This document shows positions 1 through 47,239 of a stretch of DNA of 47,239 nucleotides, piece after piece. The translations under genes were made by a program, and so were the position numbers. Position 1 is the first letter of the stretch; every line of letters starts with the position of its first letter. The notes below the pieces were generated by a model, which made no database searches, was not told where the DNA came from, and saw only the letters and a program-made list of their open reading frames with translations. This DNA is from an uncultured Verrucomicrobia subdivision 3 bacterium (GTDB lineage: Bacteria > Verrucomicrobiota > Verrucomicrobiia > Limisphaerales > UBA11358), in contig CAIJGS010000188.1 in NCBI GenBank assembly GCA_903820285.1, forward strand, positions 1 through 47,239, in the 5' to 3' direction.

Positions 1-59
1 GGGGGTGCCCTGCCACCGTTTCACACTCATCACAATTATATGTCGATTTGGAGTTTATT

Positions 60-776
60 TCATGACGCGACCCTGCCTGCGCCCCGTTCGGCCTTTTGCG
101 CTCGCACTAAATACCGCTGCTCTATTGGTGACAACGATTGACCGTCGTGCGTGGCATACCAGATCATATTCTCCAGCCCGAAGCGGCATATAAACTCGCC
201 AAAGGACTCGGCGCAGATACAGGAATCTTTTAGCACCTCCCCATATTCAAGCAGCCGATCTTCTTCTGTCATATACTCCATCGCCTTAAAAATATCTCTC
301 TCGATAAAACAGGCTGTGGCAAGGATGCGAACCGGAAGCAATGGTTGAAAGAGGAGGTACCACAGAATGCAGCATTGGGAGTCGTTCATGAACCGCACAA
401 CATAGCTTCCCGGAAAGCCCGGCAGTTCCGTGACCGCATTAGACAAGTCCAGAACACAGGCCGTACAAGATGGGATGCGGCGTTGGAGGTTACGATCGCG
501 AATGAACGTCGAAAATTCTTCTGGGAGTTGAAAGCCTAGTTTTTTCAGCTCTGCTTCGATGGCAAACAAGCTGCCAAGTTTGTTGTCGTCGCTGTCCAAA
601 GTGCATCCGTAGTTGCGATCCGGCACGCTCTCCATCCACGCGAAAGACGGAGCAACCGGCGGCAGTGATGGCAATTGTTCATATGCCACGGACGAATAAG
701 TGCCTTTTGTACCCCATAATTTTCCTTGCCCAGCAGTAATCCAAGCCCTTTTGATTTTACTCTCTGGAATGCTCAT
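60..776 (-). CDS. SUKH (SMI1/KNR4-like) domain protein, putative
   Basis: This is a 238-residue protein without signal peptide or membrane segment. The stretch ELKKLGFQLPEEFSTFI (about residues 75-92), followed by a segment rich in aromatics and cysteines (VVRFMNDSQCCILWYL), resembles the N-terminal helix and core strand of SMI1/KNR4 (SUKH) proteins. In bacteria these often act as immunity proteins against polymorphic toxins or contact-dependent nucleases. No toxin gene is visible beside it, but the window ends 59 bases downstream. By eye the gene is less GC-rich than its neighbour, fitting an accessory origin. The start ATG at 776 begins MSIPESK. The family call rests on a recalled pattern only; it could be an unrelated hypothetical protein. 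Confidence 0.5.
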   Translation of the reverse strand: MSIPESKIKRAWITAGQGKLWGTKGTYSSVAYEQLPSLPPVAPSFAWMESVPDRNYGCTLDSDDNKLGSLFAIEAELKKLGFQLPEEFSTFIRDRNLQRRIPSCTACVLDLSNAVTELPGFPGSYVVRFMNDSQCCILWYLLFQPLLPVRILATACFIERDIFKAMEYMTEEDRLLEYGEVLKDSCICAESFGEFICRFGLENMIWYATHDGQSLSPIEQRYLVRAQKAERGAGRVAS

Positions 777-840
777 TGGTGGCTTTCTCTAGGAAAATTT
801 GATTTGAGCCTCCTCACGTCGGCTCCTACCCAATCATCTC

Positions 841-3432
841 CTACCCCGCCATCTGCCCGCGCGTCACCCCGAGCTGATTAAACAATTTCAACTCCCGCCA
901 TAACTGCGTACCCGTGATTTCCCCGCGCAAAAGCTGCCGGTATTTGGTGATGATCCGTTCCACTTCCTCCGGCGATTCGTTGAGAAATTCCACGCGGAAA
1001 TTCCGCACGCCCAGCGCCATCAGCCCGGCCACATATTCCGCGCCCGTCTGCGCCTGGGAATTGAAGACCGTGTTGCGGCAGCCGGCGTCGGCCTTCAGCG
1101 GATGCTCCGCGCCCACGCGATCGCGCAGTTTTACCTCGTGCTTGTCGCAGGGACGGCCGCAATCGTGATAATCCTTGCCGCTGGAAAGAAACGCGCAGAA
1201 CACGCAATGCTCCATGTGAAACATCGGCATGTGCTGGTGGATGGTGATCTCAAACCACTCCGGCGGCGCGGCCGACATCAGCGCGGCGAGCTGCAGGTTG
1301 TTCAGGTCGTAACTCGCGGTGACGCGTTCCAGCCCGAACTGCTGCTTGAAATATTCCGCCGTGACCCGGTTGGCCACGTTCAGGGAAAAATCACCGGTGC
1401 GTCGCGCATCGGAAAAAAACTTCAGGTGCTCATAATTGCGGACCAGATAACCATCGGCATTCGCAGACTTGACCTGGTTGAGAATCCATTCCTCGCCCGT
1501 TTTGAAAATGCGCGGCGGCGCCACCCAGATGGACGGCTGGCGACCAGCCCCATCGCCCTGATGCACCCGGCAGCCCATCGCCTCGTGAAAGAGCGTGACC
1601 GCCTCGCGATATTTTTTGGGATCTTCAAATTCGCAATACAGCGTGGTCACCCCGCAGCGCAGCGCCGTCTCCAGCTGCGGAAGATTGCGCACCAGCACGA
1701 TGAGGTGCGGCTCGGTATCGGAACTCGCGGTGCTGTTAGCCGGCGTGACTGACGCGGTTTCACCCGCGTCCGAGGCAAACGTCCAGCGTTTGGGCAGGCG
1801 ACGCAACTGGTCCAACTCCGTCACGATCTCGCGGCGCAGGCGGTTCAATTCGCTCACCGGCAGCATGACTTCGCCCTCAATGAAACTCTTCAGCTCGCCC
1901 AGCTTGTAGGGCGTGCCGCCGAGCCGGCCGAGTTGTTCGCGGAGTTTCTCCGGCGTCAACGGCAGCTTCTCCGCCTGGGCCAGCGGCATGGTGGAGACCG
2001 CCTTGACCGTGTGACCCAATTCATCCTGCACGATCAACGTCAACGGCTTTCCGGTCAGCCCGTGCACTTCCATGCTGATGGGCCGGAAAAATTTCGGCGC
2101 TTCGCCTTCGTACGTCTGGCGGATCCGCTTGTCCAGCTCGGGATCATTCGTCTTCCACAGTTTGTCGCCTATGTGAATCCGGGAGAAATTGATGTCGCCG
2201 TGGCCGAACCGCAGTTCCACCAGCGGCTGACCCTGGGCATTCGGCTTGGGACCAAGAATCTGATACACTCGACCGCCTTCCTCGCGATCCTCCGGTTTGC
2301 CCGCATCGAACACAATGCCATCGCCCGGCTTAAGCGGCGCTTCGAGCTTCAGGATCACCGAATCACGGGTCACCCGCGTGAGCGCGCCGAGGTAAACACC
2401 GCGCTTCTTGCCAAAGCGCGCATGCACCAGCTTTTGATTATCATTGCCGCCAAACCAGCCCGTGAACAAGCCGCGCGAAAAGGACATCTCCACCGCGTAC
2501 TTGCGATCGCTCAGTTCCGTCGCGCGCGCGGGATTCGGCGTCTGCGGCCGGCCCGCAGACGGCACCGCCAGTTCATCCAAAGCCTTGCGGTAGGCGCGCG
2601 TGATGCTGGCGACGTATTCCGGCGCCTTGAGCCGACCCTCGATTTTCAGCGAGGCCACGCCGGCGCGAACCAGTTCCGGCAGCACTTCTAGCCCGGCCAG
2701 ATCCTGCGGGCTGAGCAGATATTTGCGGTCCCCGAGCGGCACGTTTTTGCCATCGGAAACCAATTCATACGGCATTCGACAGGCCTGGGCACATTCGCCG
2801 CGATTCGCCGAGCGACCGCCCAGCGATTCGCTGGTGAGACACTGCCCGGAATAAGCCACACAAAGCGCCCCATGCACGAACACTTCCAGCGGCATGTCAT
2901 GCTGCACCCCATGGAGCGCAGCATTCATCTTCTCGATCTCGGCAATGGAACATTCCCGCGCCAGCACCACCAGATTGCAGCCCAATTCCCGGGCAAACTC
3001 CACCCCGGCCGCGCTGCTCACTGTCATCTGCGTGGAAGCGTGAATGGGAAAATCCGGGGAAATCTTGCGGATCAGCCGGCAAATGCCCACATCCTGCACA
3101 ATCGCCGCATCCACCCCGGCGGCGATGATGGTGCGCAGATACCGTTCCGCCTCGGCCAGTTCATCCTGGAAGACAAGCGTATTGAAGGTCACATAACCGC
3201 GCACGCCCCGCTGATGGAGAAACTCCATGAGTTTGGGCAGATCCGCCGCCGTAAAATTATTCGCGCGCATCCGCGCATTAAACTTCTCCAGCCCAAAGTA
3301 AATGGCATCCGCCCCATTTTCAACAGCCGCCCGGGCGCATTCCCAATCACCCGCCGGCGCCAACAACTCCGGCAACGGCGGCAGGGCGGCAGGCGTGCCG
3401 GTGGCGGACTGAATGTTGGGCGCTTCGATCAT
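841..3432 (-). CDS. Peptidase U32 family protein (RlhA/TrhP-like), extended two-part form
   Basis: The 863-residue product opens with PELLAPAGDWECARAAVENG (residues 21-40), the standard N-terminus of the U32 family. The U32 signature EVFVHGALCVAYSGQC lies at residues 183-198, followed by the cysteine pair in GECAQAC. Family members such as RlhA and TrhP hydroxylate rRNA or tRNA pyrimidines and carry an iron-sulfur cluster, although the family was first named for collagenase activity. The protein is roughly 200 residues longer than E. coli RlhA. The extra C-terminal part has its own cysteine cluster (EHCVFCAF and CGRPC), consistent with a second TIM-barrel-like unit and possibly a second metal site. 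The ATG at 3432 is followed by a short disordered leader. Family assignment is firm; the RNA substrate is not deducible. Confidence 0.9.
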   Translation of the reverse strand: MIEAPNIQSATGTPAALPPLPELLAPAGDWECARAAVENGADAIYFGLEKFNARMRANNFTAADLPKLMEFLHQRGVRGYVTFNTLVFQDELAEAERYLRTIIAAGVDAAIVQDVGICRLIRKISPDFPIHASTQMTVSSAAGVEFARELGCNLVVLARECSIAEIEKMNAALHGVQHDMPLEVFVHGALCVAYSGQCLTSESLGGRSANRGECAQACRMPYELVSDGKNVPLGDRKYLLSPQDLAGLEVLPELVRAGVASLKIEGRLKAPEYVASITRAYRKALDELAVPSAGRPQTPNPARATELSDRKYAVEMSFSRGLFTGWFGGNDNQKLVHARFGKKRGVYLGALTRVTRDSVILKLEAPLKPGDGIVFDAGKPEDREEGGRVYQILGPKPNAQGQPLVELRFGHGDINFSRIHIGDKLWKTNDPELDKRIRQTYEGEAPKFFRPISMEVHGLTGKPLTLIVQDELGHTVKAVSTMPLAQAEKLPLTPEKLREQLGRLGGTPYKLGELKSFIEGEVMLPVSELNRLRREIVTELDQLRRLPKRWTFASDAGETASVTPANSTASSDTEPHLIVLVRNLPQLETALRCGVTTLYCEFEDPKKYREAVTLFHEAMGCRVHQGDGAGRQPSIWVAPPRIFKTGEEWILNQVKSANADGYLVRNYEHLKFFSDARRTGDFSLNVANRVTAEYFKQQFGLERVTASYDLNNLQLAALMSAAPPEWFEITIHQHMPMFHMEHCVFCAFLSSGKDYHDCGRPCDKHEVKLRDRVGAEHPLKADAGCRNTVFNSQAQTGAEYVAGLMALGVRNFRVEFLNESPEEVERIITKYRQLLRGEITGTQLWRELKLFNQLGVTRGQMAG

Positions 3433-3495
3433 TATGCGCTCATTTTACCCTCTAAACGCCTTTCTGACAAAGCTTCTTCGCGGCGGCTATCCTCA

Positions 3496-3605
3496 GGAGC
3501 GCCGGTCTGAATCCGGCTTAACCCTCACGCGCGACAGCCTGCGTGCTTTTGTTCTCTCGTTTTGGAAAAATCGTCCGCCCAAAGCCGGCTGCAAGCCGGC
3601 GCTCC
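3496..3605. repeat. Inverted repeat pair with GGAGCGCCGG termini (REP/MITE-like)
   Basis: The left copy (3496-3520) starts GGAGCGCCGG. The right copy (3583-3605) ends with the reverse complement, CCGGCGCTCC, and itself contains a hairpin with arms GCCGGC at 3584-3589 and 3595-3600. The two ends face each other about 60 bp apart, as in a small non-autonomous element or a pair of REP sequences. No coding capacity lies between them. Confidence 0.5.
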
Positions 3606-3917
3606 AGTCTGCAACCCCCCATGTCAAATTTCGCTCCTTCCCCCTTTCGCGTAATTCGCGTTTTTCTGCCCCTCCGAAATCCGAGACCCAAAATCCGTTC
3701 CCGCCCCGCAAAACCTCCCTTGCATTTTTAATTAGGTGCGGTATGGTTTTCCGGCGTCGTTTACCATGTAAACGATACCCCCGGTCATGCACTTCATCCC
3801 CCTGCTGACTTTACCCATCTCACTGCCGCCTTGCGCCCCGGACCATCAACCCGGCGTAAAGGCCAAAACCCCTTTTGCCCGGCCCCGGTCAAGTCCTGGT
3901 CACCAGTCTACAACCCG

Positions 3918-4463
3918 GTATCAAGGCTCAATCAAGGCAAAACCCCCAGCAATCAAGGCTAATCGTGCCTCATCAAGGCATATCAAGGCACGGCCTGAAA
4001 TGATTAATTGGGGCAGCCGGCAGCCGTCCACCATGTGGAGTGCGGCGACCTGTCGCCGCTTTGGAACTGGGAGACATGTCTCCCAGTTCCAAAGCGCAGT
4101 CATGCCTGCGCACTCCACATTATTGCCACCAACGGCACAGAAAATTCCGGACCCGGGAAGGGTCAATCAAGCCTCCATCAAGGCAAAAAACCCTGTAATC
4201 GTGCCTAATCAAGCCTCATCAAGGCATCCGCTAAAAAACCAGCAACGCCATCATGCCATCGGTCCTCCATCCCAGAACCGCGCCCCTCAACTCGGTAGGG
4301 CCCGCCCCATATAATTATACCGTGTGGCCAGGCTCAGCCTCCGGCGCTCTTTCCCAACCAATCGGGTATCCTCCCGAGCCCATGCCTCCCTTTGCAATTT
4401 CGCGCCTTGGCGCCTTTGCGTTAAAACCCCAGCAATCAAGGCTGATCAAGCCTCATCAAGGCA
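3918..4463. repeat. Clusters of short ATCAAGGC / ATCAAGCC units
   Basis: At least nine ATCAAGGC octamers plus related ATCAAGCC units occur in three clusters (about 3919-3990, 4165-4226 and 4433-4463), spaced irregularly at about 10-45 bp. The composite AATCAAGCCTCATCAAGGCA recurs with small changes in the second and third clusters. They are too short and too irregular for CRISPR. Degenerate minisatellite or protein-binding array are both possible. Confidence 0.6.
4033..4120. repeat. 88-bp palindromic element with cloverleaf folding potential
   Basis: The outer arms ATGTGGAGTGCG (4033-4044) and CGCACTCCACAT (4109-4120) are perfect reverse complements. Inside are three consecutive palindromes: GCGGCGAC/GTCGCCGC (4042-4059, sharing three bases with the outer arm), a perfect 34-bp palindrome at 4060-4093 whose half is TTTGGAACTGGGAGACA, and GCGCAG/CTGCGC (4094-4111). 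The whole folds into one stem closing three hairpins, in DNA or RNA. It resembles a REP-type mobile repeat lacking its own gene. Confidence 0.8.
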
Positions 4464-4564
4464 TACCCAAATTCTTCACACGATGCCGCAACACCCCATC
4501 GCCTCCTCGCGTCCCTGTTTATCCGGCCTCGGGTCGTGGGCGAGCTATCCGTCCGCCCAGACCA

Positions 4565-4620
4565 TTGGAGCTTGGTTATTGGAGGTTCTCTGGAGCTTGG
4601 AGGTTGGCTGCTTGGAGCTT
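4565..4620. repeat. Short tandem-like TTGGAGCTTGG repeats
   Basis: Variants of TTGGAGCTTGG / TGGAGGTT recur four to five times within 56 bp just upstream of the NtrC-type gene. This low-complexity run is probably slippage-prone filler rather than a regulatory array. Confidence 0.45.
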
Positions 4621-4684
4621 CCCCTTTCCGCTCCGCCCGGGAAATGACTTTTGACCGGCGACCGCTTCCGTTAGCCTGTCCCGC

Positions 4685-6052
4685 ATGGCCGCTGATTTGC
4701 GCAAGACGCCTTCGCATTTGCCGCGCATCCTGATTGTGGACGACGATCCGGGACAGCGCAGCCTGCTCGAATCCTTTTTGCGCAGCCAGCAGTTCGTCAC
4801 CGTCACCGCCGATTCCGGCACGCGCGCCCTCGAACTCCTGCCGGACGGCCGGTTCGACATGATGATTTCTGACGTCCGCATGCCCGGCTTGTCCGGCCTG
4901 GAAACCCTCCGCCGCGTGCGTTTGCAATGGCCCACCCTGCCCGTGCTGCTGGTAACGGCTTATGCCGACATCCGCGATGCCGTCATTGCCATGCGCGACG
5001 GGGCTTTGAACTATCTGGCCAAGCCGATTGATCTGGATGAACTGCTCGCCACCGTCCGGCAGGCCACCGGCATGGCCGCCTCCGAACCCGTGGCGTTGGG
5101 ATTGCCCAAAGAACTGCCCGCCCAGGTCATCGCGCACAGCCCGCTGACGCTGGCCCTGTTTCAGGACATCGCCCTGGTGGCGCCGTCCGAAACCCGCGTG
5201 CTGATCACCGGCGAAAGCGGTACCGGCAAGGAAGTCGTGGCCGATGTCATGCACGCCTGGAGCGCGCGGTCGGCCGGTCCGCTGGTGAAGGTCAATTGCG
5301 CCGCGATTCCCGAGACCCTGCTGGAGAGCGAGTTGTTCGGTCACGAAAAAGGTTCCTTCACCGGCGCCACGGCCCAGCGCATCGGCCGGTTTGAGGAAGC
5401 CAATGGCGGCACCATTTTTCTGGATGAAATCGCCGAAATGTCCCCGCCCTTGCAGGCGAAGCTGCTGCGCGTGATTCAGGACGGCCGGTTTCAGCGCATC
5501 GGTTCCAATCGCGAAGTCCACACGGACGCCCGCATCCTCGCCGCCAGCAACCGCAATCTGGAGGACGAGGTGAAGACCGGCCGCTTCCGCGAAGATCTGT
5601 TTTACCGGCTGAACGTCGTGGAGCTGAACCTGCCGCCGCTGCGGGAACGGCGCGAGGACATCCTGCCGCTGGCCAACCTGTTTACCAGCCAGTTCTCCCG
5701 CAACCGGGTGCGCCTGGCGGAAGGCACCGTCGTGTGCCTCCAGAATTTTGGCTGGCCGGGCAATGTCCGTGAATTGCGCAACGTCATCGAACGCGCCGTG
5801 CTGCTCTCGCAAAGCGAACTGATTTTGCCCGAACATCTGCCGGCCAAGGTGCGGGATTCGGTCAGGCAGCCGGTGGCCACCGGAGCCATTGACGCGCAAC
5901 AGCTCGACGACATCGAGCGGCAGGCCATTCTGGCCGCCCTGGCGCAGCACAAGTTTAACCGCACCGAAACAGCCAAGGCCCTGGGTATCAGCCGGCGGGC
6001 CCTGCTGTACAAGCTCCAGCGATTCCGCCAGCAGGGTGTGCCGGTGGATTGA
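4685..6052 (+). CDS. Sigma-54-dependent response regulator, NtrC family
   Basis: The 455-residue protein has the full NtrC layout. A receiver domain (about 14-125) has the acidic pair D20/D21, phospho-acceptor D63 in ISDVRMPG and the lysine in AKPID. A central AAA+ domain (about 148-375) has Walker A GESGTGKE (176-183), the sigma-54 contact loop GSFTGA (223-228, serine where most members have alanine) and Walker B GTIFLDEIAEM. A C-terminal Fis-type helix-turn-helix is seen in RTETAKALGISRRALLYKLQ. It should activate sigma-54 promoters on phosphorylation. No sensor kinase lies next to it, so its partner is elsewhere. The ATG at 4685 is well placed just before the receiver. It converges on the acyltransferase gene 24 bp downstream. 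Confidence 0.93.
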   Translation: MAADLRKTPSHLPRILIVDDDPGQRSLLESFLRSQQFVTVTADSGTRALELLPDGRFDMMISDVRMPGLSGLETLRRVRLQWPTLPVLLVTAYADIRDAVIAMRDGALNYLAKPIDLDELLATVRQATGMAASEPVALGLPKELPAQVIAHSPLTLALFQDIALVAPSETRVLITGESGTGKEVVADVMHAWSARSAGPLVKVNCAAIPETLLESELFGHEKGSFTGATAQRIGRFEEANGGTIFLDEIAEMSPPLQAKLLRVIQDGRFQRIGSNREVHTDARILAASNRNLEDEVKTGRFREDLFYRLNVVELNLPPLRERREDILPLANLFTSQFSRNRVRLAEGTVVCLQNFGWPGNVRELRNVIERAVLLSQSELILPEHLPAKVRDSVRQPVATGAIDAQQLDDIERQAILAALAQHKFNRTETAKALGISRRALLYKLQRFRQQGVPVD

Positions 6053-6076
6053 GCCGGTTCGCACCGGGGAAGGGTA

Positions 6077-6847
6077 TCAGCCGCCAAAAAACTTTAGGCG
6101 GGCCGCCGCCGGGAGGGATTCCAAGTCCAGCAGAGTCAGAAAATCAATTGTTTTAAAGTGCCGGTCCAGCGCCGGCGGACCGCAGATTCTGGCCCCCACG
6201 GTCAAATACGCGCGCAAGAGCTTCGGGACTGACACCGGTTCGGGAGACAACTGATCCAGCGGACAGTCAAATTCAGGCAACGGCCGGGTGCGTAAAGCAA
6301 TTTCTACGAGATGCTGCCGGCCCAGCGTGGCATAGGCGGATGCGCCCACGGCCGGATCCTGGCTGGTCAGGGAACTGCAGCCCACCAGATAGCGTCCGCC
6401 GTGCCGGCGGGCATAATCGGCGATGCCTTTCCAGAGGAGGCCCAGCACTACCAGATTGCGGTGCTGCGCGTGGACACAGGCGCGGCCCAGTTCGATGATT
6501 TCCCGCCGGTATTGGTCGAACCCGGCAAACTCAAATTCCTGCGCGCAATAATAACCGAGATTTTGGGCGGCGGTGGCACCGGTCTGCAAACGATAGGTAC
6601 CCACAATTTGTCCGGATGGAACATGCTCGACCAGCAGGTGGTCGCACACCTCATCGAACGGATCGGCATCCAAGCCGCAGTGATGGGAAGCCTCCAAGCC
6701 TTCTTGTAATTCCAGGTTGAAGACCTGATAACGCAAGGCCTGGGCGGCTTGGACCTCTTGAGCCGTCTCGGCGAGCCGAAGGTGGTAGGCGGAGGCCGAA
6801 CGGACCAGCAGGCGGACGGATCCCAAGGTTATAGGGAGCAGATTCAT
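6077..6847 (-). CDS. GNAT-fold N-acyltransferase, OlsB / N-acyl amino acid synthase-like
   Basis: The ORF track extends to 7108, but those 87 extra residues are a low-complexity reading of the anti-sigma gene in another frame, so the start is placed at the ATG at 6847 (MNLLPITLG), giving 256 residues. The core, from ETAQEVQAAQALRYQVFN through IVGTYRLQTG to EIIELGRACVHAQHRN, matches the acyltransferase family of OlsB and hemolysin-like N-acyl amino acid synthases, which transfer a fatty acyl chain to ornithine or another amine to make aminolipids. It is the last gene of a sigma/anti-sigma/acyltransferase set, all on the minus strand. It should be transcribed from the ECF-type promoter at 7243-7269. 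The lipid substrate is inferred only. Confidence 0.78.
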   Translation of the reverse strand: MNLLPITLGSVRLLVRSASAYHLRLAETAQEVQAAQALRYQVFNLELQEGLEASHHCGLDADPFDEVCDHLLVEHVPSGQIVGTYRLQTGATAAQNLGYYCAQEFEFAGFDQYRREIIELGRACVHAQHRNLVVLGLLWKGIADYARRHGGRYLVGCSSLTSQDPAVGASAYATLGRQHLVEIALRTRPLPEFDCPLDQLSPEPVSVPKLLRAYLTVGARICGPPALDRHFKTIDFLTLLDLESLPAAARLKFFGG

Positions 6848-6918
6848 GGCATGGATTTTCCATCGGGGCACAACGATTCCAGGGGAAACCGCGCCCAAAG
6901 TGGAACGGATGATGGTTG

Positions 6919-7209
6919 TTATTGTTTTTGTTGAAGCCGCTGCCGGATGCGTTCGCGCGCCGCCGCCGAGAGTTTGGGAGCCGGGGCGGATGCCGGGGCC
7001 TCGCCTTGCCACTGCGCGACGGACCGTAAATACCGGAGTTGCCGGCCATATCGGCGGCACCACCGGCAGATCAGCACATGCAACCACAAGCCCAACCGCC
7101 GGGACCATGTCAGCGGATGGTCCAGCATTTCAGACTGGGTGCGCGCCGCCGCCCGACAGTTCGGGGAAAGGTCGGCGCAGACCGTCTTTATATTTTTCCA
7201 ATAGCTCAT
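6919..7209 (-). CDS. ZAS-type zinc-binding anti-sigma factor, small soluble
   Basis: The 96-residue protein carries HVLICRWC (about residues 44-51), an exact HxxxCxxC ZAS motif, preceded by a helix and an upstream cysteine in SPNCRAA. ZAS proteins bind ECF sigma factors and release them when the zinc site is oxidised or another signal is sensed. There is no membrane segment, so it should act in the cytoplasm. It lies directly downstream of the ECF sigma gene, 76 bp away, with its own ECF-type promoter in between. The charged C-terminus ends in RQRLQQKQ. Function is inferred from motif and position. Confidence 0.8.
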   Translation of the reverse strand: MSYWKNIKTVCADLSPNCRAAARTQSEMLDHPLTWSRRLGLWLHVLICRWCRRYGRQLRYLRSVAQWQGEAPASAPAPKLSAAARERIRQRLQQKQ

Positions 7210-7242
7210 TTCAGAACACAGCCGGCTCTGGCTTCAAGAGTT

Positions 7243-7269
7243 GGTCGGCGATCTCGGCGTAACCTTACA
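7243..7269 (-). promoter_or_regulatory. Predicted ECF sigma promoter for anti-sigma / acyltransferase
   Basis: Reading on the minus strand, TGTAAGG (7269-7263), exactly 15 bases, then CGACC (7247-7243). The predicted start point is about 27 nt ahead of the anti-sigma ATG at 7209. It is one of six identical-spacing sites in this region. Confidence 0.8.
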
Positions 7270-7285
7270 GTGAAACGGAGAATTT

Positions 7286-7918
7286 TCATGCCTGTTTTTG
7301 GAACCAGTTGGTTTCGAGGCAGCGGCGCAGGGCCATGCGGGCGCGATGCAGCATCACCCAGAGGTTGCTCTCCGAAATGGCCAGCAGCGCGCAGATTTCT
7401 TTGCTTTCAACGCCATCTACTTCGCGTAGTGTGAAGACAACGGCGACTTTTTTTGGCAATTTGCCGGCGCAATCGCGATAGGTCTGCCAGAACAGCTCAT
7501 TATCCAGACTCTCCCCCTGGTTATGCCATTCTTGGGGACCCAGCTCATGAATCCAGCCGCCCTGTCCCAAGCCATCCGCCACAAAACGATCACTTTCCTC
7601 GTCGCGATAGAATTCGAGATCGGTGAAGGATGTTTCGCGGCCGGCCTTGCGAAAATAATCGAAAATTTTGTTCTTCAGGATGCCCACCAGCCAGCTTTTC
7701 TCAGCGCTGCGGCCCTGGAATTTCTGCCCGCCCTTTAAGGCGGCCAGGAAAGTCTCTTGCACGGCATCCTCCGCTTTGGCCGGGTCGCGCAGGCGAATCA
7801 TGGCGTATTTGAAAAGATAGTCGCCATGCTCGTCCACCCACCGTTCCGGGTCGGAAAGCCCCGGGTGGGTGGCGTCCGGTTTGTCCGGTTCGCGCGGGGA
7901 TGGCAGCTCGCCTTGCAT
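7286..7918 (-). CDS. ECF RNA polymerase sigma factor (sigma-70 family)
   Basis: The 210-residue protein has region 2 from HGDYLFKYAMIRLRDPAKAEDAVQETF (about 30-57) through SWLVGILKNKIFDYFRK, a linker, and region 4 from LPKKVAVVFTLREVDGVES to ISESNLWVMLHRARMALRRCL. There is no region 1.1 or 3, as expected for an ECF factor. It is followed by its presumed ZAS anti-sigma factor. The six TGTAAG-N16-CGAC sites around the gene are the best candidates for its target promoters; none of them precedes this gene. A TATGAT hexamer lies 8 nt before the ATG and might be part of a housekeeping promoter. Confidence 0.92.
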   Translation of the reverse strand: MQGELPSPREPDKPDATHPGLSDPERWVDEHGDYLFKYAMIRLRDPAKAEDAVQETFLAALKGGQKFQGRSAEKSWLVGILKNKIFDYFRKAGRETSFTDLEFYRDEESDRFVADGLGQGGWIHELGPQEWHNQGESLDNELFWQTYRDCAGKLPKKVAVVFTLREVDGVESKEICALLAISESNLWVMLHRARMALRRCLETNWFQKQA

Positions 7919-7987
7919 ATTTGTGCATCATATTCCCCAAATCCGCCGGGGTGGCAAGCAAACGTGGCAATAATTTGTGGCATTCCC

Positions 7988-8014
7988 TGTAAGGAATTGC
8001 CACCGCAGGCGACC
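7988..8014 (+). promoter_or_regulatory. Predicted ECF sigma promoter for the Rieske operon
   Basis: TGTAAGG (7988-7994), 15 bases, CGACC (8010-8014). The expected start near 8021 leaves a leader of about 40 nt before the ATG at 8061. The -35 region is embedded in an imperfect inverted repeat, GGCATTCC/GGAATTGCC. Confidence 0.8.
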
Positions 8015-8060
8015 AATGCCTTAGCATGCGGTCAGTTGATCGCCCTGGAACATAAATACC

Positions 8061-8357
8061 ATGACACTTCCATCCATGAAGGCGCCGACGGAAATCCTGT
8101 TGTGCCTGGCCGGTTTATATCTGGGCCTCGGCCTGGCGTTCGCCATCCCCTTCGTGCTGGTGGGAGTGCAACGGATTGATCCCCACGCCCGGCACGCCTC
8201 GTGGGGATTCCGGTTGCTGATCCTGCCTGGAACCATGGCGCTGTGGCCGCTGTTAATGTGGCGCTGGGTCAAAGGCATGTCCACGCCCCCCGAGGAAAGC
8301 AACGCACACCGTCCACCGGCCCGGCCCGGAGCCGCGAAAACATCTTTGCACCCATGA
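8061..8357 (+). CDS. Small two-helix membrane protein
   Basis: The 98-residue protein has two hydrophobic segments, roughly residues 10-35 (LLCLAGLYLGLGLAFAIPFVLVG) and 50-67 (LLILPGTMALWPLLMW), and a polar C-terminal tail. No family was recognised. It is the first gene of a tightly coupled operon. Its TGA overlaps the ATG of the next gene (ATGA), so translation is probably coupled. Given the downstream ferric-reductase/Rieske protein, it may be an accessory subunit of the same membrane redox complex (inference). A second in-frame ATG at 8076 is an alternative start. Confidence 0.7.
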   Translation: MTLPSMKAPTEILLCLAGLYLGLGLAFAIPFVLVGVQRIDPHARHASWGFRLLILPGTMALWPLLMWRWVKGMSTPPEESNAHRPPARPGAAKTSLHP

Positions 8358-8845
8358 TCCAGCCACTGCGCCAACGTCATCGGCAGGTTTTTATGCTGCT
8401 CGGCATTACGCTGCCGGCGGTATTGATCGTCGGATTCGCCACTCACCCGACGGTGCCGGTGGCCACCCCCTTGCCGCCCGCTCTGGCGGAGGCCGCCCCG
8501 GCCTTGGCCACCGTGGTGTGGCAGCGGGACGGACTGTTCGCCAAAGCACCTGTGCAAGTCCGCTTGCTGCGTAACCCGGGTGAACCCGGGGGATTCGCGC
8601 TGAATCTGACGGGTACCAGGGATTTCCTAAAACCAGACTTGTTGGTGTACTGGGTTTCCGGCCAACCGGAAATCACCGATACGCTGCCCGGCGACGCGCG
8701 GTTGCTGGGAGCTTTCAGCACTGGTGCCCTACCGTTGCCAGACGAGGCGGTGCGCGGCACCGGCGTGCTGGTGCTTTATAGTCTGGCGGATAATGAGATG
8801 GTGGCTGTTTCCCGGCCGGTTCAACTCAACGATTCCACCCGCTAA
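8354..8845 (+). CDS. Membrane-anchored periplasmic protein of unknown function
   Basis: The ORF track begins at 8201, but the ATG at 8354, overlapping the previous stop codon, gives a sensible 163-residue protein. It has one N-terminal hydrophobic segment (VFMLLGITLPAVLIVGFA) and a beta-rich exported domain with KAPVQVRLL and LLVYWVSGQP. No family was recognised. Position between a small membrane protein and the Rieske fusion suggests a role in the same extracytoplasmic redox system (inference). Confidence 0.75.
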   Translation: MIQPLRQRHRQVFMLLGITLPAVLIVGFATHPTVPVATPLPPALAEAAPALATVVWQRDGLFAKAPVQVRLLRNPGEPGGFALNLTGTRDFLKPDLLVYWVSGQPEITDTLPGDARLLGAFSTGALPLPDEAVRGTGVLVLYSLADNEMVAVSRPVQLNDSTR

Positions 8846-8850
8846 ACTGC

Positions 8851-9891
8851 ATGAGCATCCAATTCCAGGCAGTACAATGGAACCGGCAAAAACGCATCTA
8901 TGATAGCGTGCTCGTAGGCAGCGTGGCCACGTACCTGCTGGTTTTCGGGCTGGTGACTGAATGGCTCTTTCCGTACGTCACCGAAGAAATCTTGCTGATG
9001 CGGGCCTTTGGCACGTGCGCGTTTCTGCTGTTGCACGTCATTCTTTGTCTGGGGCCGCTGTGCCGGTTGAATCCCCAATTTCTGCCGCTCCTTTATAACC
9101 GCCGCCATGCCGGCGTTACCCTGTTCCTGCTGGCACTGATTCATGCCGCGCTCGTGGTAACCACTTATCATGCCGGGGGGAATGCAAATCCGATTCTGAG
9201 CATATTTACCGCCGGCAAGTTTGGCGGCACGGCGGGGTCGGTGCCGTTTCAGACATTTGGTTTCATGGCGTTGGTCATTTTATTTCTGATGGCCGCCACG
9301 AGCCATGATTTCTGGCTGACGAATTTGACGGCGCCGGTGTGGAAGGCCCTGCACATGCTCGTCTATGCCGCCTACGCGCTGCTAATCCTGCATGTGGCTT
9401 TTGGTGTGCTCCAGGCGGAAACCAGCCTGGTTTACGCGGCCGCTGTGTCGGTTGGGTTGGTGACGGTGCTGGGTTTGCATCTCGTCGCCGCCCGCCGGGA
9501 GCATAAGTTGGATGCGGCGGCTATACCGGCGAACGAAGCCGACGGTTACGTGGACGCCGGCCCGGTGGCGGATATTCCTGAAAACCGGGCGCGGATCGTC
9601 TCCCTTGCCGGGGAACGGGTGGCGATTTTCAAGTATGATGGAAAAATCTCCGCCATCTCAAATGTGTGCCAGCATCAAAATGGGCCGCTCGGCGAGGGGA
9701 AAATCGTCGACGGCTGTATCACCTGCCCCTGGCACGGCTATCAGTACCGGCCGGAAACGGGTGCCTCGCCGCCGCCATTTGTTGAACGGGTGCCAACCTT
9801 TAATGTGCGCATCAAAAATGGCCGGGTTTGGGTGCATTCCCGGCCCAACCCGCCGGGAACGAAAACGGAACCCGCCCTCATTGAACCATGA
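8851..9891 (+). CDS. Ferric-reductase-like heme membrane domain fused to a Rieske [2Fe-2S] domain
   Basis: The 346-residue protein has about six membrane segments over residues 20-215, with histidines in FLLLHVILCLG, RRHAGVTLF, LIHAALVV, KALHMLVYAAY and LILHVAFG that could ligate two b-type hemes, as in ferric reductase/MsrQ-like proteins. Residues about 235-330 form a Rieske domain with both ligand boxes, CQHQNGPLGEG and CPWHGYQY; here the first box is C-x-H, as required. Electrons could pass between heme and the 2Fe-2S centre. It starts 5 bp after the preceding gene and its TGA overlaps the next ATG. Partner and substrate are unknown. Confidence 0.88.
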   Translation: MSIQFQAVQWNRQKRIYDSVLVGSVATYLLVFGLVTEWLFPYVTEEILLMRAFGTCAFLLLHVILCLGPLCRLNPQFLPLLYNRRHAGVTLFLLALIHAALVVTTYHAGGNANPILSIFTAGKFGGTAGSVPFQTFGFMALVILFLMAATSHDFWLTNLTAPVWKALHMLVYAAYALLILHVAFGVLQAETSLVYAAAVSVGLVTVLGLHLVAARREHKLDAAAIPANEADGYVDAGPVADIPENRARIVSLAGERVAIFKYDGKISAISNVCQHQNGPLGEGKIVDGCITCPWHGYQYRPETGASPPPFVERVPTFNVRIKNGRVWVHSRPNPPGTKTEPALIEP

Positions 9892-10658
9892 AGGATGACT
9901 TCTACATCGGCTGGCAACCCAAGGCCCAACCCGGCATCGGCCGGATAATACGGCGCGCGGTGGCGATTCTGCTGCTGGCGGCGATGCTGGTGCCGGCGGT
10001 GCTGGCGGTTTCGCAACGGCTCATCGGCGCCGGGGTTTTTGAATGGGGCACGTTGAAAACGTTCACCGGCATTTTGCAGGCCAAGCCCTATCCCTGCCTG
10101 CTGGTGCCCCGGCCGGGGCAGTCCGGTCCCCTCCCGGCCTATTCGGCATATTACCTGGTCGCCCCCTGGAAGTTCGGTTTACGGCCGGATCAAGTTGCCG
10201 CGTTTGACGGCCGGCCGGTTACCCTCAAAGGCACGCTGATCTTTCGCGAAAATCAGACCATGATTGAAGCGTTGCCGGACTCCATCCACGCCGGTAAATC
10301 GGCGACCAATCGCATGGCAGAGCTACCGGCGGCCATCTCGCTGGGGCGGCAAACCTTGACCGGCGAGATTGTGGACAGCAAATGTTTTCTGGGTGTCATG
10401 AATCCGGGGCAACTCGCACCGCATCGCGCCTGCGCCATCCGTTGCATCAGTGGCGGTATTCCGCCGGTGCTGCTGGTGCGGCCAGCCCAGGGAACACCGT
10501 TGTATTTCTTGCTGGTTTCAGCGGAGGGCAAACCGGTGAATTCCCAAGTGCTGGATCTCGTGGCCGAACCGGTGCAAGTGACCGGTGAAGTGGAGCGGCA
10601 AGGTGAGTTGCTGATCCTGCACGCCGACCCGGCAACCTATCGCCGGGTGCCATTATGA
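9888..10658 (+). CDS. Membrane-anchored protein with Cys/His-rich C-terminal domain
   Basis: The 256-residue protein has one N-terminal membrane anchor (AVAILLLAAMLVPAVLAV). Two similar beta-rich segments follow: TFTGILQAKPYPCLLV (about 47-62) and LTGEIVDSKCFLGVM (about 152-166). The second continues into HRACAIRCISGG, whose Cys/His pattern suggests a metal or cofactor site on the outer face of the membrane. No named family was recalled with confidence. The start overlaps the stop of the Rieske fusion (ATGA), so the two should be produced together. Its gene ends 16 bp from the convergent DUF2652 gene. Confidence 0.72.
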   Translation: MKDDFYIGWQPKAQPGIGRIIRRAVAILLLAAMLVPAVLAVSQRLIGAGVFEWGTLKTFTGILQAKPYPCLLVPRPGQSGPLPAYSAYYLVAPWKFGLRPDQVAAFDGRPVTLKGTLIFRENQTMIEALPDSIHAGKSATNRMAELPAAISLGRQTLTGEIVDSKCFLGVMNPGQLAPHRACAIRCISGGIPPVLLVRPAQGTPLYFLLVSAEGKPVNSQVLDLVAEPVQVTGEVERQGELLILHADPATYRRVPL

Positions 10659-10674
10659 TAATCTGAAATTCCGC

Positions 10675-11598
10675 CTACGATTTGCGGCAGCAGGTACCGT
10701 CCGCCTTATGAACGTGTCCCGGGGCGGCGGGTGAAACCGGTGATGGCGTTTTGAGCGCGTGCAGGGATACAAAGATCACGCCCACCGGAAGGAATAGTGG
10801 TGTCAATACGACCGTCAGCACGCCAAATGCGATCCGCCCCAAGATGCCGGTCCCGGTTTCAACGTTCTGAAACGGCCCGGCCCGGCGCGTCAAAGGGGCA
10901 AACCATAGCTTGGTGTATAGCCACCAGGACTGGCCAAACCGCTGGCCAAAACCATCCCGTTCTGGCTGCTGAGGTTTGGTGGCCTCGCCGCCGGGCAGAT
11001 ACACCAGCGTGTTGACACGGCCAATGTCGGCGTAGGTCTCGGCACTTTCGACAAGTGAGATGGCTTCGGAAAATATCAAGTCGGCCCGCGCCGCCTCGGT
11101 GAGCAGCAGATATTGGCCGGCCTTGACGGAATTCTTCAGCAGGCGATGGACAATGATGACATCCACTCCGGCAAGTTCCACAAAGTTTAGCACCCGGTGA
11201 AACAGAGCCTCGCCGCTGTGCACAATCACCTTGAGTTGAAGGGTCTCGATGTGGGTGCAGGCCTGGCAGTTGCAGGTGGTGGAACGGCCCAACTCGCCCA
11301 ACTTCTGACGAAACTGGTAAAAGAAGGCGAGCAACTGTTCCCCAATGAGGCCGCGGCTTTCCGCCCAGTCTCGCGGGCCATTTTGCTTCCGGCAATACAG
11401 AAAAATAGCGTCCCCCTCCAGCTTGGCCACTTCCAGTGGCAGCTCAATCTGCCGGACAATGGCGTGGATCAATTCCGTGATAATCGTCTGGCTGTGGGCG
11501 AGGGTTTTGACGTTGGCTGTCATGTAGCGCGTATAGCCGCTGATGTCAGCAATAATCAGCAACACGGGTTCGGGGGCGTCGGCGGGACGAGGGTTCAT
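10675..11598 (-). CDS. DUF2652 protein with class III cyclase-like N-terminus
   Basis: The 307-residue protein begins VLLIIADISGYTRYM (residues 12-26) and continues with AKLEGDAIFLYC. These correspond to the metal-binding aspartate and KxxGDA regions of class III nucleotide cyclases and to the DUF2652 family. Whether it is catalytic is unknown. A CNCQACTH segment could bind metal. Near the C-terminus a hydrophobic segment (FGVLTVVLTPLFLPVGVIFVSL) indicates membrane attachment, and the tail ends in HVHKADGTCCRKS. It is transcribed away from the DUF1223 gene, each with its own ECF-type promoter. Confidence 0.8.
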   Translation of the reverse strand: MNPRPADAPEPVLLIIADISGYTRYMTANVKTLAHSQTIITELIHAIVRQIELPLEVAKLEGDAIFLYCRKQNGPRDWAESRGLIGEQLLAFFYQFRQKLGELGRSTTCNCQACTHIETLQLKVIVHSGEALFHRVLNFVELAGVDVIIVHRLLKNSVKAGQYLLLTEAARADLIFSEAISLVESAETYADIGRVNTLVYLPGGEATKPQQPERDGFGQRFGQSWWLYTKLWFAPLTRRAGPFQNVETGTGILGRIAFGVLTVVLTPLFLPVGVIFVSLHALKTPSPVSPAAPGHVHKADGTCCRKS

Positions 11599-11626
11599 GG
11601 TTTAATAAATTTGAAAGCCAACTGTA

Positions 11627-11653
11627 TGTCGAAGCGGATGGGCATTCCTTACA
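11627..11653 (-). promoter_or_regulatory. Predicted ECF sigma promoter for the DUF2652 gene
   Basis: Minus strand: TGTAAGG (11653-11647), 15 bases, CGACA (11631-11627). The predicted start is about 22 nt before the ATG at 11598. Its -35 lies 21 bp from the -35 of the divergent DUF1223 promoter. Confidence 0.78.
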
Positions 11654-11674
11654 ACGAGAAATTGCCGGTTCGGT

Positions 11675-11701
11675 TGTAAGTTTTTGCGCCGGCCTGCGAC
11701 C
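11675..11701 (+). promoter_or_regulatory. Predicted ECF sigma promoter for the DUF1223 gene (leaderless mRNA)
   Basis: TGTAAGT (11675-11681), 15 bases, CGACC (11697-11701). Only 7 bases separate the -10 motif from the ATG at 11709, so the transcript should begin at or next to the start codon. There is no room for a Shine-Dalgarno sequence. Confidence 0.78.
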
Positions 11702-11708
11702 CACCGTT

Positions 11709-12500
11709 ATGAATACAAATTTTACCACCCGCTGGCACCAAATCGTCTCTTCCCTGGTCTTGACCGGAGCGCTGGTGGCAAACGCCCAAGCGACGGCCCG
11801 GCATTTTCAGAGCGGTATCAAGCCGGTGCCACTGCTGGAACTATACACATCGGAAGGCTGCAGCAGTTGTCCGTCGGCGGAGGAATGGCTGGGGCGACTG
11901 AAAGATTCGCCGGGCCTGTGGCGGGATTTTTCGCCGCTGGCGCTGCACGTCCATTATTGGGATTCGCCGGTCTGGCGGGATCATTGGTCGGCGCCGGAAT
12001 ACACGGAGCGCCAGCGCAGTTACGCGGAGGCGTGGCACGCCGACAACATCTACACGCCCTGTTTCGTGTTGCAGGGCCAGGAATGGCGCGGCTGGTTTAT
12101 GCACCACGGCGTGCCGGCATCGGCCGGGGAAGACATCGGGGTGCTGGCGGTGAACTCCACCAACGCCCTGCTCTGGAAGGCGACCTTTGTGCCGGCCATG
12201 CCGGCCGACCGGCGGTATGAAATCCACGCCGCGCTGCTGGCCGGTGGATTGGACACCGATGTATTGGGCGGAGAAAATGACGGCCGCCGCTTGCATCATG
12301 AATTTGTGGTGCTGGACCTGATCCAGATCGGGCTGGGCGATTACCATGGCGTGGCGCAGGGCAAATTTATTTTGGATCCCCGGCGATTTCCGCCTGAAAA
12401 ATCGCTGGCCCTGACGGTTTGGGTGACCGTGGCAGGGGAAATGACGCCGCTCCAATCGACCGGCGGCTGGCTCACACCACCGGTCCCGCCGGTGAAATAA
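11709..12500 (+). CDS. DUF1223 family thioredoxin-fold exported protein
   Basis: The 263-residue protein has an N-terminal signal-like segment ending in VANAQA (about residues 20-28). The motif LELYTSEGCSSCPSAEEWL (about 43-61) carries the CxxC of the DUF1223 family, which has a thioredoxin-like fold and acts outside the cytoplasm. LHVHYWDSPVWRDHWS and YTPCFVLQGQEW are further family features. The biochemical role is unknown; disulfide or metal redox chemistry is likely. It is a monocistronic candidate with its own ECF-type promoter. Confidence 0.85.
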   Translation: MNTNFTTRWHQIVSSLVLTGALVANAQATARHFQSGIKPVPLLELYTSEGCSSCPSAEEWLGRLKDSPGLWRDFSPLALHVHYWDSPVWRDHWSAPEYTERQRSYAEAWHADNIYTPCFVLQGQEWRGWFMHHGVPASAGEDIGVLAVNSTNALLWKATFVPAMPADRRYEIHAALLAGGLDTDVLGGENDGRRLHHEFVVLDLIQIGLGDYHGVAQGKFILDPRRFPPEKSLALTVWVTVAGEMTPLQSTGGWLTPPVPPVK

Positions 12501-12507
12501 CAAACGC

Positions 12508-12534
12508 TGTAAGGTTCCCGCAACCCAACCGACT
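12508..12534 (+). promoter_or_regulatory. Predicted ECF sigma promoter for the YHS gene (near leaderless)
   Basis: TGTAAGG (12508-12514), 15 bases, CGACT (12530-12534). The ATG at 12543 is 8 bases downstream of the -10 motif, again predicting a leaderless or nearly leaderless mRNA. Confidence 0.78.
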
Positions 12535-12542
12535 CAATCATC

Positions 12543-12995
12543 ATGAAGAAATTAATTCTTTCCCTCGTGCTGGCCGGACTGGCGCTGCCCGCGTTCGCGC
12601 AAAGCAAAACCCTGCTCAACCTCGACAAGTCAGGCGTGGCCATCCAAGGCTATGATCCCGTGGCCTTTTTCACCGACCACCAGCCGGTGAAGGGCAAGCC
12701 GGATTTCGTGGCGAAGCGGGATGGCGCGATTTATTACTTTGCGTCCAAGGAACATCGTTCACTATTTCTCAAGACGCCCGCGAACTATGAGCCTGCGTAT
12801 GGCGGCTATTGTGCGTACGGTGTTTCGCGCAATCGGCTGGTGGAGATAGACGTGGATGCCTTTCAGGTGGTGGATGGCCGGCTGTTGCTGCAATACAGCA
12901 AGGGCGTGCGTGCGGATTTCAATGAAGATATGAAAGGCAATCTCGCCAAGGCGGAAACCAACTGGCCGGGGCTAGTCATGAAAAAGGGTAAATAG
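12543..12995 (+). CDS. Exported YHS domain protein
   Basis: The 150-residue protein has a clear signal peptide, MKKLILSLVLAGLALPAFAQ, cleaved after AFA. The mature part contains GVAIQGYDPVAFFTDHQPVKG, then YYFASKEHRSLFLKTPANYEPAYGGYCAYGVS, the YHS pattern. YHS domains are associated with metal binding and redox or heavy-metal proteins. The protein should be periplasmic. The next ECF-type promoter begins 3 bp after its stop codon, so the gene is probably its own unit. Confidence 0.88.
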   Translation: MKKLILSLVLAGLALPAFAQSKTLLNLDKSGVAIQGYDPVAFFTDHQPVKGKPDFVAKRDGAIYYFASKEHRSLFLKTPANYEPAYGGYCAYGVSRNRLVEIDVDAFQVVDGRLLLQYSKGVRADFNEDMKGNLAKAETNWPGLVMKKGK

Positions 12996-12997
12996 TA

Positions 12998-13024
12998 TGT
13001 AAGGACTTCATCGTTCTCGCGACC
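12998..13024 (+). promoter_or_regulatory. Predicted ECF sigma promoter for the DinB gene cluster
   Basis: TGTAAGG (12998-13004), 15 bases, CGACC (13020-13024). The ATG used for the DinB gene (13040) is 15 bases downstream, so the leader is very short and shows no Shine-Dalgarno match. Confidence 0.78.
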
Positions 13025-13039
13025 CATGAACATCGAAAT

Positions 13040-13576
13040 ATGAGTTCCCCCATCCACAATGAACTGCTGGTCTCGGTCTTGGAAACGCTCACCCAAGGCG
13101 AGCTGCTGCTGGCGGAAATCAGCGACACCGATTACACGCGCAAACTGCCGGTGGCGTTCAATGCCTCCATTGGAGGCCATTACCGTCACTGTCTGGACCA
13201 TTTCCGCAGCCTGCTGGACGCGGCGGGCGCCGGGAATCTGAATTATGATCACCGGGAACGCGGCACCCTGGTGGAGAGCGATCGGTTTGCGGCGCTCAAC
13301 GCGACGCGCGAATTGCGCGCGGGCTATGAACAACTCAACCCCGCCATCCTGATGCGTTTCCTCGATGTCACCTGCAAAACCAGCTATGCCAGCTGCGGCT
13401 CGCAAGTCTCGCCCTCAACGGTGGGGCGCGAAATCATGTATTCCGTGGCCCATGCTGTGCATCATTATGCGTTGATCGGAGTCATGGCCGGGATCATGGA
13501 GTTGAAATTGCCGGCTGGATTTGGCGTGGCCCCGTCCACCTTGAAACATCAGCAGACCGCCGGCCAGACCGCCTGA
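13040..13576 (+). CDS. DinB-like four-helix metal-binding protein
   Basis: The 178-residue protein has the DinB/YfiT pattern, with histidines in GHYRHCLDHF (about residues 47-56) and AHAVHHYALIGV (about 138-149) that would form the metal site. Family members include low-molecular-weight thiol transferases and damage-induced proteins. There is no signal peptide, so it is cytoplasmic. It is followed closely by the DedA/ATP-grasp gene and probably co-transcribed with it from the ECF-type promoter just upstream. Confidence 0.82.
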   Translation: MSSPIHNELLVSVLETLTQGELLLAEISDTDYTRKLPVAFNASIGGHYRHCLDHFRSLLDAAGAGNLNYDHRERGTLVESDRFAALNATRELRAGYEQLNPAILMRFLDVTCKTSYASCGSQVSPSTVGREIMYSVAHAVHHYALIGVMAGIMELKLPAGFGVAPSTLKHQQTAGQTA

Positions 13577-13593
13577 TTTTTGGTGTTTTGTTT

Positions 13594-15246
13594 ATGACCC
13601 ACCTCATCTCATGGCCTATTCCGGCGATGGCCGAATGGATGCCGGTTTGGAAAATCACTGGTATTTTCCTGGCCACGTTTGTGCTGGAAGATGTGGCCAC
13701 GGTGGGCGCGGGGCTGTTGCTCACGGCGGGAGCCATTTCGTGGCCGACGGCGTTTGCGACCTGTTTTTTTGGCATATGGCTGGGCGATGCCGGTCTGTAT
13801 GGCCTGGCCCGCATGGGCGGGCGCACTTGGTTTGAACGCTCATCCTTCCGGAAACATGCCGCCCGGGTGGCCCGGTGTGAACAGTGGTTTGCGGAACGCG
13901 GGACGCTCATTTTGATTTTCAGCCGGTGCTTTCCCGGCACGCGGCTGCCCACCTATCTGGCGGCCGGATTTTTGCGGCTGGCATTGCCGCGCTTTCTGCT
14001 GGTAACGGGGCTGGCGGCGGCGGTATGGACCGGGTTGATTCTTGGATTGGCCCAGATTTTTGGCGCCCGGCTGGTTCCCTGGCTGGCCGCCGGCCAGCAC
14101 GGCGGATGGTGCCTGCTCGGCTTGAGCGGGGCGCTGTTGGCTTTGTTCCAGTTGAGCCGCAGGGTGTTTGGCGGGGTTGATTTTCAGCGGTTGGGCGCCC
14201 GGTTGGAACGGTGGCGGCATTGGGAATTCTGGCCGGCGTGGCTATTTTATCCGCCCGTGGCGCTGTATTGCCTTTGGCTGGCGATCAAGCACCGGAGTGT
14301 ATCCGTGCCCATGGCGGCGAACCCGGGAATTTTTTCCGGCGGCATGGTGGGTGAATCCAAAATCACCATGCTGGAGGAATTGTACGCAACCAGTCCGGGG
14401 TTTACGGCGGAAGCCGTCTTGATTCCAGCCGGGGAGCTGGCCACCCGCCGGCAAGCACTGGCAACGCTGCTGTCCCGGCCGGGATTTACGTATCCGTTTA
14501 TTCTTAAGCCGGATGTGGGCCAGCGCGGGGCCGGGGTAAAACTGATCCGCACGCCGGCGCAAGCCGATGACTATTTGCGCCAGACAAACACCCCGCTGGT
14601 GATGCAACGCTATGTGCCGGGACCTTGTGAAGCCGGGATTTTTTATTACCGTTTTCCAGGCGAAACGCGCGGCACGATCTTCTCCATCACGGAAAAAATC
14701 TTCCCGGTGGTTACGGGTGACGGCCAAAGCACCATCGGAGAACTGATTGTCCGCGATCCGCGCGCCCGGCTGATTGCCAGCGTCTATCTCAAACGGATGG
14801 CGGCGCGGCAAGATGAGGTGCTGCCCATGGGCGAGACATGCAAACTGGTGGAGGCGGGCAATCACGCCCAAGGCTGCATCTTTCGTGACGGCGGGCGGTT
14901 GCACACGCCGGAGTTGGCGGCGAGAATTGATGAGATTTCACAGAAGCTGGGCGGGTTTTTTATCGGGCGGTATGACCTCCGGTTTGCCACGGAGGCGGAT
15001 TTGCGCGCCGGGAAAAACTTTCAGATCATTGAATTGAACGGGGCGGCGGCGGAAGCGGCGAGCATTTATGACTCCCGTAATTCTCTCCGTTCGGCGTACC
15101 GGACGCTGTTCCAGCAATGGAGCCTGGTCTTTGCCATTGGCGCGGAAAACCGGCGGCGGGGTCATTCGCCGCTGCCCTTATTGGCGGTTTGGAAAGCCTG
15201 GCGCGCCTATAATCAAACCGCCGCGTCGTATCCGGACGCGGATTGA
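13594..15246 (+). CDS. DedA (VTT) membrane domain fused to an ATP-grasp domain
   Basis: The track uses a TTG at 13588; the ATG at 13594 (MTHLISWP) is preferred, giving 550 residues. The N-terminal 200 residues are a DedA/SNARE-associated membrane protein (TFVLEDVATVGAGLLL, FGIWLGDAGLYGLARMGG, FSRCFPGTRLPTYLAAGFL), a family linked to lipid scrambling and envelope integrity. After a linker, residues about 260-510 look like ATP-grasp: a glycine-rich loop in FILKPDVGQRGAGVKLI, VMQRYVPGP, and the metal-binding end FQIIELNGAAAEAASIYD. The fusion implies a peptide- or lipid-modifying ligase tethered to the inner membrane. Substrate unknown. It lies 17 bp after the DinB gene. Confidence 0.82.
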   Translation: MTHLISWPIPAMAEWMPVWKITGIFLATFVLEDVATVGAGLLLTAGAISWPTAFATCFFGIWLGDAGLYGLARMGGRTWFERSSFRKHAARVARCEQWFAERGTLILIFSRCFPGTRLPTYLAAGFLRLALPRFLLVTGLAAAVWTGLILGLAQIFGARLVPWLAAGQHGGWCLLGLSGALLALFQLSRRVFGGVDFQRLGARLERWRHWEFWPAWLFYPPVALYCLWLAIKHRSVSVPMAANPGIFSGGMVGESKITMLEELYATSPGFTAEAVLIPAGELATRRQALATLLSRPGFTYPFILKPDVGQRGAGVKLIRTPAQADDYLRQTNTPLVMQRYVPGPCEAGIFYYRFPGETRGTIFSITEKIFPVVTGDGQSTIGELIVRDPRARLIASVYLKRMAARQDEVLPMGETCKLVEAGNHAQGCIFRDGGRLHTPELAARIDEISQKLGGFFIGRYDLRFATEADLRAGKNFQIIELNGAAAEAASIYDSRNSLRSAYRTLFQQWSLVFAIGAENRRRGHSPLPLLAVWKAWRAYNQTAASYPDAD

Positions 15247-15249
15247 ATC

Positions 15250-16008
15250 ATGTGTACGGTCAGTTTCGTTCCCCGCAGGCGCGGCTATCTGCTCGCCATG
15301 AATCGCGACGAAAAACGGACGCGTCCCGCCGGTCTGCCGCCCCGCTTGCATGTTAAGAACGGGCGCGCGGTGCTGGGCCCGACCGAACCCGGCGGGGGCG
15401 CGTGGATCACGGTGAATGATGTTGGCGTGGCATTTGCCCTGATCAACTGGTATTCCGTGCCGACAACGGTGTCTTCCGGCCCGGTCAGTCGGGGCGTAGT
15501 GGTCAACGCCGTCATTGGCGCAATCGGATCTGGCGCGGCGGCGGAGAAGCTGGGGATCCTGCCGCTGAAACAAATCAATCCATTCCGCCTTATTGGTGTT
15601 TTTCCCGGCACCCGGGAAGTGGTGGAATGGCGTTGGAATCTGATCGAAATGGTTCAGCACGATCACCAGTGGCAGGCGCAACAATTCATCTCCTCCGGCC
15701 TGGATGAACCCATGGCGCAACGCGTGCGCAGTGAGACTTTTCAACGTGCGCAGCGGCAGGCCTCGGCCGGCACGTTGGCCTGGCTCCGGCGGCTGCATCG
15801 GTCGCATTCCCCGGCCTGCGGTCCATTCTCCACCTGCATGCATCGGCCGGATGCTGCCACGGTGAGCTACACTGAACTGGCTGTTTCCGGCAGCGAAGCC
15901 GGAATGCGGCACCGAAATGCCGCGCCCTGCGAATTGGCGATCCCGGCAGCCTTTCACACTTTGGCACTTCGGCATATGACGGCCGCCCCCGAGCCGGTTA
16001 TCACCTGA
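15250..16008 (+). CDS. NRDE (TANGO2-like) family protein
   Basis: The 252-residue protein starts MCTVSF, with the family-defining NRDE at residues 17-20 (LAMNRDEKRTR). Cys2 follows the initiator methionine directly, as in NTN hydrolase-like members. GGGAWITVNDVGVAFALINW is a second family block. TANGO2-like proteins have an unclear role, reported in heme or lipid metabolism. The gene begins 3 bp after the DedA/ATP-grasp stop, so it is probably the end of that operon. Confidence 0.82.
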   Translation: MCTVSFVPRRRGYLLAMNRDEKRTRPAGLPPRLHVKNGRAVLGPTEPGGGAWITVNDVGVAFALINWYSVPTTVSSGPVSRGVVVNAVIGAIGSGAAAEKLGILPLKQINPFRLIGVFPGTREVVEWRWNLIEMVQHDHQWQAQQFISSGLDEPMAQRVRSETFQRAQRQASAGTLAWLRRLHRSHSPACGPFSTCMHRPDAATVSYTELAVSGSEAGMRHRNAAPCELAIPAAFHTLALRHMTAAPEPVIT

Positions 16009-16020
16009 CCTCGCAACGCC

Positions 16021-19000
16021 TCAAGGCGATGGCACCGGCACCTGCTGCAACCAAACTTCAATTTGCAGGAACAGATTGTTGGTCGCCGAATAAGGTGCCA
16101 AGGTCCGGGCATGGACGGTTTCCGTGAAACCGTTGGCATCCGGGGTGGCGGACAGTTCGTTGATGTAATTGGTGCCGGTGTACCAGTTCAGCAGGTCGCT
16201 GGAAATGAATACCCCATAGGCCACATCCGTGGGCGGGAGTCGGCGGGTGTACGTCACGCCAAAGTACTTCTGGCCGGTATTGGTATCCGTCTCAAAGGCG
16301 TACTGGAAGGCGGGATTCGGATTCACCGCCTTCGGATCCAGGTTGAAGGCATACTTGGTGAAATTGGGGATGCTGTCATGACTGAAATCCGCCGCCGGAC
16401 CCGACAGTTCCGGATGCGTCAATTGTTCCAGGCTGAAATATTGGATGCTCCACAATCCGTACGGCGAATCATGGATGGTCACCGTGGCGGGGCCGCCGGT
16501 GACCGAGTAGGCAATGTTCGTGAGAATGGTAAGGTTGACGCTTTCATCACCTTCAATGGCATAATCCAAATAAGGCGTCACCGGCAGGGTCATGGTATTG
16601 GAACCGGCCGGGAACACCACCACGTTGGTCAGTTCCACATAATCCACCCCGTTGCTGGCGGTGCCCGAGAAACTGATATTCACCGCAATTTCATTGGTGT
16701 CGCCCACGCGCGTCAGGGTGAAATCACCCGCGACCGGACCGAGTTCATAGGCATCGGAGATGTCGGCGCTGACGCTGAAGGTGGTCGGTTCCAGCACGGT
16801 CACAGTGACTTCATCGTAGGCAGAAACCGCCCCATCATTGGCCGTGAGGCGGAAGGTATAATCGCCGGGCGTGGAGAACACGAACGTGTTCGTGAGGCTG
16901 GCCGGGTTGGTGATCACTACATCCGTGTTGGTGCCGAGATAAGTCCAGACAAACGTCACGGCCGCCGGAGGATTCGGCAGGCCGTCATCGGTGACCGTGC
17001 CAATGAGCGTGACCGGCACACCGATCTGCACCGAGACATCCGGGCCGGCGTTAACAACGGGGGCCTTGTTGGTGTCGGAAGAAGCGGCCAGCGCCAGAAT
17101 TTCGCCCGCATCCAGCGCCCGGGCATACACGCGCACATCATCCAGGCCGCCGTTCCAGGAAGCCGGAGTTTCGATCCCGCCCAATCCGGCGATGAATTGC
17201 GGACAGTTCGTCACCATGCCAAAAGCGGCGGCAAAGCCGGCGAGCGGCTGATCCAACTGCCCGTTGATGTATAGCTTCGGCGCCTCGCCATTGGTCCAGG
17301 TCACCGCCACATGCTGCCAGGCACCGGGCTGCAGCACATTGCTCGCACTGATGCGATGGATCACCCCCGTGGTGGTGGGCAGCGTCACCTCCACCACGTT
17401 GGTGTTATTGCCGCACGAGGCCGAGAGATGCGTGGCGATGGCAAACGTCAGGTTGGTGTCCACGTTGTCCGCCGTCAAAATGCCGCGGTCATCGCCCGGG
17501 TTCACCGGCTGGACCCAGAGCGCGACGGTGAAGGAGGTTAATCCGTTCAGCACATTCGAGCCGGCGGACTGGATGACATTGTCACCGGTCCCGGGGAAAG
17601 TTAGCGCCCCGGCGAGTGCGCCATTGGTAATCCAGGCGGGGCTGCCCACGAGCAGGCCGTCGCACCCGGAGCCGGAGGTGTCCACGGCATTGGTGCCGAC
17701 GCCGTCATCAAAGGCCCAGTGCAACAGCATGTTGGTATCGGCCAGCTCCGAACTGACAAAGACCAGCACATCCGCGTGGCCCTGCAAGAGGCCGGTGTCC
17801 GCCGTGAGCCGCAGGAGATACGCCCCCGGATTGGTGAACGTGACCGAGGTGGAGGCGGTGTTGGTGCTGCTGAAAGTGTAATCCGGAGGCCCGGTCACTT
17901 CGCTCCAGGTCAGGATGTTGTTGGTACTGTTGCCGGTGACGGTGGCATCTAGCTCAAGACCGGCATTGGTGCCGCTTAAAAAGACCACATAGCTTGTCGG
18001 ATTGGTAATCGTTACCAGCGGTGTCAGGTTTGTGCCCGCATCGGCAATGGTGAGGATCGCATTGCTGGGCGAGAGAATGGTGTAGGCGGGATCCGGCAGG
18101 ATCACGGCGGTGACACTTTCATCCCCTTCCACCGCACCTTCGTTTGTCGGTGAGATCAACAGGTCAATCGTAGTGATGCCGCAGGAAAAATAGATATTTG
18201 TGGCGATCGGCGGATAATCCACCCCATAGGTGGCCATGCCACCGAGCGCCACATGCGCGGTGAAATCATATTTCGGATCGCCCAGACGGGTGAGCCGGAA
18301 AATACCATTGGTGCTGCTGCCCTCCAACACATTGGTCACAATCGAGGTGATATACAACATCGGCTGATCATCCATGATGGTCACGGTGCCGTTGGTCGGC
18401 GTGCCCAGTTGATACACCACGTTCGTTTGCAAGGTCAGGGTGACCGTCCGCGGCCCCTCGACCACGCCATCCTCCAGCGGCAAAATGGTCAGGGTATTGG
18501 TGAGGCTGCCGGCGGGGATGACGATGAAATTGGTAAGGAAGGCATAGTCCACCCCGTTGGTGGCCGTGCCGCTGATGGTGTAATAGACCGTGACCGCCGT
18601 GTTGGTGGTGCCAAACCGCGTAAAGGTAAACTGTCCGGGGTCGGTGCCAGGCTTGGCGGCGGTGAAGTCGCTGGCGTCAATCCATACGCGCTGGTCGTTG
18701 TCTTGAATGGTTACAGTGGCGGAGGACGGGAAAACCGTCTGGAAGGTATTGCCTTCGGTCAGAGAGATGATCACCGTCCGGTCACCTTCCACCACCTTGT
18801 CATCCACGGCCGTGATGGTGATGCTGGCATTGGATTGCCCCACCGGAATCGTCACGCCATTGGTGATGGCTGAATAGTCAGTGCCGTTGCGGGCGGTGCC
18901 AGAAACGGTGAAAGGAATCAGCAGTGCGTTCGTAACCGGACCGGTGCGGGTAAAGACAAATTGCCCGGTCCCGCCGCCTTCCACGGCATAGGGCTGATTC

Positions 19001-22000
19001 GTGGAGGTAACCGTGACCACCGGCAGGTTATTGGTATAGTTCGGGACGATGGTCACCGCGGCCACGCTGGGCGAGAGAATATTACCGTTCGTCGCGCTGA
19101 TGAGTGTCAGCACCACCGTTCCGGGCAGCTTCATGGTGCGATTGGTATTCGGCAAAACGGGCAGATCCACGGAGAGGGTGCCGGCGGGAATAACCACACT
19201 GTTGCCCAGCGGGGAATAATCCGTCGGGGCGCTGGCGGAGCCGGTGATTTGGAACAGCACCGCCTGGCTGGCATTGGTGGAGCCCGTGCGCGAGATGACG
19301 AAGTGGCCCGGGCTGCTGCTGGTGGCATTCGTCACGGTGGCGCTCACGCTGACCTGCGCGGCGTCATCATCCAGAATGGTATAGGTATGTATCTTGATGG
19401 CGCCGAGCGAGGCGTTGACGGGATTGACCAGCACCACCCGGACGGTTTGGGCCGGCTCGACGGTGGAATCATTAACAATGCGCAACGGGATGACGCCCGT
19501 CCAGCCGTTGGAAATGGTGAGGGTGCCCGGCGCCAACGAGTAACGGTTGGATGCCGCCGTACCGCCAATCACGCGATAGTCCACCGAAACCGGCACCGAG
19601 GACGTGGTGCTGAGCGTGACCGTGATGCCCGGCGACAGGCCTTCCGGGTAGGCGGAAGTGGCAAAGGAAAAGCCCACCGCCACGCCGGTGTTGCTGGTAT
19701 CGCCAGTGATGGTGACATCCGCCGTGGCGGGATTGGCCACATTGTAATTGGTGGTGCCCAGCACGGTAAGCTCCACATCTTCGCTGGAATCCAGGATCAG
19801 ATTTTGGAAGGGAATCACTTCCACCGTGGTGGAGGAAGCGCCGTTGGGGATCACCACCGGCGTATCAATCGGTGCATAATCAAAACCGCTTACCGCCGTA
19901 CCGCTCACGGCCAGATAAACCGTCAGGTCACCGCTCGTGCCATTTCGCGAAATGGTGAACTCCCCGGTGGTATCGCCCTGTTGCGAGACGGTGGGCGTGC
20001 TGGCGGTGATGCTCACGAGCGGCAGCTTGTCATCCTGGATGGACATCGTAGCGCTACCGGGGGTGCCAACTTCATAGTTGAGCGTATTGGTCAGAATCAG
20101 GGTCACGGTTTGATTGCCATAAACCGTCGGGTCTTCGATGGGATTCAGGGTGACGCTGGTGGAGGCCTGGCCGGCGGGAATGGTCACCGTGCCGCTCAAG
20201 GCGGTATAATCCGTACCAGGAATGGCGCTGCCGCTGACATTATAATTAACGACCAGGGCTTGGGTCAGGTCCCCTTCCCGTTCCACCGTAAAGGTGCCGC
20301 TGGTGGCGGGATCGGCCGCATTTCTGGTGGTTGAAACTGTTACCGTCATGAAATCATCGTCCTGAATGGTGATGGTGGCCTTGCTGGCGCTGGAGGCCAC
20401 ACTGTAACCGGCATCGGCCGTCAGGGCGACTTGGATGGTCGAGGTGGTATCCACCTTTTTATCATCAATGGTCACCACGGGAATCACGACGCTGCCCTCG
20501 CCGGCCGGAATCACCGCCACGCCGGGCAGGTAAACATAATCCACTCCGTTAGTCGCCGTGCCGCTGGTGGTATAATAGACCGTCAGATCGCTGTTCAGAC
20601 TGCCGCTGCGCGAGAAAATGAGCTGGCCATTATCAATGCCGCTTTCGGAAATCTCCGGCGTGGTGGTGATCAGAGAAACCTGGGGAGGATTCGGCTGGGT
20701 GTCGCTGACCATCGTGATGCTGGCCTCCGCCAGGGACGCCAGAACATAGGCCGGGCTGTCGCCATTCGTGTCATCCACCACAGTCAGAGTGGCGGTTTCG
20801 CTCCCGCCGCTGAATGCGCCATTGTTGGCCTGAAAAGCGAGCGTGATGCTGTTGGTGCCAGCCGGAATGATCAGCACGTTATTCGTATCCGGCGCCGGGT
20901 TCAGGGTGTAGGCCGATCCCAGCAACGCACTGCCGGAGACATAGACCTGCACGGCGAGATCATTGTTGGTGTCACCGGTGCGGGTAAGCGTGAAATAATG
21001 GATCGAAGTATCGCTTTCCGGAATGCTGTTGGTATCCGCCGTCAGGTTGACCGCGCTCATCGGCATGGCCGAGAAATCCAGTCCGGCCATGTCATTCGTC
21101 GGTGCCAGGGGATTGGACCAGTTGGTTGCGGCGGTAAACGTATAGCCAAACAAAGTCGCCTGCAGGGTAATATTGCTGGCAATGCCGGTGATGAGGTAGC
21201 GGCCGTTGCTGTCCGTGTAGCCGCCGGCAAAATTGGTAGTGGAAAGCGAACCGTTGCCGACCAATACGCCTTCGATCGGCACGCCATTGCTGTCGGTGAT
21301 CTGACCGGTGAGATTAAAGCCGTTGGCAGCGCCGACCGTTACCAGCATGTTGGCGCTGGCCTCGCCGCCTTTCATGTCGCTCACCACGCAGCGCACCACA
21401 TGGTCGCCGCTATTCGTCCAACTGTACGAGGTCCAGGGCAGATTGTTGGTGGCAAACGCCACGCCGTCAAAGGTCCAGGCATAGGCCAGGGTGTCGCCAT
21501 CCGGATCCGTCGCGGTGGCATGGAAATGCACCAAAGCTCCGGTGGTCACATTGGTCTGATCCACCTCCACTCCCAGCACCGGCGGCTGGTTGCTCGGAAA
21601 GGCGCCCATATTCACCTGCACATCCAGCCAGGGATCGGTGCCGGTGGCGCCGCGCTGGAGCGTGGTGATATGTACCCCCGCTGCCATGTCATTAAAAGTG
21701 CGGCCCACCACCACGGCGGCGTCTTCCCGGCTGGAATCATCGTTCGGGTTCGGTGAACCCGGTGTGGTATCAACCATCTGGGCGCCGCCATTGCTGAAGG
21801 GCCACGGGGACCATTCCAAAAGCACGCCGTTTTCCAGCCACGGATTGGCGGTATATTGCTGGCGGAATTCCATCCAGTAGTAGCGCAGACCGTCTTTCCG
21901 GATCACCCCGGCATAAGTGCGGCCGTCCACCCGTTTGGACGCCGGCACGTCAAACGGGTAAATGCGATAGACCCCGTTCGTTGTGATGCTCTGAACGGCA

Positions 22001-23484
22001 TCTGCTTTCAGCCAGTCGAGCGCCTTTTTATGGCACGAATTGAACTGTGCCACACCGCCCGAGCCCATCGTGTCGTAAATGTTGCCATATTCCAGATTCG
22101 CCCCCGGCCCGATGCCGCTGGCGTTGGTGATGGTGTTCCAGAAATTGGCATGCCAGAGACCGAAGTTATGCCCCAACTCATGCGCGGTCACCCCCACGCC
22201 GAAGCTCTGCACCCATACCCCCTTGCCACCAACGTAGCCCAGTCCACCCCAGGTGAAGCCCGGCACACTGGTCAATGCCACCACGTCGCGATCATAATTG
22301 GCCGTATCATATCCGGCGGCCTTGGCCGCGGTACGGGCATCGGCCAGCAGGTAATAGGGATCGTTGCTCGCGTAATAAGCTTTGGTTTGCGGCAAGGTCA
22401 CCAGCGGCGTGACCGTGGTCGTAAAACTGGCCAGATTGTAGGAATTCGCGGTGTAGTACGTATTGACCCCATCCATCACGGCATAGGCATCACTCATGGA
22501 TATGGGCTCCGTCAGGTCATCGGGAAAATTGACCCGCATATAGAGCAGCGACTTGTTGCCATGGGTCCAGGCATCATCAGTCACAATGGGCACGCCGTTC
22601 GTGCTGGTGTCGCCGCCACTCTCTGCCAGTGCCAGATGCCGGCCAACGAGGTCATAGTGGTCGGTCCCGCAAAAGCAGATGACTCCCCCGCCATTTTCGG
22701 CATAAACCGGCTGATTGCGCACATTGACCGACAGGCCGGACACCGAACATACGGCGTCCACCGGTTTCACCGCACTTTTGTCCAATGCGGTGGCCTCGGC
22801 CAGTGTCAAAACCCGCAATGGGTCACTCGAGACCGCCATCTTTCCATCCAATGCCACCCCGTGCAGGGGAATACCCTGCTGCGACATCTGGGTCAGGCGC
22901 CGGCCATAGGCATACGCCTGATACACTTGAGCGCCAAACTGCGCATAACGGTAGGTGGCGGAATTGCCATTGGCAAAATCGGTCGCCACCGCCACGTTAA
23001 AATCACCCCGACCATCCACCTGAGCTTCGAAATAGCGGGTGATTTCTGGCGGCAATTCCTGCCGCCAGGCATAGGGCACTGACAATTGGATGGCTTGGGC
23101 CGGGTCCGTTTGAATCAAGGATCGCATGGCGGCCTGCCGTTCCTTCGCCAGCCGTTCGCCATCGGCGAGACTGGCGGTACCATTGGTAAACCGGCTGACC
23201 CAACCAGAAAAGTCGGTGAAGCTGACCAGACCGCTGGGCTTCGCCGGGGATGTGGACACGGTTTTGCTGGTCGATCCGATTATCAGATTAGTCGCCGCCA
23301 AGCTCGGCAGATGTGCGGGAATGATCGGTGGTGGCGTGGCAGTGGACCGTGCAGTAGCTGCGGTGGTTGCTGGCGGGGAGGTCGATCCGGGTGGTACATG
23401 GGGCCATAACCATACGCCCAGCGTGAGAACAACCACGGCCAGTGCCACCGTACCCAATCCCAATAAAATATGACGATTTTTCAA
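16021..23484 (-). CDS. Giant secreted metzincin protease with ten Calx-beta domains
   Basis: The 2487-residue product starts at a TTG with a strong Shine-Dalgarno (GGGAGG, 4 nt spacing). Order: N-terminal signal/anchor (about 7-27), Ser/Thr/Pro-rich linker, protease region with zinc motif HELGHNFGLWH at 435-445 and Met-turn-like YDTMGSGG (M11/metzincin type), PKD (about 630-715), carboxypeptidase-regulatory-like domain (721-800), nine consecutive Calx-beta domains of about 110 residues (810-1815; repeated SGTATNGVDY), a second PKD/REJ-like domain (1820-1915), LamG (1918-2128), a third PKD (2137-2230), a tenth Calx-beta, and a C-terminal segment of a type common in verrucomicrobial secreted proteins. 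Calx-beta and PKD repeats suggest a long calcium-stiffened stalk. No PEP-CTERM or LPXTG sorting tail is seen. Confidence 0.9.
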   Translation of the reverse strand: MKNRHILLGLGTVALAVVVLTLGVWLWPHVPPGSTSPPATTAATARSTATPPPIIPAHLPSLAATNLIIGSTSKTVSTSPAKPSGLVSFTDFSGWVSRFTNGTASLADGERLAKERQAAMRSLIQTDPAQAIQLSVPYAWRQELPPEITRYFEAQVDGRGDFNVAVATDFANGNSATYRYAQFGAQVYQAYAYGRRLTQMSQQGIPLHGVALDGKMAVSSDPLRVLTLAEATALDKSAVKPVDAVCSVSGLSVNVRNQPVYAENGGGVICFCGTDHYDLVGRHLALAESGGDTSTNGVPIVTDDAWTHGNKSLLYMRVNFPDDLTEPISMSDAYAVMDGVNTYYTANSYNLASFTTTVTPLVTLPQTKAYYASNDPYYLLADARTAAKAAGYDTANYDRDVVALTSVPGFTWGGLGYVGGKGVWVQSFGVGVTAHELGHNFGLWHANFWNTITNASGIGPGANLEYGNIYDTMGSGGVAQFNSCHKKALDWLKADAVQSITTNGVYRIYPFDVPASKRVDGRTYAGVIRKDGLRYYWMEFRQQYTANPWLENGVLLEWSPWPFSNGGAQMVDTTPGSPNPNDDSSREDAAVVVGRTFNDMAAGVHITTLQRGATGTDPWLDVQVNMGAFPSNQPPVLGVEVDQTNVTTGALVHFHATATDPDGDTLAYAWTFDGVAFATNNLPWTSYSWTNSGDHVVRCVVSDMKGGEASANMLVTVGAANGFNLTGQITDSNGVPIEGVLVGNGSLSTTNFAGGYTDSNGRYLITGIASNITLQATLFGYTFTAATNWSNPLAPTNDMAGLDFSAMPMSAVNLTADTNSIPESDTSIHYFTLTRTGDTNNDLAVQVYVSGSALLGSAYTLNPAPDTNNVLIIPAGTNSITLAFQANNGAFSGGSETATLTVVDDTNGDSPAYVLASLAEASITMVSDTQPNPPQVSLITTTPEISESGIDNGQLIFSRSGSLNSDLTVYYTTSGTATNGVDYVYLPGVAVIPAGEGSVVIPVVTIDDKKVDTTSTIQVALTADAGYSVASSASKATITIQDDDFMTVTVSTTRNAADPATSGTFTVEREGDLTQALVVNYNVSGSAIPGTDYTALSGTVTIPAGQASTSVTLNPIEDPTVYGNQTVTLILTNTLNYEVGTPGSATMSIQDDKLPLVSITASTPTVSQQGDTTGEFTISRNGTSGDLTVYLAVSGTAVSGFDYAPIDTPVVIPNGASSTTVEVIPFQNLILDSSEDVELTVLGTTNYNVANPATADVTITGDTSNTGVAVGFSFATSAYPEGLSPGITVTLSTTSSVPVSVDYRVIGGTAASNRYSLAPGTLTISNGWTGVIPLRIVNDSTVEPAQTVRVVLVNPVNASLGAIKIHTYTILDDDAAQVSVSATVTNATSSSPGHFVISRTGSTNASQAVLFQITGSASAPTDYSPLGNSVVIPAGTLSVDLPVLPNTNRTMKLPGTVVLTLISATNGNILSPSVAAVTIVPNYTNNLPVVTVTSTNQPYAVEGGGTGQFVFTRTGPVTNALLIPFTVSGTARNGTDYSAITNGVTIPVGQSNASITITAVDDKVVEGDRTVIISLTEGNTFQTVFPSSATVTIQDNDQRVWIDASDFTAAKPGTDPGQFTFTRFGTTNTAVTVYYTISGTATNGVDYAFLTNFIVIPAGSLTNTLTILPLEDGVVEGPRTVTLTLQTNVVYQLGTPTNGTVTIMDDQPMLYITSIVTNVLEGSSTNGIFRLTRLGDPKYDFTAHVALGGMATYGVDYPPIATNIYFSCGITTIDLLISPTNEGAVEGDESVTAVILPDPAYTILSPSNAILTIADAGTNLTPLVTITNPTSYVVFLSGTNAGLELDATVTGNSTNNILTWSEVTGPPDYTFSSTNTASTSVTFTNPGAYLLRLTADTGLLQGHADVLVFVSSELADTNMLLHWAFDDGVGTNAVDTSGSGCDGLLVGSPAWITNGALAGALTFPGTGDNVIQSAGSNVLNGLTSFTVALWVQPVNPGDDRGILTADNVDTNLTFAIATHLSASCGNNTNVVEVTLPTTTGVIHRISASNVLQPGAWQHVAVTWTNGEAPKLYINGQLDQPLAGFAAAFGMVTNCPQFIAGLGGIETPASWNGGLDDVRVYARALDAGEILALAASSDTNKAPVVNAGPDVSVQIGVPVTLIGTVTDDGLPNPPAAVTFVWTYLGTNTDVVITNPASLTNTFVFSTPGDYTFRLTANDGAVSAYDEVTVTVLEPTTFSVSADISDAYELGPVAGDFTLTRVGDTNEIAVNISFSGTASNGVDYVELTNVVVFPAGSNTMTLPVTPYLDYAIEGDESVNLTILTNIAYSVTGGPATVTIHDSPYGLWSIQYFSLEQLTHPELSGPAADFSHDSIPNFTKYAFNLDPKAVNPNPAFQYAFETDTNTGQKYFGVTYTRRLPPTDVAYGVFISSDLLNWYTGTNYINELSATPDANGFTETVHARTLAPYSATNNLFLQIEVWLQQVPVPSP

Positions 23485-23494
23485 GTATCCTCCC
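23485..23494 (-). promoter_or_regulatory. Ribosome binding site deciding a TTG start
   Basis: On the minus strand GGGAGG (23494-23489) lies 4 nt before the TTG at 23484. There is no better ATG or GTG nearby and the predicted signal anchor follows at once, so TTG is accepted as the start of the giant protease. Confidence 0.7.
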
Positions 23495-23563
23495 GCGATG
23501 ATATGGACTCAGGGTTAACGGCTTGACCCTACTGCCATCCGTTCCTGAATTCAATGGTTAAGG

Positions 23564-23710
23564 TTGAGATCTCTCAAGAAATGGCAGCAGCATTAGTGCC
23601 AGCCATGTTTATCATGATAAACGGCAGAAGTTTGCAAAAAACGGTCACTTTTCTTCGATAAAGCAGTTGCCAGCGGGAAAAATTCACGCAAGTTGCGTGA
23701 AATTCACGCA
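23564..23710. promoter_or_regulatory. Three palindromes between kdpE and the giant protease
   Basis: The 250-bp space contains TTGAGA-TC-TCTCAA (23564-23577), a perfect 16-bp palindrome GTTTATCATGATAAAC (23607-23622), and the iterated block 23681-23710 with AATTCACGCA twice 20 bp apart and an inverted copy between (TTCACGCAA-G-TTGCGTGAA). These are probable operators for the protease gene. No T-run follows any of them, so they are less likely to be kdp terminators. Confidence 0.5.
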
Positions 23711-23735
23711 TCCGGATGGGTTTTCGACATGCCAA

Positions 23736-24422
23736 TTATCCCGCGACCAGTCGGTAGCCGATACTCGCTTCCGTCTGCAACAACTTGGGCCGGGCAGGAT
23801 CTGCCTCGAGTTTTTCGCGCAGTCGCGCCACATAAACCCGGAGGTAATGCGTCTGCTCAGCATGGTTCTTCCCCCAGACCGATTCCAGAATGTGATGGTG
23901 CGTCAAAACTTTCCCGGCGTGCTGGATGAACAGCCGCAGCAAGGCGTATTCCGTAGCTGTAAGCTTTACCGGCTGACCTTTGCGGGTGACGCGACGCGAT
24001 GCCAGGTCCACCACCAGATCGCCGGCGGTGAAGACGGGTTCCTCGGTTTTACCCCGGGAGGCATGACGCAGTGCGGTGCGTAGGCGGGCCAGAAGTTCGT
24101 CTGTGTTGAAAGGCTTGGTAATGTAATCATCCGCTCCGGCATCGAGAGCGGCGACCTTTCCCTTTTCATCATCCTGCACGGACAGTACCACGACGGGTGT
24201 CTGGGTCCATTCCCGGAGCCGCCGCAGGACTTCCTGACCAGTCAGATCGGGGAGCCCCAGATCGAGGATGACCAGTTCCGGCCGATGCTGGGCGGCTAGC
24301 ACCAGACCTTCCTGCCCGGTGACGGCCACCATGACCTGATAGCCGACCGCCTCCAAGGTAATGGTCAGCAGCCGGCGGATCTGCGGTTCGTCATCCACGA
24401 TCAGGACAAATGGCGGGCTCAT
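23736..24422 (-). CDS. kdpE: KdpE response regulator
   Basis: The 228-residue OmpR/PhoB-type regulator has receiver aspartates D10/D11, phospho-acceptor D54 in LVILDLGLPD and the lysine in ITKPF, then a winged-helix DNA-binding domain with LTATEYALLRLFIQHAGKVLTHHHIL. It is the partner of KdpD and should activate kdpABC under potassium limitation. Its ATG overlaps the kdpD stop (ATGA), so the two are translationally coupled. It is the last gene of the kdp operon. Confidence 0.95.
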   Translation of the reverse strand: MSPPFVLIVDDEPQIRRLLTITLEAVGYQVMVAVTGQEGLVLAAQHRPELVILDLGLPDLTGQEVLRRLREWTQTPVVVLSVQDDEKGKVAALDAGADDYITKPFNTDELLARLRTALRHASRGKTEEPVFTAGDLVVDLASRRVTRKGQPVKLTATEYALLRLFIQHAGKVLTHHHILESVWGKNHAEQTHYLRVYVARLREKLEADPARPKLLQTEASIGYRLVAG

Positions 24423-27109
24423 TCGGTTTCCTCCGGAACGGGCGGCATTTTGGCGGCCGGTAGTCTGACCGTAAAGCAGGCCCCGCCGGTGGAACGGTTT
24501 GCGGCGGAGACGTTGCCGCCCTGTGCCTCGGCAAAGCCTTTGACCAGTGACAGACCGAGTCCGGTTCCGCCCGCGGCGGCATCCGGGCCGCGTTGAAATT
24601 TTTCAAACCACCGCTTGGCCTCGCCGGTGGGCAGGCCGGGTCCATTATCCGTAACTTCCAATACCAGCTTGCCGCCATCCAGCCGGGCGCGCACGTCCAC
24701 GCGAGTGCCGGGCGGCGTGTGCATGGCAGCGTTACCCAGCAGGTTTACCAGAATTTGTTCGGTCAGCACGGCATCCAGTTTTACCGGTGGCAGGTCCGCC
24801 GGCAAGTCGAGGGTGACGGTATGGTTGGCGAGAACCCGGCCAAGGCTTTGCCGGGCGGCCGCAATGACATCGCGCAAATCGTGCCAGTCCGGATTGGATT
24901 TCAGGTGACCGGCCTCCAGCCGGGAAAGGTCGAGCAGGTTTTGCACGAGCCGGTTTAGCCGGCCGGCCGCTTCCTCGAGTTCATCCGTGAGGGCTTGCTG
25001 GGCGGGGTTTAATGGCCCGGCATTGTGCAGACCGCTCGCGGCGGTGTTGATGGCCGCGAGCGGAGTCCTTAATTCATGAGACACCGAGTTGAGCAGGGTT
25101 TTGCCCAGGCGCTCGGATTCGGCGATCAACTGTGCCTCCACCTCCGCATCACGCAGGCGTTGCCGGTCCAGCACGAGCGCGATCTGGCGGATGAAGGCAT
25201 CCAGCAAATCCCGTTGTGGTGGTGCCAGGGGTGTGGCATCCGGAAATTTTAGACTCAACACGCCGGTGGCCCGCTCGCCGGCCACCAATGGGAGGTGCAA
25301 ACCTTCGGCGGAGGACAGGGTATCGGTGCCGCGCCCGGCGGACTGGCGATGCTGGAAAGCCCACACGGCAACGGTCTGCTCCTTCTCGGGCAATTGCCAC
25401 GTGCTGGCAAAATAAGGAGCCGGCAGGGTCGCCTCCGGTGTTTCCGGCAAAGACAGGGCGACCGTGGCATGAAAGGTTTCACCCACCTGGCGGATGACCA
25501 CGGCGAGAAGTTGGGCGAGATCAGCGGATTCGGCGAGTTCCCGCGTGAGCAGGTAGAGTGCGGTGGCGCGGTGTTCACGCTGACGTTCGGCGTTTTGCTG
25601 CGACCGGATGCGCGCGGTCAACTGACCCATCGCCACGGCCACAATGAAATAGGTGGCGAACATCATGGCGTCGCCAGCGTTGGTGATACGGAAACTCTGG
25701 CGTGGCTCGGTGAAATAATAATCCCAAAGCAGGGCCGTGGCAGTGGCGGCCGCTAAGGTGGCACCGCGACCAACAAACAGGGCAAGCACCACCACGCTTA
25801 ACAAATAAATCAGCGCCAGCGATTGGTTTGCCAGCAAATGTCCGCCAAACCAATGCTCCAGCAGGGCGTTAAACAGCGTCACTGCGACTACCACCCCCAA
25901 GGCGGCCAGGTAGCTGCGGGGATTGAAAGCTTCACCCGCCAGCGGTCGCGCCGGACGGGTGGAAATCTTTTCTTCTTCGGCGCGGACGATATGGACATCA
26001 ATCTGTCCGCTCTCTCGTATTAACCGGCTCAGCATGGAGCCGCTCCGAAACCAGTCGAGGCCGCGCCAGCCCGCCGGTTTGCCGACAATGATCTGCGAAA
26101 CGTTTTGTTCGCGGGCGGCGCGCAGCAGGCCGCGCACCACGTCATCGTCCGTGGTGGTGACAATTTCCGCACCGAGTTCATGCGCCAGGGCCAGGTGCCG
26201 GGCGAGCCGGGTTTGGTCATCGGCCGAGAGCGGGCCGGGCCGCTCGACATACACGGCCACCCAGGGCGCGTGCAATTCACCCGCCAACCGTCGGGTCCAG
26301 CGCACCAGTGAAGCCGAGCTTGGGCTCGGACTGACCGCCACCAGCAGGCGCTGGCCGGATTTCCACGGCACGGCAATACCATGCGCATGGCGGTAGATCA
26401 GCACGTCCTGGCCGACGCGGTCAGCGGCGAAACGCAAGGCCAGTTCGCGCAGGGCGGAGAGATTGCCGGCGCGAAAGAAGGAATCCTGGGCGGTGGCGGC
26501 GCGTTCGGGCAGATAGACTTTTCCCTTCGCGAGCCGGGCGCGCAGTTCATCGGGCGGCAAATCCACCAGCTCGAACTCCGCGCCGGCGAAGGCGGTGTCC
26601 GGCACCGTTTCGTGAATGGTGGCGCCGGTGATCTGGCGGACCGCTTCGGCGCGGCTTTCGATGTGCTGGATGTTCAGCGTGGTGAACACATCCAGCCCGG
26701 CATCGAGCAACTCCATCACGTCCTGCCAGCGCTTGGGATGGCGGGATTCCGGGGCGTTGGTGTGGGCGAATTCATCCACCAGCACCAGTTGCGGGCGCCG
26801 GGCGAGGGTGGCATCAAGATCGAATTCCGAGAGCTGCACGCCCCGGTATTCGCCGGTGCGGCGTGGCAGCAGCGGCAGGCCTTCGGCGAGCGCGTCGGTT
26901 TCCTTGCGGCCATGGGTTTCAAGGTAACCGATGACCACATCCCGGCCGGCGGCAAGTTCCCGCCGGGCGGCGGTGAGCATGGCGTAGGTCTTGCCCACGC
27001 CCGCACACATGCCGAGAAAGACCTTTAGCCGGCCACGCTGCGAACGCGCGGCTTCGCTCTGGATCGCTGCCAGCAACGCATCAGGATTGGGGCGGTCGCG
27101 TTCGGTCAC
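24419..27109 (-). CDS. kdpD: KdpD osmosensitive potassium-sensor histidine kinase
   Basis: The 896-residue protein has the N-terminal KdpD domain with Walker A GMCAGVGKTYAM (about 34-45) and LVLVDEFAHTNAPESRHPKRW, a UspA-like domain (about 250-370), four membrane helices (about 395-500), a GAF-like region, the phosphorylation site SVSHELRTPLAAI and an HATPase with N and G boxes (LVNLLGNAAMH, DNGPGL, GGTGLGLSLVKG). It senses potassium and ionic state and phosphorylates KdpE. It lies 4 bp after kdpC. The family is normally about 900 residues, so this is full length. Confidence 0.96.
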   Translation of the reverse strand: MTERDRPNPDALLAAIQSEAARSQRGRLKVFLGMCAGVGKTYAMLTAARRELAAGRDVVIGYLETHGRKETDALAEGLPLLPRRTGEYRGVQLSEFDLDATLARRPQLVLVDEFAHTNAPESRHPKRWQDVMELLDAGLDVFTTLNIQHIESRAEAVRQITGATIHETVPDTAFAGAEFELVDLPPDELRARLAKGKVYLPERAATAQDSFFRAGNLSALRELALRFAADRVGQDVLIYRHAHGIAVPWKSGQRLLVAVSPSPSSASLVRWTRRLAGELHAPWVAVYVERPGPLSADDQTRLARHLALAHELGAEIVTTTDDDVVRGLLRAAREQNVSQIIVGKPAGWRGLDWFRSGSMLSRLIRESGQIDVHIVRAEEEKISTRPARPLAGEAFNPRSYLAALGVVVAVTLFNALLEHWFGGHLLANQSLALIYLLSVVVLALFVGRGATLAAATATALLWDYYFTEPRQSFRITNAGDAMMFATYFIVAVAMGQLTARIRSQQNAERQREHRATALYLLTRELAESADLAQLLAVVIRQVGETFHATVALSLPETPEATLPAPYFASTWQLPEKEQTVAVWAFQHRQSAGRGTDTLSSAEGLHLPLVAGERATGVLSLKFPDATPLAPPQRDLLDAFIRQIALVLDRQRLRDAEVEAQLIAESERLGKTLLNSVSHELRTPLAAINTAASGLHNAGPLNPAQQALTDELEEAAGRLNRLVQNLLDLSRLEAGHLKSNPDWHDLRDVIAAARQSLGRVLANHTVTLDLPADLPPVKLDAVLTEQILVNLLGNAAMHTPPGTRVDVRARLDGGKLVLEVTDNGPGLPTGEAKRWFEKFQRGPDAAAGGTGLGLSLVKGFAEAQGGNVSAANRSTGGACFTVRLPAAKMPPVPEETE

Positions 27110-27113
27110 ACCG

Positions 27114-27680
27114 TTACTTTACCCCATCCAACGCCAGATTCAGCTTCAAAACGTTCACCCGCGCCTCGCCCAGAAAACCAAACTGCGGGGGTTCTACAAA
27201 CTGGTCCACCAAGGCGGTGATGCGTTCCACGGGCAATCCGCGGGATGCGGCCACGCGGGCGATCTGAAACCGGGCGGCTTCGGGGCTGATCTGCGGGTCC
27301 AGGCCGCTGCCGGAGGCGAATAGCAAGTCCGCCGGCACCGGGGCGTTGGTGCCGAGGTTATGCGCCGCCCGGAGCGCGGCCAGGTTGTTCAGCACATTGG
27401 TCTGCAACTGGCCGCTGGTCGGCCCAAGGTTGCTGGCGCCAGACGGGACGGTGGCATAACTGCCCGACGAGGGCCGGGGCCAGAAATAATTCGTGCCCGT
27501 AAACTGCTGCGCGAGCAATTCGGAACCGGCGATGGCATCGCCTTTGACAATCAGGCTGCCATTGGCGCGATCCCGGAAGGCGAGCTGGGCGATGACCGTG
27601 ACGACCACCGGATACACCAGGCCGGTGATGACCGTCCAGATGATGATCTGGCGGACGGATTGAATGATTAATTTGAACAT
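27114..27680 (-). CDS. kdpC: KdpC potassium-transporting ATPase subunit
   Basis: The 188-residue protein has one N-terminal membrane helix (IIIWTVITGLVYPVVVTVIAQLAF) and the typical KdpC periplasmic part: FTGTNYFWPRPSS, SGASNLGPTS, PADLLFASGSGLDPQISPEAARFQIARVAASRGL. It stabilises the KdpAB complex. It is spaced 28 bp from kdpB and 4 bp from kdpD. Confidence 0.96.
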   Translation of the reverse strand: MFKLIIQSVRQIIIWTVITGLVYPVVVTVIAQLAFRDRANGSLIVKGDAIAGSELLAQQFTGTNYFWPRPSSGSYATVPSGASNLGPTSGQLQTNVLNNLAALRAAHNLGTNAPVPADLLFASGSGLDPQISPEAARFQIARVAASRGLPVERITALVDQFVEPPQFGFLGEARVNVLKLNLALDGVK

Positions 27681-27708
27681 AGATATCCTTACTCAATGGC
27701 TAACAAAA

Positions 27709-29793
27709 TCAGGGAGCGAGATGCGTGGCCACCAGCAACACATCAATCAGTTTGATAAAGACGAACGGCACAATGATGCCGCCGAGTCCGTAGATCAGCA
27801 TGTTATTCCGCAAGATCACCGCCGCGCCCAGGGGACGGTATTTCACGCCGCGCAACGCGAGCGGGATCAGCGCCACAATGATAAGCGCATTGAAAATGAC
27901 CGCGCTCAGGATGGCGCTCTGCGGCGAATGCAGAAACATGATGTTCAGCTTGTCGAGCGGCCCATGTTGTCCCGCCGACAGCGCATACAGCAGGCCGAAC
28001 ATGGCCGGGAGAATGGCGAAATATTTCGACACGTCATTGGCGATGCTGAACGTGGTCAGCGCGCCGCGGGTCATGAGCAACTGTTTGCCAATCTCGACCA
28101 CTTCGATGAGTTTGGTGGGGTTGGAATCCAAGTCCACCATGTTGCCGGCCTCGCGGGCGGCCTGCGTGCCGGTGTTCATGGCCACGCCAACATCCGCCTG
28201 GGCAAGCGCGGGGGCGTCGTTGGTGCCGTCGCCAATCATGGCCACGAGCCGGCCACCTTCCTGTTCCTGGCGGATGCGCGCGAGCTTGTCTTCAGGCTTG
28301 GCTTGGGCGATGAAATCATCTACGCCCGCCTCGGCCGCGATGGCGGCAGCGGTCAATGAATTATCCCCGGTAATCATCACCGTGCGCACACCCATTTTGC
28401 GGAGCTGGGCAAAACGTTCCTTGATGCCACCCTTCACTATGTCCTTGAGATGGATAACGCCAAGAATCTTCGCGCCATCAGCCACTACCAGGGGCGTGCC
28501 ACCTTGGCGAGCAATGCCATCCACTTTTTCAAAAACGGCTTTATCCACAGTTCCACCTTGCTCGACCGCCCAGGTTTTCACCGCCTCGGCGGCGCCTTTG
28601 CGAATGCGGCGCAGGGCGGAGGTTTTGGCATCGGTCAGGTCCAGTCCGCTCATGCGGGTTTGGGCGGTGAACGGAATGAATTGCGCATGCGGTCCGGAGA
28701 CGTCGCGGCCGCGCAGACCGTATTTTTCTTTGGCCAGCACCGCGATGGAACGGCCCTCTGGCGTTTCATCGGCCAGCGAGGCGAGTTGCGCGGCATCGGC
28801 CAGTTCTTCGAGCGTGACACCGGGAGCGGGAATGAATTCCGTGGCTTGACGGTTGCCAAGCGTGATGGTACCCGTCTTGTCCAGCAGGAGCACATCCACG
28901 TCACCGGCGGCTTCCACAGCGCGACCGGAAGTCGCCAGCACATTGCGGCGCATCAGGCGGTCAATGCCCGCGATGCCGATGGCGCTGAGCAGGCCACCGA
29001 TGGTAGTGGGGATTAGACACACGATCAACGCAAGCAAGACCGGAATGGAAGTCATCACCACGCCCTTCTGGCCGGCGGCGTTTTCGTTGTAATGGGCAAA
29101 TGGCGGTAGCACCACCACCACGACAATAAACAGCGCCGTGAGGCTGATCAGCACAATGTTCAAGGCGATTTCGTTCGGCGTCTTCTGCCGGCGCGCGCCT
29201 TCGATCATGGAGATCATGCGGTCGAGGAACGAGTTGCCGGCCTCGGCGGTGACGCGGATGACAATACGGTCACTCAGCACGCGGGTGCCGCCCGTGACAG
29301 CGCTGCGGTCGCCGCCGCTTTCGCGGACGACGGGGGCGGATTCGCCAGTGATGGCGGATTCATCCACCGTGGCGATGCCTTCAATGATTTCACCGTCGGC
29401 GGCAATGATTTCACCAGCCTCACACACAATGAGTTCGCCGATTTTTAGGTCGTTGCCATTCACGGAAATTTCCTGACCGTTGACGATTTTGCGCGCGCTG
29501 GTTTTGGTGCGCATGCGGCGCAGTTCGTCGGCATGTGCCTTGCCGCGGCCCTCGGCCATGGCTTCCGCGAAATTCGCGAACAGGCACGTGAACCAGAGCC
29601 AGAAACAGATCTGCGCATTGAACAGGTTGAACTGGTGCGGCAGGGCCAGGAAGACCGTGGTAACGATCGAGCCCAGATAGACCACAAACATGACCGGGTT
29701 TTTAATCTGGTCGCCGGGATGCAGTTTCTTGAACGACTCGACGACGGCCTGCCGGACGAGGACCGCGTAATTCACTTCAGCTTTCGCACTCAT
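27709..29793 (-). CDS. kdpB: KdpB potassium-transporting P-type ATPase
   Basis: The 694-residue P-type ATPase has the phosphorylation motif [12 protein letters not shown], the actuator motif TGESAPV, the hinge [19 protein letters not shown] and paired membrane helices. It hydrolyses ATP to power KdpA. Length fits the family (about 680). It lies 27 bp downstream of kdpA. Confidence 0.97.
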
Positions 29794-29820
29794 AAAATAA
29801 TTTGGAAATATGTACCGGGA

Positions 29821-31599
29821 TTAAAAGGTGCGGCCGGACATCATCAGGCCATGCTCGACAATAGGGCCGAGACAGAGGGCCGGGAAAAAGGTCAGCGCGG
29901 CAATGATCAGGATGGCGCCGAGCAGAACCACGGCAAACGTTACCCCGTTGGTCGGCAGTGTGCCCGGCGAGGGGGCGGCGGTTTTCTTCGCCGCCAGCCG
30001 GCCGGCAATGGCCAGCACGGCAAGGATGACCGAGAACCGGCCGATGAACATCGCCGTGGCCAAGGTGAGGTTGTAAAAATTCGTGTTCACGCTCAATCCG
30101 GCGAACGCGCTGCCGTTATTGTTCGCACACGAAGCATAGGCATAGAGAATTTCACTCAAGCCATGCGGTCCCTGGTTATTCAAACCTGCGAGACCAACCG
30201 GCAGCGAACAGGCAATGGCCGCGCCACCCAACACGAGAACACTGGGGACCAATATGCCAACCACCGCCCAGGTGGCCTCCCACGCCTGGATTTTCTTGCC
30301 GAGATATTCAGGTGTACGACCCACCATCAGGCCGGCGAGAAAAACGGTGATCAAGACATGCAACAGGATGCCATAGAGACCCGCGCCGACACCGCCGAAG
30401 GCGATGCAGCCAACCATCATGTTCCACATCGGTACCAAGCCGGCGAGCGGGGTGAAGCTGTCGTGCATGGCATTCACCGCGCCGCAGGAAGTGCCGGTGG
30501 TAGCGGTGGCGAAGAGCACGCTGTTCATCACGCCAAAGCGGGTTTCCTTGCCCTCCATCAACTGGCTGGTGCCGAGCACGGGGTTGGTCTGGGTTTCCGA
30601 CCACCAGGCCAGCGAGAATCCGCCCACGAGCAGGGCAAGCATCACGGCAAAAATGCACCAGGCATGCCGGCGGTCACCAATCATGATGCCAAAGGCATAA
30701 ACCAAACCAGCGGGAATGATGAGCAAACCCAGCATTTCCAGAAAGTTTGAGAAAGGCGTGGGATTCTCAAATGGATGCGCACTGTTCTGGCCAAAGAACC
30801 CGCCGCCGTTCGTGCCGAGATGCTTGATGGCAATCTGCGAAGCGGCCGGCCCCAGCGGCACATCCTGGGTTTCCACCTTCTGGTCCACCATCACGGGTTT
30901 GCCATCGGTGCCATTGACCACGTTGCCCTTGTCATCCGTCTTTTGCACCTGGGTGGTGTAGGGCTCTAGGAGTTTGGCGGACGCATAGGGCTTGAAGGTT
31001 TGCACCACTCCCTGCCCCACCAGGAATATCGCCAGCACTACCGAGAGCGGTAAGAGGATGTAGAGCGTGGTGCGGGTGAGATCCACCCAGAAATTACCCA
31101 ACGTCTTGGAAGACGCGCGGGTTAATCCGCGAATAACGGCAAGCATCACGGCAATCCCGGTGGCTGCGCTCACAAAATTATGCACCGCCAGCCCCGCCAT
31201 TTGGGTGAGATAGCTCATGGTGGATTCACCGGCATACGCCTGCCAGTTGGTGTTCGTAATGAAGCTGATGGCGGTATTCAGCGCCAGTGCCCAGCCGACA
31301 TTGGTGAACTTCTGCGGATTCAGCGGCAGCGCGGCTTGGGCCATCTGCAAGCCCCACAACGAAAGCACACAAATGATGTTGAATATGATGACCGCCCAAA
31401 AATAGCGCTGCCAGGTCATTTCCTCCGCCGAATCGACGCCACTGGCGCGATACACGAGCTTTTCGATGGGGGATAGAATCGGGTGCAGCCACGTTTTCTG
31501 GCCCTGAAATACCCGGGCCATAAAGCGCCCCAGCAAGGGCGTGAGGCCGATCAGCAGTCCAAAATAGACCGCCAGTTGAATGACTTCGTTAGTTCTCAT
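29821..31599 (-). CDS. kdpA: KdpA potassium-binding channel-like subunit
   Basis: The track starts at 31620, but MRTNEVIQLAVYFGLLIG at 31599 is the normal N-terminus, giving 592 residues. The four pore-loop regions are present (e.g. GTNGGGFFGQNSAHPFENPTPFSN and TGTSCGAVNAMHDSF). Compared with the E. coli protein as recalled, it has an insertion of roughly 25-30 charged residues before GPAASQIAIK (around residues 215-250, including DDKGNVVNGTDGKP), expected to be an external loop. No kdpF-sized ORF was seen beside it. Confidence 0.95.
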   Translation of the reverse strand: MRTNEVIQLAVYFGLLIGLTPLLGRFMARVFQGQKTWLHPILSPIEKLVYRASGVDSAEEMTWQRYFWAVIIFNIICVLSLWGLQMAQAALPLNPQKFTNVGWALALNTAISFITNTNWQAYAGESTMSYLTQMAGLAVHNFVSAATGIAVMLAVIRGLTRASSKTLGNFWVDLTRTTLYILLPLSVVLAIFLVGQGVVQTFKPYASAKLLEPYTTQVQKTDDKGNVVNGTDGKPVMVDQKVETQDVPLGPAASQIAIKHLGTNGGGFFGQNSAHPFENPTPFSNFLEMLGLLIIPAGLVYAFGIMIGDRRHAWCIFAVMLALLVGGFSLAWWSETQTNPVLGTSQLMEGKETRFGVMNSVLFATATTGTSCGAVNAMHDSFTPLAGLVPMWNMMVGCIAFGGVGAGLYGILLHVLITVFLAGLMVGRTPEYLGKKIQAWEATWAVVGILVPSVLVLGGAAIACSLPVGLAGLNNQGPHGLSEILYAYASCANNNGSAFAGLSVNTNFYNLTLATAMFIGRFSVILAVLAIAGRLAAKKTAAPSPGTLPTNGVTFAVVLLGAILIIAALTFFPALCLGPIVEHGLMMSGRTF

Positions 31600-31660
31600 A
31601 CGCGACCGGCAGATTAGCACCGGCAGCCTTGGAGAGGTCAGTCAATAGCGGGGGCAAAAG

Positions 31661-31677
31661 TATCAATAAAATATCAA
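31661..31677 (-). promoter_or_regulatory. TTGATA direct repeat upstream of kdpA
   Basis: On the minus strand TTGATA occurs twice, 11 bp apart (TTGATATTTTATTGATA), about 62 bp before the kdpA start, in a locally AT-rich patch. One helical turn of spacing fits binding by a dimeric OmpR-type regulator such as KdpE. This is suggestion only; no clear -10 was found. Confidence 0.3.
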
Positions 31678-31787
31678 CAGCTGTTTGGCCGGCTCGGCCG
31701 CGCCAACTGGCGTGTAAAATTTTTTTTACGGCCCCTGCAATCCTGTATTGATTGTTTTTCCGGGCCAGTGTATGCCATGGTCAGACC

Positions 31788-32210
31788 ATGGGCCGGACTT
31801 TCCATTTTGAATGTCCACTATGCCAGTACCGCACCCGCGTTTCCGGCGGGGCGGATGCCGGCATCAACTGCTCCATTCAAACCATCATCTGCCATGACTG
31901 CCGCGAGCTCTATGATGTTTTCACCAAGGTTCGCCGCCTGACAGAAACCACCGGCGTGGTTAGGAAGCAATTGGGTTTTATGCCGGATCGGCTGATTCCG
32001 CCCCCGTTCCTGCGCGATGGTTCCATGAAGACCCTCGCCATTCCACTGAAGAACTCGGGACCGGCACGGGCTTTTTTCTGGGAGCAATTAAAACTGGTGT
32101 GTCCGTCATCTGCTCATCACCGGGTGGAAGTCTGGAAAGACCCCGGCCGGTGCCCGCGGTGTGGCTGTTATCTGGAAAAGACGGTTTTCCCCTTCCGGCT
32201 TTGGGAATAA
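31788..32210 (+). CDS. Zinc-ribbon protein of unknown function
   Basis: The track begins at a TTG at 31752; the ATG at 31788 (MGRTFHFEC) is a better start, giving 140 residues. Cysteine pairs CPLC (about 9-12) and CHDC (about 36-39) near the N-terminus and CPRCGC near the C-terminus indicate zinc-ribbon folds. No enzyme motif is visible. It is divergent from kdpA and converges on the LuxR gene 18 bp away. Role unknown. Confidence 0.7.
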   Translation: MGRTFHFECPLCQYRTRVSGGADAGINCSIQTIICHDCRELYDVFTKVRRLTETTGVVRKQLGFMPDRLIPPPFLRDGSMKTLAIPLKNSGPARAFFWEQLKLVCPSSAHHRVEVWKDPGRCPRCGCYLEKTVFPFRLWE

Positions 32211-32228
32211 TGCGCCGACCAGATCCGG

Positions 32229-33320
32229 CTACGACAGTTTGATTTTCCAGCCCAGCCGCTCGGCTTGCAGCCGGTTTTCCACTCCCAATTTACGGAAAAT
32301 CCGTTCCACATGCTTGTGCACCGTGCGCGGTTTCATGCCTAGGATGATGGCGGTTTCCGGATAGGTTTTGCCTTCGCACATCCAGTGGTAAACCTCCCGC
32401 TCACGCCGGGTCAGTGAAGCGCCCCGGGCAATGCTGGCGGTGTGGTCATGCAACGTTTCCACCAGCAGCAGATCCGCCGAGCCGTCGGGATGAGAGCGAC
32501 AGGTGACTTCCAGCCGGCCGATTTGATTTTTTACCAGCATCGTTTGCGGCGGGAGCAAGTGTTCCTCGTCCGAGGTCTGATCCCACGACTGGCAGCGCAT
32601 CCATCTCGCCAGGGTTTCGGGCAGGGCGGCACCGTTACAATCGCCGGGAAAATAATTTTGCAGCCAGCTGATGGCGCGCGCTGAAATCTGACAGACTTTC
32701 AGATCGGCTCCCACCTCGATCAGCTCCGGCTCGGAACCGGCAAACCCGGACTCCGGTCCCTGCTGCCGGTGCCGGATGCTCGCCTGTGCCCAAGCATGGT
32801 TATGGGCCTGGCGAAAATGCGGCACCAGCACGGAGAGCACTCGCCGGTCGCGCTCCGAAAAATCGCTGCCACGCCGGTTGAGCATCAGCACCACCCGGGC
32901 ATCGGGCAATTTGGGCAGCACACAGATCATCTGGTGTTGAATGCCGACCCGGCGGTAGAATTCATTATAAACACCGGTCCGGAAAAACTTCCGGGGTGCT
33001 ACCAGATCGGAGATTTTGAGCGGCCGGTCCACCTGTTGCAACATTGGTTCAAACAACGGATGCTCATGAATGTGGGCCAGCAGGGCGGGAACATGGTTCC
33101 GGAACTGTTCACTAGCTGGCCGCTGTAAAAATCGGAATCTCCAGGGCCGGTCGTTGTCCCCCTTCAACCACTTGCCATAGGTGACCATTTCACAGGGCAC
33201 CAGGTCGCCCGTGATTTTTAACATGCGTTGGACCAGATTGGTGCCCGCGTCAAATACCTGCAATTCCCGCAAACCTGCTACGACCGCAGCAAGATCCTTC
33301 TGTTTCAACCGTGTTTCCAT
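32229..33320 (-). CDS. LuxR-type transcriptional regulator
   Basis: The 363-residue protein has a long N-terminal region with GAF-like features (DLVAPRKFFRTGVYNEFYRRVGIQHQMI, VVLMLNRRGSDFSERDRRVL). A C-terminal LuxR/FixJ helix-turn-helix is seen in TRREREVYHWMCEGKTYPETAIILGMKPRTVHKHVERIFRKLGVENR (about 300-350). The input region would sense a ligand or redox signal. No target is evident; it is flanked by the zinc-ribbon protein and yajQ. The ATG at 33320 gives METRLKQKDL. Confidence 0.88.
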   Translation of the reverse strand: METRLKQKDLAAVVAGLRELQVFDAGTNLVQRMLKITGDLVPCEMVTYGKWLKGDNDRPWRFRFLQRPASEQFRNHVPALLAHIHEHPLFEPMLQQVDRPLKISDLVAPRKFFRTGVYNEFYRRVGIQHQMICVLPKLPDARVVLMLNRRGSDFSERDRRVLSVLVPHFRQAHNHAWAQASIRHRQQGPESGFAGSEPELIEVGADLKVCQISARAISWLQNYFPGDCNGAALPETLARWMRCQSWDQTSDEEHLLPPQTMLVKNQIGRLEVTCRSHPDGSADLLLVETLHDHTASIARGASLTRREREVYHWMCEGKTYPETAIILGMKPRTVHKHVERIFRKLGVENRLQAERLGWKIKLS

Positions 33321-33522
33321 GCCAAATTCCGTGTTTCCTCCCTTGTTATCAAGGAGTGTTGTTCTTGGTTCCGATCCCGACTGATTGGCCTAAGGATATA
33401 TTCAGTGTCTACTGGGACGCAATGCTGGCTGAACATTTTTTGCCACGTGAACGGCTGATTTTGGGTAGGAAAAGCAGCCGGACGGAAGACCGGCGCGAGA
33501 TTAATCATTCCGAAGCAGCAGC

Positions 33523-34008
33523 TTAATCGCGGAAATTGACAAACTGCACGGCCACGGGGAATTCTTTGCCGCGAATGGCGGTTATGACCGTCTGCAATTC
33601 GTCCCGGCTTTTGCCGTTCACACGCACCTCGTCGCCCTGAATCTGGGTGGTCACCTTGAACTTGCCGTCGCGGATGAAGGTGGTGATCTGCTTGGCCACG
33701 GTGCTTTCGATGCCCTGCTTGATCTTGATGCTTTGGCGCGCGTGGCCCAGCGGGGAAATATCCGGGTCCACCTGTTCCACGCTCTTGAGGCTGATACCGC
33801 GTTTGGCGAGTTTGCCGATGACCATCTCATTGAGGGTGCGCACCTTGTAGGCGTCCTCGGCGGTCAGTTTGATTTCGGTGGCTTCGAGGATAATCTCCGC
33901 CTTGCTGCCCTTGAAATCAAAGCGGTTGGCCAGTTCTTTTTTGGCCTGGTTGACGGCGTTTTCGATTTCCATCGAATTGACCTGCGAAACAATGTCGAAT
34001 GAAGGCAT
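33523..34008 (-). CDS. yajQ: YajQ family nucleotide-binding protein
   Basis: The 161-residue protein begins MPSFDIVSQVNSMEIENAVNQA and contains NRFDFKGSKAEI, DISPLGHARQSIKIKQGI and DEVRVNGKSRDELQ, all family hallmarks. YajQ proteins have two RRM-like folds; some bind cyclic di-GMP and act as transcription co-factors. Length matches E. coli YajQ (about 163). It is divergent from the MBL-fold gene. Confidence 0.95.
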   Translation of the reverse strand: MPSFDIVSQVNSMEIENAVNQAKKELANRFDFKGSKAEIILEATEIKLTAEDAYKVRTLNEMVIGKLAKRGISLKSVEQVDPDISPLGHARQSIKIKQGIESTVAKQITTFIRDGKFKVTTQIQGDEVRVNGKSRDELQTVITAIRGKEFPVAVQFVNFRD

Positions 34009-34109
34009 GGACGCAGGTTAGACGATTTGGCGCCATTTGTCATCAGTGCTCCCACCGACCCGCAAATTATTCCCGTTCATTCCGCCGGTTTATAGATTAG
34101 GATCACGGT

Positions 34110-35039
34110 ATGCAGGAATCCGGCTCAGTCCGTCCGGTGCCGCCCAAGCGCAAGCTTCCGCGGTCGTTCAAGGATTTGACGCCCGCCAAACACTTCAATC
34201 CGCGCACCTTTTTCCAGGAGCTGATCTGGAAAGGCTGGTTTACGCCCCGGCGAGGCGTTCAGCGGCAGCCGGTATTTCCCAAACTCAAACGCCGGCAGGT
34301 GGCCATCACCTGGATTGGGCACGCGTCGTTTCTCATCCAGTTCAACGACTTGAACGTGCTGATCGATCCGAATTTTGCCAACTGGCTGTTTCTGATGAAA
34401 CGCATCAAACGGGCGGGCCTGAAGCTCAAGGACCTGCCGCCGATTGATCTGGTTTTGCTTTCCCACGCGCACTTTGATCATTTTCATAAGCCCACCCTGC
34501 GGCGGCTGCCGGCGACCAAAATCGGGGTTATGCCGTGGGGCGTCGGTGATCTGGCGCGCAACCTGGGTTTCGCCCGCGTCATCGAACTGGACTGGTGGGA
34601 ATCGTTTTCCCAGCGCGATTGGAAAGTGACATTTACGCCCAGCGCACATTGGGGCGCGCGAACGCTGCATGATCATCATCGTGGTTACGGTGGGTTTGTG
34701 CTGGAATATCAGGGCCGTAAAATTTATCACGCCGGCGACAGCGCCTATTTTGACGGTTTCGCGGAAATTGGCAAACGGCTCGCTCCGGAAATCGCCCTGC
34801 TGCCCATTGGCGCGTACCACCCGGAGTCATTCCGCCGGGTGCACATGGGACCGGATGAAGCAGTACAAGCCTTCAAAGATCTGCGGGCGAAAACATTTGT
34901 CCCGATGCACTACGGCACCTTCAAGTTGTCCTTCGAATCCATGGATGAGCCACCCCGGTGGCTGCGGGAAATCGTGGCGGAACAAAAATTAACTTCCCGG
35001 TTGAAAATTCTGGAAGAAGGCGTGCCGCGCGTTTTTTAA
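34110..35039 (+). CDS. MBL-fold metal-dependent hydrolase (UlaG/NAPE-PLD-like)
   Basis: The 309-residue protein has ITWIGHASFLIQ, the metal motif LSHAHFDHFH (HxHxDH), HAGDSAYFDGFAEIG and LLPIGAYHPESFRRVHMGPDEAVQAF, ending with VPMHYGTFKLSFE. This combination is typical of the branch containing NAPE-hydrolysing phospholipase D and UlaG, so a phospholipid or phosphodiester substrate is plausible. There is no signal peptide. It converges on the glycosidase gene 23 bp away. Confidence 0.9.
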   Translation: MQESGSVRPVPPKRKLPRSFKDLTPAKHFNPRTFFQELIWKGWFTPRRGVQRQPVFPKLKRRQVAITWIGHASFLIQFNDLNVLIDPNFANWLFLMKRIKRAGLKLKDLPPIDLVLLSHAHFDHFHKPTLRRLPATKIGVMPWGVGDLARNLGFARVIELDWWESFSQRDWKVTFTPSAHWGARTLHDHHRGYGGFVLEYQGRKIYHAGDSAYFDGFAEIGKRLAPEIALLPIGAYHPESFRRVHMGPDEAVQAFKDLRAKTFVPMHYGTFKLSFESMDEPPRWLREIVAEQKLTSRLKILEEGVPRVF

Positions 35040-35062
35040 GGCGGAGTCATTGCAACGTCGCT

Positions 35063-37738
35063 TCACGGTGAACCCGTCCGGTAAAAACGCGGGCGCGGGC
35101 CGGCGACCGCCGGATCATTCAATTGCCATAGCAAATTTGTCCCCACCGTATTAGTGGCCACCGGTTGCCATACCACCGGGGCCATCAGATTGGTCGCCGA
35201 CCAGAGCACTACCGTGCTGCCAGGAATCCCCGTAACACACAGACTGGCCCCCCCATTCAGGCCCATCGTAATGTTGGTGATGGCCGGCGCAACGAATTGG
35301 TTGAGCCACGCATTGGTGTAAACGGCAATCTCCCCGATATTTCCACCCTCATCATTACGCGTCAGTCGCAGATAACGGGTGCGCAGATTGATCGCGTGCT
35401 GGTTCCAGGAATCATAACTGGTCAAGCCATCCTGAAAAACCGGCTGCCAGTTGTCAGGATATCCCGTAGAAATGGTGACGAGCCCGATGCTGTTGGCATC
35501 GTACAAATATACCTTGGAAATTGGCAGCACCTGGCCGAAATCAAGATAGGCGCTGACGGGGTAATCGGCGCTGTGCCAGCTCGGGAACCAGATGTTAGTG
35601 GGATTGCCGCCAAGTCCGTCCAGCGGGTCGCCTACATTCATGGCTTCATCCGTCAGCATCCAGGCATCGCCCAATTGGGATTCGTTGATGACCATGTTCG
35701 TGGTGAGCGGAAAGACGGCGTCCGGCAAATGCGGAGCGGGCAACGAACCAGTCACCACCAGCACCGGTTTTTCGGATACGTCCACGTGGACCATGTTATT
35801 GGTCGGCGTCTGCGATGTGGTCTCACCTAAAGGACGGCCATTGGTGAGCGTCACGAGCATGGCGGCGGCGGGGTTGCCCACCAGGGACAGTGCGTAACCG
35901 GTCACGGTGACATTGTTCGTAGTGGGACACCAAAGGGCATACGCTTTGATCGCGCCCCCAGCATCGGCGAATTGATAAATGGTTACGTTGGTGTTGCCAG
36001 AGTTCTGATCGGCCACGTAGTGCAGGCCGCGCAGCCGCTCCTTCAGTGTATGGCAATAATACCAGCCGGGGCGGACCGCGAATTGATGCGAGTAATCCTC
36101 AATCAATCCGCTGGAGGCAAACATGGTGGCATTGGTGGTGTCAAAGTCGCGCAGCATGAATAGAAATGCGCGGTCCACGCCGGCACCCGCCAGCGCGAGA
36201 AAGGAACGGATGATCCAGCGCCCCTGTACCTCCTCCGCCGGAGTGGCGCCAATGGCGGGCGCATGTTGTGGCGAAAGCGGATTCACATCGTACCCGAATT
36301 CACTCACCCAGACTTCCTTGCCGGGCAAAAACCGGTTGCGGTAATCCACAATTGCCGCCACCTGCTGGCGGAAGCCCGCCGCTTCGGGACTGATGCCGGT
36401 GGTGGGCGTTGCCCCGTCCTGCCCGCCAGCATCATTGCAATAATAGTGAAGGTTGAGCACATCCCACGGCACGTTGCCGCCACGATTTTGATCGCACCAG
36501 TATTTCATCGCTTTGAGGTACTCCAGGTTGAGCCCGGCGAGGCCGGCCATCACCAGCTTGGCGGTGGGATCCGCTTTGCGAATACCAACGTTGCCAGCCA
36601 TCGTCCCCAGATGGCCATCCGCATCGGCACTGGACAGGGCGGCGTATTCATAGGGGAGAAAATACGCATCGCGACCGAGCCAGTTTTTATCCGGCTCATT
36701 CCAGTTTTCAATGTAATGCACGTAGCCGAGGCCGGACAGGCGCGGTTCGGAAGCGGCGAGTTTTAATTTACCGTCCGCCACGGGCGTGGTGCCATAGCGT
36801 GCGGCAAACTGGTAAAGGTGATCGGCATGCTCCACATACGAAGCCGGTTGGAGTGGATCCCGATTGCTGCCGGCCGGAATCGGTTTGTCATTCAAATCCG
36901 CCAGCCCAAGCCAAGAAGCGGACAGCTGTTTACACGGCACCAGCAGTAGACCCGCCAACATGAGGTCATGGTAATATTGATCAAAATTCCAGCCGGCAAG
37001 ATAGGAGCTGAACCACTGGTTGGTGTCGTTCGGGTAAGCCGAGCTGCCGCCTTCATCCCAATCCCAATCGTGATATTCCCGAGCACAGCCAAAGGCTTCC
37101 ACGCGACCCTGTGGATCGGAGATGACGGTATTCACGCCCAAAAACTGATCCATGCTTGGAGGCACCGGCGGCGTGGCGGCGGGCCAGGGTTGCACCGGTT
37201 CCCGGCGCCAGCCATACAGTACCAGCTCCGGGGAAACCACATTCACCGAATCAAAGATGATCCGCAGATAACGGGTTTGCGCCGAAACCGGATAAGTGAC
37301 CCAGACCAGATACCGGTTCTGGCTGTCGGCAAAAAGATTCACCCAGCCATTCGTGCCCAGCGCTTGTACGGTGATCTGCCCAATACTGTTGGCATCGAAG
37401 AAACTGATGTCCGTGAGTTGGCAGTTGCCGCCGAGATCCACCACTGCCGTCAGCGGGTAGTACCAACTGGACCAAGCGGTGCTCCAGACGTTGGTTGGCC
37501 GGTGACCGGTCCCGGCGCGGGGATCGCCCACCGCCGCCTGCTCATCAAACAGCAGGGTGGCATCGCCCTCGGCGGCGACGTTAATGATGCGGCGCAGATC
37601 CACGTCCAGTTTGGCAGATACTTGCGCATAAACACTTCCACCCAAGCACAAACCCGCCACGAGCAACAACAGCCAGCGGATGGCCGGGCAGCAAAAGGGC
37701 TTACTGGGCGGCGGCTTGTTGGCGGAGGTAAAGCGCAT
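35063..37738 (-). CDS. Secreted clan GH-A glycoside hydrolase with flanking discoidin-like domains
   Basis: The 891-residue protein has a signal peptide (RWLLLLVAGLCLGGSVYAQ). A discoidin/CBM32-like region follows (about 45-190; LTAVVDLGGNCQLTDISFFDANSIGQITVQ). The central (beta/alpha)8-like domain has ENWNEPDKNW near residue 345 (acid/base) and EVWVSEFGYD near 478 (nucleophile), the paired glutamates of clan GH-A. A second discoidin-like region (about 700-830; SAYLDFGQVLPISKVYLYDANSIGLVTI) repeats the first, and a short C-terminal beta domain closes the protein. The polysaccharide target is unknown. Its start overlaps the preceding dehydratase gene by 38 bp. Confidence 0.82.
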   Translation of the reverse strand: MRFTSANKPPPSKPFCCPAIRWLLLLVAGLCLGGSVYAQVSAKLDVDLRRIINVAAEGDATLLFDEQAAVGDPRAGTGHRPTNVWSTAWSSWYYPLTAVVDLGGNCQLTDISFFDANSIGQITVQALGTNGWVNLFADSQNRYLVWVTYPVSAQTRYLRIIFDSVNVVSPELVLYGWRREPVQPWPAATPPVPPSMDQFLGVNTVISDPQGRVEAFGCAREYHDWDWDEGGSSAYPNDTNQWFSSYLAGWNFDQYYHDLMLAGLLLVPCKQLSASWLGLADLNDKPIPAGSNRDPLQPASYVEHADHLYQFAARYGTTPVADGKLKLAASEPRLSGLGYVHYIENWNEPDKNWLGRDAYFLPYEYAALSSADADGHLGTMAGNVGIRKADPTAKLVMAGLAGLNLEYLKAMKYWCDQNRGGNVPWDVLNLHYYCNDAGGQDGATPTTGISPEAAGFRQQVAAIVDYRNRFLPGKEVWVSEFGYDVNPLSPQHAPAIGATPAEEVQGRWIIRSFLALAGAGVDRAFLFMLRDFDTTNATMFASSGLIEDYSHQFAVRPGWYYCHTLKERLRGLHYVADQNSGNTNVTIYQFADAGGAIKAYALWCPTTNNVTVTGYALSLVGNPAAAMLVTLTNGRPLGETTSQTPTNNMVHVDVSEKPVLVVTGSLPAPHLPDAVFPLTTNMVINESQLGDAWMLTDEAMNVGDPLDGLGGNPTNIWFPSWHSADYPVSAYLDFGQVLPISKVYLYDANSIGLVTISTGYPDNWQPVFQDGLTSYDSWNQHAINLRTRYLRLTRNDEGGNIGEIAVYTNAWLNQFVAPAITNITMGLNGGASLCVTGIPGSTVVLWSATNLMAPVVWQPVATNTVGTNLLWQLNDPAVAGPRPRFYRTGSP

Positions 37739-38324
37739 CGCAGGCCAGGGCGAGGGTATAATCCTTGTCGGTCAGGCCACCGGCGTCATGGGTGGTGAGG
37801 GCAAGAGTGACTTTATTCCAGCGGATATCAATGTCCGGATGATGTTGGGCCTGCTCAGCCAGTTGGGCGACATCATTGACGAAGTTCATGGCTTCGGGAA
37901 ACCCGCCAAACTCAAACCGCCGGGAAATGACTTCACCGGTTTTCTGCCAGGAAGTATTGGTAGCAAGTACCGGCGGCGGGGCGGCCGGATTATTTTTTTT
38001 TGCCTCCCGCAGAATTTGCAGGCTGGTGCCGAGCGCCCAGAGCCAGGCCAGCGCCGCGAGGGAGAACCCGAGCACACCCGGATGCCCGTTGCCGGGAGGG
38101 GCGGGATCTGCGCCGTTCCACATGGCCAGCGCCAGACTGAATTGCTGAAAGGCCCAGACCAGGAAAATGCAAAACCCCGCCAGAAAAACGGCGAGCTGGC
38201 CAATTCCCGCCAGCCAGTGGCGGGCCGCGATGGAACCCAGGCCGGGGGTCGCCAGCTGGTTCAGAAGCAGGGCGTTGCGGGCGGCGGTGCGACTAAGCTT
38301 TTTTGCGGGTGAAAATGACTTCAT
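37701..38324 (-). CDS. Membrane-anchored pterin-4a-carbinolamine dehydratase
   Basis: The start is placed at the ATG at 38324 (MKSFSPAKKL) rather than the track's 38402, giving 207 residues. The C-terminal 100 residues are PCD/DCoH: FPEAMNFVNDVAQLAEQAQHHPDIDIRWNKVTLALTTHDAGGLTDKD includes the catalytic His-His-Pro and the later histidine. The N-terminal half is unusual: two hydrophobic segments (IGQLAVFLAGFCIFLVWAF and LGFSLAALAWLWALGTSL) that canonical PCD (about 100 residues) lacks. It overlaps the GYF_2 gene by 32 bp and the glycosidase by 38 bp. No aromatic amino acid hydroxylase is nearby, so its substrate may not be biopterin. Confidence 0.85.
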   Translation of the reverse strand: MKSFSPAKKLSRTAARNALLLNQLATPGLGSIAARHWLAGIGQLAVFLAGFCIFLVWAFQQFSLALAMWNGADPAPPGNGHPGVLGFSLAALAWLWALGTSLQILREAKKNNPAAPPPVLATNTSWQKTGEVISRRFEFGGFPEAMNFVNDVAQLAEQAQHHPDIDIRWNKVTLALTTHDAGGLTDKDYTLALACDALYLRQQAAAQ

Positions 38325-39333
38325 AAGCCACCATCGTTGCGGCCATTCCCAGCGGAATGGTAAAGAGCAGTCCAACGCAACACAGCAGGAGCCCGGCGAC
38401 ATTCAGCAGGCCTACCAGCACCACCAACCCGAAAATTTGCCACCAGTGGCGAAGCACCTGCTTCCAGCTGGTCTTCAGTGCGGCCCCGGCATCCATCTGC
38501 CGGTCGGCAACCAACGGCAGGGCAAATATCCAGTTCACCGCAAAAAATATCGCCGGCAGACAGCAGAGGAAGAAAACCGGGGAACTGTTCAGGAAAATTT
38601 CAAACATCTGCCGGAACAGATCCTTCATTTGATCCGGCTGGGTATGCTGCATCTGCTCCAGTACCGGGGCGAGCTTGGAATTGCAAAACCAATTGAAGGG
38701 CAGAAAGCAAAGGGAGGTCACCAGGGTGGTCAGCATCATGACCAGGTAAGCCGGGGCAAAGCAGCTCTGGAACCCGGCAAACAGATCGCCGACGCCAACG
38801 GTCTGTTCCCGGATGACTTTCAAAATGAGAAAATAAAACCCCGCTGTCAGCGGCCCCTGCACCAGGGGAACCAAAAAAATCTGGAGCAGCATGTTCACCG
38901 ACTGATGCGACCAGCTCATCATCTGGGCCGGGTCCGAACTGCCCGGCATCAGCTTGGTAATCACGGAAACCGCGAAATAAATGGCAATCAGCATCGCCAG
39001 ATAAACCACCCCGGCCCCAACCAGCGTACCGAGGTTGTTTTTAAAAATTTCCCAGCCGCGGGAGATGCTGCCAAAGACATCCAGTTCACAGTCGCCCTCA
39101 TTCAAGACCCCCGGGTCTTCCGCGACAGCGGGAGCAGCGGGGGCGATTGAAAAGGCCGCGGCGAACTCGGGAAATATCCCCAGCGAACGCCATTCGCTGT
39201 CGCTCTCGGACTTGGCCTGGGTCGCGGCATTAAGCCGGCCTTCGGCAATCCATTGCCGGATTTCGATCTCGGTTACCGGACCGTATTCCTTCCCGTCTCC
39301 GCCGATAATGGTATAATTAGCCATAAGCTTCAT
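38293..39333 (-). CDS. GYF_2 domain integral membrane protein
   Basis: The 346-residue protein opens with a GYF_2 domain (MANYTIIGGDGKEYGPVTEIEIRQWIAEGRLNAATQ; about residues 4-55), a small protein-interaction fold. About five to six membrane segments follow over residues 110-340 (LVGAGVVYLAMLIAIYFAVSVI, VVLVGLLNVAGLLLCCVGLLFTIPLGM). This architecture is common in Verrucomicrobia and of unknown function. Both ATGs, at 39333 and 39324, are possible starts. It leads a three-gene set with overlapping ends. Confidence 0.8.
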   Translation of the reverse strand: MKLMANYTIIGGDGKEYGPVTEIEIRQWIAEGRLNAATQAKSESDSEWRSLGIFPEFAAAFSIAPAAPAVAEDPGVLNEGDCELDVFGSISRGWEIFKNNLGTLVGAGVVYLAMLIAIYFAVSVITKLMPGSSDPAQMMSWSHQSVNMLLQIFLVPLVQGPLTAGFYFLILKVIREQTVGVGDLFAGFQSCFAPAYLVMMLTTLVTSLCFLPFNWFCNSKLAPVLEQMQHTQPDQMKDLFRQMFEIFLNSSPVFFLCCLPAIFFAVNWIFALPLVADRQMDAGAALKTSWKQVLRHWWQIFGLVVLVGLLNVAGLLLCCVGLLFTIPLGMAATMVAYEVIFTRKKA

Positions 39334-39651
39334 GGGGTTCTAACGCTTTGGCCAAGGGAGTCAAGCGATTAACGGTTGGGAAGCGGGATATTGTGAAAAT
39401 TTAATCCGTAACATGGCGTGGCGAAAGCTGTATGCGCGGGACGAACTCGGTGATCCGATTGCCGGGGCAACCTGTTGGCCCGATCTTTCCAGGTTGTTCG
39501 ATAGTTATGATCTGAAGCTGGTGCCCTCGAAAAAGATACCCGATGCAATTAGCGGGCAAGCGCGCGGCTCGATTCCGTTCCGGCCCACTATGCTGTGTAG
39601 CCAAATACGGCTTGACACGTTTTTAAAAGTGTACTAGTGTATTCATACACA
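39334..39651. other. Divergent intergenic region with YtrA-type operator
   Basis: Between the GYF_2 gene and the GntR gene no credible gene is present; the 74-residue ORF here looks like chance. The right end holds the GntR gene promoter and operator described separately. Confidence 0.6.
39612..39650 (+). promoter_or_regulatory. Promoter and overlapping palindromic operator of the GntR/ABC operon
   Basis: A perfect -35 TTGACA (39612-39617) is followed 17 bp later by TAGTGT (39635-39640) as the -10. The near-perfect palindrome GTGTAT-TC-ATACAC (39637-39650), with a further GTGTA at 39629, overlaps the -10 and start site. This is the expected position for autorepression by the encoded GntR regulator. 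Confidence 0.65.
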
Positions 39652-40041
39652 ATGCAACTGCACATCACCACCGACGGCTTGCCCATTTATTTGCAGATTG
39701 CCAACCAGGTGAAGTATCTGGTTGCTTCCGGCCGGCTTGCGCCCGGCGAGGAGGTCCCACCCATTCGCGTGCTGGCTCATCAGCTCCTTGTCAATCCCAA
39801 TACCGTTGCCCGCGCCTATCTGGAGCTCGAACGCGCCGGCATCGTGGTGAAACGGCACGGTTCGGGCACTTACATTTCCGACCAGGGCTCTCCGCTCGCC
39901 CGGAAGGAACGGCTGAAAATCCTATACCAGCGCGTTGATGCCCTGCTGGCGGAAGCCGCCCACCTGCAGGTTGCCCCCGAAGATTTATTCAAGCTCATTC
40001 AGGAACGCCAACAATCCATGCAACCGGAGGAAAACAAATGA
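39652..40041 (+). CDS. GntR-family regulator, YtrA type
   Basis: The track starts at a GTG inside the operator; the ATG at 39652 (MQLHITTDGLPIYLQI) is preferred, giving 129 residues. The winged helix covers YLQIANQVKYLVASGRLAPGEEVPPIRVLAHQLLVNPNTVARAYLELERAGIVVKRHGSGTYIS. The short C-terminal helical tail, without a large effector domain, marks the YtrA subfamily, which usually represses its own operon with an ABC transporter. Its TGA overlaps the ATG of the ATPase gene. Confidence 0.9.
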   Translation: MQLHITTDGLPIYLQIANQVKYLVASGRLAPGEEVPPIRVLAHQLLVNPNTVARAYLELERAGIVVKRHGSGTYISDQGSPLARKERLKILYQRVDALLAEAAHLQVAPEDLFKLIQERQQSMQPEENK

Positions 40042-40949
40042 ATGTATCCGATCAGGCTCCCGTCATCGAAATTTCCGGCCTAAGCCGGAAGTTTGGCCAG
40101 AAACTGGCGCTCAACCAGGTCTCACTGAAAATTCCACGCGGTCGTGTTTTCGGCCTGGTCGGCGGAAATGGCGCCGGCAAAACCACGCTCATCAAACATA
40201 TCCTGGGCTTGCTGAAAGCTGAGAGCGGGTCGGTCCGCGTTTTTGGTTTTGACCCCGTGACCGACCCGGTCGCCGTACTCAGCCGCATCGGCTATCTGTC
40301 GGAAAACCGGGATCTGCCGCCTTGGATGCGCGTGGATGAACTGCTCCGCTATACTCAGGCGTTTTATCCCAAGTGGGACCCGGCTTACGCCGAAGAGTTG
40401 CGCGCTCAATTCGGTCTGGATCCCGCTGCCAAAATAAAAAATCTGTCCCGCGGCGAAAATGCCAAGGCTGGCCTGTTGCTCGCTCTGGCTTTCCGCCCCG
40501 AACTGCTGCTCCTCGATGAACCCAGCTCCGGACTCGACCCGCTGGTCCGTCGTGACATATTGGAAGCCATCATCCGGACCGTCGCCGATGAAGGGCGCAC
40601 CGTTTTGTTCTCATCGCATCTGCTGGAAGAGGTGGAACGGGTGGCCGACGACCTCGCGATGGTTTTTGCCGGCGAGGTGGTCCTGACCGGAACGCTGGAT
40701 GATATCAAGGATGCGCACCACCGGTTGATTCTCCACTTTGAGTCGCCGCCGTCCATTGCGCCCAAAGTTCCGGGCGTCTTGAGCCTCACCGGTTCCGGAC
40801 GGGAGTGGACAGCCATCTGCAATGGCCGCCGTCCGGAGGTGCTGGCAGGCGTCGTGCGTGCCGGCGGGCGGATCGTGGCGGAAGCGCCGGCCTCGCTGGA
40901 AGAAATTTTCGTCGCGCGCGCCGGCACAAAGGCCACCGGAAAGGAATAA
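40038..40949 (+). CDS. ABC transporter ATP-binding protein
   Basis: The 303-residue ATPase has Walker A GGNGAGKTTL (about 38-47), a signature region LSRGENAKAGL (a variant of LSGGQ), Walker B LLLLDEPSSGLDPLV and the H-loop in VLFSSHLLEEVE. The layout matches export ATPases of the Ytr/CcmA type. It lies between the GntR regulator and the permease with 4-bp overlap and 1-bp spacing, so the three form one operon. The cargo, perhaps an antibiotic or envelope stressor, is inferred. Confidence 0.93.
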   Translation: MNVSDQAPVIEISGLSRKFGQKLALNQVSLKIPRGRVFGLVGGNGAGKTTLIKHILGLLKAESGSVRVFGFDPVTDPVAVLSRIGYLSENRDLPPWMRVDELLRYTQAFYPKWDPAYAEELRAQFGLDPAAKIKNLSRGENAKAGLLLALAFRPELLLLDEPSSGLDPLVRRDILEAIIRTVADEGRTVLFSSHLLEEVERVADDLAMVFAGEVVLTGTLDDIKDAHHRLILHFESPPSIAPKVPGVLSLTGSGREWTAICNGRRPEVLAGVVRAGGRIVAEAPASLEEIFVARAGTKATGKE

Positions 40950-40950
40950 C

Positions 40951-42636
40951 ATGAACTCGCCATCCACCGCCCTGACGTGGGAAATCTGGAGCCGGCACCG
41001 CAATCGTTTGCTCACCGTTTTCTTCGTTATCCTAAGCTTCGCTTTATTCTATTCAAAACTATGCGTGTCCATCGGGTTGGACTTGGACAGTCCCAATGCG
41101 CTCGATTTTATCGTGCAGAAATCAGCGGTTATGCATGGCACCCTGCCGGAAATATTCCAGGTGCTGGCCTGGCTGGCACTCGTCTGCGCACCGCTGGCTT
41201 GCATGGTCATCACCCTGTTATATGTGGTGTGGGTATTTACGTTTACCGATCTGAATCCCCGGGAGCCGTTTTCGTTTCCGAAACGCTTCTTTACGCTGCC
41301 GGTCTCGACCAGGTTTCTGGCCTCACGATTGATCGGCAGCGGCACGGTGGCGGTCGGTTTGGCTTATCTGGGATGGACGCGGCTCGTTCACCTTCCGCAC
41401 TTGAGTGTATTCGATGGCTTCAATGACGGCCTCGCGTGGATTAATTTGCTGATCCTGTCGCAAGCCATCGTGTGGTCGCTGGATGCCTTCCCATTCCCGC
41501 GCGTGTTGCTGCTGGTTGCGGTCTCATTTTTCCTGCTCACCCATCCGGATTTTCACTGGTATCGCGCACTTGAGGCCCACCAAACGCCAGTCCATTTGCT
41601 GCTCATTTTTATTGGCTGCGGGCTGGCCTTCATTGGCTTGGACAAAATCCGGCACGGCCGCTGGCAGCGCTGGTTTTGGGAAGGCTGGATCCCTTTGACC
41701 GGCGCGCGAACGGAGTTGCGGGGGCCAAAATCCTTTCGCTCCGCGGCGCACGCCCAGTTTTGGTTTGAGTGGCGGCGGCAAGGCCGCAAAGTGTTTTATA
41801 CGGTCTGTGCGCTCACGGTCGTTCCCGTTCTGGTTATGATTCCCGAGCTGCTGCTGCACCCGGGGGCTGAGAGCGGCGATCCCACCTGCGGCCTCTGTGT
41901 CTATCTCCTGGGCGTCCCCCTCTTCATACATTTTTTCCAGGGAGTTTCCCATGAACGGACTGTTGCGCAATTCACCGCGAATCGCCCACTCAACAACGGC
42001 GGGATTATTGTGGCGCAGTGGCGGGTCATGGCCTTGACCACGGTTCTTTCCTGGTTGGTGACCTTATTGTTGGTCGGGGTCGTCCTCCTGGCAGGTGATC
42101 TGAGTGTCATCAACGACACGTTACTCTCCATGCCGGGTTATCAGCACTTCATCAGACCCTTGATTCCGATCATTTTGCCAGGCATGGTTATCTGCACTTG
42201 GGCATCCGGCATGGACCGGGTGTGGGTAGGAGTGACGATTGGAACCTGGATTTTCCGGGTTTATCAAGCGACCATTCTGGCCGTGCTGGGTTTTGGCTTC
42301 GCCTGGCTGTTCGCGGTCACGCATCCGGACACGTTTTTTCGGGAATCTCTTTTCCTGATTCTTCCCGGCCTGCTCGCCGGCTTGGTGGTATTGAAGTTAT
42401 TTCTGGCCCAATGGGCATTCCACACGGCGATCAGGAAACAACTGATCACGCGCCGCACGCTGATCCAATACCTGCTCGTTTGGGCGTCGCTCACCGCTAT
42501 CGTTCTGGGATCGGTCTTCGCCGTATGCCATCAGGAAAGCGGCGTGGTTCCGCTTTGCCTTGGCATTATCCTGCTACTGCCGCTGGCGAGAATCGGCTTT
42601 GCGCCGCTCGCACTGGACCGCGGCCGTCATCGTTGA
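40951..42636 (+). CDS. ABC transporter permease
   Basis: The track extends upstream into the ATPase gene; the ATG at 40951 (MNSPSTALTWEIWSRHRNRL) is the plausible start, giving 561 residues. About twelve hydrophobic segments are spread along the protein (e.g. LTVFFVILSFALFYS, FQVLAWLALVCAPLACMVITLLYVVWVF, LLLPLARIGFAPLAL). There is no nucleotide-binding domain, so it pairs with the preceding ATPase. No closer family can be named. Confidence 0.82.
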   Translation: MNSPSTALTWEIWSRHRNRLLTVFFVILSFALFYSKLCVSIGLDLDSPNALDFIVQKSAVMHGTLPEIFQVLAWLALVCAPLACMVITLLYVVWVFTFTDLNPREPFSFPKRFFTLPVSTRFLASRLIGSGTVAVGLAYLGWTRLVHLPHLSVFDGFNDGLAWINLLILSQAIVWSLDAFPFPRVLLLVAVSFFLLTHPDFHWYRALEAHQTPVHLLLIFIGCGLAFIGLDKIRHGRWQRWFWEGWIPLTGARTELRGPKSFRSAAHAQFWFEWRRQGRKVFYTVCALTVVPVLVMIPELLLHPGAESGDPTCGLCVYLLGVPLFIHFFQGVSHERTVAQFTANRPLNNGGIIVAQWRVMALTTVLSWLVTLLLVGVVLLAGDLSVINDTLLSMPGYQHFIRPLIPIILPGMVICTWASGMDRVWVGVTIGTWIFRVYQATILAVLGFGFAWLFAVTHPDTFFRESLFLILPGLLAGLVVLKLFLAQWAFHTAIRKQLITRRTLIQYLLVWASLTAIVLGSVFAVCHQESGVVPLCLGIILLLPLARIGFAPLALDRGRHR

Positions 42637-42691
42637 GGAGGTTCACCAGCAACAAACAGCTGGGGCGATCCGGGTTCAGAACTTGACGAAC

Positions 42692-43801
42692 CTATCGGTT
42701 CCTTACGAACAACTTCCCGGGCAATTGTTTTACCAACCGTTTCATTTCCAGTCCCAGCAAGGCCACACTGACCGTTGAACTGGGCAGCCCCGCCGCGCGG
42801 ATCACCTCATCAATGGTGCTCTCTTCGCCGGCGGTCACTGCGTCATATACCTTCTGTTCATTGCCTGATAGTTCGAGCGCTGGCAGGACCCCGGTCTCCC
42901 CGGCGGACGGCGGCTTGTTGCTGGCCGGAAACAGGTATTCGAATTCGCTGAGCACATCCTCGGCCCCTTCACACAGCTTGGCGCCTTTCTTGATGAGTTC
43001 GTGGCACCCTTTGCTCCGAGGCGAATCAATTCGCCCCGGCACGGCAAACACCTGCCGACCGTATTCGATGGCAAAATTAGCGGTGATGAGCGCGCCGCTG
43101 GATAAATTGGCCTCCACCACCAGCGTGCCGAGGGTCATGCCGGCGACAATGCGATTGCGGATGGGAAACGTCTGCTTGTCCGCCGGCCGGTTGAAGGGAA
43201 ATTGGGTGATGACCGCCCCGTTCGCCGCGATGCGCGCATACAGGTCGGCATTCTCCGGCGGCCAGACCAGATTGATGCCCGTCCCGAGTACGGCGATCGT
43301 CCTGCCCTTGGCGCTCAAGGCCCCCTGATGCGCCGCCGTGTCTATGCCTCGCGCCCCGCCGCTGACCACGGTGACGCCGAGATACGCCAGTTGATAGGCC
43401 AGCTTCCTCGCCGTTTCGATACCGTAGGGTGTGGTTAGCCGGGAACCGACCATCGCAATGCCATTCTTGTCGCGGCCGGTCAGTTCGCCTTTGACGTAGA
43501 GCACCAGCGGCGGATCATAAATTTCGCGGAGAGAGGCGGGATAATTTTCATCCGCAGAAATCACAACGTGGCAGCCGTAATCCGCGACGCGTTTGAGTTC
43601 GCCGGCAAGGTCCACGGATTTTTCCCAGTTCGCGATGTTTTCAGCCGTGTCCTCGCCGATGTTGCGGACGCGGAGAAGGTCGGATTTGGAGGCCGAAAGG
43701 ATTTTGGGCGCGTCGCCAAAAAAATCGATCAGTGAACGGGCGCGCACCGGCCCGACCCCTTCGATCATGTTCAATGCCACTAGTGCTTCCCGCGAATCCA
43801 T
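42692..43801 (-). CDS. dprA: DNA-processing protein DprA
   Basis: The ATG at 43801 (MDSREALVALNMIEGVGPVRARSLI) gives 369 residues; the track's upstream extension is not typical. An N-terminal SAM-like helix-hairpin-helix region is followed by the Rossmann-like DprA core (GIAMVGSRLTTPYGIETARKLAYQLAYLGVTVVSGGARGIDTAAHQGAL; TFPIRNRIVAGMTLGTLVVEA; SGALITANFAIEYGRQVFAVPG) and a C-terminal winged helix (IDEVIRAAGLPSSTVSVALLGLEMKRLVKQLPG). DprA loads RecA on incoming single-stranded DNA during transformation. Confidence 0.96.
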   Translation of the reverse strand: MDSREALVALNMIEGVGPVRARSLIDFFGDAPKILSASKSDLLRVRNIGEDTAENIANWEKSVDLAGELKRVADYGCHVVISADENYPASLREIYDPPLVLYVKGELTGRDKNGIAMVGSRLTTPYGIETARKLAYQLAYLGVTVVSGGARGIDTAAHQGALSAKGRTIAVLGTGINLVWPPENADLYARIAANGAVITQFPFNRPADKQTFPIRNRIVAGMTLGTLVVEANLSSGALITANFAIEYGRQVFAVPGRIDSPRSKGCHELIKKGAKLCEGAEDVLSEFEYLFPASNKPPSAGETGVLPALELSGNEQKVYDAVTAGEESTIDEVIRAAGLPSSTVSVALLGLEMKRLVKQLPGKLFVRNR

Positions 43802-43992
43802 GACGTTTGATAACCCCTTGAACGCGAGGGGGCAAGGAAAATTTAACCAGAAATGAACACGGATAAACACGAAAAGGGGAACGGGCAGATTTGTGATTCC
43901 GGGCTCAAGCCATGGGTATCGATTCGATGCTGAAAATTAAGTTGTCAGTTTTCAATGTCCCCTTCACGGAAAAACGCGGCAGGATACGGAGC

Positions 43993-44013
43993 GTAAGCGT
44001 CACCCGTAGCACC
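43993..44013 (+). repeat. IS66 left terminal inverted repeat
   Basis: Starts GTAAGCGTCACCCGTAGC; perfect match over 21 bp to the reverse complement of 46453-46473, with one more matching base outside (C/G). Confidence 0.93.
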
Positions 44014-44032
44014 ACTAGATAAAATCTCACGA

Positions 44033-44059
44033 TTATCATAGTTCTGATAGCTATGATAA
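44033..44059 (+). promoter_or_regulatory. Hairpin covering the tnpA start codon
   Basis: TTATCATAG (44033-44041) and CTATGATAA (44051-44059) are perfect reverse complements with a 9-nt loop. The ATG at 44053 lies inside the right arm. In mRNA the hairpin would hide the start codon, a known type of control against read-through transcription in insertion sequences. Confidence 0.6.
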
Positions 44060-44460
44060 ATGCGAGTGGTTCTGATCATGCGCTGGTTTCCCCGGCGGCG
44101 GGGTTGCCGAAGCTGCCGGTCATGGCGGACACTCAAGGCCGGCTGCGGGTAACCAAGGCGCAGCGGCGGGAGATTCTGGCCACCCTGGCCCGCAGCGGCG
44201 AGTCGCTGCCCCAGTTTGCCCGGCGAACCGGTCTCAAGTATTCCACCCTGGCCCGCTGGGTTCAGCGCCAGCGCCCGAAACGCGCCGGGCGAGCGCCCCG
44301 GCTCAGGCTGTTGGAAGCCGTGGTTGAGCCGGCGCAAGTCACCGGCGCTGGCTCCGGGCTGGTCTTGCAACTGCCCGGCGGGGTGCGCGCGGAAGTGGGC
44401 GATGCGAAACAGGCGACGCTGGCGGCGGCGTTGGTACGGGAGCTGGCCCGGCCATGTTAA
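44053..44460 (+). CDS. tnpA: IS66 TnpA-like accessory protein
   Basis: The 135-residue protein has a helix-turn-helix-like segment (RREILATLARSGESLPQFARRTGLKYSTLARWVQRQRPKR) typical of the first ORF of IS66 elements. It probably assists transposition by DNA binding. The start may be 44053, within a hairpin, or the internal ATG at 44122 (MADTQGRLRVTK). Its stop overlaps the tnpB start by 7 bp. Confidence 0.88.
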   Translation: MINASGSDHALVSPAAGLPKLPVMADTQGRLRVTKAQRREILATLARSGESLPQFARRTGLKYSTLARWVQRQRPKRAGRAPRLRLLEAVVEPAQVTGAGSGLVLQLPGGVRAEVGDAKQATLAAALVRELARPC

Positions 44461-44810
44461 GTTTTTCCGGCAGCTTGAAAGTATTCGTCGCGGTGGAGGC
44501 TTGCGACCTGCGCAAAGGCTTCAACGGTCTGCACGCGCTGGTGGCCGAACGTTTGGGCGAAGACCTGAAGCAAGGGGCCTTGTTCGTGTTCAGCAACCGG
44601 CGGCACACGCGGATCAAGATTCTCTGCTGGGACGGCACCGGGATCTGGGTGCTGACCAAGCGCCTCGAAGAGGGCACCTTCGCCTGGCCCCGGGATTTGG
44701 AGCCGGGCAAAACCAAGCTGAACCTGACGCCGCAAGCGCTGGCGATGCTGACCGATGGCGTGGATTTGCGCGGCGGAAAACTGCGTCCGTGGTATGAACG
44801 CGCGACCTGA
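44454..44810 (+). CDS. tnpB: IS66 Orf2 protein TnpB
   Basis: The 118-residue protein shows the IS66 Orf2 pattern: DLRKGFNGLHALV, GALFVFSNRRHTRIKILCWDGTGIWVLTKRLEEGTFAWP. It is required for transposition in studied relatives; its precise role is unclear. Full length for the family (about 115 residues). Confidence 0.95.
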   Translation: MLSFSGSLKVFVAVEACDLRKGFNGLHALVAERLGEDLKQGALFVFSNRRHTRIKILCWDGTGIWVLTKRLEEGTFAWPRDLEPGKTKLNLTPQALAMLTDGVDLRGGKLRPWYERAT

Positions 44811-44867
44811 AAAATCCCCGCAAATAGATTGAACTTTTTGGTGGCGGGCACGTCTGAAATAGCGACG

Positions 44868-46403
44868 ATGAACACCGCCACTCCGACAGCCGAACTGACC
44901 GCCTTGCGCGAGCTTGTCGGCACGCTTCAGGAGGCCTTGGCGCTGACCCGGCAGGAGAACACGTTGCTGCGCCAGAAGATTGATGCGCTGGTGCGCCGGG
45001 TGTTTGGCTCCAGCAGCGAAACGGTGGACCGCGCCCAACTGGAACTGCTCTTGCAACTGGCCGGCCCGGCCCCCGCCGCCCCGGTGGCTCCGGTGGTGCC
45101 GGCGGCCAAAGCGCCGGCTCCGCGTCCCCGGAAGGAAGCCGCTCCCCGGCTGCCGGAACATCTGCCCGTGGTGGAAGAAGTGATCGAACCCGAACCGGTA
45201 AAAGCCCGGCCCGAACAATGGCGGTGCATCGGACAGGAAGTCAGCGAACAGCTTGACTACGAACCCGCCCGCTTTCTCCGCCGCCGCCTCATCCGCAAGA
45301 AGTATGTCCACCGGACGGAAGTGGACGCGGTGCCGGTGATCGCCCCCTTGCCGGAACGGCTGTTGGATCGCAGCCTGCCCGCGCCGGGTTTGCTGGCGCA
45401 GATTTTGGTTGGCAAATATTGCGACCATCTGCCGCTGTACCGGCAGGAACAGATTTACGCGCAACGGCACCAAGTGCCCTTGCCCCGGCAAACGCTGGCG
45501 CGCTGGGTGGAGCTGGCGGCAGATTGGTTGCGGCCGATTTACGAGCAAATTAAAACGGGGGTGATGGCGGACGGGTATGTGCAGGTGGATGAGACGCCGA
45601 TCCATTATTTGGCACCGGGGCAGGGCCAGACCAAACAGGGTTATCTATGGACGGGCAGCCAGCCCGGCGGGGATGTCTTTTTCCATTGGGCCGTCAGCCG
45701 CGCCACCGCGTGTCTGGATGACGTCATTCCCGCCACGTTCACCGGCACGATCCAGTGCGACGGGTATGCCGCGTACCGGGCGTTTGCCAACGAGCGCGGC
45801 CCCGGTATCACCCTGGCGGGTTGCTGGGCGCACGTCCGGCGGAAGTTTTACGAGGCCCGGGAAAGTTCGCCCCGGCTGGCAGGCTGGCTGCTCGGTCAAA
45901 TCCAACACCTTTACCGCATCGAAGCGCACTTGCGGGCCCAGCGGGCCGGACCGAAGTTGCGGGCGGCCGTGCGCGCCAGCGAAAGCCGGCCGATTATCAA
46001 ACGGATCGAGCGCGTCTTGCTCAAACTCAAGGCCGGCGGCCGGCAACTGCCGCAGAGTCCGTTGGGCACGGCCATTGACTACGCGCTGGGCCAGCGGCGC
46101 ACGCTGGAAACCTATCTGACCGACGGCCGGGTGGAACTGGACAACAACCTGGTCGAAAATGCCATTCGCCCCACAGCCATCGGAAAGAAGAACTGGCTGT
46201 TCATCGGGGACGCCGAGGCCGGCGAACGCAGCGCCATCATTTACACGATCATTGAATGTTGCCGGCGGCGGGGCGTGGATCCCTTTGCTTACCTGCGGGA
46301 CGTGCTTACGCGCCTGCCTCAAATGACCAACCGCCAAATCCCGGAAGTGCTCCCCGCCGCTTGGGCCAAAAAACAACGGTCGCAGGAACGGCAAACAGCG
46401 TAG
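44868..46403 (+). CDS. tnpC: IS66 transposase TnpC
   Basis: The ATG at 44868 (MNTATPTAELTALRE) is preferred to the track's TTG at 44829; the product is 511 residues. It begins with a leucine-rich coiled coil and a zinc-finger-like region typical of IS66, then the transposase core with DDE candidates in VQVDETPIHYL, IQCDGYAAYRAF and LVENAIRPTAIGKKNWLFIG. Family regions at the C-terminus (IECCRRRGVDPFAYLRDVL) are complete, so no truncation is seen. Confidence 0.95.
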   Translation: MNTATPTAELTALRELVGTLQEALALTRQENTLLRQKIDALVRRVFGSSSETVDRAQLELLLQLAGPAPAAPVAPVVPAAKAPAPRPRKEAAPRLPEHLPVVEEVIEPEPVKARPEQWRCIGQEVSEQLDYEPARFLRRRLIRKKYVHRTEVDAVPVIAPLPERLLDRSLPAPGLLAQILVGKYCDHLPLYRQEQIYAQRHQVPLPRQTLARWVELAADWLRPIYEQIKTGVMADGYVQVDETPIHYLAPGQGQTKQGYLWTGSQPGGDVFFHWAVSRATACLDDVIPATFTGTIQCDGYAAYRAFANERGPGITLAGCWAHVRRKFYEARESSPRLAGWLLGQIQHLYRIEAHLRAQRAGPKLRAAVRASESRPIIKRIERVLLKLKAGGRQLPQSPLGTAIDYALGQRRTLETYLTDGRVELDNNLVENAIRPTAIGKKNWLFIGDAEAGERSAIIYTIIECCRRRGVDPFAYLRDVLTRLPQMTNRQIPEVLPAAWAKKQRSQERQTA

Positions 46404-46452
46404 CGTGTTTCCGGCAGCAACCGCCCAGCCGTTGTTTTTACTCCGGTCAAGC

Positions 46453-46473
46453 GGTGCTACGGGTGACGCTTAC
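46453..46473 (-). repeat. IS66 right terminal inverted repeat
   Basis: Reverse complement of the left end; last bases CGCTTAC at 46467-46473. Confidence 0.93.
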
Positions 46474-46585
46474 GATGGATCATTACCCAGGTTATTGTTT
46501 GGTACAGGTAGTACATTCATGTCCATGAAGAATGCATCACCTTGCAGCGCTCGTCGCGAGCGGGAAACCGCGAGATAGCGCGCGA

Positions 46586-47215
46586 TTAGCGCGGATTGGT
46601 CTTACTTGGCGGAGGGCAGAGTTTTAGAGATTTCTCCTTACCAACACCCTCTAGAATCAGGAGAATTCTGGATTCCAGCAAAAGTTTTCCTATTTGCTCT
46701 GTCTTAATATCACGAATACGAGAAGGTCCGGATGTGGCCGCCTTATCTTTTTTTCCAGCTGCTAGGTCCAGTTCTCGAGTGAGGATGCCGAGTTTGGATT
46801 CGATTTCCGCAAATTGCACAGTTTTGCCGGGTCGCTCGGCAAGTAGCCGGAACAAGGCTCGATACTTATTGTTGAGGCTATGCTCGATGAGCTTACCGCA
46901 TTTATCATGCCATCGTATAGTCCGAAAGTCAGGGGTGTGCCACGACTGTTCTATATTTTGATCTTTGGGCTGGTTCACGCTGGCTAATTTCTGGAATTCG
47001 TCAACTTCAGTTGCTATCCTGAGGTTGCGAATTTTGACACTCGTTAGATAAAAAGTTGCCTTTTCCGTGAATTGGATGCCGAAACAAACTTTATTCTGAG
47101 CATCATGAGCAATGTTCTCACCTAGCAGCCTGTCGGACTTAAAAGCTGGGTTGGTGCAATGGCTCTGATGATGGATAATGTGAAGTGAACCATTTGGACC
47201 GGTCTGCCTGATGTG
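46586..47215 (-). pseudogene. Hypothetical open frame without a normal start codon
   Basis: The track reports 46586-46978 from a GTG (VNQPKDQN, 130 residues), but reading further upstream by hand the same frame stays open to a TGA at 47218-47216, adding about 79 codons that look coding (e.g. SDRLLGENIAHDAQNK, TEKATFYLTSVKIRNLRIA). No ATG, GTG or TTG occurs in frame there, and the GTG has no ribosome binding site. The C-terminal part (NNKYRALFRLLAERPGKTVQFAEIESKLGI) may be a winged helix. Either the gene is broken or frameshifted upstream, or it uses a rare start. AT-richer than the rest of the window. Confidence 0.5.
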
Positions 47216-47239
47216 TCAGCGAACATTCGGGCGCTAAAC

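Follow-up and report, generated by a model that had tools for sequence, protein, structure and literature searches.

The window analysed here, a stretch of 47,239 nucleotides that forms one contig of a 5.2 Mb metagenome-assembled genome of an uncultured Verrucomicrobia subdivision 3 bacterium, contains ECF-type promoters that directly abut the start codons of their target genes, and unrelated target families in related genomes share this promoter-at-ATG arrangement. The promoter motif, the spacing of its two elements, a peak of ATG codons shortly behind it and a pyrimidine-purine step at a fixed position are observed directly. These features are best explained by a leaderless promoter model, to which, taken as a whole (sigma factor, start at about the ninth base, ATG at + 1 and leaderless initiation), we assign a probability of about 0.85. 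A TIGR02943-type ECF sigma factor, restrained by a small anti-sigma factor of the antisigmaE family, would recognise TGTAAG(G)-N15/16-CGACNAA, and transcription would begin around the ninth base after CGAC, on the purine of a pyrimidine-purine step. For a large share of the targets, including the DUF1223 and YHS genes, the A of the ATG would be that purine or lie within about 3 bases of it, so that the mRNA would start with AUG or nearly so and be translated by leaderless initiation. The DinB-like gene would carry a very short leader (~ 8 nt); ordinary leaders lacking a Shine-Dalgarno (SD) motif would precede the anti-sigma, DUF2652 and 98-aa genes. For the genes that abut their promoters, we infer initiation at a 5'-terminal AUG.

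Promoter copies around the sigma factor locus

Six exact copies of TGTAAG-N16-CGAC are present in the window, all inside the 6 kb that surround an ECF sigma/anti-sigma pair. Only two further exact matches occur elsewhere in the genome, one within a repetitive coding-like stretch and the other without an evident downstream gene. When one mismatch is allowed, the window displays 7 matches against 1.3 expected, a number reached by none of 100 shuffles. Shuffling of the window, rarity in the genome and the ATG peak in relatives together rule out a chance motif.

Three copies lie directly upstream of the genes for which promoters had been proposed in a preliminary description of this DNA. The DUF1223 promoter (11675-11700, + strand) is followed by ccaccgtt-ATG, its CGAC ending 8 nt before the start codon of the gene (11709-12500, +; PF06764, E = 4.7e-39). 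The YHS promoter (12508-12533, +) is followed by tcaatcatc-ATG, with CGAC ending 9 nt before a YHS-domain (seleno)protein family gene (12543-12995, +; NF041384, E = 9.9e-40) that encodes a conserved signal-peptide-like N-terminus. At the third copy (12998-13023, +), CGAC ends 16 nt before the ATG of a DinB-like gene (13040-13576, +), named after a weak DinB_2 match (E = 0.0025) that is below the cut-off. In all three cases, the ATG is the start codon. The gaps of 7 and 8 bases reported earlier for DUF1223 and YHS had been counted from a 5-nt -10 box and become 8 and 9 when counted from the end of CGAC; the close proximity holds. That description was right about these three promoters; three copies with predicted leaders had been overlooked. 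They are found between the sigma and anti-sigma genes (7244-7269, -; CGAC ending 34 nt before the anti-sigma start, predicted leader 26 nt), before a 98-aa gene at 8061 and those that follow it (7988-8013, +; 47 nt, predicted leader ~ 38-39 nt) and before the DUF2652 gene at 10675-11598 (-) (11628-11653, -; 29 nt, predicted leader 21 nt).

The presumed reader of the promoter is encoded at 7286-7918 (-). This 210-aa protein matches TIGR02943 / Sig70_famx1 with 189 bits, over the cut-off, and displays the Pfam domains Sigma70_r2 and r4_2, as an ECF type with regions 2 and 4 only. The closest named relative of the sigma gene, 93% identical, also comes from an uncultured member of Verrucomicrobia subdivision 3. 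A short anti-sigma gene (6919-7209, -; 96 aa; NF052368 antisigmaE, 58 bits, cut-off 50) follows directly downstream. Among the family genomes, the strict motif occurs in 10 of the 13 having the sigma gene and in 2 of the 24 lacking it (p = 4e-5), and this co-occurrence lends correlational support to our inference that a sigma factor of the TIGR02943 type reads the motif.

The promoter within the 7210-7285 (-) interval lies 5' of the anti-sigma gene only, and the sigma gene has no exact upstream copy, so the sigma factor appears to drive its own inhibitor and not itself. The same layout occurs in several relatives, at four loci. Relatives often, here at six loci, have two anti-sigma-like genes near one sigma gene, and in several of them the second such gene has its own promoter copy. 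Elsewhere in the class, two loci from other families have a different sigma-70-like (ECF) gene that begins 11 nt after a motif copy, which suggests that these sigma genes may be autoregulated and near-leaderless. Also near the window's sigma locus are a Rieske/ferric-reductase-like gene and an ORF called at 6077-7108 (-), acyltransferase-like by eye, that as called overlaps the end of the anti-sigma gene. Farther along, a 2487-aa ORF at 16021-23484 (-) has, again judged by eye, an N-terminal part resembling a metalloprotease and Calx-beta-like stretches that are repeated.

Predicted transcript starts and leaders

The position of the transcript start was approached through 51 promoters lacking any ATG in the next 18 nt, a set in which a start codon cannot cause the signal. 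In 32 of these (63%), a pyrimidine-purine step, the usual bacterial initiator step, occupies positions 8/9 after CGAC, as compared with 24% elsewhere (p = 4e-9). A similar position emerges from the homologous Neisseria sigmaE promoter (GTAAGGTT / CGTCTAA), where the msrAB start has been mapped to a conserved A that lies six bases downstream of the -10 element (PMC2893595), approximately the tenth base after CGTC. As both lines point there, + 1 is probably located at position 9-10 after CGAC.

With the transcript start placed at position 9, the predicted leaders measure 0 nt for DUF1223, 0-1 nt for YHS and 8 nt for DinB. At DUF1223, position 9 is the A of the ATG and is preceded by T, giving a T-A step at 8/9. 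The nearest pyrimidine-purine step at YHS is C-A at 9/10, whose purine is again the A of the ATG. At DinB, a C-A step puts an A at position 9, and the predicted leader is AUCGAAAU, in line with the earlier estimate of under about 10 nt. We rejected a 5'-terminal start at a mini-ORF (ATGAACATCGAAATATGA) that overlaps the start of DinB and would be leaderless, since its ATG begins 5' of the predicted + 1, at position 3 after CGAC.

The six promoters of the window are thus predicted to comprise two leaderless cases (DUF1223 and YHS), one near-leaderless case (DinB) and three leadered ones. Hence, the earlier proposal of ECF-driven leaderless mRNAs is well supported for DUF1223 and YHS and comes close for DinB, but does not extend to the whole regulon, which is mixed because the other three copies, that of the anti-sigma gene included, have predicted leaders of 21-39 nt.

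Spacing between promoter and ATG in related genomes

Related promoters were drawn from the sigma locus of 13 family genomes, from 39 loci of named genomes and from the sequence flanking strict motif matches across 293 genomes of the order, these matches being collected without regard to any ATG. Removal of near-duplicates at 80% identity left 117 copies of TGTAAG-N16-CGAC. An ATG occurs 8-12 nt after CGAC in 51 of the 117, compared with 9.5 predicted from positions 23-100 (Poisson p = 4e-21), among sites that are spread across many gene families and, despite the de-duplication, not fully independent. The strict subset behaves likewise, with 38 of 86 copies against an expected 7.5. A pyrimidine directly precedes the leaderless ATG in 34 of 41 cases (Fisher p for a -1 pyrimidine 0.03). 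The accompanying shortage of ATGs at 14-22 nt among the related promoters was not significant (11 vs 17).

Spacings of 13, 14, 15, 17, 18 and 19 yielded 1, 0, 0, 3, 0 and 0 sites (4 in total) vs 117 at N16, a contrast that is partly built in because the N16 pattern itself served to collect some of the sites; for the loci fetched via the sigma gene it is not. Without the -35 requirement, CGACNAA displays only a weak excess, 69 vs 41. Reversed patterns are a poor null for the strict motif, their totals being similar in size, and we relied on spacing and position controls in their place.

The distance is maintained within individual families. CGAC lies 8-11 nt from the ATG in 11 YHS orthologues (that of the window included), while spacer and gap sequences diverge, and all 11 have a signal-peptide-like N-terminus beginning at that ATG. 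This conservation fixes the YHS start codon, and a wrongly assigned start was rejected on the same grounds. DUF1223 loci display distances of 8, 8 and 9 nt, with a fourth, distant locus lacking a clear start, and the spacing of 8 is kept in one relative (L023) despite sequence change. MsrBA-type reductases (8, 8 and 8 nt), AhpC/TSA-like proteins (8, 8 and 8 nt) and GMC oxidoreductases (9, 10, 10 and 11 nt) of relatives follow the same rule. Anti-sigma genes are mostly leadered (25-83 nt), with 2 of 17 at 8-12 nt. Clustering of all targets gave 41 families, 22 of which have one or more members at 8-12 nt. This count takes in some doubtful short ORFs and is descriptive only, because an ATG-containing pattern was used to choose some of the loci.

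Alternative readings and known systems

The YHS and DinB genes begin only 42-44 nt behind the stop codon of the preceding gene, so that read-through could add leadered polycistronic messages. This operon-like placement raises the possibility that the promoters are real but that most translation of DUF1223, YHS and DinB uses longer transcripts started farther upstream, the leaderless form being minor. We regard this as improbable, since every gene retains its own promoter copy, DUF1223 is divergent from DUF2652 and therefore has no co-directional gene immediately upstream, and the 8-11 nt kept in 11 YHS orthologues would be pointless were the leadered form the functional one. The tight packing of genes could also bring -10 element and ATG together by mere compaction of short intergenic regions, without leaderless initiation. 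Compaction predicts a smooth distribution of distances, whereas the observed distances peak at 8-12 nt and coincide with the independently inferred position 9, which makes this the least credible of the readings.

A further reading concerns what the leaderless form is for. The preliminary description had noted that no Shine-Dalgarno can fit before these genes and had suggested translation selective under stress, where altered ribosomes or a shifted IF2/IF3 balance would favour such mRNAs when the sigma factor is active. There are precedents from E. coli (MazF, kasugamycin), and M. tuberculosis reporters showed an effect that was partial and transient (PMC8485053). The remark on the Shine-Dalgarno is true but uninformative. 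In this genome, SD use was not detectable, as the GGAG/GAGG core occurs at -18 to -4 in 5% of 126 ORFs vs 3-7% in controls; the same caller finds it in 28% vs 3-6% in E. coli K-12. Absence of an SD therefore neither sets these genes apart nor allows a stress-selective mRNA class to be deduced. With no SD-led majority to switch from, and with leaders on other genes of the regulon, the anti-sigma gene included, the proposal of stress-selective translation is not supported, and we consider it unlikely. The 16S gene was not found in the metagenome-assembled genome; SD-scarce Verrucomicrobia are known (PMC10783764).

Beyond the leaderless promoter model itself, we can only speculate that in SD-scarce Verrucomicrobia the ECF regulon evolved a fused promoter/start-codon unit, with the initiating purine as the A of AUG, and that leaderless effectors versus a leadered anti-sigma factor might set their translation relative to each other while the sigma factor is active. 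Separately, TANNNT boxes 6-9 nt before an ATG are about threefold enriched in this genome (14 vs 4.9 expected in the window and loci L153-L172, with crude start calls and a gap range picked after inspection), which is suggestive only of leaderless housekeeping genes.

The closest known systems are Neisseria sigmaE-MseR (PMC2893595, PMC3240639) and Haemophilus RpoE2-HrsE (PMC7907618). Both pair a sigma factor with a short anti-sigma factor, as in the window. The Neisseria promoter resembles that of the window, with agreement in -35 element and register, and its -10 differs by one core base (CGTC instead of the CGAC of CGACNAA). Both systems control MsrAB, which is not among the targets of the six window promoters, though an MsrBA-type protein (PMSR and SelR domains) is targeted in three relatives. 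DUF1223, YHS, DinB and DUF2652 are targets here, unlike in Neisseria and Haemophilus, and leaderless starts are not described in the accessible parts of those reports. Caulobacter sigmaF-NrsF has a similar promoter, GTAACC-N16-CGAA, and a different anti-sigma factor (NrsF); the available text gives a single near-leaderless example, the sigmaF target CC2907, with a RACE-mapped start only 7 nt before the start codon (PMC3511200). Among the open-licence papers searched, we found no report of an ECF regulon whose unrelated targets repeatedly share the promoter-at-ATG arrangement.

In Actinobacteria and Deinococcus-Thermus, it is established that leaderless genes have their -10 box ~ 12 bp ahead of the start codon (PMC3160421, PMC12340547, PMC3898074). 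There, as predicted here, the -10 element borders the ORF and AUG forms the 5' end of the mRNA. The arrangement described here would predict start sites exactly, in a form open to testing, for dozens of genes and offer a way of correcting start codons, and a single sigma factor with both leaderless and leadered targets would provide a natural comparison. The leaderless genes of Actinobacteria and Deinococcus-Thermus use a housekeeping TANNNT box genome-wide, in contrast to the ECF-type promoter with conserved -35 element in an SD-scarce Verrucomicrobia lineage. Bacterial leaderless genes are known mainly via housekeeping promoters, whereas here the promoter of an alternative sigma factor is repeatedly joined to the start codons of unrelated targets.
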